Assembly: GCF_018698455.1 (NCBI RefSeq) | Contig: NZ_JABIOQ010000001.1 | Span: 1-54,424 of the forward strand | DNA length: 54,424 nucleotides | Direction of reading: 5' to 3' | Source: Sulfurimonas sp. | GTDB taxonomy: Bacteria > Campylobacterota > Campylobacteria > Campylobacterales > Sulfurimonadaceae | Part shown: one piece after another, positions 1 through 54,424 of the stretch | How positions within the stretch are numbered: the first letter of the stretch is position 1 | How the letters are laid out: each line of letters starts with the position of its first letter | Notes under the pieces: generated by a model | Databases searched by the model: none | Told to the model about the DNA's origin: nothing | The model's input: only the letters and a program-made list of their open reading frames with translations | Program-made: the position numbers and the translations under genes

Positions 1-456
1 AAAATTTATCGAAGGTATAATAACTAATTTATGTCATATACCCTATCACAACATAAGATTTACCTTAGTAACTAGAGAGTAAAGCTCTGGCTACTAAGGT
101 AAAATATAAACTGGAATGTCCCCTATAAAATAGACAGACATGTCACATCTTGCTTTTACTGTTGCATTTAAAGACCTAATTTACTCCTTTTTATAATTAG
201 ATCACAATATAACATTATTTTAGTGAGTTAGGCACTAAGATAAATACTCTATAAGAATATAGATTAAATATATTTCATGGGGTGCATATGTCTAACTTAG
301 ATTAAGAGGGTAAACTACAAAAAGTGGAGATTCACTCACAGGGTTTTAATTTTTGATGCTGTTACTATTATACATATATCAAAAGAATTTGTAAATTTAT
401 ATGATTATTTGTAGTAATAAAGTAGCTATAAGGCCCTAATATAGGGTTCTATGTGG
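1..456. other. Gene-free stretch at the left edge
   Basis: No open frame with a credible start and ribosome-binding site is seen on either strand, and stops are frequent in all frames. The stretch holds one strong inverted repeat (59-103, listed separately). A weak 5-bp hairpin just past the tRNA 3' end (about 435-447) could act in tRNA transcript ending, but it has no clear T run. Confidence 0.6.
59..103. repeat. Long imperfect hairpin
   Basis: Positions 59-77 pair with 85-103 around a 7-base loop. Of 19 positions, one is mismatched (71/91) and one is a G-U wobble (73/89). There is no clean T run on either side, so it is not a textbook terminator. It could be a structured RNA element, the end of a transcript from outside the window, or a decayed mobile-element end. 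Only the structure is certain. Confidence 0.5.
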
Positions 457-546
457 TGGTGGAGAAGGAGAGATTCGAACTCTCGGTAGAATTGCTCCTA
501 CGTGCCCTTAGCAGGGGCATGGATTCGGCCACTCTCCCACTTCTCC
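457..546 (-). tRNA. tRNA-Ser (anticodon GCU)
   Basis: On the minus strand the RNA starts GGAGAAG at 546 and closes with CTTCTCC at 467-461, followed by A and an encoded CCA at 459-457. The anticodon loop reads CTGCTAA, giving anticodon GCU for AGC/AGU serine codons. The T arm contains GTTCGAATC. The 90-nt length fits a class II tRNA with the long variable arm typical of serine. The discriminator base is A where many bacterial serine tRNAs have G. Confidence 0.95.
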
Positions 547-641
547 ATTTGAAGAACGTAATTATAGTAATAATTTCATAATACTTAGCTTAAAAAGTTA
601 AAATATGTCATTATAAATATAAAAGAACAGGATAATTACGA

Positions 642-1325
642 TTAAAGTTGTTCTAAAATCCTTTGTACTACATCAGCAGGATTTTTAGACTGATAAATAG
701 GACGACCGACAACTATAAAGTCAACACGAGCTTCTTTTGCAAATGCAACGTCAGCTACTCTCTTTTGATCTCCAGCATCTTCACCAAATGGTCTTATGCC
801 AGGAGTTAGAGTCATAAACTCTTTAGAAGTAATATCTTTGACTGAAGCTGATTCGTAAGCCGAGCATACAACACCATCAAGCCCACTGTCCATTGCATCT
901 TTTGAAAACTGGTCAGCTTTGTCTGCAATACCTTTTTCATATACATCTTGAAATTCATCTTCACTAAACGATGTAAGAGCTGTTACAGCTAAAACTATAG
1001 GACGAGACTTATATGAGCTCAAACGCTCCATTACAGTCTGCATAGCTCTCTTACCTGCACTAGCATGAACATTAAACATATCAACACCGAGTCCCATTAT
1101 TGATTCAGCAGAATCAGCCATAGTATTTGGAATATCATAAAGTTTTAGGTCTAAAAATATTTTAAAGTCAGGGTTGATTTGTTTGATAGCTTTGAGAAAA
1201 TCTTCGCCATCACGTATGTACGTACGAAGCCCGACTTTTAGCCAGACATCGTGTTCTTTAATCTTCTCAATTAAAGCTAGATTTTCTTCTTGTGTAGATA
1301 AATCAAGTGCAACACATAATTCCAT
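642..1325 (-). CDS. pyrF: Orotidine 5'-phosphate decarboxylase
   Basis: Catalyses the last step of UMP synthesis, decarboxylation of OMP, in the cytoplasm. The 227-residue length is normal for the class. The signature FLDLKLYDIPNT at about residues 56-67 carries the catalytic Asp-x-Lys-x-x-Asp set. A C-terminal VVGRPI near residue 208 provides the phosphate-binding arginine. The gene lies 55 bp downstream of acs in the same direction; the gap has no clear terminator, so co-transcription is possible. Family assignment is secure. Confidence 0.97.
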   Translation of the reverse strand: MELCVALDLSTQEENLALIEKIKEHDVWLKVGLRTYIRDGEDFLKAIKQINPDFKIFLDLKLYDIPNTMADSAESIMGLGVDMFNVHASAGKRAMQTVMERLSSYKSRPIVLAVTALTSFSEDEFQDVYEKGIADKADQFSKDAMDSGLDGVVCSAYESASVKDITSKEFMTLTPGIRPFGEDAGDQKRVADVAFAKEARVDFIVVGRPIYQSKNPADVVQRILEQL

Positions 1326-1380
1326 AATTTTCTCTCTATTTTTTAATTACAAAATTATAACATTTCTAATCTTTTAAAGA

Positions 1381-3333
1381 CTAGCACTCAACCATTGATT
1401 CTATTTTAGCAACTATAGCTGGATCTTCAAGTGTTGATATATCTTGAGTAATCTCTTCACCCTTAGCAATAGCTCTTAGAATACGACGCATAATTTTACC
1501 TGAACGAGTTTTTGGTAAACCTGGTACAAAAACTATATGATCGCACATAGCTATGGTTCCAATCTCTTGTTTTATAATATTATTGATAGCTTTTACTTCC
1601 TCAGCTGTATCTGTAATATGATCATCGGACTTAAGTACAATGTATGCAAAGATACATTCACCTTTAAGACCATGTGGTTTTCCCACAACTGCAACCTCTG
1701 CCACATTTTCATCTTCATTTATAACTGCTTCAACTTCAGCAGTTCCCATACGGTGACCGGAGACATTTATAACATCATCTGTACGACCCGTAATCGTGAT
1801 ATATCCATCTTCGTCATATCTTGCACCGTCACCTGTAAAGTAAACAGCTTTACCATCTTTTTTAACATCACCAAAGTATGACTTAACATAGCGTTCTTTA
1901 TCACCCCAAACGCTACGAATCTGTGCTGGCCAAGGTTTGCTGATACACATATAACCAGTCTCCCCTACTTCAGATTTCTCTCCAGTTATTGGGTCTAAAA
2001 TCTCAGCAATTATCCCAGGAACAGGAAGTGTTGCACAACCAGGTTTAATAGGAGTAGCACCTGGAAGTGGTGAAATAACATGCCCACCAGTTTCAGTCTG
2101 CCAGTAAGTATCTACGATTGCACATTTAGAATTTCCAACTTCTTCATAGTACCATCCCCAGGCAGGAGGGTCTATCGGCTCACCTACAGTTCCAAGAACT
2201 TTTAGAGATGACAGGTCATATTTTTTAGGTTCATCTTCACCCATTTTATGTAAAACGCGAATAGCCGTAGGAGCTGTATAAAATTGATTAATTCTATGTT
2301 TCTCAACCATTGCCCAAGGACGTCCTGCATCTGGGTATGTAATAACACCTTCAAACATCAGTGTTGTCGCACCCATTGCAAGTGGTCCATAAACTATGTA
2401 AGTGTGACCTGTAATCCAACCAACATCTGCTGTACACCAAAAGGTATCGTTCTCTTTAACATCAAATACCCATTCCATAGTCATCTGAGCCCATAAAATA
2501 TAACCAGCAGAATTGTGCTGAACACCTTTTGGTTTACCCGTAGAACCTGAAGTATAAAGTAAAAATAGTGGGTCTTCTGAGTCCATAACTTCAGCTTCAC
2601 ATTCAGAGGATTTGCTTTTAATAAGCTCGTGGTAAGAATAATCACGTCCCTCTTTCCAAGTTACATCTTCATTATTTCTCTCTACAACAAGAACTTTTTC
2701 AACCGGTGTGTCACCTTCTAATGCAGCATCAACAACAGGTTTTAACATATATGGTTTACTCTTACGAAATGCACCATCTGCAGTTATAACTACTTTTGCA
2801 TCTGCATCTTCTATTCTATCTTTAAGAGCCGCAGAAGAGAAACCACCAAATACTATAGAATGGATAGCCCCTATTCTTGCACAAGCTAACATTGCATATG
2901 CAGCTTCTGGGATCATAGGCATATAGATAACAACTCTATCACCTTTTTTTACTCCAAAGTCTTCTTTTAAAAGATTTGCAAAACGATTTACATTTCTATA
3001 CAGCTCAAGATAAGTAATAGTTTCAACATCACCTCTATCACCTTCAAAAATTATGGCAGCTTTGTTTTTTCGAGTATCTAAATGTCGGTCAATACACTGA
3101 GCAGATACATTAAGCTTACCGCCATCAAACCACTTTACAAATGGAGCTTCTGACTCATCTAAAACATTAGTAAATGGTTCAATCCAATCAAGCTTTTCTT
3201 TTGCAAAATCTCCCCAAAAACCTTCATAATCATTTATAGCTCGGTTTTGAAGAGCATTATACTCATCCATACTACCTATATTGGCACTTTTTGAAAACTC
3301 TGGATTTGGTTGAAAGATTTGTTTTTCTGACAT
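1381..3333 (-). CDS. acs: Acetyl-CoA synthetase (AMP-forming)
   Basis: Activates acetate to acetyl-CoA through acetyl-AMP. The 650-residue length matches the family. Visible motifs are the phosphate loop [11 protein letters not shown] (about residue 260), YWQTETGG (about 413) and the C-terminal [10 protein letters not shown] (about 610). The last carries the lysine that is acetylated in homologues to switch the enzyme off. The start is supported by AAGGA about nine bases upstream. It is the last gene of the porin - DUF485 - symporter - acs series, so it very likely consumes the acetate imported by that system. The 89-bp gap upstream contains a small GAGAGAA/TTCTCT hairpin that might set processing of the mRNA. 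Confidence 0.97.
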
Positions 3334-3422
3334 TGTGGATGTCCTTATTGTTTTAATTAATTAAGAAAATTATATCAAGAGAAAATTATTCTCTCCTTCG
3401 AGATATAATATATAATATTTAG

Positions 3423-5093
3423 TTAATGCTCAGTAGCACCTTCAGCGCCTATTCCTGTCTGACTTCTAATAAACTGAGCTTCAAAAGCTTCGCGCTCTTT
3501 TTGTGCAGACTGACTATTATCAGTTATAGAAATGAGATAAATAGAGATAAAGGCAACACTTACCGAAAAGAGTGCTGGATACTTATATGGAAAAATTGCT
3601 TCTGCATTTGCTAAAATATCTACCCATACAATAGGGCCAACTACCACCAGAACAACCGCCGTTGCAAGTCCTAAAGAACCTCCAACAACAGCACCTCTTG
3701 TTGTAAGATTTTTCCAGTACATAGAAAGAATAAGTACAGGAAAATTAGCAGAGGCTGCAATAGCAAACGCAAGTCCAACAACAAATGCAATGTTTTGCGT
3801 TTCAAACATAATCCCCATAATAATAGCTACTATACCAAGTACAACTGTCGCTATCTTAGATACTTGCATCTCTTTGTGATGATCAGCATCACCATCTTTT
3901 ATAACTGAAGCATAGAGGTCATGACTAATTGCCGACGCACCTGCAAGTGTAAGCCCTGAAACTACAGCAAGTATAGTAGCAAATGCGACTGCAGAGATAA
4001 AGCCAAGAAAAAGATTTCCACCTACTGCGTGCGAAAGATGGATTGCTGCCATATTATTTCCACCAAGGATTGGACTTCCTCCATTTATCGCTTGTTTTGC
4101 CACATCTAAATACTCTGGATTTTGATATACCATTACAATAGCACCAAAACCGATTATGAATGTAAGCATATAGAAGTAACCTATGAAACCTGTCGCATAA
4201 AAAACTGATTTTCTAGCTTCCTTTGCATCACTAACTGTAAAAAAACGCATAAGTATGTGTGGTAAACCAGCTGTACCAAACATAAGTGCTACTGCAAGAG
4301 AAATAGCAGATATAGGGTCACTTACAAGTCCTCCTGGACTCATAATTTCTATACCTTTTAGTTCTACCGCATGAGAAAAGAGTGATTCAAAGCTAAAATC
4401 ATAGTAACTCATAACAGCTAATGCCATAAAGGTAGCACCCAACAGAAGCAAAAATGCCTTAATAATTTGCACCCATGTGGTGGCAAGCATTCCCCCAAAT
4501 GTAACATATAAAATCATGAGTACACCAACTAAAATAACAGCTATCTCATACTCAAGTCCAAAAAGAAGTTGAATAAGCTTTCCGCTTCCAACCATCTGTG
4601 CAATAAGGTAAAGAATAACTGTAGCGATAGAACCAAATGCAGAGAGAATACGAATCGGTGTTTGGCGAAGTCTGTATGATGCAACATCTGCAAACGAGTA
4701 CTTACCTAAGTTACGAAGAGGCTCAGCAATCATAAATAAAATAATAGGCCAACCCACTAAAAACCCTATGGAGTAGATGAGTCCATCATACCCTTTTAGA
4801 TACACAAGTCCAGAGATACCTAAAAATGAAGCAGCAGACATATAGTCACCAGCTATAGCCATACCATTTTGAAGGCCTGTAATACCTCCACCTGCCGTGT
4901 AAAAATCTTTGGGACTTTTTGTGCGTTTTGCTGCCCAGTAAGTTATGCCAAGTGTAGCCCCAACAAAGATGACAAACATCGCAATTGCCGAAATATTTAG
5001 AGATTGCTTAGTTATCTCTCCTTCAATAGTTCCAGATGCAAATACCACTACCGACCCTAGAATTAAAAATAAAAATGATCTTGTTATATTCAT
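3423..5093 (-). CDS. actP: Cation/acetate symporter (SSS family)
   Basis: An inner-membrane sodium:solute symporter of 556 residues with a signal-like first helix and about 13 predicted membrane segments. The early block [18 protein letters not shown] followed by [17 protein letters not shown] (residues about 54-90) is characteristic of the ActP branch of the SSS family. It starts one base after the DUF485 gene ends and precedes acs, the classical yjcH-actP-acs association in a different order. Substrate is inferred as acetate, possibly other short carboxylates, from family and neighbours. Confidence 0.92.
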
Positions 5094-5094
5094 A

Positions 5095-5409
5095 TTAGTC
5101 TTCTTTTATTGTGTTTTTAATTTTATTTGTCAAATCATCAAACTCATGATTTGCTCGTCGAGTATATATTCCTGTAAGGATAAATGCCAAGACAATAACA
5201 GAAATTCCAATAGGAATTCCTATACTTGTTACTCCGTCTGAAAATAAGGGAGTAGCTAATAGAGTTGGATTAAATGCTATTGTTAATATAAAACTAAAAT
5301 AGACAACGAGTATCAAAATAGATAATTTTATTGCAAAACTGCTTCTTGTTTTTACAAGTTTTTGATAATCAGGATTTAACTTAATTTTTTCAACGAGTTC
5401 TTTATTCAT
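5095..5409 (-). CDS. DUF485 membrane protein (YjcH-like)
   Basis: A 104-residue protein with two hydrophobic helices (about residues 24-46 and 57-80) and the pattern [15 protein letters not shown] near the N terminus that marks DUF485. Members are almost always encoded directly before an ActP symporter, as here with a 1-bp gap, and are thought to be an accessory subunit. There is a short charged C-terminal tail. The molecular role in the family is not established. Confidence 0.88.
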
Positions 5410-5418
5410 GTTCTATCC

Positions 5419-6768
5419 TTAAAAAGTGTAGTTAGCAATGACTCTGTATTCATCCCAACCTTTATCACCTGTAGCTGTTTCATAATACTTTCGTGGAAAG
5501 TTTCCACGAAGATGTAATGATAAGTTATCTACAGAAACAGGAGAGTACTTAATATGAAAACCGTGTTCTGTTGCCGTTCGAGCAATCCCGTAACCACTAT
5601 GTTCATGCATCTCAAATGCTATATAATATATACTAGTAGATAAATTAGCACCTAGATCTTTAAAATTATAAGAAGCTGCAACTTTACTCGTTTTTGTACC
5701 TGCAATAAATTGATGACGAGTAACCATTCCGTGAGTATAAGATGGATTACCACCCCATGGTGTTATGATTGCATTTGCAGTTCCAATTTTGCCACCGGCT
5801 AAATCACCTGCACTATTCTCAGTTGTTTGAGAGTATGCTATATGAGCATTAAAGTTTTCCACTTTAGCACCAAACATCACTCCTCCATATAATCCATTTA
5901 CGTCTCCAACTAAATTATCACCAACACCATTTTCACTTATGATTTGTCCAGATACATAAGGATGTACTTTATCACTTAATAAACAAGTCCAAGAGTAGTC
6001 TACTTGTCCATACACTATATTTACCATATCGTATGCATAATAATCCCAAAGTTGTGCTTTAAAGGCCCCATCTTTATAAGTAGCTGAAGCGACTGAAACA
6101 CCTGCTGTATCTTGACCTATTGCATAGCCACCCATATTTAAAAATTTTCCAGTCTGATTTTTAGTATCTACTGCCGAGTAACCTGAAGTAACTGCAAGAA
6201 GTGAGTTCTCATTATCTTGTGCAGGGTTATATACACCACCAAATGTACCTTGAGCAAAACCATTTATATGCCCAACTACTAAAGTTGTATTTGGAATATC
6301 TTTATTTACTACTAAATATGCATTAAATAGGTTGTGTATCATTCTAACATCATCAGAACCAGCCATTGGAGTGTTGAGTTTTTGGCGACCACCTTTAAAG
6401 GTAGTTTTTTCATACTTATATTTTATATATGCTTCACCAAGCATTGAGTATGACTCATTGTTTATTCCAAAAAGTGTTGGGTCTTTATCTGTATAGTTTA
6501 ATACTGGAATCTCATTTGTTGTGTAAAATGCACTTGCAAAACTCAGACCTTTATAGTCTGCTGTTTCAAACTTTAAGTGTCCACCAAGGGCAGTTGCATT
6601 ACGATGAGTATCTACTCCCGAAGAACCTTGATATTGTCTATCTATATAAAATGCACGAATCTCACCGCTTGCTTTACCCTTACTAAACATACTACTTAAA
6701 TCATCTGCCCCACTCAATGATATGGAACTAATGAAGGTCATTACACCCATTGCTATATTTCTTTTCAT
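5419..6768 (-). CDS. Outer-membrane porin (Campylobacterota Opr/MOMP-like)
   Basis: A 449-residue protein with a signal peptide (residues about 1-20, ending SLSGA), alternating beta-strand texture throughout and a terminal aromatic (YTF), as required for beta-barrel insertion. The mature start, with segments such as GEIRAFYIDRQYQ and AEAYIKYKYEKTTFKGGRQKL, resembles Opr-family porins of Campylobacterota. AGGA lies just upstream of the start. It ends nine bases before the DUF485 gene, so it probably supplies the outer-membrane route for the acetate system. Substrate specificity is inferred only from context. Confidence 0.85.
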   Translation of the reverse strand: MKRNIAMGVMTFISSISLSGADDLSSMFSKGKASGEIRAFYIDRQYQGSSGVDTHRNATALGGHLKFETADYKGLSFASAFYTTNEIPVLNYTDKDPTLFGINNESYSMLGEAYIKYKYEKTTFKGGRQKLNTPMAGSDDVRMIHNLFNAYLVVNKDIPNTTLVVGHINGFAQGTFGGVYNPAQDNENSLLAVTSGYSAVDTKNQTGKFLNMGGYAIGQDTAGVSVASATYKDGAFKAQLWDYYAYDMVNIVYGQVDYSWTCLLSDKVHPYVSGQIISENGVGDNLVGDVNGLYGGVMFGAKVENFNAHIAYSQTTENSAGDLAGGKIGTANAIITPWGGNPSYTHGMVTRHQFIAGTKTSKVAASYNFKDLGANLSTSIYYIAFEMHEHSGYGIARTATEHGFHIKYSPVSVDNLSLHLRGNFPRKYYETATGDKGWDEYRVIANYTF

Positions 6769-6805
6769 TTTTTTTTCCTAGATTGAATTATATTTTGTTT
6801 TAAAC

Positions 6806-7714
6806 TTACTTTAAAGAGATGTAATCATCAATAGCTATAAAAACATCTTCAGTAACTTCAAGATACATATCTAAAAGCGATAGTGGGAATCCAAAGGATT
6901 CTAACTTCACGAAATCTTTATATGTCACCAACAAAGAATCACAATCATCCCTTTTAAAAATATCTTCAATTTCACTTTTAATAAATGTATGATGATCTTC
7001 AAAGTAGTTTTTACTGACTACTTCTGGTAAGTACTCATCTAAACGTGCTGGTCGAGCAATAGCTGTTACAAGAGACATTTTACTAGTGTCGTCTTTGAGA
7101 TTCACTATACGTTTGCAGTCAATGCCATCTCTTAAAATCACACACTCTTTTGATTTCCACAATCTTTCTCTAAATGGTCCAGCAGGTAAACAAAAATTAT
7201 TTTCACTATTTACTTCTATAAGTAAATCTAGTTTTTTTATAGAGTGCTTTGAGTATCCATCGTCTAAGAATACTATCTCTGCACCCATCTCTTTGGCTCG
7301 TCGTATAGCTATTTTTCTATCTTCACTTACTATGACTATGGCATTTTTAACTAATTTAGCATATATCATAGCTTCATCGCCGCTGGTTTTCACATCACAA
7401 AGTATATTGTCAAAGTCTTTGACGATATGCAAGCCTTTAGACTCACGACCATAGCCACGTAAAATTATTGCTGCATTTTCATACTTTAAAGATAAAGCCG
7501 TTACAAGTGGTGTTTTTCCACTTCCTCCGACATTTAAATTTCCAACACTTATAATTTTTATGCCGAAGTCTTCTTCTGTTTGAATTTTAAAACGAAGAAA
7601 CATCATAATGCAATATAAAAAACTAATAGGGGATAATATAGATGAAACTATTTTCTGAAAAAGGTTTGGATTGTAGAAATATTCTTCAACCCAAAATACG
7701 AAAGACTTTTTCAA
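6806..7714 (-). CDS. lpxK: Tetraacyldisaccharide 4'-kinase
   Basis: Phosphorylates the 4' position of the lipid A disaccharide at the inner membrane. The protein has 302 residues. An N-terminal amphipathic/hydrophobic stretch (about 23-42) is followed by the P-loop VGNLNVGGSGKTPL (about residues 57-70) and the conserved block LRGYGRESKG. The C-terminal VTYKDFVKL matches the family's TEKDAVK-type segment. It lies six bases downstream of the aminotransferase gene and belongs to the nadE-aminotransferase-lpxK run. Its presence shows a lipopolysaccharide-bearing Gram-negative. Confidence 0.94.
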   Translation of the reverse strand: MKKSFVFWVEEYFYNPNLFQKIVSSILSPISFLYCIMMFLRFKIQTEEDFGIKIISVGNLNVGGSGKTPLVTALSLKYENAAIILRGYGRESKGLHIVKDFDNILCDVKTSGDEAMIYAKLVKNAIVIVSEDRKIAIRRAKEMGAEIVFLDDGYSKHSIKKLDLLIEVNSENNFCLPAGPFRERLWKSKECVILRDGIDCKRIVNLKDDTSKMSLVTAIARPARLDEYLPEVVSKNYFEDHHTFIKSEIEDIFKRDDCDSLLVTYKDFVKLESFGFPLSLLDMYLEVTEDVFIAIDDYISLK

Positions 7715-7720
7715 GAGAAT

Positions 7721-8842
7721 TTATACTCTTGTTTTTGCTATTTTTTTGATCTTATCAACAACTGTTTTAACATCTGAATCACTCATACTCGAGTAAATTG
7801 GAAGTGATAAAACTTGTTGATATGCACGAAGTGCAACTGGAAAATCATTAACACGTAAAGAGTATTTAGCCTTATAATATGTAAGTAAATGTATTGGTAT
7901 ATAATGTAAGCCTGTTCCAATCCCATTTTTATTTAATTCTACAGCAAATGAATCTCTATTTTTATCAACTTTAATAACATATAAAGAAAAAGGATTCTCA
8001 TCTCTAAAAAGTTGTGGCACTGTAATGTGATCAATATTTTCTAGAGCTTTAGTATAAATCGCGGCTATCGCTTGTTGTCTTGAAATTTTATTATCTTGTT
8101 CAGCCACAATCGCTCTTATGTAAGCTGCGTTTAACTCACTCATAGAGTAATCATTTCCAATATCTACAACATTATAAATATATTCCAGAGCATTTTCATC
8201 ACGTACTATTGCATGGTTTGCTAAGAGTCTTGCCCTATCAATAATCTCTTCGTTATTTGTTACCAGCATACCACCAGTACAGATATTTTTCTTCATATAT
8301 GGGGAAAAGTTAAAACAGACTATGTCTGCGCCATTAGAACCTATCTTTTCACCATTATATGTAGCTCCTAATGCATCACATGCATCTTCTACAATTTTCA
8401 CCTTATAGATTTTTGCCATATTATATACTCTGTCTAAATCAACACTTAAACCACCTAAATGTGTAATGATAACTGCTTTAAGTTTTTTTGACTTATTGTC
8501 TTCGAGATATGCTTCTAGTTTATCAAGGTCAATGTTATAACTTGCTTCATCAATGTCAATAAAAACTGGTTCTGCATCAAAATGACGTACAACTTCAGGA
8601 ACATTAGGATGTGCATTTACACAACATACAACCTTATCTCCGCGTTTTAAGTCAAGTGCAAGCATTGCAAGATGCAATGCCGAAGTACCATGAGAAGTTG
8701 CAAGAGCATACTCTGATCCTGTATACTCAGCAAAGTCTACTTCTAATTGTTCTACTTGGTTTACCTCTTCGCCATCAAGTGCATCACTTACATTTGAGTG
8801 TGCATCTCGGCTACTTTCGTACTTATTAAATGGTATTTTCAT
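7721..8842 (-). CDS. DegT/DnrJ/EryC1-family PLP aminotransferase
   Basis: A 373-residue PLP enzyme of the sugar aminotransferase family, which normally transfers an amino group to a nucleotide-linked keto sugar for surface polysaccharides. Visible features are SHGTSALHLAMLAL (cofactor phosphate binding, about residue 50), VEDACDALGATY (about 150, the Asp that contacts the pyridine ring), and FSPYMKKNICTGGML (about 180), where a lysine takes the Schiff-base position. The usual GEGG is reduced to TGG, so the active-site loop is somewhat divergent. Its position next to lpxK suggests a lipopolysaccharide or related glycan, but the sugar cannot be told from sequence. Confidence 0.85.
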   Translation of the reverse strand: MKIPFNKYESSRDAHSNVSDALDGEEVNQVEQLEVDFAEYTGSEYALATSHGTSALHLAMLALDLKRGDKVVCCVNAHPNVPEVVRHFDAEPVFIDIDEASYNIDLDKLEAYLEDNKSKKLKAVIITHLGGLSVDLDRVYNMAKIYKVKIVEDACDALGATYNGEKIGSNGADIVCFNFSPYMKKNICTGGMLVTNNEEIIDRARLLANHAIVRDENALEYIYNVVDIGNDYSMSELNAAYIRAIVAEQDNKISRQQAIAAIYTKALENIDHITVPQLFRDENPFSLYVIKVDKNRDSFAVELNKNGIGTGLHYIPIHLLTYYKAKYSLRVNDFPVALRAYQQVLSLPIYSSMSDSDVKTVVDKIKKIAKTRV

Positions 8843-8852
8843 AATATTTCCT

Positions 8853-9659
8853 TTATAAAGTTATATCTCTTGGATAATTAAAATCATGGTTTAGTGTCCT
8901 TGATGTTAATTTTGCGATCACTGGCATTTTACGCTTAAAGTGATTTCTAAAAATTCTTTTTATTATCATGTCTAGCATATTTGCATCAACACCTATTTTA
9001 ACTATTTCATCACGAGTATGTCTATCTTCTACATAAAGCTTCATCGCTTTATCTAACTGGGCATATGTATAGCCCAAATCATCTTCATCACTTTGTCCAT
9101 CCCATAAATCAGCAGATGGTGGTTTAGAGATAATACACTGACTGACATTTAAATACTCTGCAAGTTCAAAGACCTCACTTTTATACAAATCTCCAATGGG
9201 ATTTATAGCAGAAGAAAGATCTCCATATAAAGTACCATAACCAAGCATAAGTTCACTTTTATTACTTGTTCCTAGAACTAAAGCATTTTCACGAGCAGAA
9301 ATATCAAAGAGAGTAGACATTCTCATTCGAGACGAAAAATTTCCTTTTCTAAGATTATCTAACTTCGGATTCATATCTTCATAGGCTTTTAACAAAGGCT
9401 CTATTGAAGCTGTTTCTATATTTAATGAAAAGTCTTTACATAATGTATCTGCATCATCCAATGAACTCTGAGAAGAATAATGTGAAGGCATTTTAACACA
9501 AAGTAAATCATTTCCAAATACCTTATGTGCCAAAACTGCAACTACTGCAGAGTCAAGTCCACCACTCAAACCAAGTACAACTTTTTTGATACCTGTTTTC
9601 TTTACTTCATCATTTAAAAAATGCTGTAAATAATTTGAAATTTGTGAATATTTATTCAT
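8853..9659 (-). CDS. nadE: NH3-dependent NAD synthetase
   Basis: Amidates nicotinic acid adenine dinucleotide to NAD. The 268-residue protein lacks the glutaminase domain, so ammonia is the expected donor. The ATP pyrophosphatase loop LGLSGGLDSAVVAVLAHK is at residues about 29-46. The downstream conserved block GTSNKSELMLGYGTLYGD (about 150) and SADLWDGQSDEDDLGY (about 205) complete the family pattern. It heads the minus-strand run toward lpxK and is divergent from the cytochrome gene. Confidence 0.96.
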   Translation of the reverse strand: MNKYSQISNYLQHFLNDEVKKTGIKKVVLGLSGGLDSAVVAVLAHKVFGNDLLCVKMPSHYSSQSSLDDADTLCKDFSLNIETASIEPLLKAYEDMNPKLDNLRKGNFSSRMRMSTLFDISARENALVLGTSNKSELMLGYGTLYGDLSSAINPIGDLYKSEVFELAEYLNVSQCIISKPPSADLWDGQSDEDDLGYTYAQLDKAMKLYVEDRHTRDEIVKIGVDANMLDMIIKRIFRNHFKRKMPVIAKLTSRTLNHDFNYPRDITL

Positions 9660-9783
9660 ACTATTGTCTTTAACCTTTAAAAAATATTAAATTTTCTTAT
9701 TATAACTAAGTTTTGTTACAAATAATCATTTAAGCTAATAAGCAATACTATATCAATAATAAATGAAATTTCTGGAGCTTATT

Positions 9784-10065
9784 ATGCCACTAAAAATCAT
9801 TATTTTCATTTACTTTCATTTTGCGACAATGATACTAGCAAATGACACTATAGGAAAAGAACTTTTTGCAGAGGCAAATTGTATGGCATGTCATATTGAG
9901 GATGATTTTTCCAAGAGAAAAGACAAATCAAAGAACTTTGTAAAACTCCACAATTCAGTAACGGCATGTGCATTTGGAAATGATGTAGGTTGGTTTGATG
10001 ATGAAGCCTTAGATGTATCAAAATATTTAAACAAAAAGTATTATAACTTTAAAGAGAAAGATTAA
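9784..10065 (+). CDS. Small periplasmic c-type cytochrome
   Basis: The start is placed at 9784 rather than the upstream ATG at 9763 because GGAG lies at 9774-9777, six bases before it; this gives 93 residues. A hydrophobic signal peptide (about 1-22) is followed by one heme motif, CMACH. There is no obvious methionine for the sixth iron ligand. The C-terminal half has a pattern of W, aromatic and YLNKKYYNF residues. It could be an electron carrier or a heme-based sensor domain. It stands alone between divergent nadE and the diguanylate cyclase gene. Confidence 0.7.
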   Translation: MPLKIIIFIYFHFATMILANDTIGKELFAEANCMACHIEDDFSKRKDKSKNFVKLHNSVTACAFGNDVGWFDDEALDVSKYLNKKYYNFKEKD

Positions 10066-10091
10066 AACTTCTCCCATTATAGTCAGATTTA

Positions 10092-10120
10092 TTGACATTA
10101 ATCAACTTAACAGTTATACT
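10092..10120 (+). promoter_or_regulatory. Sigma-70 type promoter of the diguanylate cyclase gene
   Basis: TTGACA at 10092-10097 and TATACT at 10115-10120 are separated by exactly 17 bases. This is one of the best consensus matches in the window and is correctly placed upstream of the start at 10156. Confidence 0.65.
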
Positions 10121-10155
10121 ATTCCCTAATACTGCTTTAATGGATAATAGATTAT

Positions 10156-11427
10156 ATGAAAAACACTCGAAAAAAAATTCTAATTGTTGATGACAGCAAA
10201 GTTGTGCGAAGTATGGTTAAAAAAGCCCTTGATGAATGTCAAGAAATTGATGCAGATCTCATTTTTACAGAGTCTTATGCTCAAACACAAGAGATTGTAC
10301 AAAAACACAGATTTCACATTGCAATTTTAGATGTCACACTTCCGGATGCTCAAAATGGAGAGGTCATTGACCTCTTAACTGAACAAGATGTGCCAGTAGT
10401 TGTTTTAACGGGAGGCATAAGTAATGCCAGTAAAAATATAATCCTCAAAAAAAATATTATGGAATATATTACTAAAAGTAACCCTCAGAGTCTTGACTAC
10501 ATTGTTACTATCGCGAAACGTATTCTTAAAAATTATGATGCACATGTATTAATTATCGATGCTTCTAAGTCTTTACGTTTATTAACAAAATTAAGTTTAG
10601 AAAAATTAAATCTTTGTGTACTAGAAGCAAAAAGTGCTAAAGAAGCGATAGAAATTCTACGAACTAGTGAACAATACATTCCTCTTGTAATTACTGATTA
10701 TTCGCTGCCTGATATGGATGGTATGGAACTAACTATGGAACTTCGTCAAATCTATAGTAAAGATAAACTTTCTATTATAGCACTGAGTGGTAGTAACGAT
10801 CCTATTATCGCCAGTAAATTCCTACGTCATGGAGCCAATGATTTTATAAAAAAACCCTATACACATGAAGAGTTTTCTCTTCGTATTAATGTGAATCTTG
10901 AACTAATTGATCTCTTTAGACAAAGCAAAGAAACAGCAAGTAAAGATTTTTTAACAGGATTATACAATCGTCGTTTTTTCTTTGAAAGTGGTATTCCAAT
11001 TTTAGAAAAAACAAAACGTAAAAGTCTCTCCATTGCTGTTGCAACTATTGATATAGACTTCTTTAAAAAAATAAATGATACATATGGACATGATATTGGT
11101 GATGTTGCAATTAAAGAAGTCGCTAATATTCTAAAAAAACATTTGCGAAGTAGTGACCTAATTGCTAGATTTGGTGGAGAAGAGTTTTGTATACTCCTTG
11201 ATGATATATCAGAAGAAAAAGCTTTAAATAAATTTGAAGATATCCGTGCCGCTTTTGAATCAAATATTTTATCTGTTTCAGGGGCAACTATCTCTTACAC
11301 TGTTTCAATAGGATTATATTATGGTAACGCTTGTTCTCTTGAAGATATGCTAACTTTATCAGATAAAGCACTCTATGAAGCTAAAGAAACAGGTAGAAAT
11401 AAAGTAATTATTCACAAAAAATCTTAA
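10156..11427 (+). CDS. Double-receiver diguanylate cyclase (REC-REC-GGDEF)
   Basis: A 423-residue response regulator that should make cyclic di-GMP. The first receiver (about 8-125) has IVDDS and phospho-acceptor context AILDVTLPD. The second (about 133-250) has TDYSLPDMDG, but its acidic pair is reduced to IIDAS, so it may be phosphorylated poorly or not at all. The GGDEF domain (about 262-420) starts DFLTGLYNRR and has the active motif GGEEF. RSSD lies five residues before it, matching the RxxD inhibitory site, so product feedback is likely. There is no membrane segment. It sits upstream of the chemoreceptor and chemotaxis genes and could couple c-di-GMP to motility. Confidence 0.92.
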   Translation: MKNTRKKILIVDDSKVVRSMVKKALDECQEIDADLIFTESYAQTQEIVQKHRFHIAILDVTLPDAQNGEVIDLLTEQDVPVVVLTGGISNASKNIILKKNIMEYITKSNPQSLDYIVTIAKRILKNYDAHVLIIDASKSLRLLTKLSLEKLNLCVLEAKSAKEAIEILRTSEQYIPLVITDYSLPDMDGMELTMELRQIYSKDKLSIIALSGSNDPIIASKFLRHGANDFIKKPYTHEEFSLRINVNLELIDLFRQSKETASKDFLTGLYNRRFFFESGIPILEKTKRKSLSIAVATIDIDFFKKINDTYGHDIGDVAIKEVANILKKHLRSSDLIARFGGEEFCILLDDISEEKALNKFEDIRAAFESNILSVSGATISYTVSIGLYYGNACSLEDMLTLSDKALYEAKETGRNKVIIHKKS

Positions 11428-11514
11428 ATATTATAATTTATACTTATTTATTAGCATAACATATAATATTTTAGCTAAACTTATTACCAAATTACATAAA
11501 AGACAGGAATTGAA

Positions 11515-13959
11515 ATGATTAGATACAACGATATATCAATAAAAATAAAAATGTTACTATTGGAAGTAGTCCCTTTGATCGGACTAGTCTACTTCTCTAG
11601 TTCTCTCATTATACAGAGTTATGACGAGAAAATGAATATGCATGGTATTACTAAAATTGTTCACCTAACTACAAAAATGAGTTCATTGGTGCATGCTATA
11701 CAGACTGAACGAAGTGTTACTACTGGTTTTCTTGCTACAAACGGGAAACAATTTACTCGAGCACTACATGTAGATAGGATGCATGTAAATGAAGAACTCC
11801 TTTCTTTTAAAGAATATGTAGACACATTAAATATGAATGACTATACAACAAAATTTCGTACGACAATAAAAGATACACTGAGTCAGCTAACTCAGCTTAA
11901 TATAGTTCGTCCTGAAGTAACAAATAACAACATTAAGTTAAACGATATTATGCACTATTTCTCAAATATAAATGGTGCATTTTTAAGCTCTATCGCTGAA
12001 ATAGCTAAAATGTCTACAGATGCAAAAATCTCTATGGAACTTAATGGATACAGTGCTTATGCTTTAGCAAAAGAAAGAGCTGCTGCTCAAGAAGCAGTAC
12101 TTAATTTTGTGCTAATTAAAGATGCTTATCCAACCGGTGTGAAAGATCAGGTAATTTCCCTAAAAGCGCAAGAAGAAAGATATATGAACTCTTTTCTTAA
12201 AAGAACAGATGATTCTAATGTCCTTGTTTATCAACAAAAAGTTTTATCATCACATATAACTGATGCTGAAAAACTCTATGTTAAAGCTACTGAGAAAACA
12301 AAAAACTTTGGTGTTGATAGCGATGAATCCTTCAACATTCTTCAAGAAAAAATCAATATTTTAAAAGATATTGATGATCATATTATTAACTACCTTTTAA
12401 CAGAAACTACAAATAAGATGGAAAAAGCTAACTCAAAATATTATACTTATCTAATTATAATGATAATTGTATTTTTAACCACATTGTTAATTCCTATTTA
12501 TATAGCTAGAAGTATCACGTCTTCACTTCATAACTTTAAAATAGGACTTACCTCTTATTTTGCTTTTGTTCGCCGGGAACAAGACAACACTCAGCCGATA
12601 GATATCGACTCAAAAGATGAGTTCGGTCTTTTAGCCAAAATGGTAAATAGTAACCTTGAAAGTATTCAAGCTGAGCTAAATAATGACTCACTTTGCACAG
12701 ATGAAGCTGTAAGTGTTTTAGCGCAAGCAGAATCGGGTTATATGAACCACAGAATATCTTCCAGAACGGAAAATCCACAAATTGGAACATTTATAGAGTC
12801 TATAAACAACTTAATGGATACATTTGAAGAACGTATTGGAAAAGATATCACTAAAGTTTTGGAAGAAATTTCAAACGGAAACCTTAAAGCAAGAATAGAA
12901 AATGAGTACGAAGGGCTTTTCTCAGAACTCAAAGAATCTACAAATAATATTGCTCAAACAATAGAAGATTTATTTAGTGAATCTGGAAAAGCTTTAAATA
13001 ATATCGCTAAAGGTAATTTAGAAACTCGTATCACAGGTAATTACCATGGTGATTTTGAAATTGTAAAAACTTCTATCAATGACCTAGTTAAAAAACTCTC
13101 AGAGATTATTGAAGGCATAAATATTGGTTCAACTCAGATGCAACTCTCTTCATCAGAAGTAAATTCATCGAGTCAGTCTATTTCTCGTGGTGCAATTTCA
13201 CAGGCATCTTCACTAGAAGAGACAACAGCTGCTATTGAAGAAATGAGTGGTGCAGTAAGTGAAACTTCAAAGAATGCAAACTTAACAAATAGTATAGCAG
13301 AGTCATCTGCTGCACTATCAATAAAGGGTGCAGATGCTGTTGAAAAAACAGTGAATGCGATGCAGACGATAGCAACACGTATACAAGTTATAGAAGACAT
13401 AGCCTACCAAACAAACCTTCTTGCACTAAATGCTGCTATTGAAGCAGCTCGTGCTGGTCAACATGGAAAAGGCTTTGCTGTTGTTGCGGCAGAAGTTCGT
13501 AAGTTAGCTAAACGCTCACAAATAGCAGCGACACAGATTAGTAAAATCACTAAGGAGAGTGTTATAGTCTCTGTTGAAGCAGGTGATATGATTAAAAGTG
13601 TAGTCCCTAAAATAGAAGAGACAGCAAAACTTATAAAACAGATTGCTACTGCGGCTAAAGAACAAGACATTGGAATTGGACAGATTAATCAAGCTATGAA
13701 TGAACTTGATAAAATAACACAAATTAATGCCACATCTTCACAAGAACTTTTAACTGCATCTGAACAACTTAGTATTCAAGCAAGTGAACAAAATGATCAA
13801 ATGAGCTTTTTTACACTTTCAAGTACAGCGAATACACATCAAAAGCCACTTAAATTAGCGAATCAAATGAACACGAAAAGTTTAAACACAACTACAGATA
13901 AATTAATTTCTGCCGAAGAAAGTGATATTGATCTTCGTGAATTTGATATATTTGATTAA
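11515..13959 (+). CDS. Methyl-accepting chemotaxis protein with NIT sensor domain
   Basis: An 814-residue transmembrane chemoreceptor. One membrane helix lies at about residues 11-32 and a second at about 306-330. The periplasmic part between them has the repeating helical pattern of nitrate/nitrite-sensing (NIT) domains, with [15 protein letters not shown] near residue 62 and [14 protein letters not shown] near 185. HAMP-like segments follow. The cytoplasmic hairpin tip [20 protein letters not shown] is at about 640-660. No CheR-docking pentapeptide is visible at the C terminus. AGGA precedes the start. Ligand is unproven; nitrate or nitrite is only a family-based suggestion. Confidence 0.92.
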
Positions 13960-13975
13960 ATAAAAAAGGAATAAT

Positions 13976-14335
13976 ATGAAACTATTAGTAGTCGATGATG
14001 CAAAATTAATACACTTTATGGTGAAAAAAATTTTGAAAGAAGCTGGAATTGATGGTATAGAAATTCAAGATGCCTTTGATGGAAATCAGGCTGCAGATAT
14101 TGCTAAAGAATTTAAACCAGACTTAGTTTTACTTGATGTTGTAATGCCAGAAAAAGATGGAATTGAAGCTCTTAGAAGCATAAAAGAAGATAACCCTGAT
14201 GTAAAAGTAATCATGTTAAGTTCAATGGGGACAAGTCAAAAAGTTTCTGAGGCATTGAAACTTGGTGCAAACGCTTTTATTCAAAAACCTTTTGATGAAG
14301 AAGAACTTTGTGCTCTTTTTAGAAAGGAAATGTAA
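13976..14335 (+). CDS. CheY-like single-domain response regulator
   Basis: A 119-residue receiver with all signature residues: acidic pair VVDDAK, phospho-acceptor LLDVVMPEKDG near residue 55, threonine/serine position LSSMGT and lysine in FIQKPF near 106. AAGGA precedes the start. Its stop and the next start share a base (TAATG), coupling it to the CheX-like phosphatase gene. It probably carries signals from the adjacent receptor or is the substrate of the neighbouring phosphatase. A second, distinct CheY lies at the head of the opposite chemotaxis operon. Confidence 0.93.
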   Translation: MKLLVVDDAKLIHFMVKKILKEAGIDGIEIQDAFDGNQAADIAKEFKPDLVLLDVVMPEKDGIEALRSIKEDNPDVKVIMLSSMGTSQKVSEALKLGANAFIQKPFDEEELCALFRKEM

Positions 14336-15168
14336 TGGGAATTAAATTTTTTGGGCATCACCTACTTGATGAGGGAAAATTAACTGCAGAACAACTTTCA
14401 GAGGCTGTAGATTATCAGAATTCTAAAAATCTTTCTCTTGGTCAAATTGCAGTCAGAGAAAAATTACTCACTGCAAAGGAAGCGGAACTGATTAACAATA
14501 AACAGCAAACTCTAGATAAACCTTTTGGAGAAATAGCAATATCACTTGGCTTACTATCAGAAATAGATACTGATGAGATCTTAGAAACACAAAAGCAGGA
14601 AAAAGTATACTTTGGAGAAGTACTTATTCTTAAAGGATTTATGAGCGAAGAACTAATGAATAAAGAGCTCAATAAATTTAATCAAGAACAAGAAGAAGAA
14701 AGTATAGAACTTAATGAAGATGTAGATGATATTGATCAAGATGCTGTTATAAAAAACACTATTATTGTTTTAAAAACACTTTATACTCGTGTAATACATG
14801 ACCATATTAAACTAGTCGCTATTAATGATAAGTATAAAGAAAGAAGTGGTCTAATAGCTCTTCAAAAAATGAGAGGTAATCTTAATTTAGACTTTGCAAT
14901 ACAGACGGAAGACTCTCTTTCCTTTGCTATATCTAAAGAGTTACTCAGAACTGAATTTCATGAAATTGATGATATCGTTCAAGATATTATATGTGAATTT
15001 GCAAATATAGTTCTTGGAAATATCGCTGTTAAGTTTAATGAGTGGAGTGTAGATGTAGACCTAACTCCCCCCTCTATAATCCCTGAAGAAATATTTCATA
15101 TGCAAGAATACAACACTTTTGACTTTACTACAACACATGGAAATTTAACACTTTATCTAAAAATATAA
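14335..15168 (+). CDS. CheX-type phosphatase with N-terminal GspE/MshE-like repeats
   Basis: A 277-residue protein in two parts. Residues about 5-120 contain four degenerate copies of the helical repeat found at the N terminus of type II secretion ATPases and MshE proteins. Each copy has a phe/leu-Gly pair, a later Leu/Phe and a closing Gln. The Arg of the RLG motif that contacts c-di-GMP in MshE is absent from all four, so nucleotide binding is doubtful. An acidic linker (about 117-135) leads to a CheX-like domain (about 138-277). That domain carries the ExxN catalytic pair, Glu221 and Asn224 in CEFANIVLGN, which dephosphorylates CheY~P in relatives. Coupling to the preceding cheY fits this role. 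Confidence 0.72.
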   Translation: MGIKFFGHHLLDEGKLTAEQLSEAVDYQNSKNLSLGQIAVREKLLTAKEAELINNKQQTLDKPFGEIAISLGLLSEIDTDEILETQKQEKVYFGEVLILKGFMSEELMNKELNKFNQEQEEESIELNEDVDDIDQDAVIKNTIIVLKTLYTRVIHDHIKLVAINDKYKERSGLIALQKMRGNLNLDFAIQTEDSLSFAISKELLRTEFHEIDDIVQDIICEFANIVLGNIAVKFNEWSVDVDLTPPSIIPEEIFHMQEYNTFDFTTTHGNLTLYLKI

Positions 15169-15192
15169 GCTATTAATATTTATTAATAGCTT
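15167..15192. terminator. Bidirectional palindromic terminator between cheX-like gene and cheB
   Basis: A perfect 12-base inverted repeat (15167-15178 with 15181-15192) spans the 4-bp gap between the convergent genes and contains both stop codons. T-rich sequence follows on each strand (ATATTTTT on the minus side, TTTAATT on the plus side). It is well placed to end transcription from both directions. Confidence 0.6.
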
Positions 15193-16207
15193 TAATTATC
15201 TCATAAATGGAGAGTTCTTCCTTAGCACTCCCCATATCCCATGCAATTTTTGCCATTCCATATACAACTGATGTTTGTTTATTCTGAACATAAGTATTTG
15301 CTCCGCTATCAAGCATATTTTTTAATCCTTTTGCCCCATCATTTCCCATGCCTGTTAGTAAAAAACCTATGGCATTAGTTCTAGCGGACTTTGAAATTGA
15401 ATTAAAAAACACATTAATACTTGGACGATGCGAATTTACTTTTGGAAAATATTTAAGCCTTATGAAGTACTTACGATCCCTTTTCTCAACCTCTAAGTGA
15501 ACACCACCAGGAGCTATATATATAGTTCCCATCATGACTATGTCACCATCTTCTGCCTCTTTAACAAGACTGTTTTCACAAAGTTCATTTAATCGTTTTG
15601 CTAATGAAGATGAGAAACTTCTAGGGATATGTTGGACAACAACAATAGCTTGGTGGTTCAAATCTAGATGAGTAAATATTTCTTCTAAGACCTGCACCCC
15701 TCCCGTTGATGATCCAATAGCAATAATTTTAGCAGCTTGTATTTGGGAATTATTATTATTTTTTTTTATTACATTATTTTCAACGAATACTTCATCTCTA
15801 TAGTTATTATTTGCATTGACTGCAACTCTTATCTTGGCAATTAATTCTTCTTTATAAGTAATAAAAAGTTTATTAACATTACTTTTTGGCTTTTCAATTA
15901 TATCGATAGCACCTAATCTAAGAGACTCAATAAGTTTATTGGAACCTGCACCCACAAGTGTAGAACATATAATTACAGGAGTCGGTCTTTGACTATTAAT
16001 TTTTTTCAAAAATGTTAAGCCATCCATTTTAGGCATTTCAATATCCAATATAAAAAGGTCAGGTAAACCTACTTCGCTAAACTTTTTTATTGCATCTATT
16101 GGATTTTCCGCTTCACCCAAAAGAACAATATCATCCATTTGCTCTATTAAATTTTTAAAACCGTTTCTGACAGTAAGCGAATCGTCTATTACAAACACTT
16201 TAGTCAT
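15173..16207 (-). CDS. cheB: Chemotaxis response regulator methylesterase
   Basis: Removes methyl groups from receptor glutamates. The start is set at 16207 (first residues MTKVFVIDDS) rather than 16240, because the shorter form begins exactly at the receiver fold; length is 344 residues. The receiver has VIDDS and DIEMPKMDG. The esterase domain has the nucleophile motif IGSSTGG (about 185), VVQHIPRSFS (about 212) carrying the catalytic His, and GMGNDG carrying the catalytic Asp. It overlaps the preceding unknown gene by 8 bp and is the last gene of the operon. No cheD is seen. Confidence 0.95.
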   Translation of the reverse strand: MTKVFVIDDSLTVRNGFKNLIEQMDDIVLLGEAENPIDAIKKFSEVGLPDLFILDIEMPKMDGLTFLKKINSQRPTPVIICSTLVGAGSNKLIESLRLGAIDIIEKPKSNVNKLFITYKEELIAKIRVAVNANNNYRDEVFVENNVIKKNNNNSQIQAAKIIAIGSSTGGVQVLEEIFTHLDLNHQAIVVVQHIPRSFSSSLAKRLNELCENSLVKEAEDGDIVMMGTIYIAPGGVHLEVEKRDRKYFIRLKYFPKVNSHRPSINVFFNSISKSARTNAIGFLLTGMGNDGAKGLKNMLDSGANTYVQNKQTSVVYGMAKIAWDMGSAKEELSIYEIIKAINKY

Positions 16208-16667
16208 TAAAAAACAAGACCTCACTTCCATCGTCTGCATCAGTACTATCTACATCCAATAAGTACGCCGATTTTAAGAAATTAATAGAATTATATAGGG
16301 AATCTTGAAAAAGATATACATCACTAAAAATTCTACTTATAAAATACTGATTTATATAAACATTTATATCAGATACAATATCGTAAAGGTACGACATTGT
16401 ATCTTTATTTTTTACTAGTTCATCAGTATTAATAGTACTTAATAGATCAGTAAATTCCATGAAAGTTGGTGCAACTTGCTGTGTATACCGTGAAGATAAA
16501 AAAACATCATGAACTTCTGTAATATTATCTGAGAGAAAATTCTTTTTCTCCTCTGAAAAATTACAATTTAAAATATCTTTACGAATATTTTCTAAATCTT
16601 GCGATAAAAACATAACATCGCCCTCATAAGTATCTAAAAATTCTTCTGTTATTAATTTATCTGACAT
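16200..16667 (-). CDS. Conserved-position chemotaxis operon protein of unknown function
   Basis: A 155-residue soluble acidic protein, apparently all-helical, lying between cheR and cheB and overlapping cheB. I do not recognise the family. Aromatic-rich helices in the second half (around DINVYINQYFISRIFSDVYLF) and the absence of any catalytic signature suggest a binding or scaffold role. A phosphotransfer-like four-helix fold or a CheZ-like phosphatase is possible, but no phosphorylatable His context and no CheZ motif are visible. Clear TAAGG/AAGGA-type sequence precedes the start, so it is really translated. Confidence 0.6.
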   Translation of the reverse strand: MSDKLITEEFLDTYEGDVMFLSQDLENIRKDILNCNFSEEKKNFLSDNITEVHDVFLSSRYTQQVAPTFMEFTDLLSTINTDELVKNKDTMSYLYDIVSDINVYINQYFISRIFSDVYLFQDSLYNSINFLKSAYLLDVDSTDADDGSEVLFFND

Positions 16668-16694
16668 AAGTTATCCTTTTTAGCAGAACGTATT

Positions 16695-17498
16695 TCATGA
16701 AATACGTTTAAAAATTGATGGATGAATTTGCTCTAAACAAGCTAGATCCAAACTATTTAAGTTCTCCGTTTGACTTATAATAAGTAAGCTTCCTATCCTC
16801 ATATTTCCCATGATAGATTTTAGTACCTTTTGTCTTGTTTGTGTATTAAAGTAAATAAGAACATTACGTAAAAATACAATATCAAAAACACCTAAATCAC
16901 TATTTGTTTCCATTAAGTTTGATATTTGAAACTTAACATTTTTTGCAAATTCTTTCGTAATTAGGAACTTGCCTTCGAACTTTCCTTTACCTTTGAGACA
17001 GTACTTTAACTTAAACTCTGAAGGAATTTTCTCTGCCCAAGAAATATTATAAAGTCTCATACGAGCTTTTTTTATAACATCTGTATTTATATCTGTTCCT
17101 ATGATTTCCCATTTATTTGGTGGAAGTATATTATCGCACACCATTGCAATAGAATATGCTTCGACACCAACTGAAGATGCAGCACTCCAAATTCTAAGCT
17201 TACTTTCCATACCATACTCTTGCACATACTCTTTTAAGAATCTAAAGTGTTCTTCTTCTCTGAAAAAATAAGTCTCATTCGTAGTAATAATATCTAACAT
17301 CTGAGTTTTTTCACTAGAGTCAGCCATGCATATATTATAATACTCCTCAAAGCATTCAGTATTATGATAAAGCATTCTTTTATAAAAACGAGACTCAATA
17401 AGCGACATTTTAGTCTCATTGAGTGTTATGCCAATCTCATTATAAATGAGTTCTTGAAACTTTTGATATTCTGTGCTACTTATCTTTCTCGTACTCAT
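16695..17498 (-). CDS. cheR: Chemotaxis protein methyltransferase
   Basis: Methylates receptor glutamates using S-adenosylmethionine. The 267-residue protein has the N-terminal helical domain (about 1-75), the conserved ITTNETYFFREEEHF (about 90-104) and the SAM-binding region RIWSAASSVGVEAYSIAM (about 120). The usual GEEPYS is GVEAYS here, a small departure. IGTDINTDVIKKAR (about 150) and NVLIYFN (about 225) complete the fold. It overlaps cheV by 4 bp, indicating translational coupling. Confidence 0.93.
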   Translation of the reverse strand: MSTRKISSTEYQKFQELIYNEIGITLNETKMSLIESRFYKRMLYHNTECFEEYYNICMADSSEKTQMLDIITTNETYFFREEEHFRFLKEYVQEYGMESKLRIWSAASSVGVEAYSIAMVCDNILPPNKWEIIGTDINTDVIKKARMRLYNISWAEKIPSEFKLKYCLKGKGKFEGKFLITKEFAKNVKFQISNLMETNSDLGVFDIVFLRNVLIYFNTQTRQKVLKSIMGNMRIGSLLIISQTENLNSLDLACLEQIHPSIFKRIS

Positions 17499-18457
17499 CT
17501 TGTTAGCTCTTGAATTATAATATTTCCTAAATTCACTGTATCCATCTTACTCACAATACCGTTTCCTCCAGCTTCCATCACTTCCCTTTCCATAGATTCA
17601 TTAGACATATTCGTATGCACCATAATGGGAATATTCTTGTGTATAGGGAATTTACGAATATTACATATTACTTCTTGTCCACCCATTTGAGGCATCTCAA
17701 GATCAGTAATAAATAGATCTACTTTTTCATTAGGATGAGACTTTAAATACTTTATTAATTCTGCTCCATCAATAAATATCCTATATGATATACAAAGACT
17801 TTTAAATAATTTTTCAATTAAATTACGAACACAACGACTATCATCAGCAAAATATACTACTTTATCTTGTATATTTTTAATATCTAGTGCATTGAAATTG
17901 TATGTTACATCATCTTTTATAGTATTAAAAACATCTAAAAGCATTTGGTCACCATCATAAATAGTACAAATCCTTTCTTCCATTTCTATTATTACCTTCG
18001 CAATAAATGTAGATTTATAATTATTTGTAGAGTTTTCTGTCATATCACTAGAATCTATAATATTTATAGTCGACACTTCTTTAACAATAATTCCTAACTT
18101 ATGCCCTCCATAATTCGTAAGTATTATAAGTTGATATTCACTATCATCAAGACGCTCATTCCCGTACCAATCATCAAAGTAAATCAATGTAGTCATTTCA
18201 TCTCGAAGATTAGCAGTTCCACAAACTACATTCGATTCATCATTATTTGTTGCGATTTCAATTTCTTTATTAAAGACTACTACTTCTTCAATATTGACTA
18301 CATTCATTGCATACCATTCAAAGTTAGAGCCATTAAACACTAAATACTGATTTAAATCATTTGAGTCCGTGGATACAAGCTTAAAGAGGTCAAGCTCATA
18401 CTCTTCATTCTCTTCTTCACTTTCAAAAAACTCATCCTCTAATATACTTTGATTCAT
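17495..18457 (-). CDS. cheV: CheV: CheW-receiver adaptor
   Basis: A 320-residue protein with an acidic N-terminal tail, a CheW-like coupling domain (about residues 35-175) and a C-terminal receiver (about 200-318). The receiver has FADDSR and TDLEMPQMGG. The lysine in IVSKMDTVN is present. CheV links receptors to CheA and its receiver adapts signalling by phosphorylation; multiple CheV proteins are typical of Campylobacterota. The start overlaps the cheW stop by 4 bp. Confidence 0.92.
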   Translation of the reverse strand: MNQSILEDEFFESEEENEEYELDLFKLVSTDSNDLNQYLVFNGSNFEWYAMNVVNIEEVVVFNKEIEIATNNDESNVVCGTANLRDEMTTLIYFDDWYGNERLDDSEYQLIILTNYGGHKLGIIVKEVSTINIIDSSDMTENSTNNYKSTFIAKVIIEMEERICTIYDGDQMLLDVFNTIKDDVTYNFNALDIKNIQDKVVYFADDSRCVRNLIEKLFKSLCISYRIFIDGAELIKYLKSHPNEKVDLFITDLEMPQMGGQEVICNIRKFPIHKNIPIMVHTNMSNESMEREVMEAGGNGIVSKMDTVNLGNIIIQELTR

Positions 18458-18957
18458 TTGCTAGCTCTTTTTTGAGATATTTCTTTAATATTTAAAACTT
18501 CATCACAATCTAAAATTACAATATGTGTGTTATTATAGCTCGCCATATTTTTAACGAATCTTCGCTCAATTTTTACACCAAAATTTATTGACTCTTTAAG
18601 ATTACTTTCTTCAACACTTGTTACTTCATGTACTTCATCAATGATAAGAGCGATATTATTAGTAATCACTAAAGATGTTTTATAGTTTAATTTTGTTTCA
18701 CCTAATCCGAAACGTTCACGTAAATCTAAAACTGTAATAATTTTCCCTCTAACATTAGTAACCCCTTTAATATAAGGAAGCATTAGTGGAACTTTAGTTA
18801 TGGCTTGATACTCTATCATCTCACTTATATTATTTACATCAATTGCGTATATATCTCCAGCTAATATAAAAAATAAATACTGCTGAGAATCACCAATTAC
18901 TAAGAGATCATCATCCATATCATCAAGATTCATCTCTGTATCTAAGTCTAACTCCAT
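18454..18957 (-). CDS. cheW: Chemotaxis coupling protein
   Basis: Scaffold protein joining receptors to CheA. The start is placed at 18957, giving 167 residues and avoiding overlap with cheA, because AAGGA within the cheA stop region lies about seven bases upstream; the longer reading starts at 18984. The N terminus (about 1-25) is unusually acidic. The beta-barrel CheW fold follows, with VTNVRGKIITVLDLRERFG (about 85-103) as signature. Confidence 0.94.
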   Translation of the reverse strand: MELDLDTEMNLDDMDDDLLVIGDSQQYLFFILAGDIYAIDVNNISEMIEYQAITKVPLMLPYIKGVTNVRGKIITVLDLRERFGLGETKLNYKTSLVITNNIALIIDEVHEVTSVEESNLKESINFGVKIERRFVKNMASYNNTHIVILDCDEVLNIKEISQKRASK

Positions 18958-18961
18958 GTTG

Positions 18962-21193
18962 CTATCCTTCATTTCGTAACTCAATCAATCTTGCTACATC
19001 AAAGATAAGAGCTATCTCGCCACTACCAAGTACAGAAGCACCACTAATACCAGATAATTGATCAAAAACTATGCCTAACGACTTTATAACTGTCTGATGT
19101 TCACCTAATAACTCATCCACTAAGAGACCTACTATTTTCTTTCCAAAGTATACAATAACGATATTCTGTCTTTCTGTAATACTTTTATTTTCGCCTAAAA
19201 GAAGTCGTATATCTAAAAGAGGAAGTACTTCACCTCGAACATTAATAAACTCATTACCATTTAAGCTTTCCTGCTCTATTGTTGTAAGTTCAATACATTC
19301 TTTAATATTTTCTAAAGGTATAATGTACTTTGTGTCACCTACTTGAAGCAAAAAACCGTCAATAACTGCTAAGGTCAATGGTAATCGTATAGTGATTTTA
19401 CTACCTTGGCCAATAGTTGATTCTATTTCTACACTGCCCCGTAAATCCTCAATATTTCTTTTTACAACATCCATGCCAACACCACGTCCAGATATAGCTG
19501 AAACTGTTTCTGCAGTAGATAAACCAGCTGAAAAAATCAACTTATATATCTCTGAATCGCTAAGGTTATTGTTCTTTTTAACTGATCCATTTTCAATAGC
19601 CTTAGCCAGAATCCTATCTCTATCTAATCCCTTGCCATTATCTTCAATCTCAATGACAATTGTACCGGAGTCTTGATATGCTCTTAAGTCTACTCTACCC
19701 TGAGCAGGTTTTCCACAAGCTACTCTATCTTCTGGAAGTTCAACACCATGGTCTATTGAATTTCGTAACATATGGAGTAAAGGGTCTGAAATACGTTCAA
19801 CAACTGTTTTATCAAGTTCCGTGTCTTCACCACTGATAACAAAGTCTACATCTTTACCAATCTTTTTAGCGGTATCACTTACGATTCTACGAAACTTATT
19901 AAAAGAGTCTCCTACTTTCACCATTCTCATATCCATGATTCCATCACTAACAAACTCTAAAAGCTGTTTCATATGAATTACAGTTTCCCCAATTTCAGAA
20001 CCTTCATCATCTATTAGAGTTAATATTCTAGAATTAGTTATGGATATCTCACTCATATAGTTTATAAGTATATCAATCTTAGAAGAATCAACTCTCAGAG
20101 AAGAAACTGCTTTTTTCTTTGGTTCACTACTTTCTTCTTTTTTATTGAGAACTATCTCTTCTTCTTCTTTTTGATTGAGAACTATCTCTTCTTCTTCTTC
20201 TTTTTGATTGAGAACTATCTCTTCTTCTTCTTCTTTTTGATTGAGAACTATCTCTTCTTCTTCTTCTTCTTTTTGATTAAGAACTATCTCTTCTTCTTTT
20301 TGATTAAGAACTATCTCTTCTTCTTTTTGATTGAGAACTATCTCTTCTTTTTCCTCTACAGTAGGAATTATCAACTCTGGTTCTATTAAAGTATCTTCAT
20401 CTATAAATTTTGCATTTATAAGTTCATTCTTGAGTTCAGGTTCCTTACGTATAGAGACAAGAGTATTATATTCATCGCTATCATCACATAAAAAAATGTA
20501 TAAATCTACATCTTCTTGAATAAATTCAAAAATATCTTCAACCTCAGACTTACTTAAATCTGCCAAAAGACATACTTCGAAGCCAATATAAGGATGAAGA
20601 GGATTGATATCCTCTATACTAGGAATGTTATAAATTATGGGTTGGATTTTTAAAACTTTTCCAACCTTATTAAAAAATTTAAAAACAGAGTTTATACTCA
20701 TACCGGTAGTGAAAAAATCTTTGTGAAATCTAATAGATATATGCCATTTAGCTGCTTCTATCACTATAGTACTTGGAATATCTTCGATATTTTCTTCTTT
20801 TATCTGAGCTCTAGGAAGGTATCCTTCTAGACGTTGAATTAAATTATGGCCAACTTCTTTTTGGGCAGCACTTAACTCTTTGTCCTCAGTAAGAAGATTA
20901 ATTAATACCTCCATGTGATCTTTGCATAAAAGAAATAAAGAGATCATCTCCTCACAAACTCCTACATCACCTTGACGGATACTATCAAAAAGGTTTTCAC
21001 CGGTATGGGCAAATGTCACAATATCATCAAAACCAAACATTCCTGCACTGCCTTTGATTGTATGTACAGCTCTAAAGATTGTTCCTATTGTGCTTTCACT
21101 CGCACCATTACTTTGCATATCAACAAGAGCATCTTCCATCATCTGAAGTTGATCATCACAATCTTCTAAAAATATTTCTAATTCTTCAGTCAT
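18962..21193 (-). CDS. cheA: Chemotaxis histidine kinase with repetitive linker
   Basis: A 743-residue CheA. The Hpt domain has its phosphorylated histidine at His44 in AVHTIKGSAG. A P2-like CheY-binding region occupies about 145-245. A highly charged linker (about 280-357) contains seven copies of EEIVLNQKEE-like units. The dimerisation domain follows. The ATPase domain has LLHMLRNSIDHGVE, DNGKGLDRDRI and SGRGVGMDVV, and the C-terminal CheW-like domain ends at the stop. It phosphorylates CheY, CheV and CheB. It overlaps the STAS gene by 4 bp. The linker repeat is the only abnormal part. Confidence 0.95.
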   Translation of the reverse strand: MTEELEIFLEDCDDQLQMMEDALVDMQSNGASESTIGTIFRAVHTIKGSAGMFGFDDIVTFAHTGENLFDSIRQGDVGVCEEMISLFLLCKDHMEVLINLLTEDKELSAAQKEVGHNLIQRLEGYLPRAQIKEENIEDIPSTIVIEAAKWHISIRFHKDFFTTGMSINSVFKFFNKVGKVLKIQPIIYNIPSIEDINPLHPYIGFEVCLLADLSKSEVEDIFEFIQEDVDLYIFLCDDSDEYNTLVSIRKEPELKNELINAKFIDEDTLIEPELIIPTVEEKEEIVLNQKEEEIVLNQKEEEIVLNQKEEEEEEIVLNQKEEEEEIVLNQKEEEEEIVLNQKEEEEIVLNKKEESSEPKKKAVSSLRVDSSKIDILINYMSEISITNSRILTLIDDEGSEIGETVIHMKQLLEFVSDGIMDMRMVKVGDSFNKFRRIVSDTAKKIGKDVDFVISGEDTELDKTVVERISDPLLHMLRNSIDHGVELPEDRVACGKPAQGRVDLRAYQDSGTIVIEIEDNGKGLDRDRILAKAIENGSVKKNNNLSDSEIYKLIFSAGLSTAETVSAISGRGVGMDVVKRNIEDLRGSVEIESTIGQGSKITIRLPLTLAVIDGFLLQVGDTKYIIPLENIKECIELTTIEQESLNGNEFINVRGEVLPLLDIRLLLGENKSITERQNIVIVYFGKKIVGLLVDELLGEHQTVIKSLGIVFDQLSGISGASVLGSGEIALIFDVARLIELRNEG
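20141..20356. repeat. In-frame tandem repeat in the cheA linker
   Basis: Seven imperfect units of roughly 24-36 bp, each containing GAGAACTATCTC (plus-strand reading, or its AAGAACTATCTC variant) followed by a run of TTC triplets. Units differ in the number of TTC triplets, i.e. of Glu codons, so unit length varies by multiples of 3 and the frame is kept. This looks like a minisatellite with a nested microsatellite and is expected to vary in length between strains. Confidence 0.9.
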
Positions 21194-21459
21194 ACGTCTA
21201 ATCCTAAAGCAATCTGAGTATTGGATATCTTAATCTGTTGTAATACAGTGTCCTTTACATTTATCAATTTAATTGTTTTTTGTGAAGCTTTAACAGTACT
21301 GACCATGGAAAGAAGTAATTGAATACCGACGATATCTATTTTATCTATTTTTGCCATATCTAATAAAATATTTTCCTGTTCTTTTAAGGCTAGAATAAAA
21401 ATATCTTGTAGTGTTTCAACTTCATATATTGTTAGTGCAGTTAAATTATCTAAAATCAT
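21190..21459 (-). CDS. STAS-domain protein of the chemotaxis operon
   Basis: An 89-residue single STAS domain. The fold pattern is visible, with LLDMAKIDKIDIVGIQLLL (about 34-52). The serine phosphorylated in anti-anti-sigma factors is replaced (DSSG becomes DIVG), so classical serine-kinase control is not expected. Overlap with cheA by 4 bp and position right after cheY suggest a structural partner of the CheA signalling complex. Function in this setting is not established. Confidence 0.8.
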   Translation of the reverse strand: MILDNLTALTIYEVETLQDIFILALKEQENILLDMAKIDKIDIVGIQLLLSMVSTVKASQKTIKLINVKDTVLQQIKISNTQIALGLDV

Positions 21460-21462
21460 TAG

Positions 21463-21828
21463 CTATCCAAGTATCTTGCTTAACACTAATAGAAACTTAT
21501 CTTTATTAAAAGGTTTAACTAACCATGCTTTAACACCAAGTTCTTTTGCTTCATTTTGTAGTTCCATTTTTGTCTCAGTTGTAAGCATTACAATAGGAAT
21601 AAAACGATATTTATCATTTTTTCTAACTCTACGAACCATTTCCATACCAGACATAATTGGCATATTTATATCTGAAAATATAAAATCTATCTCGTGCTGT
21701 TCTAGAACATTTAATCCTTCTTGTCCATTTGAAGCTAAAACAGCTTCAAATCCAGCTTCTTTAAGTGCTTTCGCAGCCACATGTCTTATTAAACTTGCAT
21801 CATCTACTACCAATATTTTTTTTGACAT
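21463..21828 (-). CDS. cheY: CheY response regulator
   Basis: A 121-residue receiver leading the operon, with VVDDASLIRH, phospho-acceptor FSDINMPIMSG near residue 57, MLTTET and LVKPFN. Its linkage to cheA makes it the likely flagellar-motor CheY. It differs clearly in sequence from the CheY at 13976-14335, so the two may have different targets. Only a short spacer separates it from the STAS gene. Confidence 0.94.
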   Translation of the reverse strand: MSKKILVVDDASLIRHVAAKALKEAGFEAVLASNGQEGLNVLEQHEIDFIFSDINMPIMSGMEMVRRVRKNDKYRFIPIVMLTTETKMELQNEAKELGVKAWLVKPFNKDKFLLVLSKILG

Positions 21829-21908
21829 ATTTTCTCACTATTATAATTTCTTTAAATACTTAGCTATTCTATAGTAAGTGTTCTAAAATAAAGATAAATT
21901 CAATCAAT

Positions 21909-22676
21909 CTATACAGATACTTTGAATTTTTTAAGAATTTCAAAAGCATCTGTAAGAATTTGAAATTTTTTTGTACTAGTTGTTTCATGGAGTGTAGAGA
22001 TATCAGGATGAAATGTTTTCGCGAGTTTTTTATAGTTTTTCTTTATATCACGAAGAGAATCTTCACTCTTAACATTTAGTATACGACATGCCTTTTCTAA
22101 TTCATCTATTTTACTCATTTTAAAAAAATAATTAAATGCATTAGCATCATATTGAAACTTCACATTTACTCCACCTAGTTGTGTTTTACTAAAAAATATT
22201 TTAAGAAGTTCTTTCTTTTTTGATTCACTTACATTTACATCATATAAATTAAAATTTTCACTTATGAGAGTTATAACTCCCCGAAAGTGTTTATGCAAAT
22301 ATAAGTCACACGTGGCATTCCTTTCATTTAAACCAAGTTGGCACACAGAGTTTTCATAGAATGTTGCAGAAATTGTTATGATATTTTCTTGTGGAAGCAA
22401 ATAAAGATGTATAGGATTTTCTAGTCGTTTAGTGAGCTCATATTTCAATTTTTTAGATACATTTGACGAATTTTTCTTGTAGTATGAGTAAAGCCATTTC
22501 ATCAAAAGTATACGTTTATTCCTATTATTAGCAGCTGAGACAGGAATATATAAAACATTTTTTTTGACATAAGTTGCATTGAAATTTACTTCTATATATT
22601 CTAAAAGCTCCCCATAATCTTCCTGGGAGTCCTTTACTTTAAAGATAGTATGTTCAGGGCCTAATAATACTTGCAT
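21909..22676 (-). CDS. DnaJ-domain protein (C-terminal J domain)
   Basis: Start chosen at 22676 because AGGA lies five bases upstream; the longer frame to 22748 would add a hydrophobic leader without a ribosome-binding site. The 255-residue protein has an N-terminal region of unknown fold (about 1-185) and a J domain at the C terminus (about 195-250) with the essential HPD in KTFHPDIST. There is no zinc-finger or glycine-rich region, so this is a type III J protein that would stimulate an Hsp70 on a particular client. Client unknown. Not part of the che operon by spacing. Confidence 0.8.
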   Translation of the reverse strand: MQVLLGPEHTIFKVKDSQEDYGELLEYIEVNFNATYVKKNVLYIPVSAANNRNKRILLMKWLYSYYKKNSSNVSKKLKYELTKRLENPIHLYLLPQENIITISATFYENSVCQLGLNERNATCDLYLHKHFRGVITLISENFNLYDVNVSESKKKELLKIFFSKTQLGGVNVKFQYDANAFNYFFKMSKIDELEKACRILNVKSEDSLRDIKKNYKKLAKTFHPDISTLHETTSTKKFQILTDAFEILKKFKVSV

Positions 22677-22768
22677 ACCTATCCTATAAATTATATATAT
22701 ATATAAAAAGTATAGCAAGTTGTATACCAAAAAAAGATAAACTGTCATAAACTATAAGAGAGTCTATC

Positions 22769-22996
22769 TTGCAAAACCCATTCGAATCAGGACATATTAA
22801 AAATTATGTTCTTTTATATGCTAGTGTTGTTCTTATTATGATACTTTTTTTTATTGCAACTTCACTTTTTCATGAAGCCCAAGATGTAGAAAAAAAAGTA
22901 TTTAATACTGAGCTAAAAAAGAGTGAAGAGAGTAAGGATATAAAACTAGAAAAGAAATTTACCCTTGAGTTTAAGTTGATGGAGAGTAGTTACTAA
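22769..22996 (+). CDS. Small single-span membrane protein, unknown
   Basis: A 75-residue frame starting with TTG and preceded by GAGAG. It has one hydrophobic helix (about residues 11-33) followed by a lysine/glutamate-rich tail. The stop shares a palindrome with the convergent exbD stop, which supports it being a real transcribed gene. I do not recognise it. Its topology (N-terminal span, charged tail) recalls small accessory proteins of ExbB/ExbD systems, but it has no TonB features. Moderate certainty because of the TTG start. Confidence 0.5.
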   Translation: MQNPFESGHIKNYVLLYASVVLIMILFFIATSLFHEAQDVEKKVFNTELKKSEESKDIKLEKKFTLEFKLMESSY

Positions 22997-23004
22997 CTAC
23001 TCTT
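22982..23004. terminator. Bidirectional palindromic terminator at the exbD stop
   Basis: Bases 22983-22992 pair perfectly with 22994-23003, with a G-T pair outside. The palindrome contains the stop codons of both convergent genes, and TTTAG follows on the plus strand. The design is the same as at 15167-15192. Confidence 0.5.
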
Positions 23005-23389
23005 TAGTAATAATATAAAGCTGCTCGTGGCGAAGCTTTTTGAGTATACCCATAACACTTACAAAGTCTTGAAAACGCGACTCCTTGTCGCTTCTAAGTA
23101 CAACTGTCTGTGTTTTTTCTATTGAAGATAGTTTTTCTTCTAAAACAGCTAAACTAACATTCTCTTTTTCAAAGAAAAGCTCACCTTTCGCGTTTACATA
23201 AATTGTAACCTCTTTCTTAAGCTCTTTTTTATCTACTGATGAAGAATTTGGTAAGTCTACGGGAATAACACCCTGCTTTATAAATGTAGCAGTTGTTAAA
23301 ACCATAACAAGAAGAACAAGCATAATGTCAATAAATGGAATGACATTTATCTCATCAAACCTCTTTGGGGGTTTTTTACACTTTGACAT
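22997..23389 (-). CDS. exbD: ExbD-type energy-transduction protein
   Basis: A 130-residue protein with one N-terminal membrane span (about 17-38). The family signature FDEINVIPFIDIMLVLLVM contains the membrane aspartate used for proton-driven force. A periplasmic domain follows. With ExbB it powers TonB-dependent transport or a related process. No tonB is seen in the window. It overlaps exbB by 14 bp. Confidence 0.9.
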   Translation of the reverse strand: MSKCKKPPKRFDEINVIPFIDIMLVLLVMVLTTATFIKQGVIPVDLPNSSSVDKKELKKEVTIYVNAKGELFFEKENVSLAVLEEKLSSIEKTQTVVLRSDKESRFQDFVSVMGILKKLRHEQLYIITKE

Positions 23390-23840
23390 TATTTATTTTC
23401 ATCTCTCGAGTTACATCATACTTAGTGAGAAGTCTTTCAACTTTTCTTAGTGCAATTGTATATGACATAATAGCTGGCATGGCTACTATAAGACCCATTG
23501 CGGTAGCTTTAAGAGCGAGTGCTAGACCGACCATAATCTGCTTAGCATCTACAGCACCAGCATCACCCATAGAATAAAACGTTATCATAATTCCAGCAAC
23601 GGTACCAAGTAAACCAACATAGGGTGCATTTGATGCTATCGCACTTATAACACCTATATTATCAGTAAGTTCAAGCTCTAAATTGTCTCTATACTCATAA
23701 TCATCGACATTGACACTTTTATAAAACATCATACGCTCGATGAATAGCCAAAGTGTTACTATACTCATCAACACTAATATTCCCATCACTCCATAATCAA
23801 GTAAGTTTTCTGCATATGCTAGTATGTTTGTCTCGTTCAT
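23376..23840 (-). CDS. exbB: ExbB/TolQ-type proton-channel protein
   Basis: A 154-residue three-span membrane protein. Spans lie at about 17-37, 70-92 and 108-130. The block SNAPYVGLLGTVAGIMITF is the family signature (ApFLGLLGTV type), and ALKATAMGLIVAMPA follows. It forms the pentameric channel with ExbD. It is ten bases downstream of the histidine kinase gene, an uncommon neighbour for exbB. Confidence 0.92.
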   Translation of the reverse strand: MNETNILAYAENLLDYGVMGILVLMSIVTLWLFIERMMFYKSVNVDDYEYRDNLELELTDNIGVISAIASNAPYVGLLGTVAGIMITFYSMGDAGAVDAKQIMVGLALALKATAMGLIVAMPAIMSYTIALRKVERLLTKYDVTREMKINNVKV

Positions 23841-23849
23841 TTATACATC

Positions 23850-24680
23850 CTATATTTTATTAAATTTTAATTCTACTGTTGTTCCAAGCTTGGGCTGGGA
23901 CTTAAAATGGAGTTCAACACCATTTTTATCACAAAATCGTTTTACCATGCTTAGTCCGATTCCAAAGCCTAACATACTTTTATTTGACTGATAATAACTT
24001 TCAAATATATGTAAGATTTCCACCTCATCCATGCCTTTTCCATAATCTTTAATAAAAAGGGAGCTACCTCGATGTTGGATATCAATTTTTTTGGAATTTT
24101 GTGAGTATTTTACACCATTGTCTATTAAATTGTCAATAACTTTTCCGAGACCTTTTCTATCAGTATAAATTTCTAAACTCTCAAGTGAAAGTGAAAAATC
24201 AATTTTTGGATAAATTTTACATAAAAAAGCAACTCTCTCTTCTATGAGCTTATCAAGAAAAAACTTCTCCTTGACACCCTCTTCGCTTTGCATTTTTATC
24301 ATATATTCTAGTTCATTATAGCGTTCTTGAAGCATTTCACAAGCACTTTGGATACGTCCTAATCTTTTTAGACTTTTCTCATCATCTAAACTCTTTTTTA
24401 TCATTTGTGTATTTGTCATAATAGTATTTATTGGAAGGTTCAGTTCATGAAGTGTCTCTTTTGAGAGTTCTTGAAGATTTGCTACATATTCTTGGAGAGG
24501 ATTTACTGCTAAACGCACCATCAATAAAGCAGAAACAGAGATAAAAGAAACAACAATGACAAACAGAGCATAAATATTTTGTATCTCTAAAATTGCTAAA
24601 AGGTAATAAGTAAAACCTAAAAATAGTAATACAGTTATGAAGTAATAGATAAAAATATTGACACGAAAACTAGTAAACAA
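23850..24680 (-). CDS. Sensor histidine kinase
   Basis: A 276-residue kinase with two adjacent membrane helices at the N terminus (about 9-27 and 34-58) and only a very short loop between them. It therefore probably senses the membrane state or a partner protein rather than a periplasmic ligand. The phosphorylated His is in LHELNLPINTIM (about residue 78). ATP-binding boxes are NLIDNGVKYSQ, GKGMDE and LGFGIGLSMVK. It overlaps its response regulator gene by 11 bp and is followed by exbB. Confidence 0.9.
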   Translation of the reverse strand: MFTSFRVNIFIYYFITVLLFLGFTYYLLAILEIQNIYALFVIVVSFISVSALLMVRLAVNPLQEYVANLQELSKETLHELNLPINTIMTNTQMIKKSLDDEKSLKRLGRIQSACEMLQERYNELEYMIKMQSEEGVKEKFFLDKLIEERVAFLCKIYPKIDFSLSLESLEIYTDRKGLGKVIDNLIDNGVKYSQNSKKIDIQHRGSSLFIKDYGKGMDEVEILHIFESYYQSNKSMLGFGIGLSMVKRFCDKNGVELHFKSQPKLGTTVELKFNKI

Positions 24681-25323
24681 GTTTATACCCTATACCACGT
24701 ATATTTTCTATTTTAATCTCTGGCAAAATTTGTTTGAGTCTATTGATATACACACGAATTGCCCCATCGCTAATAGATTCAGCGGATGTCCATAGTGCGT
24801 CTGATATCAGTTCTTTTGGAACATTCTCATTTTGATGTTTGAGTAAAAGGACTAAGAGTGTGTACTCTTTATTTGAAAGTTCTAATAGATTACTTTTATA
24901 AGAGATGCTCTTATGTATTACATTATGTGTAAAATCACCTATACTTGTAGGAATACTAGAAGAGCTTCGTTTAATAAGTGCTTTAATCCGAAAAAGAAGT
25001 TCATCAGAATCAAAAGGTTTGTTTAGGTAATCATCACAACCACTTGAAAAGCCTTTTTCTAACATTGCTTTATCTTTATGTGATGTTAAAAAAATCGTAG
25101 GAGTATTATCATCTGCACTACGAAGCTCACTCAAAAGTGAAATACCATCTACTAGGGGTACATTGATATCTAGAAGGTATATATCAAACTTTCGCTCAAA
25201 AGTAGCATCAAGAGCATCTTGACCATTTGTAAAATGTGAGACTTCATAAGAAGACTCTTCTAGTAAGTCCACAAGAGTCTCTCCAAAAAGAGGGTCATCT
25301 TCTAAAAGAAGTATATTAATCAA
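24670..25323 (-). CDS. OmpR-type response regulator
   Basis: A 217-residue regulator with a receiver (about 1-115; [29 protein letters not shown]) and a winged-helix DNA-binding domain (about 125-215; [38 protein letters not shown]). Pairs with the overlapping kinase gene. It overlaps pyrC by 8 bp, so its expression is tied to a pyrimidine gene. Targets are unknown; exbBD directly downstream are candidates. Confidence 0.93.
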
Positions 25324-26323
25324 TACTCTCTATCGCCCAGTTAATTGTCTCACCTGCATACATAGGAACAACACCTGAATAGTTTGCTGGTACTACAAAT
25401 GGACGTTTTTCAAGTACTACTTCTTTAAACTCAGGACAAATCCCATATATATTCTGTGCATTATCACTCACAAATGCTTGAAGATTATTTAGTTTATCAT
25501 ACTGTTCAAATATTTCACATAGAAGTTGTAGTGCTATTGGAGCCGTAAAAATACCAGCTGCACAACCACAAGACTCTTTCTTATGCTGAGGATGTGGTGC
25601 AGAATCACTACCAAACATCACTTTTGGGTGAGCTGCTAGGGCCACTGTAAGAAGTGCATCTAAATCTTCAGGACGCTTTGCTATTGGCTTACAAAATAGA
25701 TGTGGCATCATCATACCACCAACTACATCATCAAGTGTTAAGATCAAGTGATGTACTGTTATAGTCGCATAAAGGTTCTCAAATTTATCTAACATATCCA
25801 CAGCTTCTTTTGTTGTAATATGTTCCATAATAATTTTTAGTTTTGGGAAATTTGTCGCTAAAAGTTCATAAATTGACATAAACTCAGCTTCTCTATCCAT
25901 CACAAAACCATCCGTCTCACCGTGAACACATAAAGGAATTTCCATATCACTCATAGCTTGAAGTGTAGGTCTCATCTCTTCTATATCAAATGATGAAACA
26001 CCACCTTCTGAGTTTGTAGTTATGCCAGCAGGATAAAGTTTAATAGCCGTGATGTCATCAGCTACTGACTCTAAAAATGCTTTATCATAGTTTTTATAAA
26101 AGAGTGTCATATATGGTTCAAAGTAGTCATTTGGAACAGCCGCCATAATACGTTCTTTATAAGCAATAACATCTGCACGATTCTCAACAGGAGGTACAAG
26201 GTTTGGCATTACGATAGCTCCACTAAAAGAGTAAGCAGAAAGAGGTGCAACATTTTCCAACATTACAGCATCACGAAGATGTAAATGCATATCGAGTGGC
26301 ATTAAAAGTGTTTGTGTCTTCAT
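25316..26323 (-). CDS. pyrC: Dihydroorotase
   Basis: Cyclises carbamoyl aspartate to dihydroorotate, third step of pyrimidine synthesis. The 335-residue size and the metal motif [11 protein letters not shown] at the N terminus place it in class II. The bridging lysine is in AIKLYPAG (about 100). Metal histidines are in CVHGETD and MEHITTKE, and the catalytic aspartate is in FGSDSAPHP (about 250). It is followed immediately by a two-component system and preceded by the phosphohexomutase gene (14 bp). Confidence 0.95.
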
Positions 26324-26337
26324 ATTTTTTCCTTAAT

Positions 26338-27696
26338 TTATAGAGATTTTTTTGCAGTTATTATAAGCTCATTAATAGCTTTTTCATAAACTTTAGCTTC
26401 GTTTTGATCAGTTGATTCAAAACGTGTCACTAGAACTGGTGTCGTGTTACTAGCTCTCACCAATCCCCATCCTTTTTCAAAGTTTATACGAACTCCATCT
26501 ACATCTATTATATCTTTTATATTTGGGAAACTTGCAGGTGGTGATTTCAGGAGCTCTTTAACTCTGTCAATAATTTTAAATTTTTCTGCTTCTGTTGTTT
26601 CTACTTTTAACTCTTCAGTTGAGTACACAAGAGGAAGCTTTGCAAGTTCTGCATCTAAGTCTATACCATCATGCATGAGTTCTAGCATTCTGAGTGTTGC
26701 ATAGATAGCATCATCATAACCGAAGTAACGATTTTTAAAGAAAACATGGCCACTTACTTCACAAGCTAGGTCTGCATTTGTCTCTCTCATCTTTACTTTT
26801 AGGTTCGAGTGCCCTGTTTTATACATGATGGCTTTACAACCACGGCGTTCAAGTTCATCATACATCACTTGTGAACATTTCACCTCACCTATAACAGTTG
26901 GTTTATCCATTTTCATAGAATATAAAAGAGCCATCATATCGCCCTTAATATTGTTTTTATGAGTAAGTACCGCTATACGGTCTGCATCGCCATCATAGGC
27001 AAACGCGATGTCACCTTCGTCTGTCAAAAGTTTTTTGATATCTACTAGGTTATGCTCATCTGAAGGGTCTGGATGGTGGTTTGGGAAAGTGCCATCAGGA
27101 TCTATATAGATACCTTTTGTATTTAGTTCTAATGCAGCAAAAATATCTTCAGTTACAACACCGGCAACACCATTTCCACAATCATAAACTATGCGAGTAT
27201 CCATACCTTTTAAATGCTGAAATTCTGAAACCAAAAACTTTATATATCTCTCTACTGCGTTTATCTTCGTTACATCGCATTTAACTTCTACTGGCATATC
27301 CATCACGTCACATTCACGACCTAGTGCATAAATGTCTTCACTAAAAAATGGTGCTTTGTCTACTGTTATTTTAAAACCATTGTATTCACTTGGATTGTGT
27401 GAGCCTGTTATCATGACTGAAGCTGATGGTGTTGCACCATCCCAATCATGATAATTTGTAAAGTAGTTTACAGGAGTAGGAACCAGTCCCATATCGAGAA
27501 CTTTTTTTCCACCTGCGTTTAAACCACGAGTGAGGTATTCAAATAGTATAGGAGAATGGGAACGTGCATCGTATCCAACAGATACATATTCACCTGAAAT
27601 CTTAGATGCTAAAGCATATCCAATGCGAACTACACTTTCTTCATTTAACTCTTTTTCATAAATTCCACGTATGTCATATTCTCTGTATATGCTCAT
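26338..27696 (-). CDS. Phosphomannomutase/phosphoglucomutase
   Basis: A 452-residue alpha-D-phosphohexomutase that interconverts hexose 1- and 6-phosphates for polysaccharide and lipopolysaccharide precursors. The phosphoserine loop is TGSHNPSEYNGFK (about 95-107), the metal loop is AYDGDADRIAVL (about 233), the sugar loop is CEVSGHVFFKNR (about 312), and the phosphate-binding block near the C terminus is RASNTTPVLVTRFE. Resembles the AlgC/ManB group; the preferred sugar cannot be decided from sequence. Confidence 0.93.
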   Translation of the reverse strand: MSIYREYDIRGIYEKELNEESVVRIGYALASKISGEYVSVGYDARSHSPILFEYLTRGLNAGGKKVLDMGLVPTPVNYFTNYHDWDGATPSASVMITGSHNPSEYNGFKITVDKAPFFSEDIYALGRECDVMDMPVEVKCDVTKINAVERYIKFLVSEFQHLKGMDTRIVYDCGNGVAGVVTEDIFAALELNTKGIYIDPDGTFPNHHPDPSDEHNLVDIKKLLTDEGDIAFAYDGDADRIAVLTHKNNIKGDMMALLYSMKMDKPTVIGEVKCSQVMYDELERRGCKAIMYKTGHSNLKVKMRETNADLACEVSGHVFFKNRYFGYDDAIYATLRMLELMHDGIDLDAELAKLPLVYSTEELKVETTEAEKFKIIDRVKELLKSPPASFPNIKDIIDVDGVRINFEKGWGLVRASNTTPVLVTRFESTDQNEAKVYEKAINELIITAKKSL

Positions 27697-27784
27697 TGAA
27701 ATCTCCTGTAAATCTATTATTTAAATATATATAATGAAATAATACACTTTCTTAGATTAAAGAGTGCTAATGACCCATGTAGAA

Positions 27785-28543
27785 CTAGTCTAAAACTTTA
27801 TTATACATTCTAGTACTTTTTGAATATTCCTTCATACTAAAATAATTAACTAGTTCTATAAAAACTTGGTTTAATTTACTCGCTTGTATGTATATTTTAG
27901 TCCCTTCTGCATAGACATTACTTAAGTATATAAAAAGAGCTTTAGCATCATCAATACAGTCTGTATTTATGGATATTTTATATCCATCAATATACTTATA
28001 GGAAAAGGCATAAGAAGAAATCTTATTGTTTCTCACTATAGATTTATAATGAACTTCTTTACTTTGTAAAATTGATTTCATATAAACATCTTTTTTTACT
28101 AAAAACACTTCATCACTCAACTCAATAAATTTCACTTTACTTTCATCTTTTTTATTATTGAAACTAAGATGCATGTAATTAACTACATCAAAATAAGCTT
28201 TGAAGCCATATTCTTCGTATAAATAAATATCTTTTTGATTACTGTCTAGAGCGACTTGTCTATCTTCGAGATGAGACAGAGCATGATTAAAAAGATTTTT
28301 TCCATAACCTTCGCCACGATGTTCTTTTAAAACTAAAAATGTACTAATAAACCCAAAGTTATCGGTGTACTTAATTGCTAGTATAAAACCTATAAGTTTC
28401 TCAGCTTCATGTGCTACTAAAAAGTCATCTGGGTGAGCTTCGAACAAGGCCAATATATGCACCTTCTCAATATCCCACATCTCTACCTTTGCATAATAAA
28501 AAAGTAATTCTAACTCATTATAGTGTAGTGCTTTAATCTCCAT
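27785..28543 (-). CDS. GNAT-family acetyltransferase with extra C-terminal domain
   Basis: A 252-residue protein. The N-terminal half (about 1-130) is a GNAT fold, with the acetyl-CoA loop KEHRGEGYGKNLF (about 72-84) and YEEYGFKAY at the fold end. The second half (about 140-250) is a further alpha/beta domain of the kind found in two-domain acetyltransferases, without recognisable motifs. Substrate unknown. It lies 15 bp downstream of the next gene. Confidence 0.85.
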   Translation of the reverse strand: MEIKALHYNELELLFYYAKVEMWDIEKVHILALFEAHPDDFLVAHEAEKLIGFILAIKYTDNFGFISTFLVLKEHRGEGYGKNLFNHALSHLEDRQVALDSNQKDIYLYEEYGFKAYFDVVNYMHLSFNNKKDESKVKFIELSDEVFLVKKDVYMKSILQSKEVHYKSIVRNNKISSYAFSYKYIDGYKISINTDCIDDAKALFIYLSNVYAEGTKIYIQASKLNQVFIELVNYFSMKEYSKSTRMYNKVLD

Positions 28544-28558
28544 TAGCTATTTTTTAAT

Positions 28559-29101
28559 TTAAGCCTCAGAGTTTAATATAGAGTAGCCTAAGTCATGCAT
28601 AGCTTTGTCTACCATTTCAATAGATTTCTGCATTGTTTGTTGAGAGATTTCGGGAAGTTCACCACCCCATAATTCTTCGGCTTCTTTAAAACCTTCTATC
28701 ATTCCCTCTCTTCCTGCTCTCATCATATCTTCATCACCTCCAGAACCGTTAATAACAAAGTTTGCTATACGTTCTGATGTTTGCTTTATACCAAAGATTC
28801 CATCTTCACTTACAAGCTCTGCAGCTTCACTTTGAGAAAGCTCAGCTATTGGCTTACCTTCGTAACCTATATCTTTTAAAAAGCTAGTAAAACCTTCATA
28901 CTCTTTTGTAAAGTTATCTTGCACTCCAAAAATATTATGTTGTACGGCATTTTCCTTGAATGTATAAGCATTTGTACTTCTTTGCACCTCTGCTTTTAAT
29001 TCGCTAATTTGATCATTAGTGAGTTTTTCAGTAAATACTTTTTTTATACCATTTTCATTTGCAACAGGATTTGCCTGAGTCATATTAGATGAGATTTGCA
29101 T
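28559..29101 (-). CDS. Conserved protein of unknown function
   Basis: A 180-residue soluble protein rich in Ala, Glu and Gln, without signal peptide. The C-terminal half contains regular conserved-looking blocks such as SEDGIFGIKQTSERIANFV, NGSGGDEDMMRAGREGM and GFKEAEELWGGELPEIS. I believe relatives are common in Campylobacterota and are sometimes labelled hydrogenase-4 component G, but nothing here resembles a hydrogenase subunit. The N-terminal MQISSN..QANPVA style recalls flagellar or motility-associated proteins. Function unknown. Confidence 0.7.
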   Translation of the reverse strand: MQISSNMTQANPVANENGIKKVFTEKLTNDQISELKAEVQRSTNAYTFKENAVQHNIFGVQDNFTKEYEGFTSFLKDIGYEGKPIAELSQSEAAELVSEDGIFGIKQTSERIANFVINGSGGDEDMMRAGREGMIEGFKEAEELWGGELPEISQQTMQKSIEMVDKAMHDLGYSILNSEA

Positions 29102-29161
29102 TATGTTCCCTTTACTTTTTTTATATAACTATATCGGTATTATGGAAGGAATACTTAAGTC

Positions 29162-29977
29162 TTAACAAACATCTTTTTTAGCCATAAAGTTTAACTCTTT
29201 ACAGCTAAATCCTGCTTCTTTTCTAGCCTCAGTATTTATATTTTTAGGACGTAAAAATCCTTGAGGGTAATACTTATCTATAATTTCAAAGTAAACATCT
29301 TTAGATAAACCCTCTTTTTCACAAGCATAGTTAAACCAAGTATCACCTTTTTTAACATGGTCTACTTCTTCTTCTAGTATGACACTTAAAACTGATATTA
29401 TTTTTTCTATCATCGGAGTTTTTGGGAGCTTCTTTAGTTTTGTAAGTATCATTGGTGTCGCATCTAGTCCATTCGCTTCTAAGTACCTTGGAACCACTGC
29501 CATTCTCTCAACTAAAGTATTTGTTCTTTGGGAAGCTTCAAAGAGTGCATTATGTACTTCTATATCACCGTAACTAGCTCCCAGAGAGTGTAAAATTTCT
29601 TCTAGCATCAAAAAGTGTTGTATCTCATCATTTGCTACTTCTAACCAGTCCAAATAGTACTTTCTTGGCATGTTGACAAATCTATAGGCACCATCAAGTG
29701 CTAAGTCGATGGCAGAATACTCAATATGTGCAATAGCATGTATCAAGTTTATCTGTCCATCCTTTTGAGTGAGGCTACTGCGTTTAGGTACATCTTGAGG
29801 GGGAACCACTGTACACACTTCACTATATGAAGGTTCTTCAAAAAACTTTGCTTCATATGTCTTACTCATCTTGAGTGCATCATTTTTAAAGTCTTCAAAA
29901 AACTTTCTAAACATTTTAATTTTATTCTGAGGCTGTGAAGCTTTTAAGATTAGCTCTAATTCTTTATAAAAATTCAT
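29162..29977 (-). CDS. DUF455 ferritin-like protein
   Basis: A 271-residue all-helical protein with two carboxylate/histidine pairs of a di-metal ferritin-like centre: NDEIQHFLMLEEIL (about 130-143) and EEEVDHVKKGDTWF (about 215-228). The motif AIAHIEYSAIDLALD (about 85-99) adds another Glu/His set and marks DUF455. It may be an oxidase or hydroxylase like its relatives in tRNA modification, but the substrate is unknown. Divergently transcribed from the metallo-hydrolase gene with a 40-bp shared promoter gap. Confidence 0.85.
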   Translation of the reverse strand: MNFYKELELILKASQPQNKIKMFRKFFEDFKNDALKMSKTYEAKFFEEPSYSEVCTVVPPQDVPKRSSLTQKDGQINLIHAIAHIEYSAIDLALDGAYRFVNMPRKYYLDWLEVANDEIQHFLMLEEILHSLGASYGDIEVHNALFEASQRTNTLVERMAVVPRYLEANGLDATPMILTKLKKLPKTPMIEKIISVLSVILEEEVDHVKKGDTWFNYACEKEGLSKDVYFEIIDKYYPQGFLRPKNINTEARKEAGFSCKELNFMAKKDVC

Positions 29978-29990
29978 AAGCTAATAATGC

Positions 29991-29996
29991 TATAAT
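29991..29996 (+). promoter_or_regulatory. Candidate -10 element for the metallo-hydrolase gene
   Basis: TATAAT lies 21 bases before the start at 30018 in the short divergent gap. There is no clear -35 box, which is usual for promoters of this group that rely on the -10 and AT-rich upstream sequence. Confidence 0.4.
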
Positions 29997-30017
29997 CACA
30001 CTAAAAAAGAGATTATA

Positions 30018-30611
30018 ATGCAGATTAAAGTGCAACCAATGGGACCCTATCAGACTAACTGTTACATCGCGACCATTGATGGTAAAGATTTTATCATTGA
30101 CCCAGGTATGAATGCGACCCAATGGGTCAAGAACAATGTTACCAACCCAGTAGCCATACTCAACACTCATGGACACTTTGACCATGTTTGGTCAAATACA
30201 GAACTTCAAGAAGATTTAGGCTTACTACTTTATACTCCTAAAGGTGATATTCCCTTCCTACAAGATAGTTCATGGATGCCTGACCTCCCACCGTCATTTC
30301 CCGATGTAGAAATAATTGGCGACACGGAACTTGACTTTGATGGTGTAAAAGTTAAGTTTCGTCATTTCCCCGGACACTGTCCTGGATGTTCAACTATAGA
30401 GATAGGCGATGCTATGTTTAGTGGAGACTTTATCTTCGAGCAAAGCATAGGAAGAACTGACTTCCCTATGTCAAACCCAGCAGACATGAAAGACTCGCTG
30501 GAGAGGTTTAAACTCCTTGATTACGACAAGACTATTTACCCAGGTCATGGAAACACTACAACGATAAAACAAGAACAAAAGAATACAGATTATTGGATAA
30601 AAACATTATGA
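30018..30611 (+). CDS. Metallo-beta-lactamase-fold hydrolase (glyoxalase II-like)
   Basis: A 197-residue hydrolase with the di-zinc motif THGHFDHVW (about residues 51-59), a second histidine in GHCPGC (about 120), the bridging aspartate in FSGDFIF (about 138) and the C-terminal YPGHGNTT (about 180). Length and motifs fit small glyoxalase II-like thioesterases. Substrate unknown. The stop overlaps the next start in an ATGA, so the methyltransferase is translationally coupled. Confidence 0.9.
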   Translation: MQIKVQPMGPYQTNCYIATIDGKDFIIDPGMNATQWVKNNVTNPVAILNTHGHFDHVWSNTELQEDLGLLLYTPKGDIPFLQDSSWMPDLPPSFPDVEIIGDTELDFDGVKVKFRHFPGHCPGCSTIEIGDAMFSGDFIFEQSIGRTDFPMSNPADMKDSLERFKLLDYDKTIYPGHGNTTTIKQEQKNTDYWIKTL

Positions 30612-31201
30612 GTCATTTTGACAAAAGAGCAGATGAGTGGGATAAAGGTGATATGCAGGTACAAGGTGCAAGAAAAATAGCAGAAGCTATCAATGTAAAA
30701 ATAGCATTAAATTCAAAAATGGAAATACTAGACTTTGGCATAGGTACTGGGTTGCTTGGTTTTGAAATAGCAAAAAAAGTCAATAAAATTTTTGGGGTTG
30801 ACACATCTGCTAAGATGCTTGAAAAAGTAGCACTTAAAAACACTCCTGAGTGCAGCATAACAACATATTGTCAAGATATTATAGAGGAACCTCTAATTAT
30901 GCAATTTGATGGTTTAGTAAGCTCTATGACACTTCATCACATAAAAGATTTAGAAGCATATTTTACAACTATTTATAAAAATATTAAAGAAGGTGGTTTC
31001 ATAGCCATTGCAGATTTGGAGAGTGAAGATGGAACTTTTCATTCTGATAACACAGGTGTTTTTCACTTTGGTTTTGATGAACATAAACTTTGTGATCTTG
31101 TAAAAAAATGTGGTTTTAAAGATGTTGTATTTGAAAATATCAACACCATTGAAAAACCCCAAAGGAATTTTGGTGTCTTTTTACTCAGTGCTCAAAGGTA
31201 A
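30608..31201 (+). CDS. Class I SAM-dependent methyltransferase
   Basis: Start set at 30608 (ATGA overlap with the preceding stop; first residues MSHFDKRADEWDK); a longer TTG start at 30593 is unlikely. The 197-residue protein has motif I LDFGIGTGLLG (about 45), motif II VDTSAKML (about 67) and the ADLESEDGTFH segment (about 142). Acceptor substrate unknown. The 3' end overlaps the convergent thioesterase gene by 21 bp. Confidence 0.87.
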   Translation: MSHFDKRADEWDKGDMQVQGARKIAEAINVKIALNSKMEILDFGIGTGLLGFEIAKKVNKIFGVDTSAKMLEKVALKNTPECSITTYCQDIIEEPLIMQFDGLVSSMTLHHIKDLEAYFTTIYKNIKEGGFIAIADLESEDGTFHSDNTGVFHFGFDEHKLCDLVKKCGFKDVVFENINTIEKPQRNFGVFLLSAQR

Positions 31202-31684
31202 TTCTTCTGCTATCTCTTTACTTTTGATACCATCTTTTTGGAGTTGAAGTTTTAAAACATGTTCTTCTGTTATGACAGTTTTAAACTCTCCACTGAAAAC
31301 TTTAACATCATACACATATGCATTTACATGAACATTACGTTTTCTCCCCTCTTTATGTCGAACTTTCGCCTTAAAAACCACTTCATCATGAAACTTGACA
31401 GGTGAAAGGAACTGACATTCACTTCCGATAAGTACCACATTGGGTTCATTGACCGCTACCATTGCTGCATAATCAGCAGCAGAGAAGATAAATCCTCCAT
31501 GAACTAAACCAAGGTCATCTGCGACCATTGCACTTGTTGTTTCAAGTTTTACCTCTACATTTCCACGTTCATGAAAAGTTATTTCACCCATTAATTCTTC
31601 ATCAATTCTCTGATGAGTTTTAACAAAAAGCATTTTATTCTCTTCTTCCGTCTCTTGGAGAGGGTCTAGTGCTTCTTCATCCAT
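31181..31684 (-). CDS. Hotdog-fold thioesterase
   Basis: A 167-residue hotdog-fold protein with LGLVHGGFIFSAADYAAM (about 58-75), the central helix of PaaI-like and FapR-like thioesterases. There is no DNA-binding N-terminal helix of the FapR kind; the N-terminal 15 residues are acidic. The substrate is an acyl-CoA or acyl-ACP by family. The start shares a base with the cmoB stop (TAATG), so the two are coupled. Confidence 0.82.
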   Translation of the reverse strand: MDEEALDPLQETEEENKMLFVKTHQRIDEELMGEITFHERGNVEVKLETTSAMVADDLGLVHGGFIFSAADYAAMVAVNEPNVVLIGSECQFLSPVKFHDEVVFKAKVRHKEGRKRNVHVNAYVYDVKVFSGEFKTVITEEHVLKLQLQKDGIKSKEIAEELPLSTE

Positions 31685-32577
31685 TATGTTTTATCCTTTA
31701 TTAGTCGTACATATACTCTTGCAGGTGCGGGGTAACCCTCTACTGTTCTTGTACTATCGTTAGGATCAAGAAAGTCTTCTAAAGACTGCCCCTCAATCCA
31801 CTCAGTTTTTCTCTGCTCATTCGCTTGGGTAACTGAAGTCTCTAATACCTCAAACTCACAAAATCCCGCTCTTAAGCACCAGTTCTTTAAAGCTTTTATA
31901 GTGGGGACAAAGTATATGTTTGGTATCTTGGAGTAGCTAGACTCTGGACACAAACACATCTCTTCTTCTCCCTCTATATAAAAAGTGTCGAGAATAACCT
32001 CACCTTTTTTATCAAGACCTTTAAAAAGTTGTTTTAACATGGCTACAGGATCGCTTCTATGGTACAAAACACCAAGACAGAAGATAGTATCAAACTTCTC
32101 TTCATAAAACTCTACATGCTCAACTCCTAGGAGCTCATACACTATGGGAGTTTTTAGAAAATGGTTTATAAAATCAAACTGAGTTTTATAAACAGGTGAT
32201 GGATCAAAACCTACTAATAATTTTGGTTCATCCTCTTGCATACGAAACATATAGTAACCATTGTTACAGCCTATATCGGCAACTCTCTTATCTTTTAAAT
32301 TAAAATGTGGACGAAGTAGATTATATTTTATATTACTTTGCCACTCTGTGTCTATAAAAGTCTCGCCTATCTCGAAGGGGCCTTTTCTCCATGGCATTAA
32401 AAGCTTTGCCGTTTTGCTTATGCTTGTTTCATCGAATTTGCCTGATATTTTTACAATATCACCAAGTTTTACAGTAGTGGCAACGTCTGCTAAGGCATCT
32501 ACAGATTCTCTCAGTGGAGCTACATTTTTCCAAGTCATCCACTTTTGTCTTTGTATTCTAAGTTCTTCAAGGTTCAT
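31684..32577 (-). CDS. cmoB: tRNA U34 carboxymethyltransferase
   Basis: Transfers a carboxymethyl group from carboxy-SAM to 5-hydroxyuridine at wobble position 34. With the ATG at 32577 the protein has 297 residues, somewhat shorter at the N terminus than the E. coli enzyme; a GTG three codons upstream is the alternative start. Signatures are [16 protein letters not shown] (about 85), [15 protein letters not shown] (about 118), [12 protein letters not shown] (about 188) and the C-terminal SLEDFLDP and GYPAPARV. No cmoA is seen in the window. Confidence 0.94.
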
Positions 32578-32638
32578 TTTAATCACTATAATATATTTAT
32601 TTTAATATAATTGTATCCAAATCTACAGAGGAAGTTAA

Positions 32639-33529
32639 ATGCGCTTAGAAAAAAAGGCAACTGTCATCTCGACAAGTGTTGCTGCCCTTTTAGTCTTAAT
32701 GAAAATGACTGTTGGTATGCTCAGTGGTTCCATCGCTGTTATTGCCTCTGCAATTGATAGTCTTTTAGACCTTGTTGTATCTCTTTTTAACTACTTTGCA
32801 CTTCATACATCTGAGAAAAATCCAGATAAAGATTTTCATTTTGGTCGTACAAAAATAGAACCCCTTGCCGCAGTCATAGAAGGTACTGTTATCTCAATGT
32901 CTGCTCTATTTATATTCTATGAAGCAATTTCTAAGATAATGAACCCTAAAGTAATTTCACATATGAGTGAGAGTGTCTATGTTATGATCGTGTCTTTTAT
33001 TATCACTGCGTTTTTAGTTCTATTTTTAAACTTTGTAGCAAAAAAAACGAACAACATGGTTATTAGAGCAGACGCACTTCACTATAAAACAGACCTCTTC
33101 TCAAATGGAGCAGTTCTTTTTGCGTTAACGGCTATTCACTACACTACAGAGCAACTTATAGACCCTATTCTCGGTATTGCTATTGCAATTTATATGGTTT
33201 ATTCTGCTGTTCCTATCATAAAAGAGGGGCTTATGATGCTTCTTGATGCGGCTTTGGATGAAGAAGATATAAATAGTATAAAAAATATTTTAGAAAATGA
33301 GCCTATTATTAAGAACTACCATTTTCTTCAAACAAGAGAAGCCGGCTCACATATATTTATTTCTGTTCATGCTGTTTTTAATGTAAGCATATCACTCTAT
33401 GATGCACATGTTATTTCAGACAAAATAGAACTTCAACTTCAAAATCACTTTAAAAACAAAAAAACCCATGTACTTATACATATGGACCCTTATGATGATT
33501 CAGAGTTAAATAATCAAGAGGAATGGTAG
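32639..33529 (+). CDS. Cation diffusion facilitator transporter
   Basis: A 296-residue inner-membrane metal exporter. Six membrane segments cover about 10-200, and a cytoplasmic domain covers 205-296. The metal site has two Asp in ASAIDSLLDL (about 37-46) and a His/Asp pair in RADALHYKTDLFSN (about 143-156). This DxxxD/HxxxD arrangement fits zinc, iron or cadmium export of the FieF type. Basic N terminus. It ends 6 bp before convergent truD. Confidence 0.92.
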   Translation: MRLEKKATVISTSVAALLVLMKMTVGMLSGSIAVIASAIDSLLDLVVSLFNYFALHTSEKNPDKDFHFGRTKIEPLAAVIEGTVISMSALFIFYEAISKIMNPKVISHMSESVYVMIVSFIITAFLVLFLNFVAKKTNNMVIRADALHYKTDLFSNGAVLFALTAIHYTTEQLIDPILGIAIAIYMVYSAVPIIKEGLMMLLDAALDEEDINSIKNILENEPIIKNYHFLQTREAGSHIFISVHAVFNVSISLYDAHVISDKIELQLQNHFKNKKTHVLIHMDPYDDSELNNQEEW

Positions 33530-33535
33530 TAAAAC

Positions 33536-34597
33536 CTAAAAAGCTGACTTTCCAAGTGCCTTTTGAGGTCTATTATCTTTTTGAGGTTTCTTTTTTATCT
33601 TCTTAGCCTTAAACATTTTTGAGGCAATGTTTTCTAAAAATACAGTCGCATAAGAACCTTTTGGAAGTGTAAACGCGATGCTCATTTTGTCGAACTTGTT
33701 ATCATACTTCATCTCTATATCTTTTGGAAATATTATCGCCGCACGTCTCAGACCTTTTTCATATAAAAATCCATCGTCGTACTTTGATTCTATTTCTCCG
33801 GCTTCATCACGCGCACGGTAAACGCCACGACCACAAAGAAGTCCAGTAGGCACTACTTTTTTAGCTTCAAAATCTCGAAGTTGTGGTGTCTTTGGAGTGA
33901 ACAACTTTCCATCTTTATCTTGATATAAGTCACCGTCTAAAAGAAGAAACTTTCCATTATTTTTCTCTCTACTCATCATTACACGTTCGCATAACCATTG
34001 GTTAAAACGGTCACTTTGATATATGGAGATTAAAAACTTTTTGATTTTAGAGTCTTCTATGTGAATATCTCCTGCTATCATCTTTTTAGCCTGTTCAACT
34101 GAATCTTCATCACGACCAAAACGCTGGTAACCAAAGTAGTTTGGAAGGCCAAGCTTTTCACTTTTTCGTGCGAGTTTTTCAATCTGTCCCGCTTGAATTT
34201 GATCTATTTCAAAAAGATTTATGCTAAATCTGTTTCCAACTAAATCTCCCATACGAATAGAGTGAGAATCTCTTGTCCATCTAATTATCTTGATCTGTGG
34301 ATGTTTAAATTTTTTGAGCTCTTTTTCATATCTAGACTCTATAGAGATATACTGAGTAGTTGTCGCATGCTTATCTTTAAGTCCCCCGTAACCTACTTTC
34401 TCTGCATTTATGTTCAGAAAATCAGCAAAAGCCGCTATCATATCCCAGGTAGTAATCTCAACTTTTTTTATGTGTAAAATAGTGAAGTTTCCACTTCCTT
34501 TAAACTCTTTTACTATCTCATCTACGATGAAGTCATCTTGATTTTGCTCAAACTTAAAATGAATTGGTTCTTTGTCTTCTAAATATATTCTTTCCAT
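33536..34597 (-). CDS. truD: tRNA pseudouridine(13) synthase
   Basis: Makes pseudouridine 13 in tRNA(Glu). A 353-residue protein; the catalytic aspartate is Asp75 in GYGGLKDKHATTTQ. NYFGYQRFG (about 152) and the FLISIYQS..FNQWL region are further signatures. The lysine-rich C-terminal tail (about 330-353) probably helps RNA binding. It lies ten bases downstream of ribF. Confidence 0.95.
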   Translation of the reverse strand: MERIYLEDKEPIHFKFEQNQDDFIVDEIVKEFKGSGNFTILHIKKVEITTWDMIAAFADFLNINAEKVGYGGLKDKHATTTQYISIESRYEKELKKFKHPQIKIIRWTRDSHSIRMGDLVGNRFSINLFEIDQIQAGQIEKLARKSEKLGLPNYFGYQRFGRDEDSVEQAKKMIAGDIHIEDSKIKKFLISIYQSDRFNQWLCERVMMSREKNNGKFLLLDGDLYQDKDGKLFTPKTPQLRDFEAKKVVPTGLLCGRGVYRARDEAGEIESKYDDGFLYEKGLRRAAIIFPKDIEMKYDNKFDKMSIAFTLPKGSYATVFLENIASKMFKAKKIKKKPQKDNRPQKALGKSAF

Positions 34598-34607
34598 GTT
34601 CTCTCTT

Positions 34608-35438
34608 TTATAATTGTAAAAATTTTAACTCTTTACTTGCTATTTTAATATCTGCTTTAATCGCATATTTGAGCTCTGTCAGTGTCTCAAACTTCTTGTT
34701 CTCACGGATAAATGCGACAAAAGATATCTCTACTTTTTCTTTACAGATTATCTCTCCATCGAGTATGTGTGATTCTATGGAAAAACTTCCATCTGTACTC
34801 TCTCTGTGACCTATAAAACTTACAGAAGGATGAAAGTGCTCTTCGTCGTCTAGGCGACTAAGTGATACATAAACACCCTCTTTTGGTATTAAAAATGCTT
34901 TTGCTTCAATGTTTATCGTAGCTACTAACTCTTTAGCACCTATGCCTTGACCTTTTATATGGTTGCCTAAGATAGTGTGGTTATGTCCAAGAAACTCATT
35001 AGCTCCTTTTACATCACCTATACTGAGTTTCTGACGAATCTTATGCGAGTGAACTGAATCTTTGTTGTGTTTTACTTCATCAACAACAACTACCTCTCCA
35101 TCAAACATAGTTTTTAAATCATCATAAGAGTACTTTCTATCTTTTCCAAAATGAAAATCATAACCAACAACTATTTTACTTAACTGAGGGAAATTTGACT
35201 TTAAAAGGTCTATAAACCCATCTCCATCAAGATGGCGAATATCTTCAAGTTCTAGATAAAGTATGCTATGTTCGGAAAATCTTTCACGATAATGTTTTGG
35301 AGTAAGATTGGCATACCCTGTTTCTATAACAACGATAGTTCCACATTCTCCAAGTTCTCTAAAGAGTGCCTGATGACCTATGTGCATACCATCAAAACCA
35401 CCTATGGCTATTGCTGTGGAGTTCTTTATACGATTCAT
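34608..35438 (-). CDS. ribF: Bifunctional riboflavin kinase / FAD synthetase
   Basis: Makes FMN and then FAD. A 276-residue protein; the nucleotidyltransferase half has GGFDGMHIGHQAL (about 13-25), VVGYDFHFGKDR (about 90) and SSxKIR-type SHKIRQKLSIGDV (about 130). The kinase half begins near 155 with GQGIGAKELVATINI and SFIGHRESTDGSFSIESHIL. The kinase GxxxxPT motif is altered (GIGAKELVATIN), as is common in Campylobacterota by my recollection. Coupled to truD downstream. Confidence 0.9.
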   Translation of the reverse strand: MNRIKNSTAIAIGGFDGMHIGHQALFRELGECGTIVVIETGYANLTPKHYRERFSEHSILYLELEDIRHLDGDGFIDLLKSNFPQLSKIVVGYDFHFGKDRKYSYDDLKTMFDGEVVVVDEVKHNKDSVHSHKIRQKLSIGDVKGANEFLGHNHTILGNHIKGQGIGAKELVATINIEAKAFLIPKEGVYVSLSRLDDEEHFHPSVSFIGHRESTDGSFSIESHILDGEIICKEKVEISFVAFIRENKKFETLTELKYAIKADIKIASKELKFLQL

Positions 35439-35488
35439 TCCGTATTATAACAAGTTACGAGTTAGAAGCTTCTATGTTTTCAATCATT

Positions 35489-35947
35489 TTAAAATGCAGT
35501 TTTAACAGCCTCACATTCTAAATCCCCTTTTTTAAAACATTCACTATATAGCTTTGCTCTTTGGGTTCTTAGGATTGTTTTTGGGTGGGTAGAAATATAC
35601 TCCATAGAGTCTTCATCAACATCATTATCATTTTGCATATATTTACTCATTTTATCCATTATACTTGAAAAAGCCACAGGGTCAATCTTATTATGAAGCA
35701 TATGTTCAAAGGCATAATGCATTAATACTATAGGGTGTATATCAGTCGATGCTTTTAACCAGATATAGGATTTACTCTTAGTACTCTTATTCTTTTCATT
35801 TAAAACTTGTAGTGTTGTTTCATCTGCTTGTATGTAGCCAGAAGCTTGATAAACATTCAATCCACAGAAGTATTGAAAGTAAGGATTCTGTTTCCAGTGC
35901 TCAACAATAGATTCATCACTTAGATTTTTCTGCGATTTTTTCGACAA
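35489..35947 (-). pseudogene. Chimeric ORF of IS5-, IS66- and M48-derived fragments
   Basis: A 152-residue open frame with only a TTG start. Residues 1-29 (LSDESIVEHWKQNPYFQYF) match the DUF772 region of IS5-type transposases. Residues about 36-78 (YIQADETTLQVL and SKSYIWL) match the catalytic core of IS66 transposases. Residues about 79-140 (HNKIDPVAFSSIMDKM, EYISTHPKT) match the C-terminal part of M48 peptidases without the HEXXH zinc motif. No known protein combines these, so it is best read as a genomic scar whose frame happens to be open. The frame stays open upstream to a stop near 36006. Confidence 0.75.
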
Positions 35948-36263
35948 TATGATTGTCCTATTATAGAGATTTGAAGTTTTTACGAGTGTTTTTGTTGTTG
36001 AAATTATAGCTAATTATAGGCTTCGAATTACTTAATTTAGGGAGTTATTTGGTTTTTGAGGACTGACTAAATATAAATAAATAAGAACTATTCACATCAA
36101 ATACTTATGATAAAGTAGATTCTGAAGTAGTAATTGAATACTTTAATTTATTTACAAGTGAAATCACAAAAGAAACTGTAGCTGGTCTTGATTAAAGGGT
36201 TCATTATAGTAAGTATTAAAAATGTTATTTTAAGTAGTTTCATCATTTATGAATCTCTTTTAA
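35948..36263. other. Intergenic remnant between the chimeric ORF and tlyA
   Basis: The stretch holds no complete gene. From 35948 to about 36006 the minus-strand frame of the chimeric ORF continues without a stop. At 36085-36195 a plus-strand frame encodes a 36-residue tail (containing YDKVDSEVVIEYFNLFTSE) with no start codon, which looks like the end of a lost gene. Both fit repeated insertion and deletion here. Confidence 0.45.
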
Positions 36264-36971
36264 TTACTTTTTAAAGTAGTAGCAGTATTCTAAATTTCCC
36301 TCTTTTCCCATGAGTTTTGAAGGTGACTTTTGCACTAAAGTCCATGCCTTCAGTTCACATGCATCTTCAAACTTTTGCATTGTGTTTAATATAGCTTTTT
36401 TATCAAGAACAACACCATTTTTATCGCGCTTAACTTCACGTCCAACTTCAAACTGTGGTTTAAACAGAAGTATTATGTCATCAGTTGCAAGTCTGTCTAC
36501 ATCATTAAGAATGTGTAAAAGAGATATAAACGCGACATCACTCACGACGAGGTCAAACTTTTTTTGTGACTCAAATTTTCTTATGTCGCAGTTCTCATAA
36601 ACATAAACACGACTATCGTCTCTTAGTGATTTATGAAGTTGGTCAGTTCCTACATCTACTGCACTTACCTCACTTACATTTCTTTGTAAAAGTACTTGAG
36701 TAAAACCACCTGTTGATGAACCTATATCTAATGCCACTCTACTTGAAACATCTAAGTCTAGTTCAATCAAAAACTCTTCAAGCTTATGTGCCGCACGCGA
36801 GACATACTTTTTATACTCTTGTACAGTAACCTCATCACCCTCTTCTATCTTCAAAGAACTCTTTGTAATACACTTCTCATTAACACTGACAAGACCTTCT
36901 TTAATAATGCTCTGAGCTTTGTTTCTACTATCAACAAACTCTTTTTCTAGAAGGTAATTATCTAGTCGCAT
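36264..36971 (-). CDS. tlyA: TlyA-family rRNA 2'-O-methyltransferase / hemolysin-like
   Basis: A 235-residue protein with an N-terminal S4 RNA-binding domain (about 1-60; MRLDNYLLEK, VDSRNKAQSIIKEG) and an FtsJ-like methyltransferase (about 63-235; SRAAHKLEEFL, ALDIGSSTGGFTQVLL, VDVGTDQL, SDVAFISL). In relatives it methylates 16S and 23S rRNA, which makes ribosomes sensitive to capreomycin. The start lies inside the end of the small acidic ORF (10-bp overlap), so translation is coupled. Confidence 0.93.
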   Translation of the reverse strand: MRLDNYLLEKEFVDSRNKAQSIIKEGLVSVNEKCITKSSLKIEEGDEVTVQEYKKYVSRAAHKLEEFLIELDLDVSSRVALDIGSSTGGFTQVLLQRNVSEVSAVDVGTDQLHKSLRDDSRVYVYENCDIRKFESQKKFDLVVSDVAFISLLHILNDVDRLATDDIILLFKPQFEVGREVKRDKNGVVLDKKAILNTMQKFEDACELKAWTLVQKSPSKLMGKEGNLEYCYYFKK

Positions 36972-37099
36972 TGCTCTCGTTCTTCATCATTTGCATCATA
37001 CTCATCTTGCCCCTCATCACAAAGAGGCTCTTCATTTGTATAATCATATGCTTCTTCTATCTCATCTTCTATTATTTCACTTTCTTTAAAGTTTATCAT
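36962..37099 (-). CDS. 45-residue acidic protein, unknown
   Basis: A small frame filling the RND-tlyA junction. Its ATG overlaps the RND stop as ATGA, AAGGA lies about seven bases upstream, and its TAG lies within the tlyA start region (10-bp overlap). The product has 20 Asp/Glu in 45 residues, two Cys and one Trp-free tyrosine-rich stretch (EEAYDYTNEEP). This packing strongly implies real translation, at least to couple tlyA to the operon. I know no family for it; an acidic mimic or chaperone-like role is speculative. Confidence 0.7.
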   Translation of the reverse strand: MINFKESEIIEDEIEEAYDYTNEEPLCDEGQDEYDANDEEREQCD

Positions 37100-39405
37100 C
37101 TTATTTCCTTTCTTCTGTCTAATGATAATTTATCCATTACATTTAGTAAAGCCGGTGTCAGTAGTAAGTCTGCTAGTAAAGCAAGGAACATAGTTGAAAT
37201 GGTCATAACGGCAAAATGAATATTTGGAGTGAAATCACTCAACAAAAAGACTGAAAACGCAGCAGATAGGATTACGGTTGTAAAAACCATTGCACTTCCC
37301 GAATGCTCCAAAATATAATCAAATGTTTGAGTAGCGGATAAACCTAATTTTCTTGTTTCTTTGTATTTGTTGAAAAAATAAACCGTATCATCAACAGCGA
37401 GTCCAAGTACTACAACTGAAGCCACCGCAATACCCACATCTATCGAGATTCCCATCCATCCCATAAAACCAAGAGATATCATTAATGGTAAAAGGTTTGG
37501 AATCAGAAAAACAGATAGTAATTTAATGCTTCGTATAACAAAGAACATCAAAATTCCTATAATTGCAAATGTTTGAGTTAAAGAAGTAAGTAGTGTATCA
37601 GCAACCATCTCTTGCATTTGTGCAAACATAGCAACTTGTCCTTCGACATTAGCCTTTATCCCTTGTTTATCCCACCAAAGTCCACTCCACTCTATTATTT
37701 CTAAAGAGCGTGAAGAATTTGCAATATCAGCTTGAACACTCATTCTTAATTTTCTTTGTTTTAAATCCATTTTATCATTTATCTCCATTCCTTGTGGTAG
37801 AGATAGTGAGTACAACAGGAGATATTGAGCATTTATATTTTGAGTCTTGCCAACAATTTTACTTGGATCGTGGTCTGGATTCATTACATCTTCAAATCGC
37901 TTAATAACATCAAGAAGAGAGCTCGTATGACGAACCTCAGGAAATTCTTCTTTTAATTCTTTGTCAAATTTATCCACAAAAAGTAAAAATTCTGGATCTT
38001 TAATTCCATCGTCTTTGCCACTATCTATAATCACCTCATAAGTAGCTGGACCTGTAAGATGCTCCATAGTATAATATGCTGCTTCTGATACTTGTGTATC
38101 ATTGTCAAAATACTTTAGACTATTACTATCAAATTTAGTATATATGATGCCAGAACCTACACCAAGAGCAATCGTTATTGAGACAACGAGAATCTTCCAA
38201 TCATGGCGAACTACAAAACTAGCATAATTCATTTCTTGAATAATACATCTAACGGTACGTACTTTCATTGGAATAAAATCCGATTTAATACATAACAAAA
38301 TAACAGGCATTAAAAATAGTGTCAAACCAAGTGCTGCTAATGAGCCAAGAGCAATAGTGTATCCTAATGTTGACATAGGGACTATATCACTCGTGATCAA
38401 GCTTCCAAATCCTATAGCAGTCGTTAAAGTTGTTAATAGCATTGGGGAAAAGTTTTTCTTAAATGCATGAGAAATCGCATCCACATTGCTATGTCCTTCA
38501 TATCTCAAGCCAATCCAAGCAGTATAAAAATGGACTGCATCAGCAATACCTATCGCCGTAATAAAAATAGGAATATTAACTGAAAAATTATTGAGTTCGA
38601 GTCCCATAAATGTATATAAAGAAAGTGTAATAATAGACGTAAAAAGAACTGTTACGACAGGGATAAGAACACCCCAAATCGTTCTAAAAAATAGATATAA
38701 GACAATGATAATTATCAAAAAAGAGATAGGAATGTAAACCATTGCATCGTGACTTGCAATCATTGCTAAGGCAGTGTCAGTAACTGGTCCACCGCTAATA
38801 TGAAACTCATATCCCGTTAGCTCAGCTTCTTTGTCTAAAATATCTTGAATACTTTTGACTAAATTAGCACTAGTATCTTTACTGAGTCCAGCGAATGAAG
38901 TGAGTTTTACTGAAACCATTGTACTTTTAGCATCTTTGCTAATAATATAATCACTAATCATTGGATCATTTAATGCAATATCACGACGACTTTCAAGTTC
39001 GTCTAAAGTTGTAGTAACAGGATTTTCAATGAAGTTTTCAACGATAATATCATCGACATTATCTGCTGATGCATATATGTACTGATAATTTAAAATAGAA
39101 CTTACCTGAGAAACATTTGTAAGACTCTCTAGATTAGATGTAAGACGATGAATACTTTGTAAAGGTTTAGGGTTTAGAACTCCACTAGGGTCAGTAAAGA
39201 CCACTAAAACTGTATCATCACTACCAAAAGTGGAACAAAATGCATCGTACTTTTTCAGTATTACTGATTCTTTACCAAACCAAATACGATAACTCCCATC
39301 AAATGTGAGGTGAAATATTTTAACACCAAGTAGAAGTATGGTACCCAGTATTAACGATAAAAGAATCCACTTAAAGCGGTTTAAAAAAGAGAGATAAATA
39401 TCCAA
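37096..39405 (-). CDS. RND-family transporter (HAE3/MmpL-like)
   Basis: A 769-residue inner-membrane protein with two copies of the RND layout: one span, a large periplasmic loop, then five spans. Span groups fall at about 11-30 plus 215-370 and about 405-425 plus 610-760. Motifs include ITAIGIADAVHFYTAW (about 283) and VVLGLAVDDTVYFFNKY (about 675), each with the membrane aspartate used in proton relay. Single-gene RND proteins of this size (half of AcrB) move lipids or hopanoids in relatives. It shares an operon with a LolA-like, a FadL-like and a beta-barrel gene, which points to hydrophobic cargo crossing the envelope. Confidence 0.9.
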   Translation of the reverse strand: MDIYLSFLNRFKWILLSLILGTILLLGVKIFHLTFDGSYRIWFGKESVILKKYDAFCSTFGSDDTVLVVFTDPSGVLNPKPLQSIHRLTSNLESLTNVSQVSSILNYQYIYASADNVDDIIVENFIENPVTTTLDELESRRDIALNDPMISDYIISKDAKSTMVSVKLTSFAGLSKDTSANLVKSIQDILDKEAELTGYEFHISGGPVTDTALAMIASHDAMVYIPISFLIIIIVLYLFFRTIWGVLIPVVTVLFTSIITLSLYTFMGLELNNFSVNIPIFITAIGIADAVHFYTAWIGLRYEGHSNVDAISHAFKKNFSPMLLTTLTTAIGFGSLITSDIVPMSTLGYTIALGSLAALGLTLFLMPVILLCIKSDFIPMKVRTVRCIIQEMNYASFVVRHDWKILVVSITIALGVGSGIIYTKFDSNSLKYFDNDTQVSEAAYYTMEHLTGPATYEVIIDSGKDDGIKDPEFLLFVDKFDKELKEEFPEVRHTSSLLDVIKRFEDVMNPDHDPSKIVGKTQNINAQYLLLYSLSLPQGMEINDKMDLKQRKLRMSVQADIANSSRSLEIIEWSGLWWDKQGIKANVEGQVAMFAQMQEMVADTLLTSLTQTFAIIGILMFFVIRSIKLLSVFLIPNLLPLMISLGFMGWMGISIDVGIAVASVVVLGLAVDDTVYFFNKYKETRKLGLSATQTFDYILEHSGSAMVFTTVILSAAFSVFLLSDFTPNIHFAVMTISTMFLALLADLLLTPALLNVMDKLSLDRRKEIR

Positions 39406-39413
39406 ATAAAATC

Positions 39414-41003
39414 CTAGAAAAAGTAGTTAGCACGAAAAGTTGCCTGATTAAACTGACCCATTCGACCAATAGCTGTATTACTATCATCACCGGGAATAAA
39501 AACCTTCCACTCCATAGAGAGTCGATAACTCTCTTTCATTCGTGTTCCAAAACTCAGAGCATAAGTCTGTTCCCTATTTTCTAAATCATAAAGTACCCCG
39601 CTCTTTATTTCGCTGGATCCAGCATCACCAAAACTACTTTGCACTCCTATAAAAATATCATTCTGAAACATTTCTGATAAATCTTTATTTTCACTTTTAT
39701 CATCTTCGAAATATTGATACTGATAATATTCACTTAAAACTCGTAATTCAGCACCACCAATGGTTACTGATGGAACATACTCAAAACCAAGCCCGTAGTG
39801 AACATAGTCACTCATATTGGAGTAGTCTAAAACATCTGTATAAGCGGCCTCGAATTTATATATAACATCCCAATAAGTAACGCTTAAATATGCAACTGCT
39901 TTATTAACTAAGTATGCTATTTGTGTAACTTCTCCACTTGCTATAGAAGCCACAATATCACGTTTATTGTCATATCCATTCTGAAGAATTACAGTGTATT
40001 CGCTCTCTAGTGTATCTCCACTAAGACCACTGTACTTTAGATACACTGTAGGTCTGTACTCACCAGCCTTAGTGTCAAGTGCATCACCATAATTATAAAA
40101 GTTATAGACATTATCCTCAGCAGGATAAGGTTGCTTCATTTCTTCAGCTTTAATAAGGACTGAAAACTTATGATCATCTATTAGTTTTGTATACTCAGCA
40201 TTAAATGCTCCATACTTGTTCGATGTGTCAAAAGAGTCGGAGAGATAATTTTTCGTGTTAAATATATCACTCATGCTATATCCCTCAAGTAGCCCCCACG
40301 TATTAATGCTGCGTCCAATCTGAACGATTGCTTCGTCCATATAGTACTTAGCATACAATTCATTCACAACTATATAACGGCGACGATTATCACTAAAGTC
40401 ATATAAAAATACAAAATTTGAAGACACTGCTCCCCAGTCAAAACTTTTTGAGAGGTCTATGCTACCTTCAAGAGCAAGTGTATCTTCTGTTTTATCAGTT
40501 GAGTAACTATTAAAAATAGCTCCTACTGTTCCTCTATTTTTAAGAGAATCAAGGAACTCATCCATTCCATTATTTTTCTGATTAAGAACAGATGATGATA
40601 TTTGTTCATCTTCCTCTATCTCTTTATTTTCATTTGAAGTTCTAGTTGTTCCCACTAAAGTAAGACTTGTTTTTTTTGGATTATAATTAATAAAATAAGC
40701 ATCTTTAAAAGATTTAGAGCGATATTCTTGGAGTAAAGGTCTCAAAGCCCTACAATTTTCATCTTTTCCAGTTTGTCCTACCACCATTTCACTGTTCTTT
40801 ATCGTAAATATTTCTATTTCATCCTGTAATTTAATAGAAAGACGAGACATTTCTAGCACTGCACTTTGAACACTATTAGTAGTAAAGAGTCTGATTGTAC
40901 AGATTCTCTGTGCATCCCTTTTTTTGGAGGACTTTGAAGTACCAAATCCAAAAAGAGATGATGAAAAAAGTAATGCTATACAGATTAAAGCTAAATTATT
41001 CAT
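39414..41003 (-). CDS. Outer-membrane beta-barrel protein with N-terminal SPOR-like domain
   Basis: Start set at 41003, one base after the preceding stop, where the signal peptide begins (MNNLALICIALLFSSSLFG); the longer frame adds 18 unlikely residues. The 529-residue protein has a segment at about 35-115 with two alpha/beta repeats (CTIRLFTTNSVQSAVLEMSR, CRALRPLLQEYRSK) that resemble a SPOR domain. A charged linker follows, then a C-terminal barrel of alternating strands from about 165 to the final FRANYFF. The barrel half recalls DUF1302 proteins encoded with LolA-like and RND genes, as here. Nine bases separate it from the RND gene. Confidence 0.7.
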   Translation of the reverse strand: MNNLALICIALLFSSSLFGFGTSKSSKKRDAQRICTIRLFTTNSVQSAVLEMSRLSIKLQDEIEIFTIKNSEMVVGQTGKDENCRALRPLLQEYRSKSFKDAYFINYNPKKTSLTLVGTTRTSNENKEIEEDEQISSSVLNQKNNGMDEFLDSLKNRGTVGAIFNSYSTDKTEDTLALEGSIDLSKSFDWGAVSSNFVFLYDFSDNRRRYIVVNELYAKYYMDEAIVQIGRSINTWGLLEGYSMSDIFNTKNYLSDSFDTSNKYGAFNAEYTKLIDDHKFSVLIKAEEMKQPYPAEDNVYNFYNYGDALDTKAGEYRPTVYLKYSGLSGDTLESEYTVILQNGYDNKRDIVASIASGEVTQIAYLVNKAVAYLSVTYWDVIYKFEAAYTDVLDYSNMSDYVHYGLGFEYVPSVTIGGAELRVLSEYYQYQYFEDDKSENKDLSEMFQNDIFIGVQSSFGDAGSSEIKSGVLYDLENREQTYALSFGTRMKESYRLSMEWKVFIPGDDSNTAIGRMGQFNQATFRANYFF

Positions 41004-41004
41004 T

Positions 41005-42270
41005 TTAAAACACCACATTGATTGCAGCACTTGCCGAATACTGTTCATTGCTAACACTCACATTTCCCAAACCAATGCTTTTAGCACTTACGGTAACTTC
41101 AGGACTCGTTGCAAAAGTAAGTGCGAGATCTCCACCCACAGCATTGTTAAACTGGTACCCTACACCAATCGTGTAATGAGTTTCTGTTATAGCCGGAAAC
41201 ATTACATGATTAAAAGTGTTAATCACATCTCCATTTGTAGCTGGGCTAGCTGGGCTAACAACTGTTGTATCATTATTAACTTTAATTGGGTTCTTTCCAT
41301 AATTATATCCACAACGTAGTGCTAGCTCATTTATTCTGTATTCTCCACCTATAGAGTATACATCTTGGTTTTCCCAATTAAAATCTTTATAACCCTCTGC
41401 TTCGCCCCAAAGAATACTACGATAATCAGCAGTTACTGACAAATCTCCTCTAGTCCAGTCAATTCCTATTCCGTATTCTGCAGGTTGTTCCAGAGTATCG
41501 GACATAATCTCAAAGTTTGAATCTTGTGTGCCATATCCAAATGCTGTAGAGAGTGATGAGATTTGATCTTTGTAACTAAGTGATACAGGAGAATGATATA
41601 CCATTCCAAAACTTAAGCCTAAAGGAGAGTAATTATATACACTACCTAACTCAAAACCAAATCCAGCATTACTTGAAGAGTTATTATCTACAAGACCTAT
41701 AGTAGGTGATATAAAAGACATGTGTAAAGTACCAAACACCATAACAGGAGCAATTCCAAATGACCAATCATTCCACTTGTATGCAACAGGTGCTGAAATC
41801 TTTAACATTGTTAAACTACTTTTCATACTGTAAAGTCCGACATCACCTATCAAAGGATTACTAATTGCACCATCACCCTTCGTCCAGTCTGTTCCCATTC
41901 CAGCAGCACCAAAAATACTCCCTCCTACACTCCAACCATTATCTAGATTATGAGTCAAGGCCGCATAAGGAATAGTGTTTTTCTTGGCATCGCTCAATGC
42001 ACTCAAGTCATTTGCTCCATTCGTGTCATTTGTTCTTACATTAACCGAGGGAGACAGATAAGTTGCCCCGAATGTAAATTCTCCCCCTTTAGAGAAGGTA
42101 ATTAAAGCGGGATTTCCTGTTGCTGAAGAGCCTGCACTAAAGTGTGCAATGCCCGTCCCACCCATAGCTCTTGAAGATGTTCCTAATCCAATCAGGTTAT
42201 CTCCATTTGTTGCAAACAGTGAAACAACACTAAGTAAAGTAAAAAGAGTAAATGATATTAATTTATTCAT
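41005..42270 (-). CDS. FadL/TodX-like outer-membrane hydrophobe transporter
   Basis: A 421-residue protein with signal peptide (about 1-20), then GLGTSSRAMGGTGIAHF and the NPA motif (residues about 28-57), which are typical of the FadL plug region. A 14-strand barrel texture follows, ending AASAAINVVF with a terminal Phe. FadL relatives let fatty acids and hydrocarbons diffuse laterally into the cell. It sits between the LolA-like and beta-barrel genes, all co-directional. Confidence 0.88.
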   Translation of the reverse strand: MNKLISFTLFTLLSVVSLFATNGDNLIGLGTSSRAMGGTGIAHFSAGSSATGNPALITFSKGGEFTFGATYLSPSVNVRTNDTNGANDLSALSDAKKNTIPYAALTHNLDNGWSVGGSIFGAAGMGTDWTKGDGAISNPLIGDVGLYSMKSSLTMLKISAPVAYKWNDWSFGIAPVMVFGTLHMSFISPTIGLVDNNSSSNAGFGFELGSVYNYSPLGLSFGMVYHSPVSLSYKDQISSLSTAFGYGTQDSNFEIMSDTLEQPAEYGIGIDWTRGDLSVTADYRSILWGEAEGYKDFNWENQDVYSIGGEYRINELALRCGYNYGKNPIKVNNDTTVVSPASPATNGDVINTFNHVMFPAITETHYTIGVGYQFNNAVGGDLALTFATSPEVTVSAKSIGLGNVSVSNEQYSASAAINVVF

Positions 42271-42295
42271 TAATCAACCAAATCAAAACTAAGCA

Positions 42296-43048
42296 CTACA
42301 GAAAAATAGACTGAGAAAAGTCTCTTTTCTTCAAGCCCACTTTTATTTTTTCACTTTTCCAGTTGAGTGTTGTCTCTTTTTTTGTTTGAACATTTTTCAT
42401 TATGATTTTAGAGACTCTCCAGATTCCTTTTATATTTGTATATGAAGGCATTAAAGCTGTTTTGAGAAAATTTCCTCTTTTGTCAAAGTAGTCAATACGT
42501 TGAATCAAAAAGTTTTTTGGTTCCACCCAGATAATCTCTTTAGAATACCCTGAATAATCTTCTTTTGGGATACGAACAGATTTATATACCTTAACACCAT
42601 TTAAATCTACCTTTTGGGCATTTCCACTATATGCAAAACGATTATAATGTTGTCCAGATAAATCTTCATAGCTAAACTCACTTCCCATAAATGCACCTGA
42701 CTTATTTTTAGAAACAATACGTTTTGTTCTTTTTAGTCCAGGTAAGTAGAGCCACTGTTTATCAGGCTTTCCTAAACGCTCGTGAGTTAGCAATTTAGTC
42801 CCTTTTACATCAGCAGGAGATCTGAATTCTAAAAGTGTTTTATCTCCATCTTTTCCCTCTAATTTTTTCATAATTAGATCTCTTTTATTAGTGGTGCCAT
42901 TTGCATTTTTAAGTATCATCTCTAACTCTGCTAATTCACTTACATAATTTCCAGTCGCAGTATAAGCTTTGACAGAAACTTCTTCATTTGTTATAGCCAT
43001 TAGAGTCATAGAACAGCACAATAAAAATGAACTTAATAATTTCTTCAT
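42296..43048 (-). CDS. LolA-like outer-membrane lipoprotein-sorting protein
   Basis: A 250-residue periplasmic protein with signal peptide (about 1-18). The half-barrel pattern and motifs LLEFRSPADVKGTKLL, WLYLPGLKRTKRI and MGSEFSYEDLSGQ belong to the COG2834 group (LolA-fold but not LolA itself). Such proteins bind lipids or hydrophobic molecules between membranes. It heads the operon with FadL-like, beta-barrel and RND genes, so it probably acts as the soluble carrier of that system. Confidence 0.88.
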   Translation of the reverse strand: MKKLLSSFLLCCSMTLMAITNEEVSVKAYTATGNYVSELAELEMILKNANGTTNKRDLIMKKLEGKDGDKTLLEFRSPADVKGTKLLTHERLGKPDKQWLYLPGLKRTKRIVSKNKSGAFMGSEFSYEDLSGQHYNRFAYSGNAQKVDLNGVKVYKSVRIPKEDYSGYSKEIIWVEPKNFLIQRIDYFDKRGNFLKTALMPSYTNIKGIWRVSKIIMKNVQTKKETTLNWKSEKIKVGLKKRDFSQSIFL

Positions 43049-43148
43049 ATAAACACCTTCTAGATTAAAATAATAATGCTTTTATTCTATCAAAAAAAAT
43101 ATTAAACAAGAAAAAAAATACGGCTTATGTGATTATAATGGCTAAATT

Positions 43149-43181
43149 GAGTATTATTAGCTTATATTATTACTAATACTC
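43149..43181 (-). terminator. Candidate ligA terminator
   Basis: GAGTATTA at 43149-43156 pairs perfectly with 43174-43181, with two further pairs beyond one mismatch, directly after the ligA stop at 43185. The following T-rich run is weak (AATTTAG), so confidence is moderate. Confidence 0.4.
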
Positions 43182-43184
43182 ACC

Positions 43185-45134
<1,950 letters not shown>

Positions 45135-45139
45135 TTACT

Positions 45140-45733
45140 CTATAGCACTCTACTTGGATTTTCTAAAGCAACTTCACGAACACTTTCATTCTCATCACCA
45201 ATTAATCTTGTTAACGTTGCTGCTGGTGTTCTTGGGTTTTTGGCAACAGCTGCACGAACATTTTCGTCTAAATCATAACTGAGTGTATCTAGTGTATCTG
45301 TCGGTATACTTGGATTAACAGTAGCAGATATACGAACAAATTCATCTCTGTCACCACTAAGTTTATTTATAATTTCTACTGGTAAGTTTGGATTTCCTGC
45401 AACCCATGATGTAATGTATCTATCATTACTTAATGCAACAAGTGTTTGGGCAGATGTGCTAGGGTGTTCAGCAACAAACTCACGAACTAATCCACTCTCA
45501 TCTGTACTTAACTTATCCAATGTACTAGCTAATGTGTTTATATTTGCAGCCACTTTAACTTTTACAAACTGGCTCTCATCACCACTTAATATATCTAATT
45601 GTTCTGGAGATAGGTTTGGATGTTGTGCAACTTCTCTTCTAACACTTTCACTTTCACTTGCGATTAATGTATCTAAATCTTCTGTAGGTGTATTTTCATT
45701 TCTTGCTAGTTCTATTTCAGTTGGGTTTTCCAT
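45140..45733 (-). CDS. Leucine-rich repeat variant (LRV) protein
   Basis: Start set at 45733, where AAAGG precedes the ATG; an upstream ATG at 45757 has no such signal. The 197-residue protein is built almost wholly of about seven repeats of 24-26 residues with the pattern NPxxPxxxLDxLSxDxxxxVRxxVA, for example NPSIPTDTLDTLSYD and NPRTPAATLTRLIGD. The fold should be a curved helical solenoid that binds proteins. There is no Fe-S cysteine cluster of the Azotobacter LRV type. It lies 5 bp before ligA and is probably co-transcribed, but the partner is unknown. Confidence 0.85.
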   Translation of the reverse strand: MENPTEIELARNENTPTEDLDTLIASESESVRREVAQHPNLSPEQLDILSGDESQFVKVKVAANINTLASTLDKLSTDESGLVREFVAEHPSTSAQTLVALSNDRYITSWVAGNPNLPVEIINKLSGDRDEFVRISATVNPSIPTDTLDTLSYDLDENVRAAVAKNPRTPAATLTRLIGDENESVREVALENPSRVL

Positions 45734-45820
45734 TTTCTTGCCTTTATAATTTTTCATCTGTTTTATATAAATTTATTGGTCGAATTGTAGCTTTTATTCT
45801 CTTAAAAACTTACCCGTATT

Positions 45821-46207
45821 TTAGTCCACTACTTCCGCATAAGGGTCAAACTTTGCTAGTTCTTCTAGCGCCGCTTCAAATTGATCTGCACTGATTATAA
45901 AAGCATTTATATTCATATCTGCAAAGCCATAAACCTTATCTTCATCAGACTCATCTACAAAGACAAAGATTGACTGTGAAGGTTTTATATCTTGGAGTTG
46001 CTTCATAAACGCGATGTTCTCAGGTACTTTACTTAAGTCACCTATTACAATATCGTATTCATTACTATTAAAAAGTTTCAGTGAGTCTTCTCTATCAAGA
46101 GCTCTGTCTACTTTATTAAAGAGTTCGTCAAATGTCTTAATATTTAAATCGAACTCTGTATTCTCATCTTCTATAAAAAGTATATTCCATTTTTTATCTG
46201 TATTCAT
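45821..46207 (-). CDS. Receiver-like protein lacking the conserved lysine (copy A)
   Basis: Start set at 46207, with AAAGGA upstream; the longer frame overlaps the hemoglobin gene. The 128-residue protein has the receiver layout: LFIEDEN (acidic pair retained) and YDIVIGDLSK with Asp57 at the phospho-acceptor position. The switch threonine and the conserved lysine near the C terminus are absent (INAFIISADQ). Phosphorylation-driven switching is thus doubtful. It lies ten bases after the truncated hemoglobin stop, so the pair is surely co-transcribed. It is clearly paralogous to 47031-47414. Confidence 0.7.
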   Translation of the reverse strand: MNTDKKWNILFIEDENTEFDLNIKTFDELFNKVDRALDREDSLKLFNSNEYDIVIGDLSKVPENIAFMKQLQDIKPSQSIFVFVDESDEDKVYGFADMNINAFIISADQFEAALEELAKFDPYAEVVD

Positions 46208-46217
46208 TCTTATCCTT

Positions 46218-46604
46218 TTATATATTTTTCGTTCTATTGAGAAACTGTTTGGAAAATTGAACACCTTTTTTCTTAAACTGTTCAGCTACACTTCCTATAT
46301 AGACCTCATCTGCCGTTTGGGAAAAAAGCTCTAACCATCTCGCAAAGCTTTCTTTTTTTATATGAGGCATTTTAACATGTGCACCAACAAAGTTTCCATA
46401 ATAGGTATCTTCTCCTAAAATTTTGGCCAACCAAAAATCTGCTAGAAGTTCTATGTGTTCGACCCAGTCTTCACTTTTTATATCATCACCTATTTCATCT
46501 ATAAAAAAAGGGCCCAGAATGTCATCTTCCATGGCTTTTTCATAAAAAATAGTCATTAAGACTCTTAGGTTTTCTCTAGTAATATTATTATAAAGTTCTA
46601 TCAC
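46218..46604 (-). CDS. Truncated hemoglobin (group III-like)
   Basis: A 128-residue globin of the two-over-two type. FYEKAMEDDILGPFF (about 19-33) is the conserved N-terminal helix pattern. WVEHIELLADFWLAKILG (about 47-64) has the distal-side aromatics. GAHVKMPHIKKESFARWLELF (about 75-95) has the proximal histidine context (GxHxxxxxxxxxFxRW). These fit group III truncated hemoglobins, which bind O2 or NO and are known in Campylobacter. It leads a two-gene unit with the receiver-like copy A and is divergent from clpS. Confidence 0.88.
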   Translation of the reverse strand: MIELYNNITRENLRVLMTIFYEKAMEDDILGPFFIDEIGDDIKSEDWVEHIELLADFWLAKILGEDTYYGNFVGAHVKMPHIKKESFARWLELFSQTADEVYIGSVAEQFKKKGVQFSKQFLNRTKNI

Positions 46605-46681
46605 TCATCCTTTTTATACAAATCATCTATTTTTTAATCAAATTATAGCATTTTTATAAAAGCTTTTAAGTGGACCTATTG

Positions 46682-46687
46682 TATAAT
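46682..46687 (+). promoter_or_regulatory. Candidate -10 element for the clpS-like gene
   Basis: TATAAT with an extended TG-like context (TTGTATAAT) lies 48 bases before the start. A T-rich stretch upstream matches the AT-dependent promoters of this group. Confidence 0.45.
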
Positions 46688-46734
46688 CTTTAAAAGATGT
46701 TTATTTTTTTAGTAAAATTATGAAGGAAAATAAT

Positions 46735-47028
46735 ATGCCAATTACAATGAAGCCTCATTCTGCTATTAAGTTTGATACACAGAAACTATACATTATTACT
46801 CTTTACACTGATCGCCATATTTCATGGGAATTTTGTATGACAACCCTTATGAAAGTTTTTCATATGAACCTAGAAAGTGCAACTATTATTACTGATCAGA
46901 TTCAAACTGACGGTGAAGGAATATGTGGAGGTTATTCACTAGAAATAGCCGAAACAAAAGCTACTTTAGTTGAAGAACTTGCGAAAAAACAGAACTTTGT
47001 TCTCCAATGTTTAGTTGAGGAAGTGTAA
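46735..47028 (+). CDS. clpS: Divergent ClpS-family adaptor
   Basis: Start set at 46735, with AAGGA upstream, giving 97 residues. The fold of the ClpS adaptor is evident: LYIITLYTDRHISWEFCM (about 19-36), ICGGYSLEIAETKATLVEE (about 63-81) and a C-terminal QCLVEEV. In the N-degron pocket the usual N-D-D is T-D-R, and the histidine before GKAICG in E. coli is replaced. Normal N-end-rule binding is therefore questionable. No clpA follows; it stands between two oxygen-carrier/receiver-like units. Confidence 0.82.
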   Translation: MPITMKPHSAIKFDTQKLYIITLYTDRHISWEFCMTTLMKVFHMNLESATIITDQIQTDGEGICGGYSLEIAETKATLVEELAKKQNFVLQCLVEEV

Positions 47029-47033
47029 GCTTA
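47026..47033. other. Stop-codon palindrome between clpS-like and receiver-like genes
   Basis: TAAGCTTA contains the stops of both convergent genes with only two bases between them. It is too short to act as a terminator but is the extreme of the end-sharing seen elsewhere in the window. Confidence 0.7.
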
Positions 47034-47414
47034 ATTTTTCAAATAAGGATTCATGTTCGAGATAGCTTCGAGGGCTTGGTCAAGTGCCTCAGGAATAAGT
47101 AAAAAAGTATTTATTCCAAGTTCAATTAATCCCCCAATTTTTTCTTCATCACTATCCAAGACTAAAGCAACTATGACCTGTGTAGGTTTCATTTGTTTGA
47201 GTTGTTTCATAAACTCAATGCCCTCTAAAGGATCCCCACTTATGTCACCAATAATAATATCGTAGTTGTTTTTATAAATCTGTTTTATTGCTTTTTGCTC
47301 ACCTAAGGCATAATCGGCCTTATTAAATAACTCGCTAAATAATTTGTTTTTTGAATCAAAGAATGACTTATCAGTTTGAATAAAAAGTACATCCCATTTT
47401 TGATTTGCATCCAT
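47031..47414 (-). CDS. Receiver-like protein lacking the conserved lysine (copy B)
   Basis: A 127-residue paralogue of copy A, alignable without gaps over most of the length (KWxxLFI, LFNKxDxAL, YDIxIGD, EFMKQL, PTQ). Here the acidic pair is lost as well (FIQTD) while Asp57 in IIGDISGD remains, and the conserved lysine is isoleucine/proline (FLLIPEA). It is therefore more degenerate than copy A. It follows the hemerythrin gene by 20 bp, mirroring the hemoglobin/copy A unit. Confidence 0.7.
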   Translation of the reverse strand: MDANQKWDVLFIQTDKSFFDSKNKLFSELFNKADYALGEQKAIKQIYKNNYDIIIGDISGDPLEGIEFMKQLKQMKPTQVIVALVLDSDEEKIGGLIELGINTFLLIPEALDQALEAISNMNPYLKN

Positions 47415-47434
47415 TCTTCTTTTTTCCTCTATAT

Positions 47435-47833
47435 CTATTGTTTTTTTGAAAAATACTCAGCAGCTTCTGCATCCAGAGTCTCAACATGATGAAGTGACCA
47501 TGCCACTAAGTTACCATGAATGTATGCAAGTATCGCGTTTGGCTCTCTATTACCATCAAAATACTTTATTAAATGGGCAAGTTCTTTTAGGTGTCTGTCA
47601 TGCTCAGTTTTATGTTTTTGCATATCTGGAAATTCTGACTTTGTCATTATTTCTTCTTCATTATCAAAATGTATTTGTGTATGTGCTAACAGTTCTCTTA
47701 GCATTTGGGCTACTAAATCGAGTTCTTTATTTGTCGCAGCACCAGTAAGTTTATTTACAATGAGTGACTCTTCCATATGTGTGTCATTCATACTAGCAAT
47801 TGCTACCATTGGAATTTGCTCTAATGTAATCAT
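47435..47833 (-). CDS. Bacteriohemerythrin
   Basis: A 132-residue four-helix di-iron O2-binding protein. Ligand positions are visible: MNDTHMEE (first His/Glu region), HTQIHFDNEEEIM (HxxxHxxxE type), HKTEHDRHL and the C-terminal HHVETLD (HxxxxD). In relatives it carries or senses O2 or delivers it to oxygenases. It is co-transcribed with receiver-like copy B and divergent from another hemerythrin gene. Confidence 0.9.
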   Translation of the reverse strand: MITLEQIPMVAIASMNDTHMEESLIVNKLTGAATNKELDLVAQMLRELLAHTQIHFDNEEEIMTKSEFPDMQKHKTEHDRHLKELAHLIKYFDGNREPNAILAYIHGNLVAWSLHHVETLDAEAAEYFSKKQ

Positions 47834-47896
47834 AATATTTGTTCCTTAATTAATTGAGGTAAAATTGTTTAATAAATGGCATTATATCTTTATCAG

Positions 47897-47930
47897 TTGA
47901 GATATTATAATAAGATAGGTCTTATCTCAA
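47897..47930. promoter_or_regulatory. Inverted repeat between the divergent hemerythrin genes
   Basis: TTGAGATA at 47897-47904 and TATCTCAA at 47923-47930 form a perfect 8-base inverted repeat 18 bases apart. The 228-bp gap is the largest between active genes in this region. The repeat could be an operator that controls one or both genes, or a leader hairpin of the minus-strand transcript. It does not match the FNR/CRP spacing. Confidence 0.35.
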
Positions 47931-48023
47931 TAGTTAAAGAAAAAAATAAAATTACAGTATTAATTTCTTCTATATATATTTAAATTTTTCAGAATCTATC
48001 AGTAAGTATAAACTTTTTATAGA

Positions 48024-48029
48024 TATAAT
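48024..48029 (+). promoter_or_regulatory. Candidate -10 element for the second hemerythrin gene
   Basis: TATAAT lies 32 bases before the start at 48062, in a T-rich context. GGAG is found six bases before the start codon. Confidence 0.45.
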
Positions 48030-48061
48030 ATCTTTACAAACCTTAATTTTACGGAGATAAA

Positions 48062-48460
48062 ATGTTAATTCAATTAAACGAAATACAACAAGTGGCAAAT
48101 GAAGTTATGAATATGTTACACGAAGAAGAGTTAGAGATTATAAATGATTTTTACGATGCAGTTAAAGCCAAAGACATAGAAAAGATAGATGAACTTTTTA
48201 AAGTTGTTTTATTTGATGTTGAAGATCATTTTAAAACCGAAGAAGATATGATGGAACAAGCTAATTATGTTAATTTTCAAACACATAAAAGTGACCATGA
48301 CACTATGAGAGAAAAACTAAAAAAATTCCATGACCGTTGGGAAATACTTAAAAGCCCAAAAGAAGTACAAGGCTTTTTAGAAAAAGATTTTAAAAAATGG
48401 ATAAAGCTTCACATTTCAAAATGGGATACTGAGACTGCTCTGCACCTTGGACACTCTTAG
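48062..48460 (+). CDS. Hemerythrin-like protein
   Basis: A 132-residue protein with hemerythrin-type helices: MLHEEELEIINDF (first His), EDHFKTEEDMM (HxxxE), THKSDHD (His pair) and KLHISKWDTE (HxxxxD-like). It is distinct in sequence from the neighbour at 47435. It probably binds O2 or NO through a di-iron centre, though the ligand set is less complete than in the neighbour. Convergent with the DksA-like gene. Confidence 0.82.
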   Translation: MLIQLNEIQQVANEVMNMLHEEELEIINDFYDAVKAKDIEKIDELFKVVLFDVEDHFKTEEDMMEQANYVNFQTHKSDHDTMREKLKKFHDRWEILKSPKEVQGFLEKDFKKWIKLHISKWDTETALHLGHS

Positions 48461-48474
48461 TAAATAATAAGTAC

Positions 48475-48792
48475 TTAGTGGTTCTTAGCACAAGTCCCAC
48501 AAAGTCCTGCTTTTGGCATAATAAGAAGACGCTCTAAATCAATCTCTCCCCCACATTCATTACATGCAAGCGAAATATTACTTTTAAGACGTTCTATAAA
48601 ATAGAGGATTTTTCTTTTTCTCATGTAAATTCTTTTTAGTTTTCTTTGATTTACTTCTTCTTCACTGGCATTTTCAAAAGTTATCATGTCACTTAAAGTA
48701 GATTCAGGTGAGACGACATTTGTATGCAACTCTAGTTCTATTATTTGGATATTTGCTATCTCAACTTCTTTTTGGAGTTGATCTATTGTCAT
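48475..48792 (-). CDS. DksA/TraR-family zinc-finger protein
   Basis: A 105-residue protein with a helical coiled-coil-like N-terminal part (about 1-70) and a C-terminal C4 zinc finger with CNEC and CGTC separated by about 18 residues. Members enter the RNA polymerase secondary channel and alter transcription with or without ppGpp. The coiled-coil tip aspartates of true DksA are not obvious in this short form, so it may be a DksA-like variant with a different role. Confidence 0.8.
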   Translation of the reverse strand: MTIDQLQKEVEIANIQIIELELHTNVVSPESTLSDMITFENASEEEVNQRKLKRIYMRKRKILYFIERLKSNISLACNECGGEIDLERLLIMPKAGLCGTCAKNH

Positions 48793-48939
48793 AAAACGAC
48801 TCTTTTCATATAGGTATGCCTTATATTTAAATATTAAAATAATTAATTAACTTTTCTTTAATGTTATTTTATACTTTTTTAGCTCAAAAAAAGCTTTTTT
48901 ATCGTTATGATATGGAAAATGAGATGTTTATAGGGGGAT

Positions 48940-48964
48940 TAAAGAAGTCTCTTGCAAAGAGACT
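48940..48964 (-). terminator. Terminator of the double AAA+ gene
   Basis: On the minus strand AGTCTCTT, a 3-base loop and AAGAGACT (48964-48946) are followed by TCTTTAA. The hairpin lies 17 bases past the stop at 48981. Confidence 0.6.
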
Positions 48965-48980
48965 CCTGAGTAATAGAGTA

Positions 48981-51608
48981 TTATTTAGTGAGTATCTTAT
49001 TTAATTCATCAGCATATATAATTTCTTTTTCAAGAAGTAACTTAGATAAACTCTCAATTTTTTCCCAATGCTTATTTACTAAATTTGTTACATTTTTTTC
49101 ACCTTCAAGCATCCATCTTTCAAGTGCCCCGTCAATCTTCTCATGGTAGTGTTCTGTATCCTTACTACTTCTAGACTTCTTTTGTGCATCCATTACACCA
49201 TTAAGATTAATGTAACCAACTTCTTTGTCCATTCCATAATGAGCGATGGCAACATATGCATCACGTGTAGCTTGTTGTAAATCATTTGATGCACCAGAGT
49301 CCAAACCTTCTATTTCACCAAAGTTCTTAATCTGGGCTGCACGTCCGGCAAGTGAAACACATATTTTGTCTCTAAAGTCTTTGACCGTCATATTTTCTTG
49401 AACATCACTATAGTTATGTGAAATGAAGTGTTCATGGTTGTCTTTTGGTGTCAAACTCACATGTTCTATATTGATTTGAGGCATTAAAATTTTAGAAATA
49501 ACTGCACGAGATGCTTCATAAATAGCTGTCTCTTCAAACATTTGTTCTAAAGACAAGTAAGACTGTCTATCACCATACTTAATCGCGTTTATTTGATCTA
49601 TTAAAATCTCTTGAGTAATAGCAGGTAAGCTATGACGCAAGCAGTAAAAAGAAGCCTCTTTTCCTAGCATTTCAAGTTGAGAACCTGTAAAACCTGTCGT
49701 ATACATCAAGAGCTTTTTCATATCAAAACTACCACTTGTAGGTTTCTTTTGAATTACACTATCTAAGAAATACTGTCTTGCATCTTTATCAAGATTGTTG
49801 ATTTCAATGTGAATCTCAACGCGACCTGGTCTGATAATCGCAGCATCAATATTGTCTTTATAGTTAGTAGCTGCGATTACAAAGATATCTTCACCCTTTT
49901 TACCTGAAAAACCATCCATTTCGGAAAGAAGCTTATTGATAGGTACCTCTCTACCATTTTCACCATCACGTTTCCCAAGAGTATCTATCTCGTCAATAAA
50001 TATAATCGCAGGTGCATAAGCTTTGGCCTTTGCGAAAATAAGTTTTGTTCTCTCAGGTTTAAGTAGTTCGAGTCCCGTAGTAGAGATAAAAGGCAACTCT
50101 GCTTCTTTAGCAAAAGCTTTTGCAAGCATCGTTTTACCAGTTCCAGGAGGTCCATACAGAAGCATGCCTTTTGGTGGTTCAATGTTAAAAGTGTCTAAGA
50201 GTTTGGGTTCTTTAAAAAAGTTAATAACTTCACCAAGTCTCTGTTTTGCTTTATGATGTCCTGCTATATCATCAAATGAAACATTAGGAATGTCAAACAC
50301 AAGTCCATCTTCACTAAAGTCTTTAATTCTAATAACTTGTGAAAACTTACATGAATTAATTTTATATGTAATGACACCATTTTTATCACTAATAACATCA
50401 TCAATATCAAGGGTAGTATTTTTTCTAAACAACTCTCTTACAAGAGTTTCACTTTCAATAAGTGGGTCTAGTCTATCTTTTATAAATGTAACTACTTCTT
50501 TTGAGACAACAATTTTTATCTGTTTAAAACTCATTATTGTTCTGTCTGTGTCTTGCATATATTGGGTTATTCTATTAAAAAAGAAAGTACTCACTTTTTC
50601 TTTAATACGCCTTGCATCTAACTCAGGGGCAAAATTAAGCATCTGTATTGTTAAAAAGTTGTCAAAATTTCTAGCAACTACAAACTCGATTTTATACTGT
50701 TTAAAAAAATCATCTTTAAAGCTAAGAAACACTCTTTTAGATATTTTTTCAAAAGCGTCATATTCAAGCTTATTAAACAGAACGATATTCGCTTTAGAAA
50801 ATCTAGAAACAAGTTCAGGAACAATTGCTTCTTGCATACCGCCACTTCTAGTGTCTCTTTTCTGCTCACGTTTAATCGCTTCAAGAATCATAGATTCAGC
50901 TTGTATATAATCTTTTTTTACTAAGTCTTTAAACTTGTAGTCAAGATAAAGCTCTTTACCAACACTAGTAGTAATAACAAAAATTGTCTCTGTAAAATCT
51001 ACCATATAATTAGCATTTTCGTCATTATATATTATATCTGGGTCTTCACTACACGGCTCATCGGTTATTTTATCCCAACCACAAGCATCACGCATTTTTC
51101 CACCTTCAAAGATAGAAAAAAGGTTGTTCTGAATAATATTATCACACTTCTCAAACGAGTCGAGTACGATGATAGACTTAGGGTTTCTATGAACAAAACC
51201 TGTTAACTGACCAACACCATAGCCTTTCCAACCATTAGGATAACCATATAGTTCTCCACCATTTTGTTGGTGATACTGAGTCATATCAAAAGTCATAATT
51301 CTATATTTTGGTATATGCTTTGCCATGAGTTCAGCAAGGTAAGTTTTTCCAGTTGCTGGAGAACCTAAGAACAAATAAGTAGACTTTGGACCTTTTTCAT
51401 CCTTCATAGAAGTTTTCATACTATTTGTAACAATACTAATAGCTTGATCTTGTCCAAACAAATCTTTAGTGAGTTCTGCTTTAAATAACTTTACAAACTC
51501 TATGTTGTCTTGTGCCGCTTTAAGGGCAGATTCATCCCACTCAGCTCTTACTTCTAGCTTCTTGTGTTTCTCAATATTTGCTTTAACTCGTGCTTCATTT
51601 TCTGTCAT
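48981..51608 (-). CDS. Double AAA+ protein with inactive FtsH-type peptidase domain
   Basis: An 875-residue soluble protein, unlike any standard protease. Module 1 (about 45-240) resembles Clp-type AAA: Walker A GSPATGKT at 82-89 and GYGVGQLT at 130s. In the Walker B segment IVLDSFEK the catalytic Glu is Ser151, so hydrolysis there is unlikely. Module 2 (about 445-690) is FtsH-like and intact: GPPGTGKT near 485, IIFIDEID, RPGR. An M41 peptidase-like domain follows, but the zinc motif HEAGH reads YEASR (697-701); the third ligand Asp776 in SGASNDLQQAT is kept. No membrane span is present. It likely remodels rather than degrades proteins. It ends a region containing ClpS, hemerythrins and DksA-like genes. 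Confidence 0.85.
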   Translation of the reverse strand: MTENEARVKANIEKHKKLEVRAEWDESALKAAQDNIEFVKLFKAELTKDLFGQDQAISIVTNSMKTSMKDEKGPKSTYLFLGSPATGKTYLAELMAKHIPKYRIMTFDMTQYHQQNGGELYGYPNGWKGYGVGQLTGFVHRNPKSIIVLDSFEKCDNIIQNNLFSIFEGGKMRDACGWDKITDEPCSEDPDIIYNDENANYMVDFTETIFVITTSVGKELYLDYKFKDLVKKDYIQAESMILEAIKREQKRDTRSGGMQEAIVPELVSRFSKANIVLFNKLEYDAFEKISKRVFLSFKDDFFKQYKIEFVVARNFDNFLTIQMLNFAPELDARRIKEKVSTFFFNRITQYMQDTDRTIMSFKQIKIVVSKEVVTFIKDRLDPLIESETLVRELFRKNTTLDIDDVISDKNGVITYKINSCKFSQVIRIKDFSEDGLVFDIPNVSFDDIAGHHKAKQRLGEVINFFKEPKLLDTFNIEPPKGMLLYGPPGTGKTMLAKAFAKEAELPFISTTGLELLKPERTKLIFAKAKAYAPAIIFIDEIDTLGKRDGENGREVPINKLLSEMDGFSGKKGEDIFVIAATNYKDNIDAAIIRPGRVEIHIEINNLDKDARQYFLDSVIQKKPTSGSFDMKKLLMYTTGFTGSQLEMLGKEASFYCLRHSLPAITQEILIDQINAIKYGDRQSYLSLEQMFEETAIYEASRAVISKILMPQINIEHVSLTPKDNHEHFISHNYSDVQENMTVKDFRDKICVSLAGRAAQIKNFGEIEGLDSGASNDLQQATRDAYVAIAHYGMDKEVGYINLNGVMDAQKKSRSSKDTEHYHEKIDGALERWMLEGEKNVTNLVNKHWEKIESLSKLLLEKEIIYADELNKILTK

Positions 51609-51744
51609 GTTTTTGCTCTTTTAGTTCATTTGTTCGATTGAGTTGGGTTTTATTACTCAAGTATTATAATTATTTCCGTATAGTACTTGATTTTTCTTGA
51701 GTATAAGCATAAGCTAAAGGGGGGAGAAGGAAGATTTAAGGCTA

Positions 51745-51775
51745 AAGTAAACTCAGACTTTGTAAGAGTTTACTT
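51745..51775 (-). terminator. Candidate terminator of the tandem-repeat gene
   Basis: AAGTAAACTC at 51745-51754 and GAGTTTACTT at 51766-51775 form a perfect 10-base inverted repeat directly after the stop at 51777. The T run beyond is weak. Confidence 0.5.
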
Positions 51776-51776
51776 C

Positions 51777-52148
51777 TTATTGAGCCTTAGAATCTTGTAT
51801 ACGTTTTAACATCGCCTCTAGGTTTCCAGTAGAGCGCACTTCTACGACTGCATTAACTACTCCATGTAATGATACATTTAGTAAATACTCTGTCATATCT
51901 TCACTACCACTTTCTTTCATATTTGCATCTATCCTCATTTTTTGTGCTTCGGTTACTTTAAACCCAAGTTCTTCAGAGGCCTCGTGCATTGATTCTATTT
52001 TATTTACAACATTAAATGGTTCTACTTTGATTGCTACTACTTTTAAATATGCAGGTATCTCGTCAAAGCCATTTTCTAAGGTTCTAAGGAGTATTGTCTC
52101 TTTTTGTGCTGGTGTTACTTTAAAATTTATTTGTATATCTGGATTCAT
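51777..52148 (-). CDS. Protein with tandem MobC/RHH-like repeats
   Basis: A 123-residue protein made of two similar halves: INFKVTPAQKETILLRTLENG with IPAYLKVVA, and LGFKVTEAQKMRIDANMKES with MTEYLLNVS. The pattern (strand, VT-turn, two helices, YL) resembles ribbon-helix-helix or MobC-type DNA-binding units duplicated in one chain, which could bind DNA as a pseudo-dimer. No mobilisation genes are nearby, and the assignment rests on pattern only. Confidence 0.5.
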   Translation of the reverse strand: MNPDIQINFKVTPAQKETILLRTLENGFDEIPAYLKVVAIKVEPFNVVNKIESMHEASEELGFKVTEAQKMRIDANMKESGSEDMTEYLLNVSLHGVVNAVVEVRSTGNLEAMLKRIQDSKAQ

Positions 52149-52226
52149 AAGCTAATTTTTCCTTCTGCAGTTTTCGTGTGAAATAATATTGTAAACTCAC
52201 TTAAAAACATACAATTGTGATTATGT

Positions 52227-52232
52227 TATAAT
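52227..52232 (+). promoter_or_regulatory. Candidate -10 element for the gene at 52253
   Basis: TATAAT lies 21 bases before the start, within the gap divergent from the tandem-repeat gene. Confidence 0.4.
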
Positions 52233-52252
52233 AATTTTTATAAGGTAAAAAC

Positions 52253-52837
52253 ATGAAAAATAATGAAAATATTTTATTTATTGAAGATGCAAACAAACGA
52301 AAACTTTTTTATCGTTTTACACCAGCAGCTATAACTTCAAACTTTGTACCACTTGTTGTAGTCTTAGAAGACGAAGAAAAAGCTGCAGATATGAACTTCG
52401 AGTACAAAATGTGGAATATGCTCACACCCATTTACCCCTCTCATAAAAAAGAAGAATCTTGGGCTAAAGATCTTTTACAAGAGCTTATAAAAAAAATTGC
52501 CTATGACCTTGAATGTGAGGAGCATATTTATATGTATGGAAGTTCTACAGAAGGCTACAGAGCAATACTACACGGTATATTGGGTAAGGTGAATGCACTC
52601 TTTTCTAACACCTCTTATATAATGAAAGCTGATATTACTGATTTAAGTAATTTGCTAAATACTAAGGATACTTTTCCTATATTTTATCTCTGTACTGGTG
52701 AAACAAAAGTTTTTACTGATACCTGTAAAAAACATACACTAATATACCATTTGGACTTTTGTCCAGAGGCAAAAGAAAATGATGAAAAGTATATTTTAAA
52801 AGAGACTTTAGATATGTTTGAACGAATGACTTCTTAA
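52253..52837 (+). CDS. Alpha/beta-hydrolase-like protein of unknown function
   Basis: A 194-residue soluble protein. FVPLVVVLEDEEKA (about 32-45) looks like the first core strand and oxyanion region. IYMYGSSTEGYRAILHGIL (about 93-111) resembles the nucleophile elbow of esterase-D-like hydrolases, although GxSxG is altered to GSSTEG. The C-terminal part has no clear His/Asp partners in typical context. It could be a degenerate hydrolase used for binding. I do not recognise the family. Confidence 0.5.
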   Translation: MKNNENILFIEDANKRKLFYRFTPAAITSNFVPLVVVLEDEEKAADMNFEYKMWNMLTPIYPSHKKEESWAKDLLQELIKKIAYDLECEEHIYMYGSSTEGYRAILHGILGKVNALFSNTSYIMKADITDLSNLLNTKDTFPIFYLCTGETKVFTDTCKKHTLIYHLDFCPEAKENDEKYILKETLDMFERMTS

Positions 52838-52918
52838 ATATTTATTCCTTTAAAGCTATACAAGGTATAGATTTGCTACACTCTTTTATTAAAATAAAAA
52901 AACTTTAAAGGATTTGAG

Positions 52919-53128
52919 ATGAGCAGATTAGATATTAAGATACAAATGAAGCTTTTAAAAGAAGCTAAAGCATATCTAAAAGATGTAAAAGTAGCGGATG
53001 TAAGTACTCCTAAGAAACAAAAAGACGGTATTGTTTTAACAGAAGATCATATGATGGAGTGGCTTCAGGTATTTTTTGAAGACCGAATCATGCTAGATGG
53101 CTGTAATCAAAGTAAAGTAAAGTACTAA
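52919..53128 (+). CDS. Small protein of unknown function (69 residues)
   Basis: A short soluble protein with good ribosome-binding sequence (AAAGGA) about seven bases before the ATG. Sequence is helical at the N terminus (LDIKIQMKLLKEAKAYLKD) and has EDHMMEWLQVFFEDR near the C terminus. No family recognised. It lies 81 bp after the hydrolase-like gene and converges on ispE. Confidence 0.55.
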   Translation: MSRLDIKIQMKLLKEAKAYLKDVKVADVSTPKKQKDGIVLTEDHMMEWLQVFFEDRIMLDGCNQSKVKY

Positions 53129-53130
53129 AT

Positions 53131-53164
53131 AAAAAACTTCTTTAACTTTGTAGTTTAAAGAAAG
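53131..53164 (-). terminator. Terminator of ispE
   Basis: On the minus strand an imperfect hairpin (ACTTTCTTTAA with TTAAAGAAGT) spans the ispE stop and is followed by six T (53136-53131). This is the most conventional intrinsic terminator in the window. Confidence 0.6.
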
Positions 53165-54050
53165 TAGGTCCAGAACCAGAAAAGAACCAACCTTGCTTGG
53201 CTTCTTTTCTCAAGTCAGGGTATGCAATAATTGCAGCACTGTAGAGGTCATTTAGTATGGCTGGGTCTGAACTAAGTTCTAAAATACTTCTTGAGTTTAG
53301 TTTCTCCCAACCTGAAAATGAAGACAAAGAAATAGTGTCTAAGCAATTCTTTTTAAATGTCTTATAAACAACACTAGTATCACAGCCGATTGCTGGAGTA
53401 TACAGTTCTAACTTTAGTGGTTCTTCTTCAAAAAACTCAACAACTTCTCCAAAACCTGAAACATTTGCCGATGGATAGTTATAGATAAAAAATGGAAAAT
53501 CAGCACCAATTGTACTTCCTACTTTTGCTAATTCATCATTGCTTATTATGAGATTACAGACTTCTTTAACTAAACACATAAATGCAGCTCCATCAGAAGA
53601 ACCTCCACCTAAGCCTGCCTGTGAAGGTATGCGTTTAGAAAGGACAACCTTGTGCTCTTTAAAGAAGTCTATTATTTCCGAATCAGCAGTATAGTCACAG
53701 AGTGCTTTATATGCCTTATAGATAGTGTTTGACTCTAAAGGTATGTTATCATACCCCTCTATGATAAAGGTGTCGCATATACATGGTACGAAGCTTACTG
53801 TGTCGTATAGATCTTCTACACGCATAAAACGCGATATAAGTGTATGATACCCATCTTTATGTCCAGTAATTTTTAAAAATATATTTACTTTTGCATGGGC
53901 TTGTATACTGTAACCTGAAGCATTTGTTTGTATAGATAGTTTTTCTCTCTTTATATGCTGAGACTTATTTTTATTCTGTTTGTCGATTAAAGTAGCAATA
54001 CTATCTTCATCCCAAAATCCACCTTCGTCTCCACCTTCAAAACCACCCAT
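53142..54050 (-). CDS. ispE: 4-diphosphocytidyl-2-C-methyl-D-erythritol kinase with N-terminal extension
   Basis: A GHMP kinase of the MEP isoprenoid pathway. The core begins near residue 50 with QAHAKVNIFLKITGHKDGYH. The ATP loop IPSQAGLGGGSSDGAAF is at about 165, and GADFPFFIYNYPS near 193 fits the family. The 302-residue length includes about 48 extra residues at the N terminus, starting GGFEGGDEGGFWDED, low in complexity and acidic. AAGG precedes this start and no internal start fits the core, so the extension appears real. The C-terminal WFFSGSGPTFF is the normal glycine-rich motif. Confidence 0.92.
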   Translation of the reverse strand: MGGFEGGDEGGFWDEDSIATLIDKQNKNKSQHIKREKLSIQTNASGYSIQAHAKVNIFLKITGHKDGYHTLISRFMRVEDLYDTVSFVPCICDTFIIEGYDNIPLESNTIYKAYKALCDYTADSEIIDFFKEHKVVLSKRIPSQAGLGGGSSDGAAFMCLVKEVCNLIISNDELAKVGSTIGADFPFFIYNYPSANVSGFGEVVEFFEEEPLKLELYTPAIGCDTSVVYKTFKKNCLDTISLSSFSGWEKLNSRSILELSSDPAILNDLYSAAIIAYPDLRKEAKQGWFFSGSGPTFFKLQS

Positions 54051-54315
54051 ATTTAAAGCCTTTTCTTGTAAATAATATTTTTATTATAGAGCCACTTGCA
54101 GATTCAATTTCTAAAAGTAGCTAATTTTTATTCATCGCCATTTTAAGTTTTAAAAAATGACTATAATTTGTTTATCATGAATTTTACACTAAACCTACTA
54201 AATTTCTTTAAATATCATTTTTTGACTCCGTACTGTATATTTTTTGTTCTAAAGTCTAAAAATATTTATTACTCTTTATAGCACTAGGTAAATCCGATGA
54301 AAAATAAAATAAACC

Positions 54316-54424
54316 TTATATACCTTCTTGCTCAAATAAATCATCAATAAAATCATCACGATATAGGCAATTTCTTTTGATTTCAGCCATTGCCGTTTTA
54401 CCTGTTGGTAGAACTTTTTTATCT
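54316..54424 (-). CDS. 3' end of a gene cut by the window edge
   Basis: An open minus-strand frame from the right edge to a TAA at 54316-54318 encodes about 35 C-terminal residues, with TGKTAMAEIKRNCLYRDDF and an acidic end. Too short to identify. The 265-bp gap to ispE holds no further credible gene. Confidence 0.45.
   Translation of the reverse strand, partial: DKKVLPTGKTAMAEIKRNCLYRDDFIDDLFEQEGI

Follow-up and report, generated by a model that had tools for sequence, protein, structure and literature searches.

A soluble Clp-FtsH chimera with a probable pseudo-peptidase domain in a hemerythrin- and globin-bearing gene neighbourhood of Sulfurimonas

The window, that is, the whole stretch of DNA analysed here, comprises 54,424 nucleotides of Sulfurimonas sp. 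(contig NZ_JABIOQ010000001.1, positions 1 to 54,424). It encodes an 875-residue protein in which a Clp-type AAA+ domain is fused to an FtsH-type AAA+ domain and an M41-type domain (hereafter the chimera), together with a set of small genes, several of which recur at the loci of its close relatives (clade A, 22 loci with the window). The genes are as follows.

45140..45757, reverse strand: protein with leucine-rich-variant (LRV) repeats (seen at 9 of the 22 clade A loci)
45821..46264, reverse strand: receiver-like protein, second copy (weak Pfam match, 0.0085)
46218..46604, reverse strand: group III truncated haemoglobin (match to 2ig3, 1.2e-17; no Pfam or NCBIfam match)
46720..47028, forward strand: ClpS paralogue with altered N-degron pocket (alignment to a ClpS structure)
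47031..47414, reverse strand: receiver-like protein (neighbour annotation and tally)
47435..47833, reverse strand: bacteriohemerythrin (homologue directly downstream of the chimera gene in 8 loci)
48062..48460, forward strand: bacteriohemerythrin (neighbour annotation and tally)
48475..48792, reverse strand: zinc-finger protein of DksA/TraR type (Pfam score slightly below the cut-off; 8 of 22 loci)
48981..51608, reverse strand: Clp-D2/FtsH chimera with pseudo-M41 domain, 875 residues (ORF, Pfam, structure model, fold match)
51777..52148, reverse strand: NikA-like protein whose halves resemble each other by eye (seen at 9 of 22 loci)

Pfam analysis of the chimera identified AAA_2 at residues 74-271 (whole protein, 3.2e-22), AAA at 482-604 (1.5e-41) and Peptidase_M41 at 692-872 (1.1e-23); the NCBIfam model FtsH_fam scored 297 bits, under its cut-off of 600. 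In an AlphaFold2 model built from 33 aligned relatives (mean pLDDT 79.9, pTM 0.59), residues 433-875 matched the fold of FtsH (7zbh, Z 33.0; 2ce7, Z 32.0) and residues ~30-411 that of the second AAA+ domain of ClpB/ClpC (4fcv, Z 24.5 over 32-410). An earlier sequence-only reading, which saw a Clp-like AAA module, an FtsH-like AAA module and an M41-like domain in one chain, is borne out by these profiles and folds. It had also described the chain as soluble, and this agrees with hydropathy: the 19-residue peak is 1.22, against 2.72 in the FtsH of the same genome, and the chimera is therefore considered to have no membrane segment; by the same measure, no N-terminal anchor of FtsH type was found. 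The parts of the protein, all on the reverse strand, are listed below.

50376..51521, reverse strand: D1, Clp/ClpB-D2-type AAA+ including the small domain, residues 30-411 (AAA_2; 4fcv fold match)
51222..51233, reverse strand: GWKG at the D1 pore-loop position, residues 126-129 (alignment)
51156..51158, reverse strand: Ser151 in place of the D1 Walker-B catalytic Glu (clade A alignment)
49539..50297, reverse strand: D2, FtsH-type AAA+ with Walker A/B and SRH Arg intact, residues 438-690 (Pfam, fold, alignment)
50055..50075, reverse strand: site in D2 of the deletion of FtsH pore loop 1, residues 512-518 (alignment; model secondary structure)
48990..49538, reverse strand: pseudo-peptidase M41 domain, residues 691-873 (Pfam, conservation, fold match)
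49506..49520, reverse strand: YEASR where HEXXH is expected, residues 697-701 (alignment)
49281..49283, reverse strand: Asp776, third zinc ligand position, retained (alignment)
49143..49151, reverse strand: His-Tyr-His, residues 820-822, found in clade A only and beside a clade A insertion (alignment)

A scan for relatives (one genome per species, reaching close relatives only) returned 21 loci besides the window, all in records named Campylobacterota, e.g. Sulfurimonas, Sulfurovum and Sulfuricurvum. Residue counts over clade A cover 20 complete sequences (at least 70% identity), namely the window protein and 19 of the 21 scan loci, with L055 (truncated) and L057 (split) excluded. YEASR and the retained Asp776 are as the sequence-only reading described them. 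The first zinc His position (697) is Tyr in 20/20 sequences; at the second (701), 19 have Arg and one has His; at residue 698, 18 have Glu and two have Gln; and residue 776 is Asp throughout. Whether the change might be strain-specific has a divided answer: the exact form with Ser700 is confined to the window protein, the other members reading YEAGR, YESGR, YQAGR or YEAGH (the incomplete L055 and L057 likewise read YEAGR), but the loss of His697 is common to all 20. This conservation rules out a sequencing error behind the dead zinc site. With the M41 zinc site lost clade-wide, the chimera is, judging from its residues, very probably a pseudo-protease.

The sequence His-Tyr-His at 820-822 is invariant in clade A and missing from the aligned rows of the three further groups of relatives, T2, B and T4. 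In addition, a strand of PRxxALGFV type in active relatives is PKDNNEHF-like in clade A, and both features would fit a re-purposed surface. They bear as well on the proposal that the domain is still a peptidase with a changed metal site, formed by Tyr697, Glu698, Asp776 and perhaps His820/His822. Asp776 and the His-Tyr-His are invariant and Glu698 is kept in 18/20, but both zinc histidines are lost in 19/20, Glu698 has become Gln in 2/20 and the PRxxALGFV-type strand is itself altered, and we regard such activity as very improbable.

The dead domain is under purifying selection. Estimates of dN/dS (Nei-Gojobori, own script, 11 non-independent pairs, those with dS above ~1.5 being rough) were 0.014-0.106 for the M41 region, 0.012-0.052 for D2 and 0.013-0.039 for D1, with a span of 0 to 0.13 over all four regions, and 71 of 183 M41 positions are invariant in clade A. 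The low M41 values and the invariant positions therefore indicate that the domain is retained for a use, under somewhat looser constraint than the ATPases. A decaying protease relic might be suspected from the loss of catalytic residues in two domains and from L057, where the gene is split in two frames; however, the dN/dS range and the uninterrupted frames of 20 complete loci make this extremely improbable. At L057 (8001-10626) the two frames overlap (571 and 337 residues) in one MAG, either through a real mutation or an assembly error.

Relatives with HEXXH, which the sequence-only reading had named as counting against it, do exist in T2, B and T4, yet none of them falls within the dead clade, for which the tree gives monophyly (100/100); the loss of the zinc site thus looks old, single and kept. 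The tree set leaves out L041, L051, L052, L055, L056, L057 and the duplicate L077 (L008, L077 and L082 are from the same genome as L044, which is that of G247). B and T4 form a single group (100/100), and six T2 rows branch together with clade A with 90/88 support, an unsure join with long branches flagged. Among the seven T2 rows, HEXXH is found in 7/7 and the Walker A and B motifs of both ATPases are intact in 6/7, L013 having a decayed D1. In B (12 rows), HEXXH is kept in 12/12, the D1 Walker A Thr and Walker-B Glu are changed in 12/12 and the D2 Walker-B Glu is replaced in 8/12; in T4 (four rows, no D1), HEXXH is kept in 4/4 and the D2 Glu reads Asp in 4/4. By these motifs B and T4 are the mirror image of clade A, with the peptidase retained and the ATPases decayed. 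Its most likely ancestor is a soluble Clp_D2-FtsH protease that was still active. A bolder reading takes these groups as a single soluble Clp-FtsH family not described before, the protease having been given up in one lineage and the motor in another; joined with the more specific version of the oxygen/NO role given below, we hold it to be rather doubtful. Short soluble AAA-M41 proteins of ~450 residues (639 as called in L080) were also seen at L078, L079, L080 and L114; they retain HEXXH and have the D2 Walker-B Glu replaced, which makes them peptidases whose AAA domain has decayed.

Matches to the chimera at 1e-60 or better occur in 51 of 298 genomes of the order, and the dead clade A form, judged by identity and coverage, in two of the 298 (G000 and G247). 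Clade A is an accessory gene, and the interleaving of Sulfurovum and Sulfurimonas within it suggests transfer. Carriage on mobile elements was rejected: none of 72,556 plasmid and none of 50,697 phage records had one place covering 80% of the chimera, and no viral contig was confirmed.

In D1, Walker A is intact (GSPATGKT, residues 82-89) and the Walker B reads VLDS, with the catalytic Glu replaced by Ser151, in accordance with the sequence-only reading. Residue 151 is Ala in 12/20 and Ser in 8/20 clade A sequences and Glu in none, so that a hydrolytically competent Walker B is missing from this domain throughout. Lys88 and Asp150 are each invariant (20/20) and the Arg finger Arg269 is present in 16/16 rows. 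Clp proteins carry the pore-loop motif GYVG; at this position every aligned clade A row having D1 retains an aromatic residue (Trp, in GWKG), T2 has Tyr in 7/7 and B a gap in 12/12. The [LIV]G[FL] loop, by which ClpA, ClpC and ClpX alone dock ClpP, has no counterpart in the whole chimera sequence, and ClpP was dropped as a partner on this ground.

D2 resembles an active FtsH ATPase, with GPPGTGKT (486-493) and FIDEID including Glu540; Lys492, Thr493, Asp539, Glu540, Asn582, Arg593 and Arg596 are each found in 16/16 clade A rows. As far as motifs can tell, the view that one ATPase is blocked (D1) and one active (D2) was correct. However, the FtsH pore-loop columns MFVGVG, kept by both FtsH proteins of the same genome in the same alignment, are missing in every aligned row of A, T2, B and T4. 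In FtsH this segment sits between a short helix and the following one, and in the chimera model residue 517 alone parts the two helices flanking the lost loop. The loop is likewise missing from L031, L032 and L035, of the short AAA-M41 kind. Every soluble relative in this alignment is without the FtsH aromatic pore loop, a feature new here.

A D2 without an aromatic pore loop and a D1 with the aromatic residue but no Glu weaken the term unfoldase, which had been offered beside remodeller. In clade A the hydrolysing ring would have no gripping loop and the looped ring could not fire, from which we infer latching, holding or remodelling of clients. A true unfoldase or translocase, with the D1 Trp loops threading clients, D2 supplying the power and the product unfolded without being cut, would make use of the conserved GWKG aromatic and of the intact D2 ATPase. 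It would have to work with the pore loop 1 and the catalytic Glu missing from opposite rings, and FtsH itself is described in an excerpt of PMC8197885 as having no robust unfoldase activity; this reading we consider unlikely. D1 could nevertheless have slow residual hydrolysis, and threading by its pore loops could be driven by D2. Of the earlier wording, not a protease and soluble stand, remodelling is favoured and unfolding is not.

The chimera might also be a subunit or decoy, mixing with active FtsH-type proteins or competing with them for clients and so tuning proteolysis. FtsHi pseudo-proteases act in complexes with FtsH12 and Ycf2 (excerpts of PMC9020784 and PMC11266112), and further M41 proteins are present in all 22 clade A genomes. 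However, a further M41 frame of the size of the soluble type occurs in just four of the 22 (G498, G499, G505 and G512; the motif, read in two of them, is HEAGH in both), canonical FtsH is anchored by membrane segments and is without a D1, and G000 and G247 have no other match at 1e-60; we judge this role improbable. The genome of the window also encodes, on contig C39 (L115, 9394-11040), a second FtsH-like protein of ~550 residues; it contains hydrophobic segments, and its zinc motif has degenerated to VTYQAAK, a motif read in this copy alone. Frames of 546-571 residues with an M41 match, partial and mostly starting past the motif, were found in 20/22 clade A genomes.

The surroundings of T2 genes are of a different kind. 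By Pfam, the neighbours of the T2 gene include DUF4062/STAND and TrkA_N genes at L062 and DUF4062, TIR and TrkA_N genes at L064; L065 and L112 have similar surroundings by sequence likeness, with TIR genes at L065 as at L064, and at L063 the gene adjoins a NERD/helicase gene. Around L111 no DUF4062/STAND or TIR-type partner was seen by eye. The proteins of L062, L064, L065 and L112 are soluble Clp-FtsH-M41 chains with intact catalytic residues, and with these neighbours they may possibly form an undescribed conflict system. An ancestral conflict role, before the switch to clade A, is accordingly possible. That the chimera itself inherited a part in such a conflict or defence system would agree with the T2 neighbours and with its partial AAA-domain matches to PADLOC models (IetA, the best at 2.8e-28, PDC-M37B, DolB, TRIP13 and mad8). 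Against this, the 22 clade A loci carry members of the hemerythrin, receiver, globin and ClpS-like set instead, and the plasmid, phage and viral-contig searches described above were negative; inheritance of this kind is quite improbable. As a known defence protein the chimera was rejected, the PADLOC matches being confined to parts of AAA domains.

The neighbourhood tally refers to fetched flanks only (~8 kb where available, some short in both sets) and compares the 22 clade A loci, which include close relatives and are not independent, with 23 loci of other groups (19 in the main tally; L111-L114 scored separately). Hemerythrin genes were found in the flanks of 19/22 clade A loci against 0/23 others, receiver-like genes in 14/22 against 1/19 and truncated-globin-like genes, more and less similar ones lumped, in 10/22 against 0/19. 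ClpS-like genes were seen at 9/22, and these as well as the NikA-like, LRV and DksA-like genes each at 0/19 elsewhere; none of the island families had a match around the non-A loci L111-L114. L044 has no hemerythrin in its flanks. The hemerythrin gene follows that of the chimera directly on the same strand, 8 to 42 bases downstream, in L037, L039, L040, L041, L042, L043 and L056, and in L057 it comes after the split gene. The globin of the window matches 2ig3, the group III truncated haemoglobin of C. jejuni.

Hemerythrins of C. jejuni guard Por and Oor against oxygen (excerpt of PMC4257069), and two hemerythrin-like genes are expressed in a plume Sulfurimonas, with oxygen storage, detection and detoxification suggested as roles (excerpt of PMC10066037). 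A link of the chimera to oxygen/NO handling, drawn from its gene neighbourhood only, is plausible. A nif-island reading, prompted by the LRV, hemerythrin and globin genes, was rejected, since nifH (present in 65/298 order genomes) is missing from the clade A genomes G000 and G247. At L049 (11180-12214) a response regulator resembles the model of a NosR-family c-di-GMP phosphodiesterase (130.6 bits, cut-off 400), and at the related loci L050-L053 its homologues are found near the chimera. In the window, a CheA-like protein (18962-21193) has, from its translation, a linker with tandem Glu-rich units of IVLNQKEEE type.

The ClpS-like protein of the window aligns without gaps to ClpS of known structure (3dnj), and three residues of the N-degron pocket are changed, namely the NDD Asn, the Met and the second of the His residues; the L045 protein retains the NDD Asn. 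A normal ClpS is also encoded in the genome, beside ClpA. With a threshold of 84 bits, the paralogue is found in 16/22 clade A genomes, is missing in 6/22 and occurs in 0/296 sampled order genomes without clade A; in the draw of 298, G000 alone reaches this score, and six others lie at 65-79 bits. At L041 and L043 the ClpS-like gene ends 1-2 bases ahead of the chimera ATG. Clp_N, the usual dock of ClpS, was not found in the chimera by Pfam, and the paralogue may therefore serve ClpA instead.

We give roughly even credence to the reading that the chimera is a soluble machine, latched by ATP, which remodels or holds proteins and works within an oxygen/NO-handling gene set as a distant functional analogue of FtsHi. 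It would presumably be a hexamer with two AAA+ rings in which protein cleavage has been lost; the hexamer, the ATPase cycle and a client are what we infer here. D1 would bind ATP through Lys88, Asp150 and Arg269 and, having no Glu for hydrolysis, may stay latched on ATP as a clamp that holds the client with its Trp127 loops. Hydrolysis in D2 would move this clamp, so that the client is remodelled, dissociated or held, and the M41 ring would be a structural or docking platform. The machine would serve an accessory oxygen/NO set of two bacteriohemerythrins, the group III truncated globin and the receiver-like proteins, and perhaps protects oxygen-labile enzymes. The ClpS paralogue is perhaps a re-purposed adaptor, although its presence in the flanks of just 9/22 loci speaks against this. 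A more specific version, in which the motor-only lineage is an oxygen/NO-stress machine with latched D1 and loopless D2, its His-Tyr-His docking or sensing hemerythrins and the ClpS paralogue taking part, is rather unlikely.

The chimera shares with FtsH/M41 proteases the architecture and fold of D2 and M41 (7zbh of B. burgdorferi, Z 33), the SRH and the Walker motifs; it differs in having no membrane anchor, FVG-type pore loop or HEXXH and in carrying an extra Clp-type D1. The missing D2 pore loop, absent even from the catalytically complete T2 proteins, challenges the picture that an FtsH ring must grip. D1 resembles the second AAA+ of ClpB, ClpC and ClpA in fold (4fcv), Arg finger and aromatic pore position, but its Glu is replaced, it has no IGF/L-type ClpP loop and it is fused to FtsH. 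Among the matches listed from the open-access literature, no title concerned a soluble Clp-FtsH chimera or its island. The FtsH-ternary conflict systems (Kaur et al. 2020, PMC7159879) also have two AAA domains, the first inactive and the second an active FtsH type, but in the excerpt seen both are FtsH-type and accompanied by MoxR/vWA, whereas D1 of the chimera is Clp-type; they are, on that excerpt, the nearest described design and yet not the same. No MoxR/vWA gene was recognised among the ten Pfam-scanned window neighbours or the recurrent clusters. The comparison with plastid FtsHi proteins, made already by the sequence-only reading, holds up: these too combine an intact FtsH ATPase with a lost zinc site, that of FtsHi5 reading WAAGR (excerpt of PMC11266112), and the Ycf2-FtsHi motor (8xku) is among the fold matches of the chimera. 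Unlike the chimera, they are membrane-bound, located in the plastid, part of hetero-complexes and devoid of a Clp-type D1, and a separate origin is suggested. FtsHi proteins are described as confined to the plant chloroplast (excerpt of PMC8197885), and pseudo-FtsH has so far been known mainly from plastids; the chimera would be a soluble bacterial case, with an island that connects a clade of dead proteases in sulfur-oxidising Campylobacterota to the handling of oxygen. With the peptidase lost in one lineage and the ATPases in its sister, such a family would allow a direct look at what each part of an AAA+ protease does, in a setting free of a membrane.
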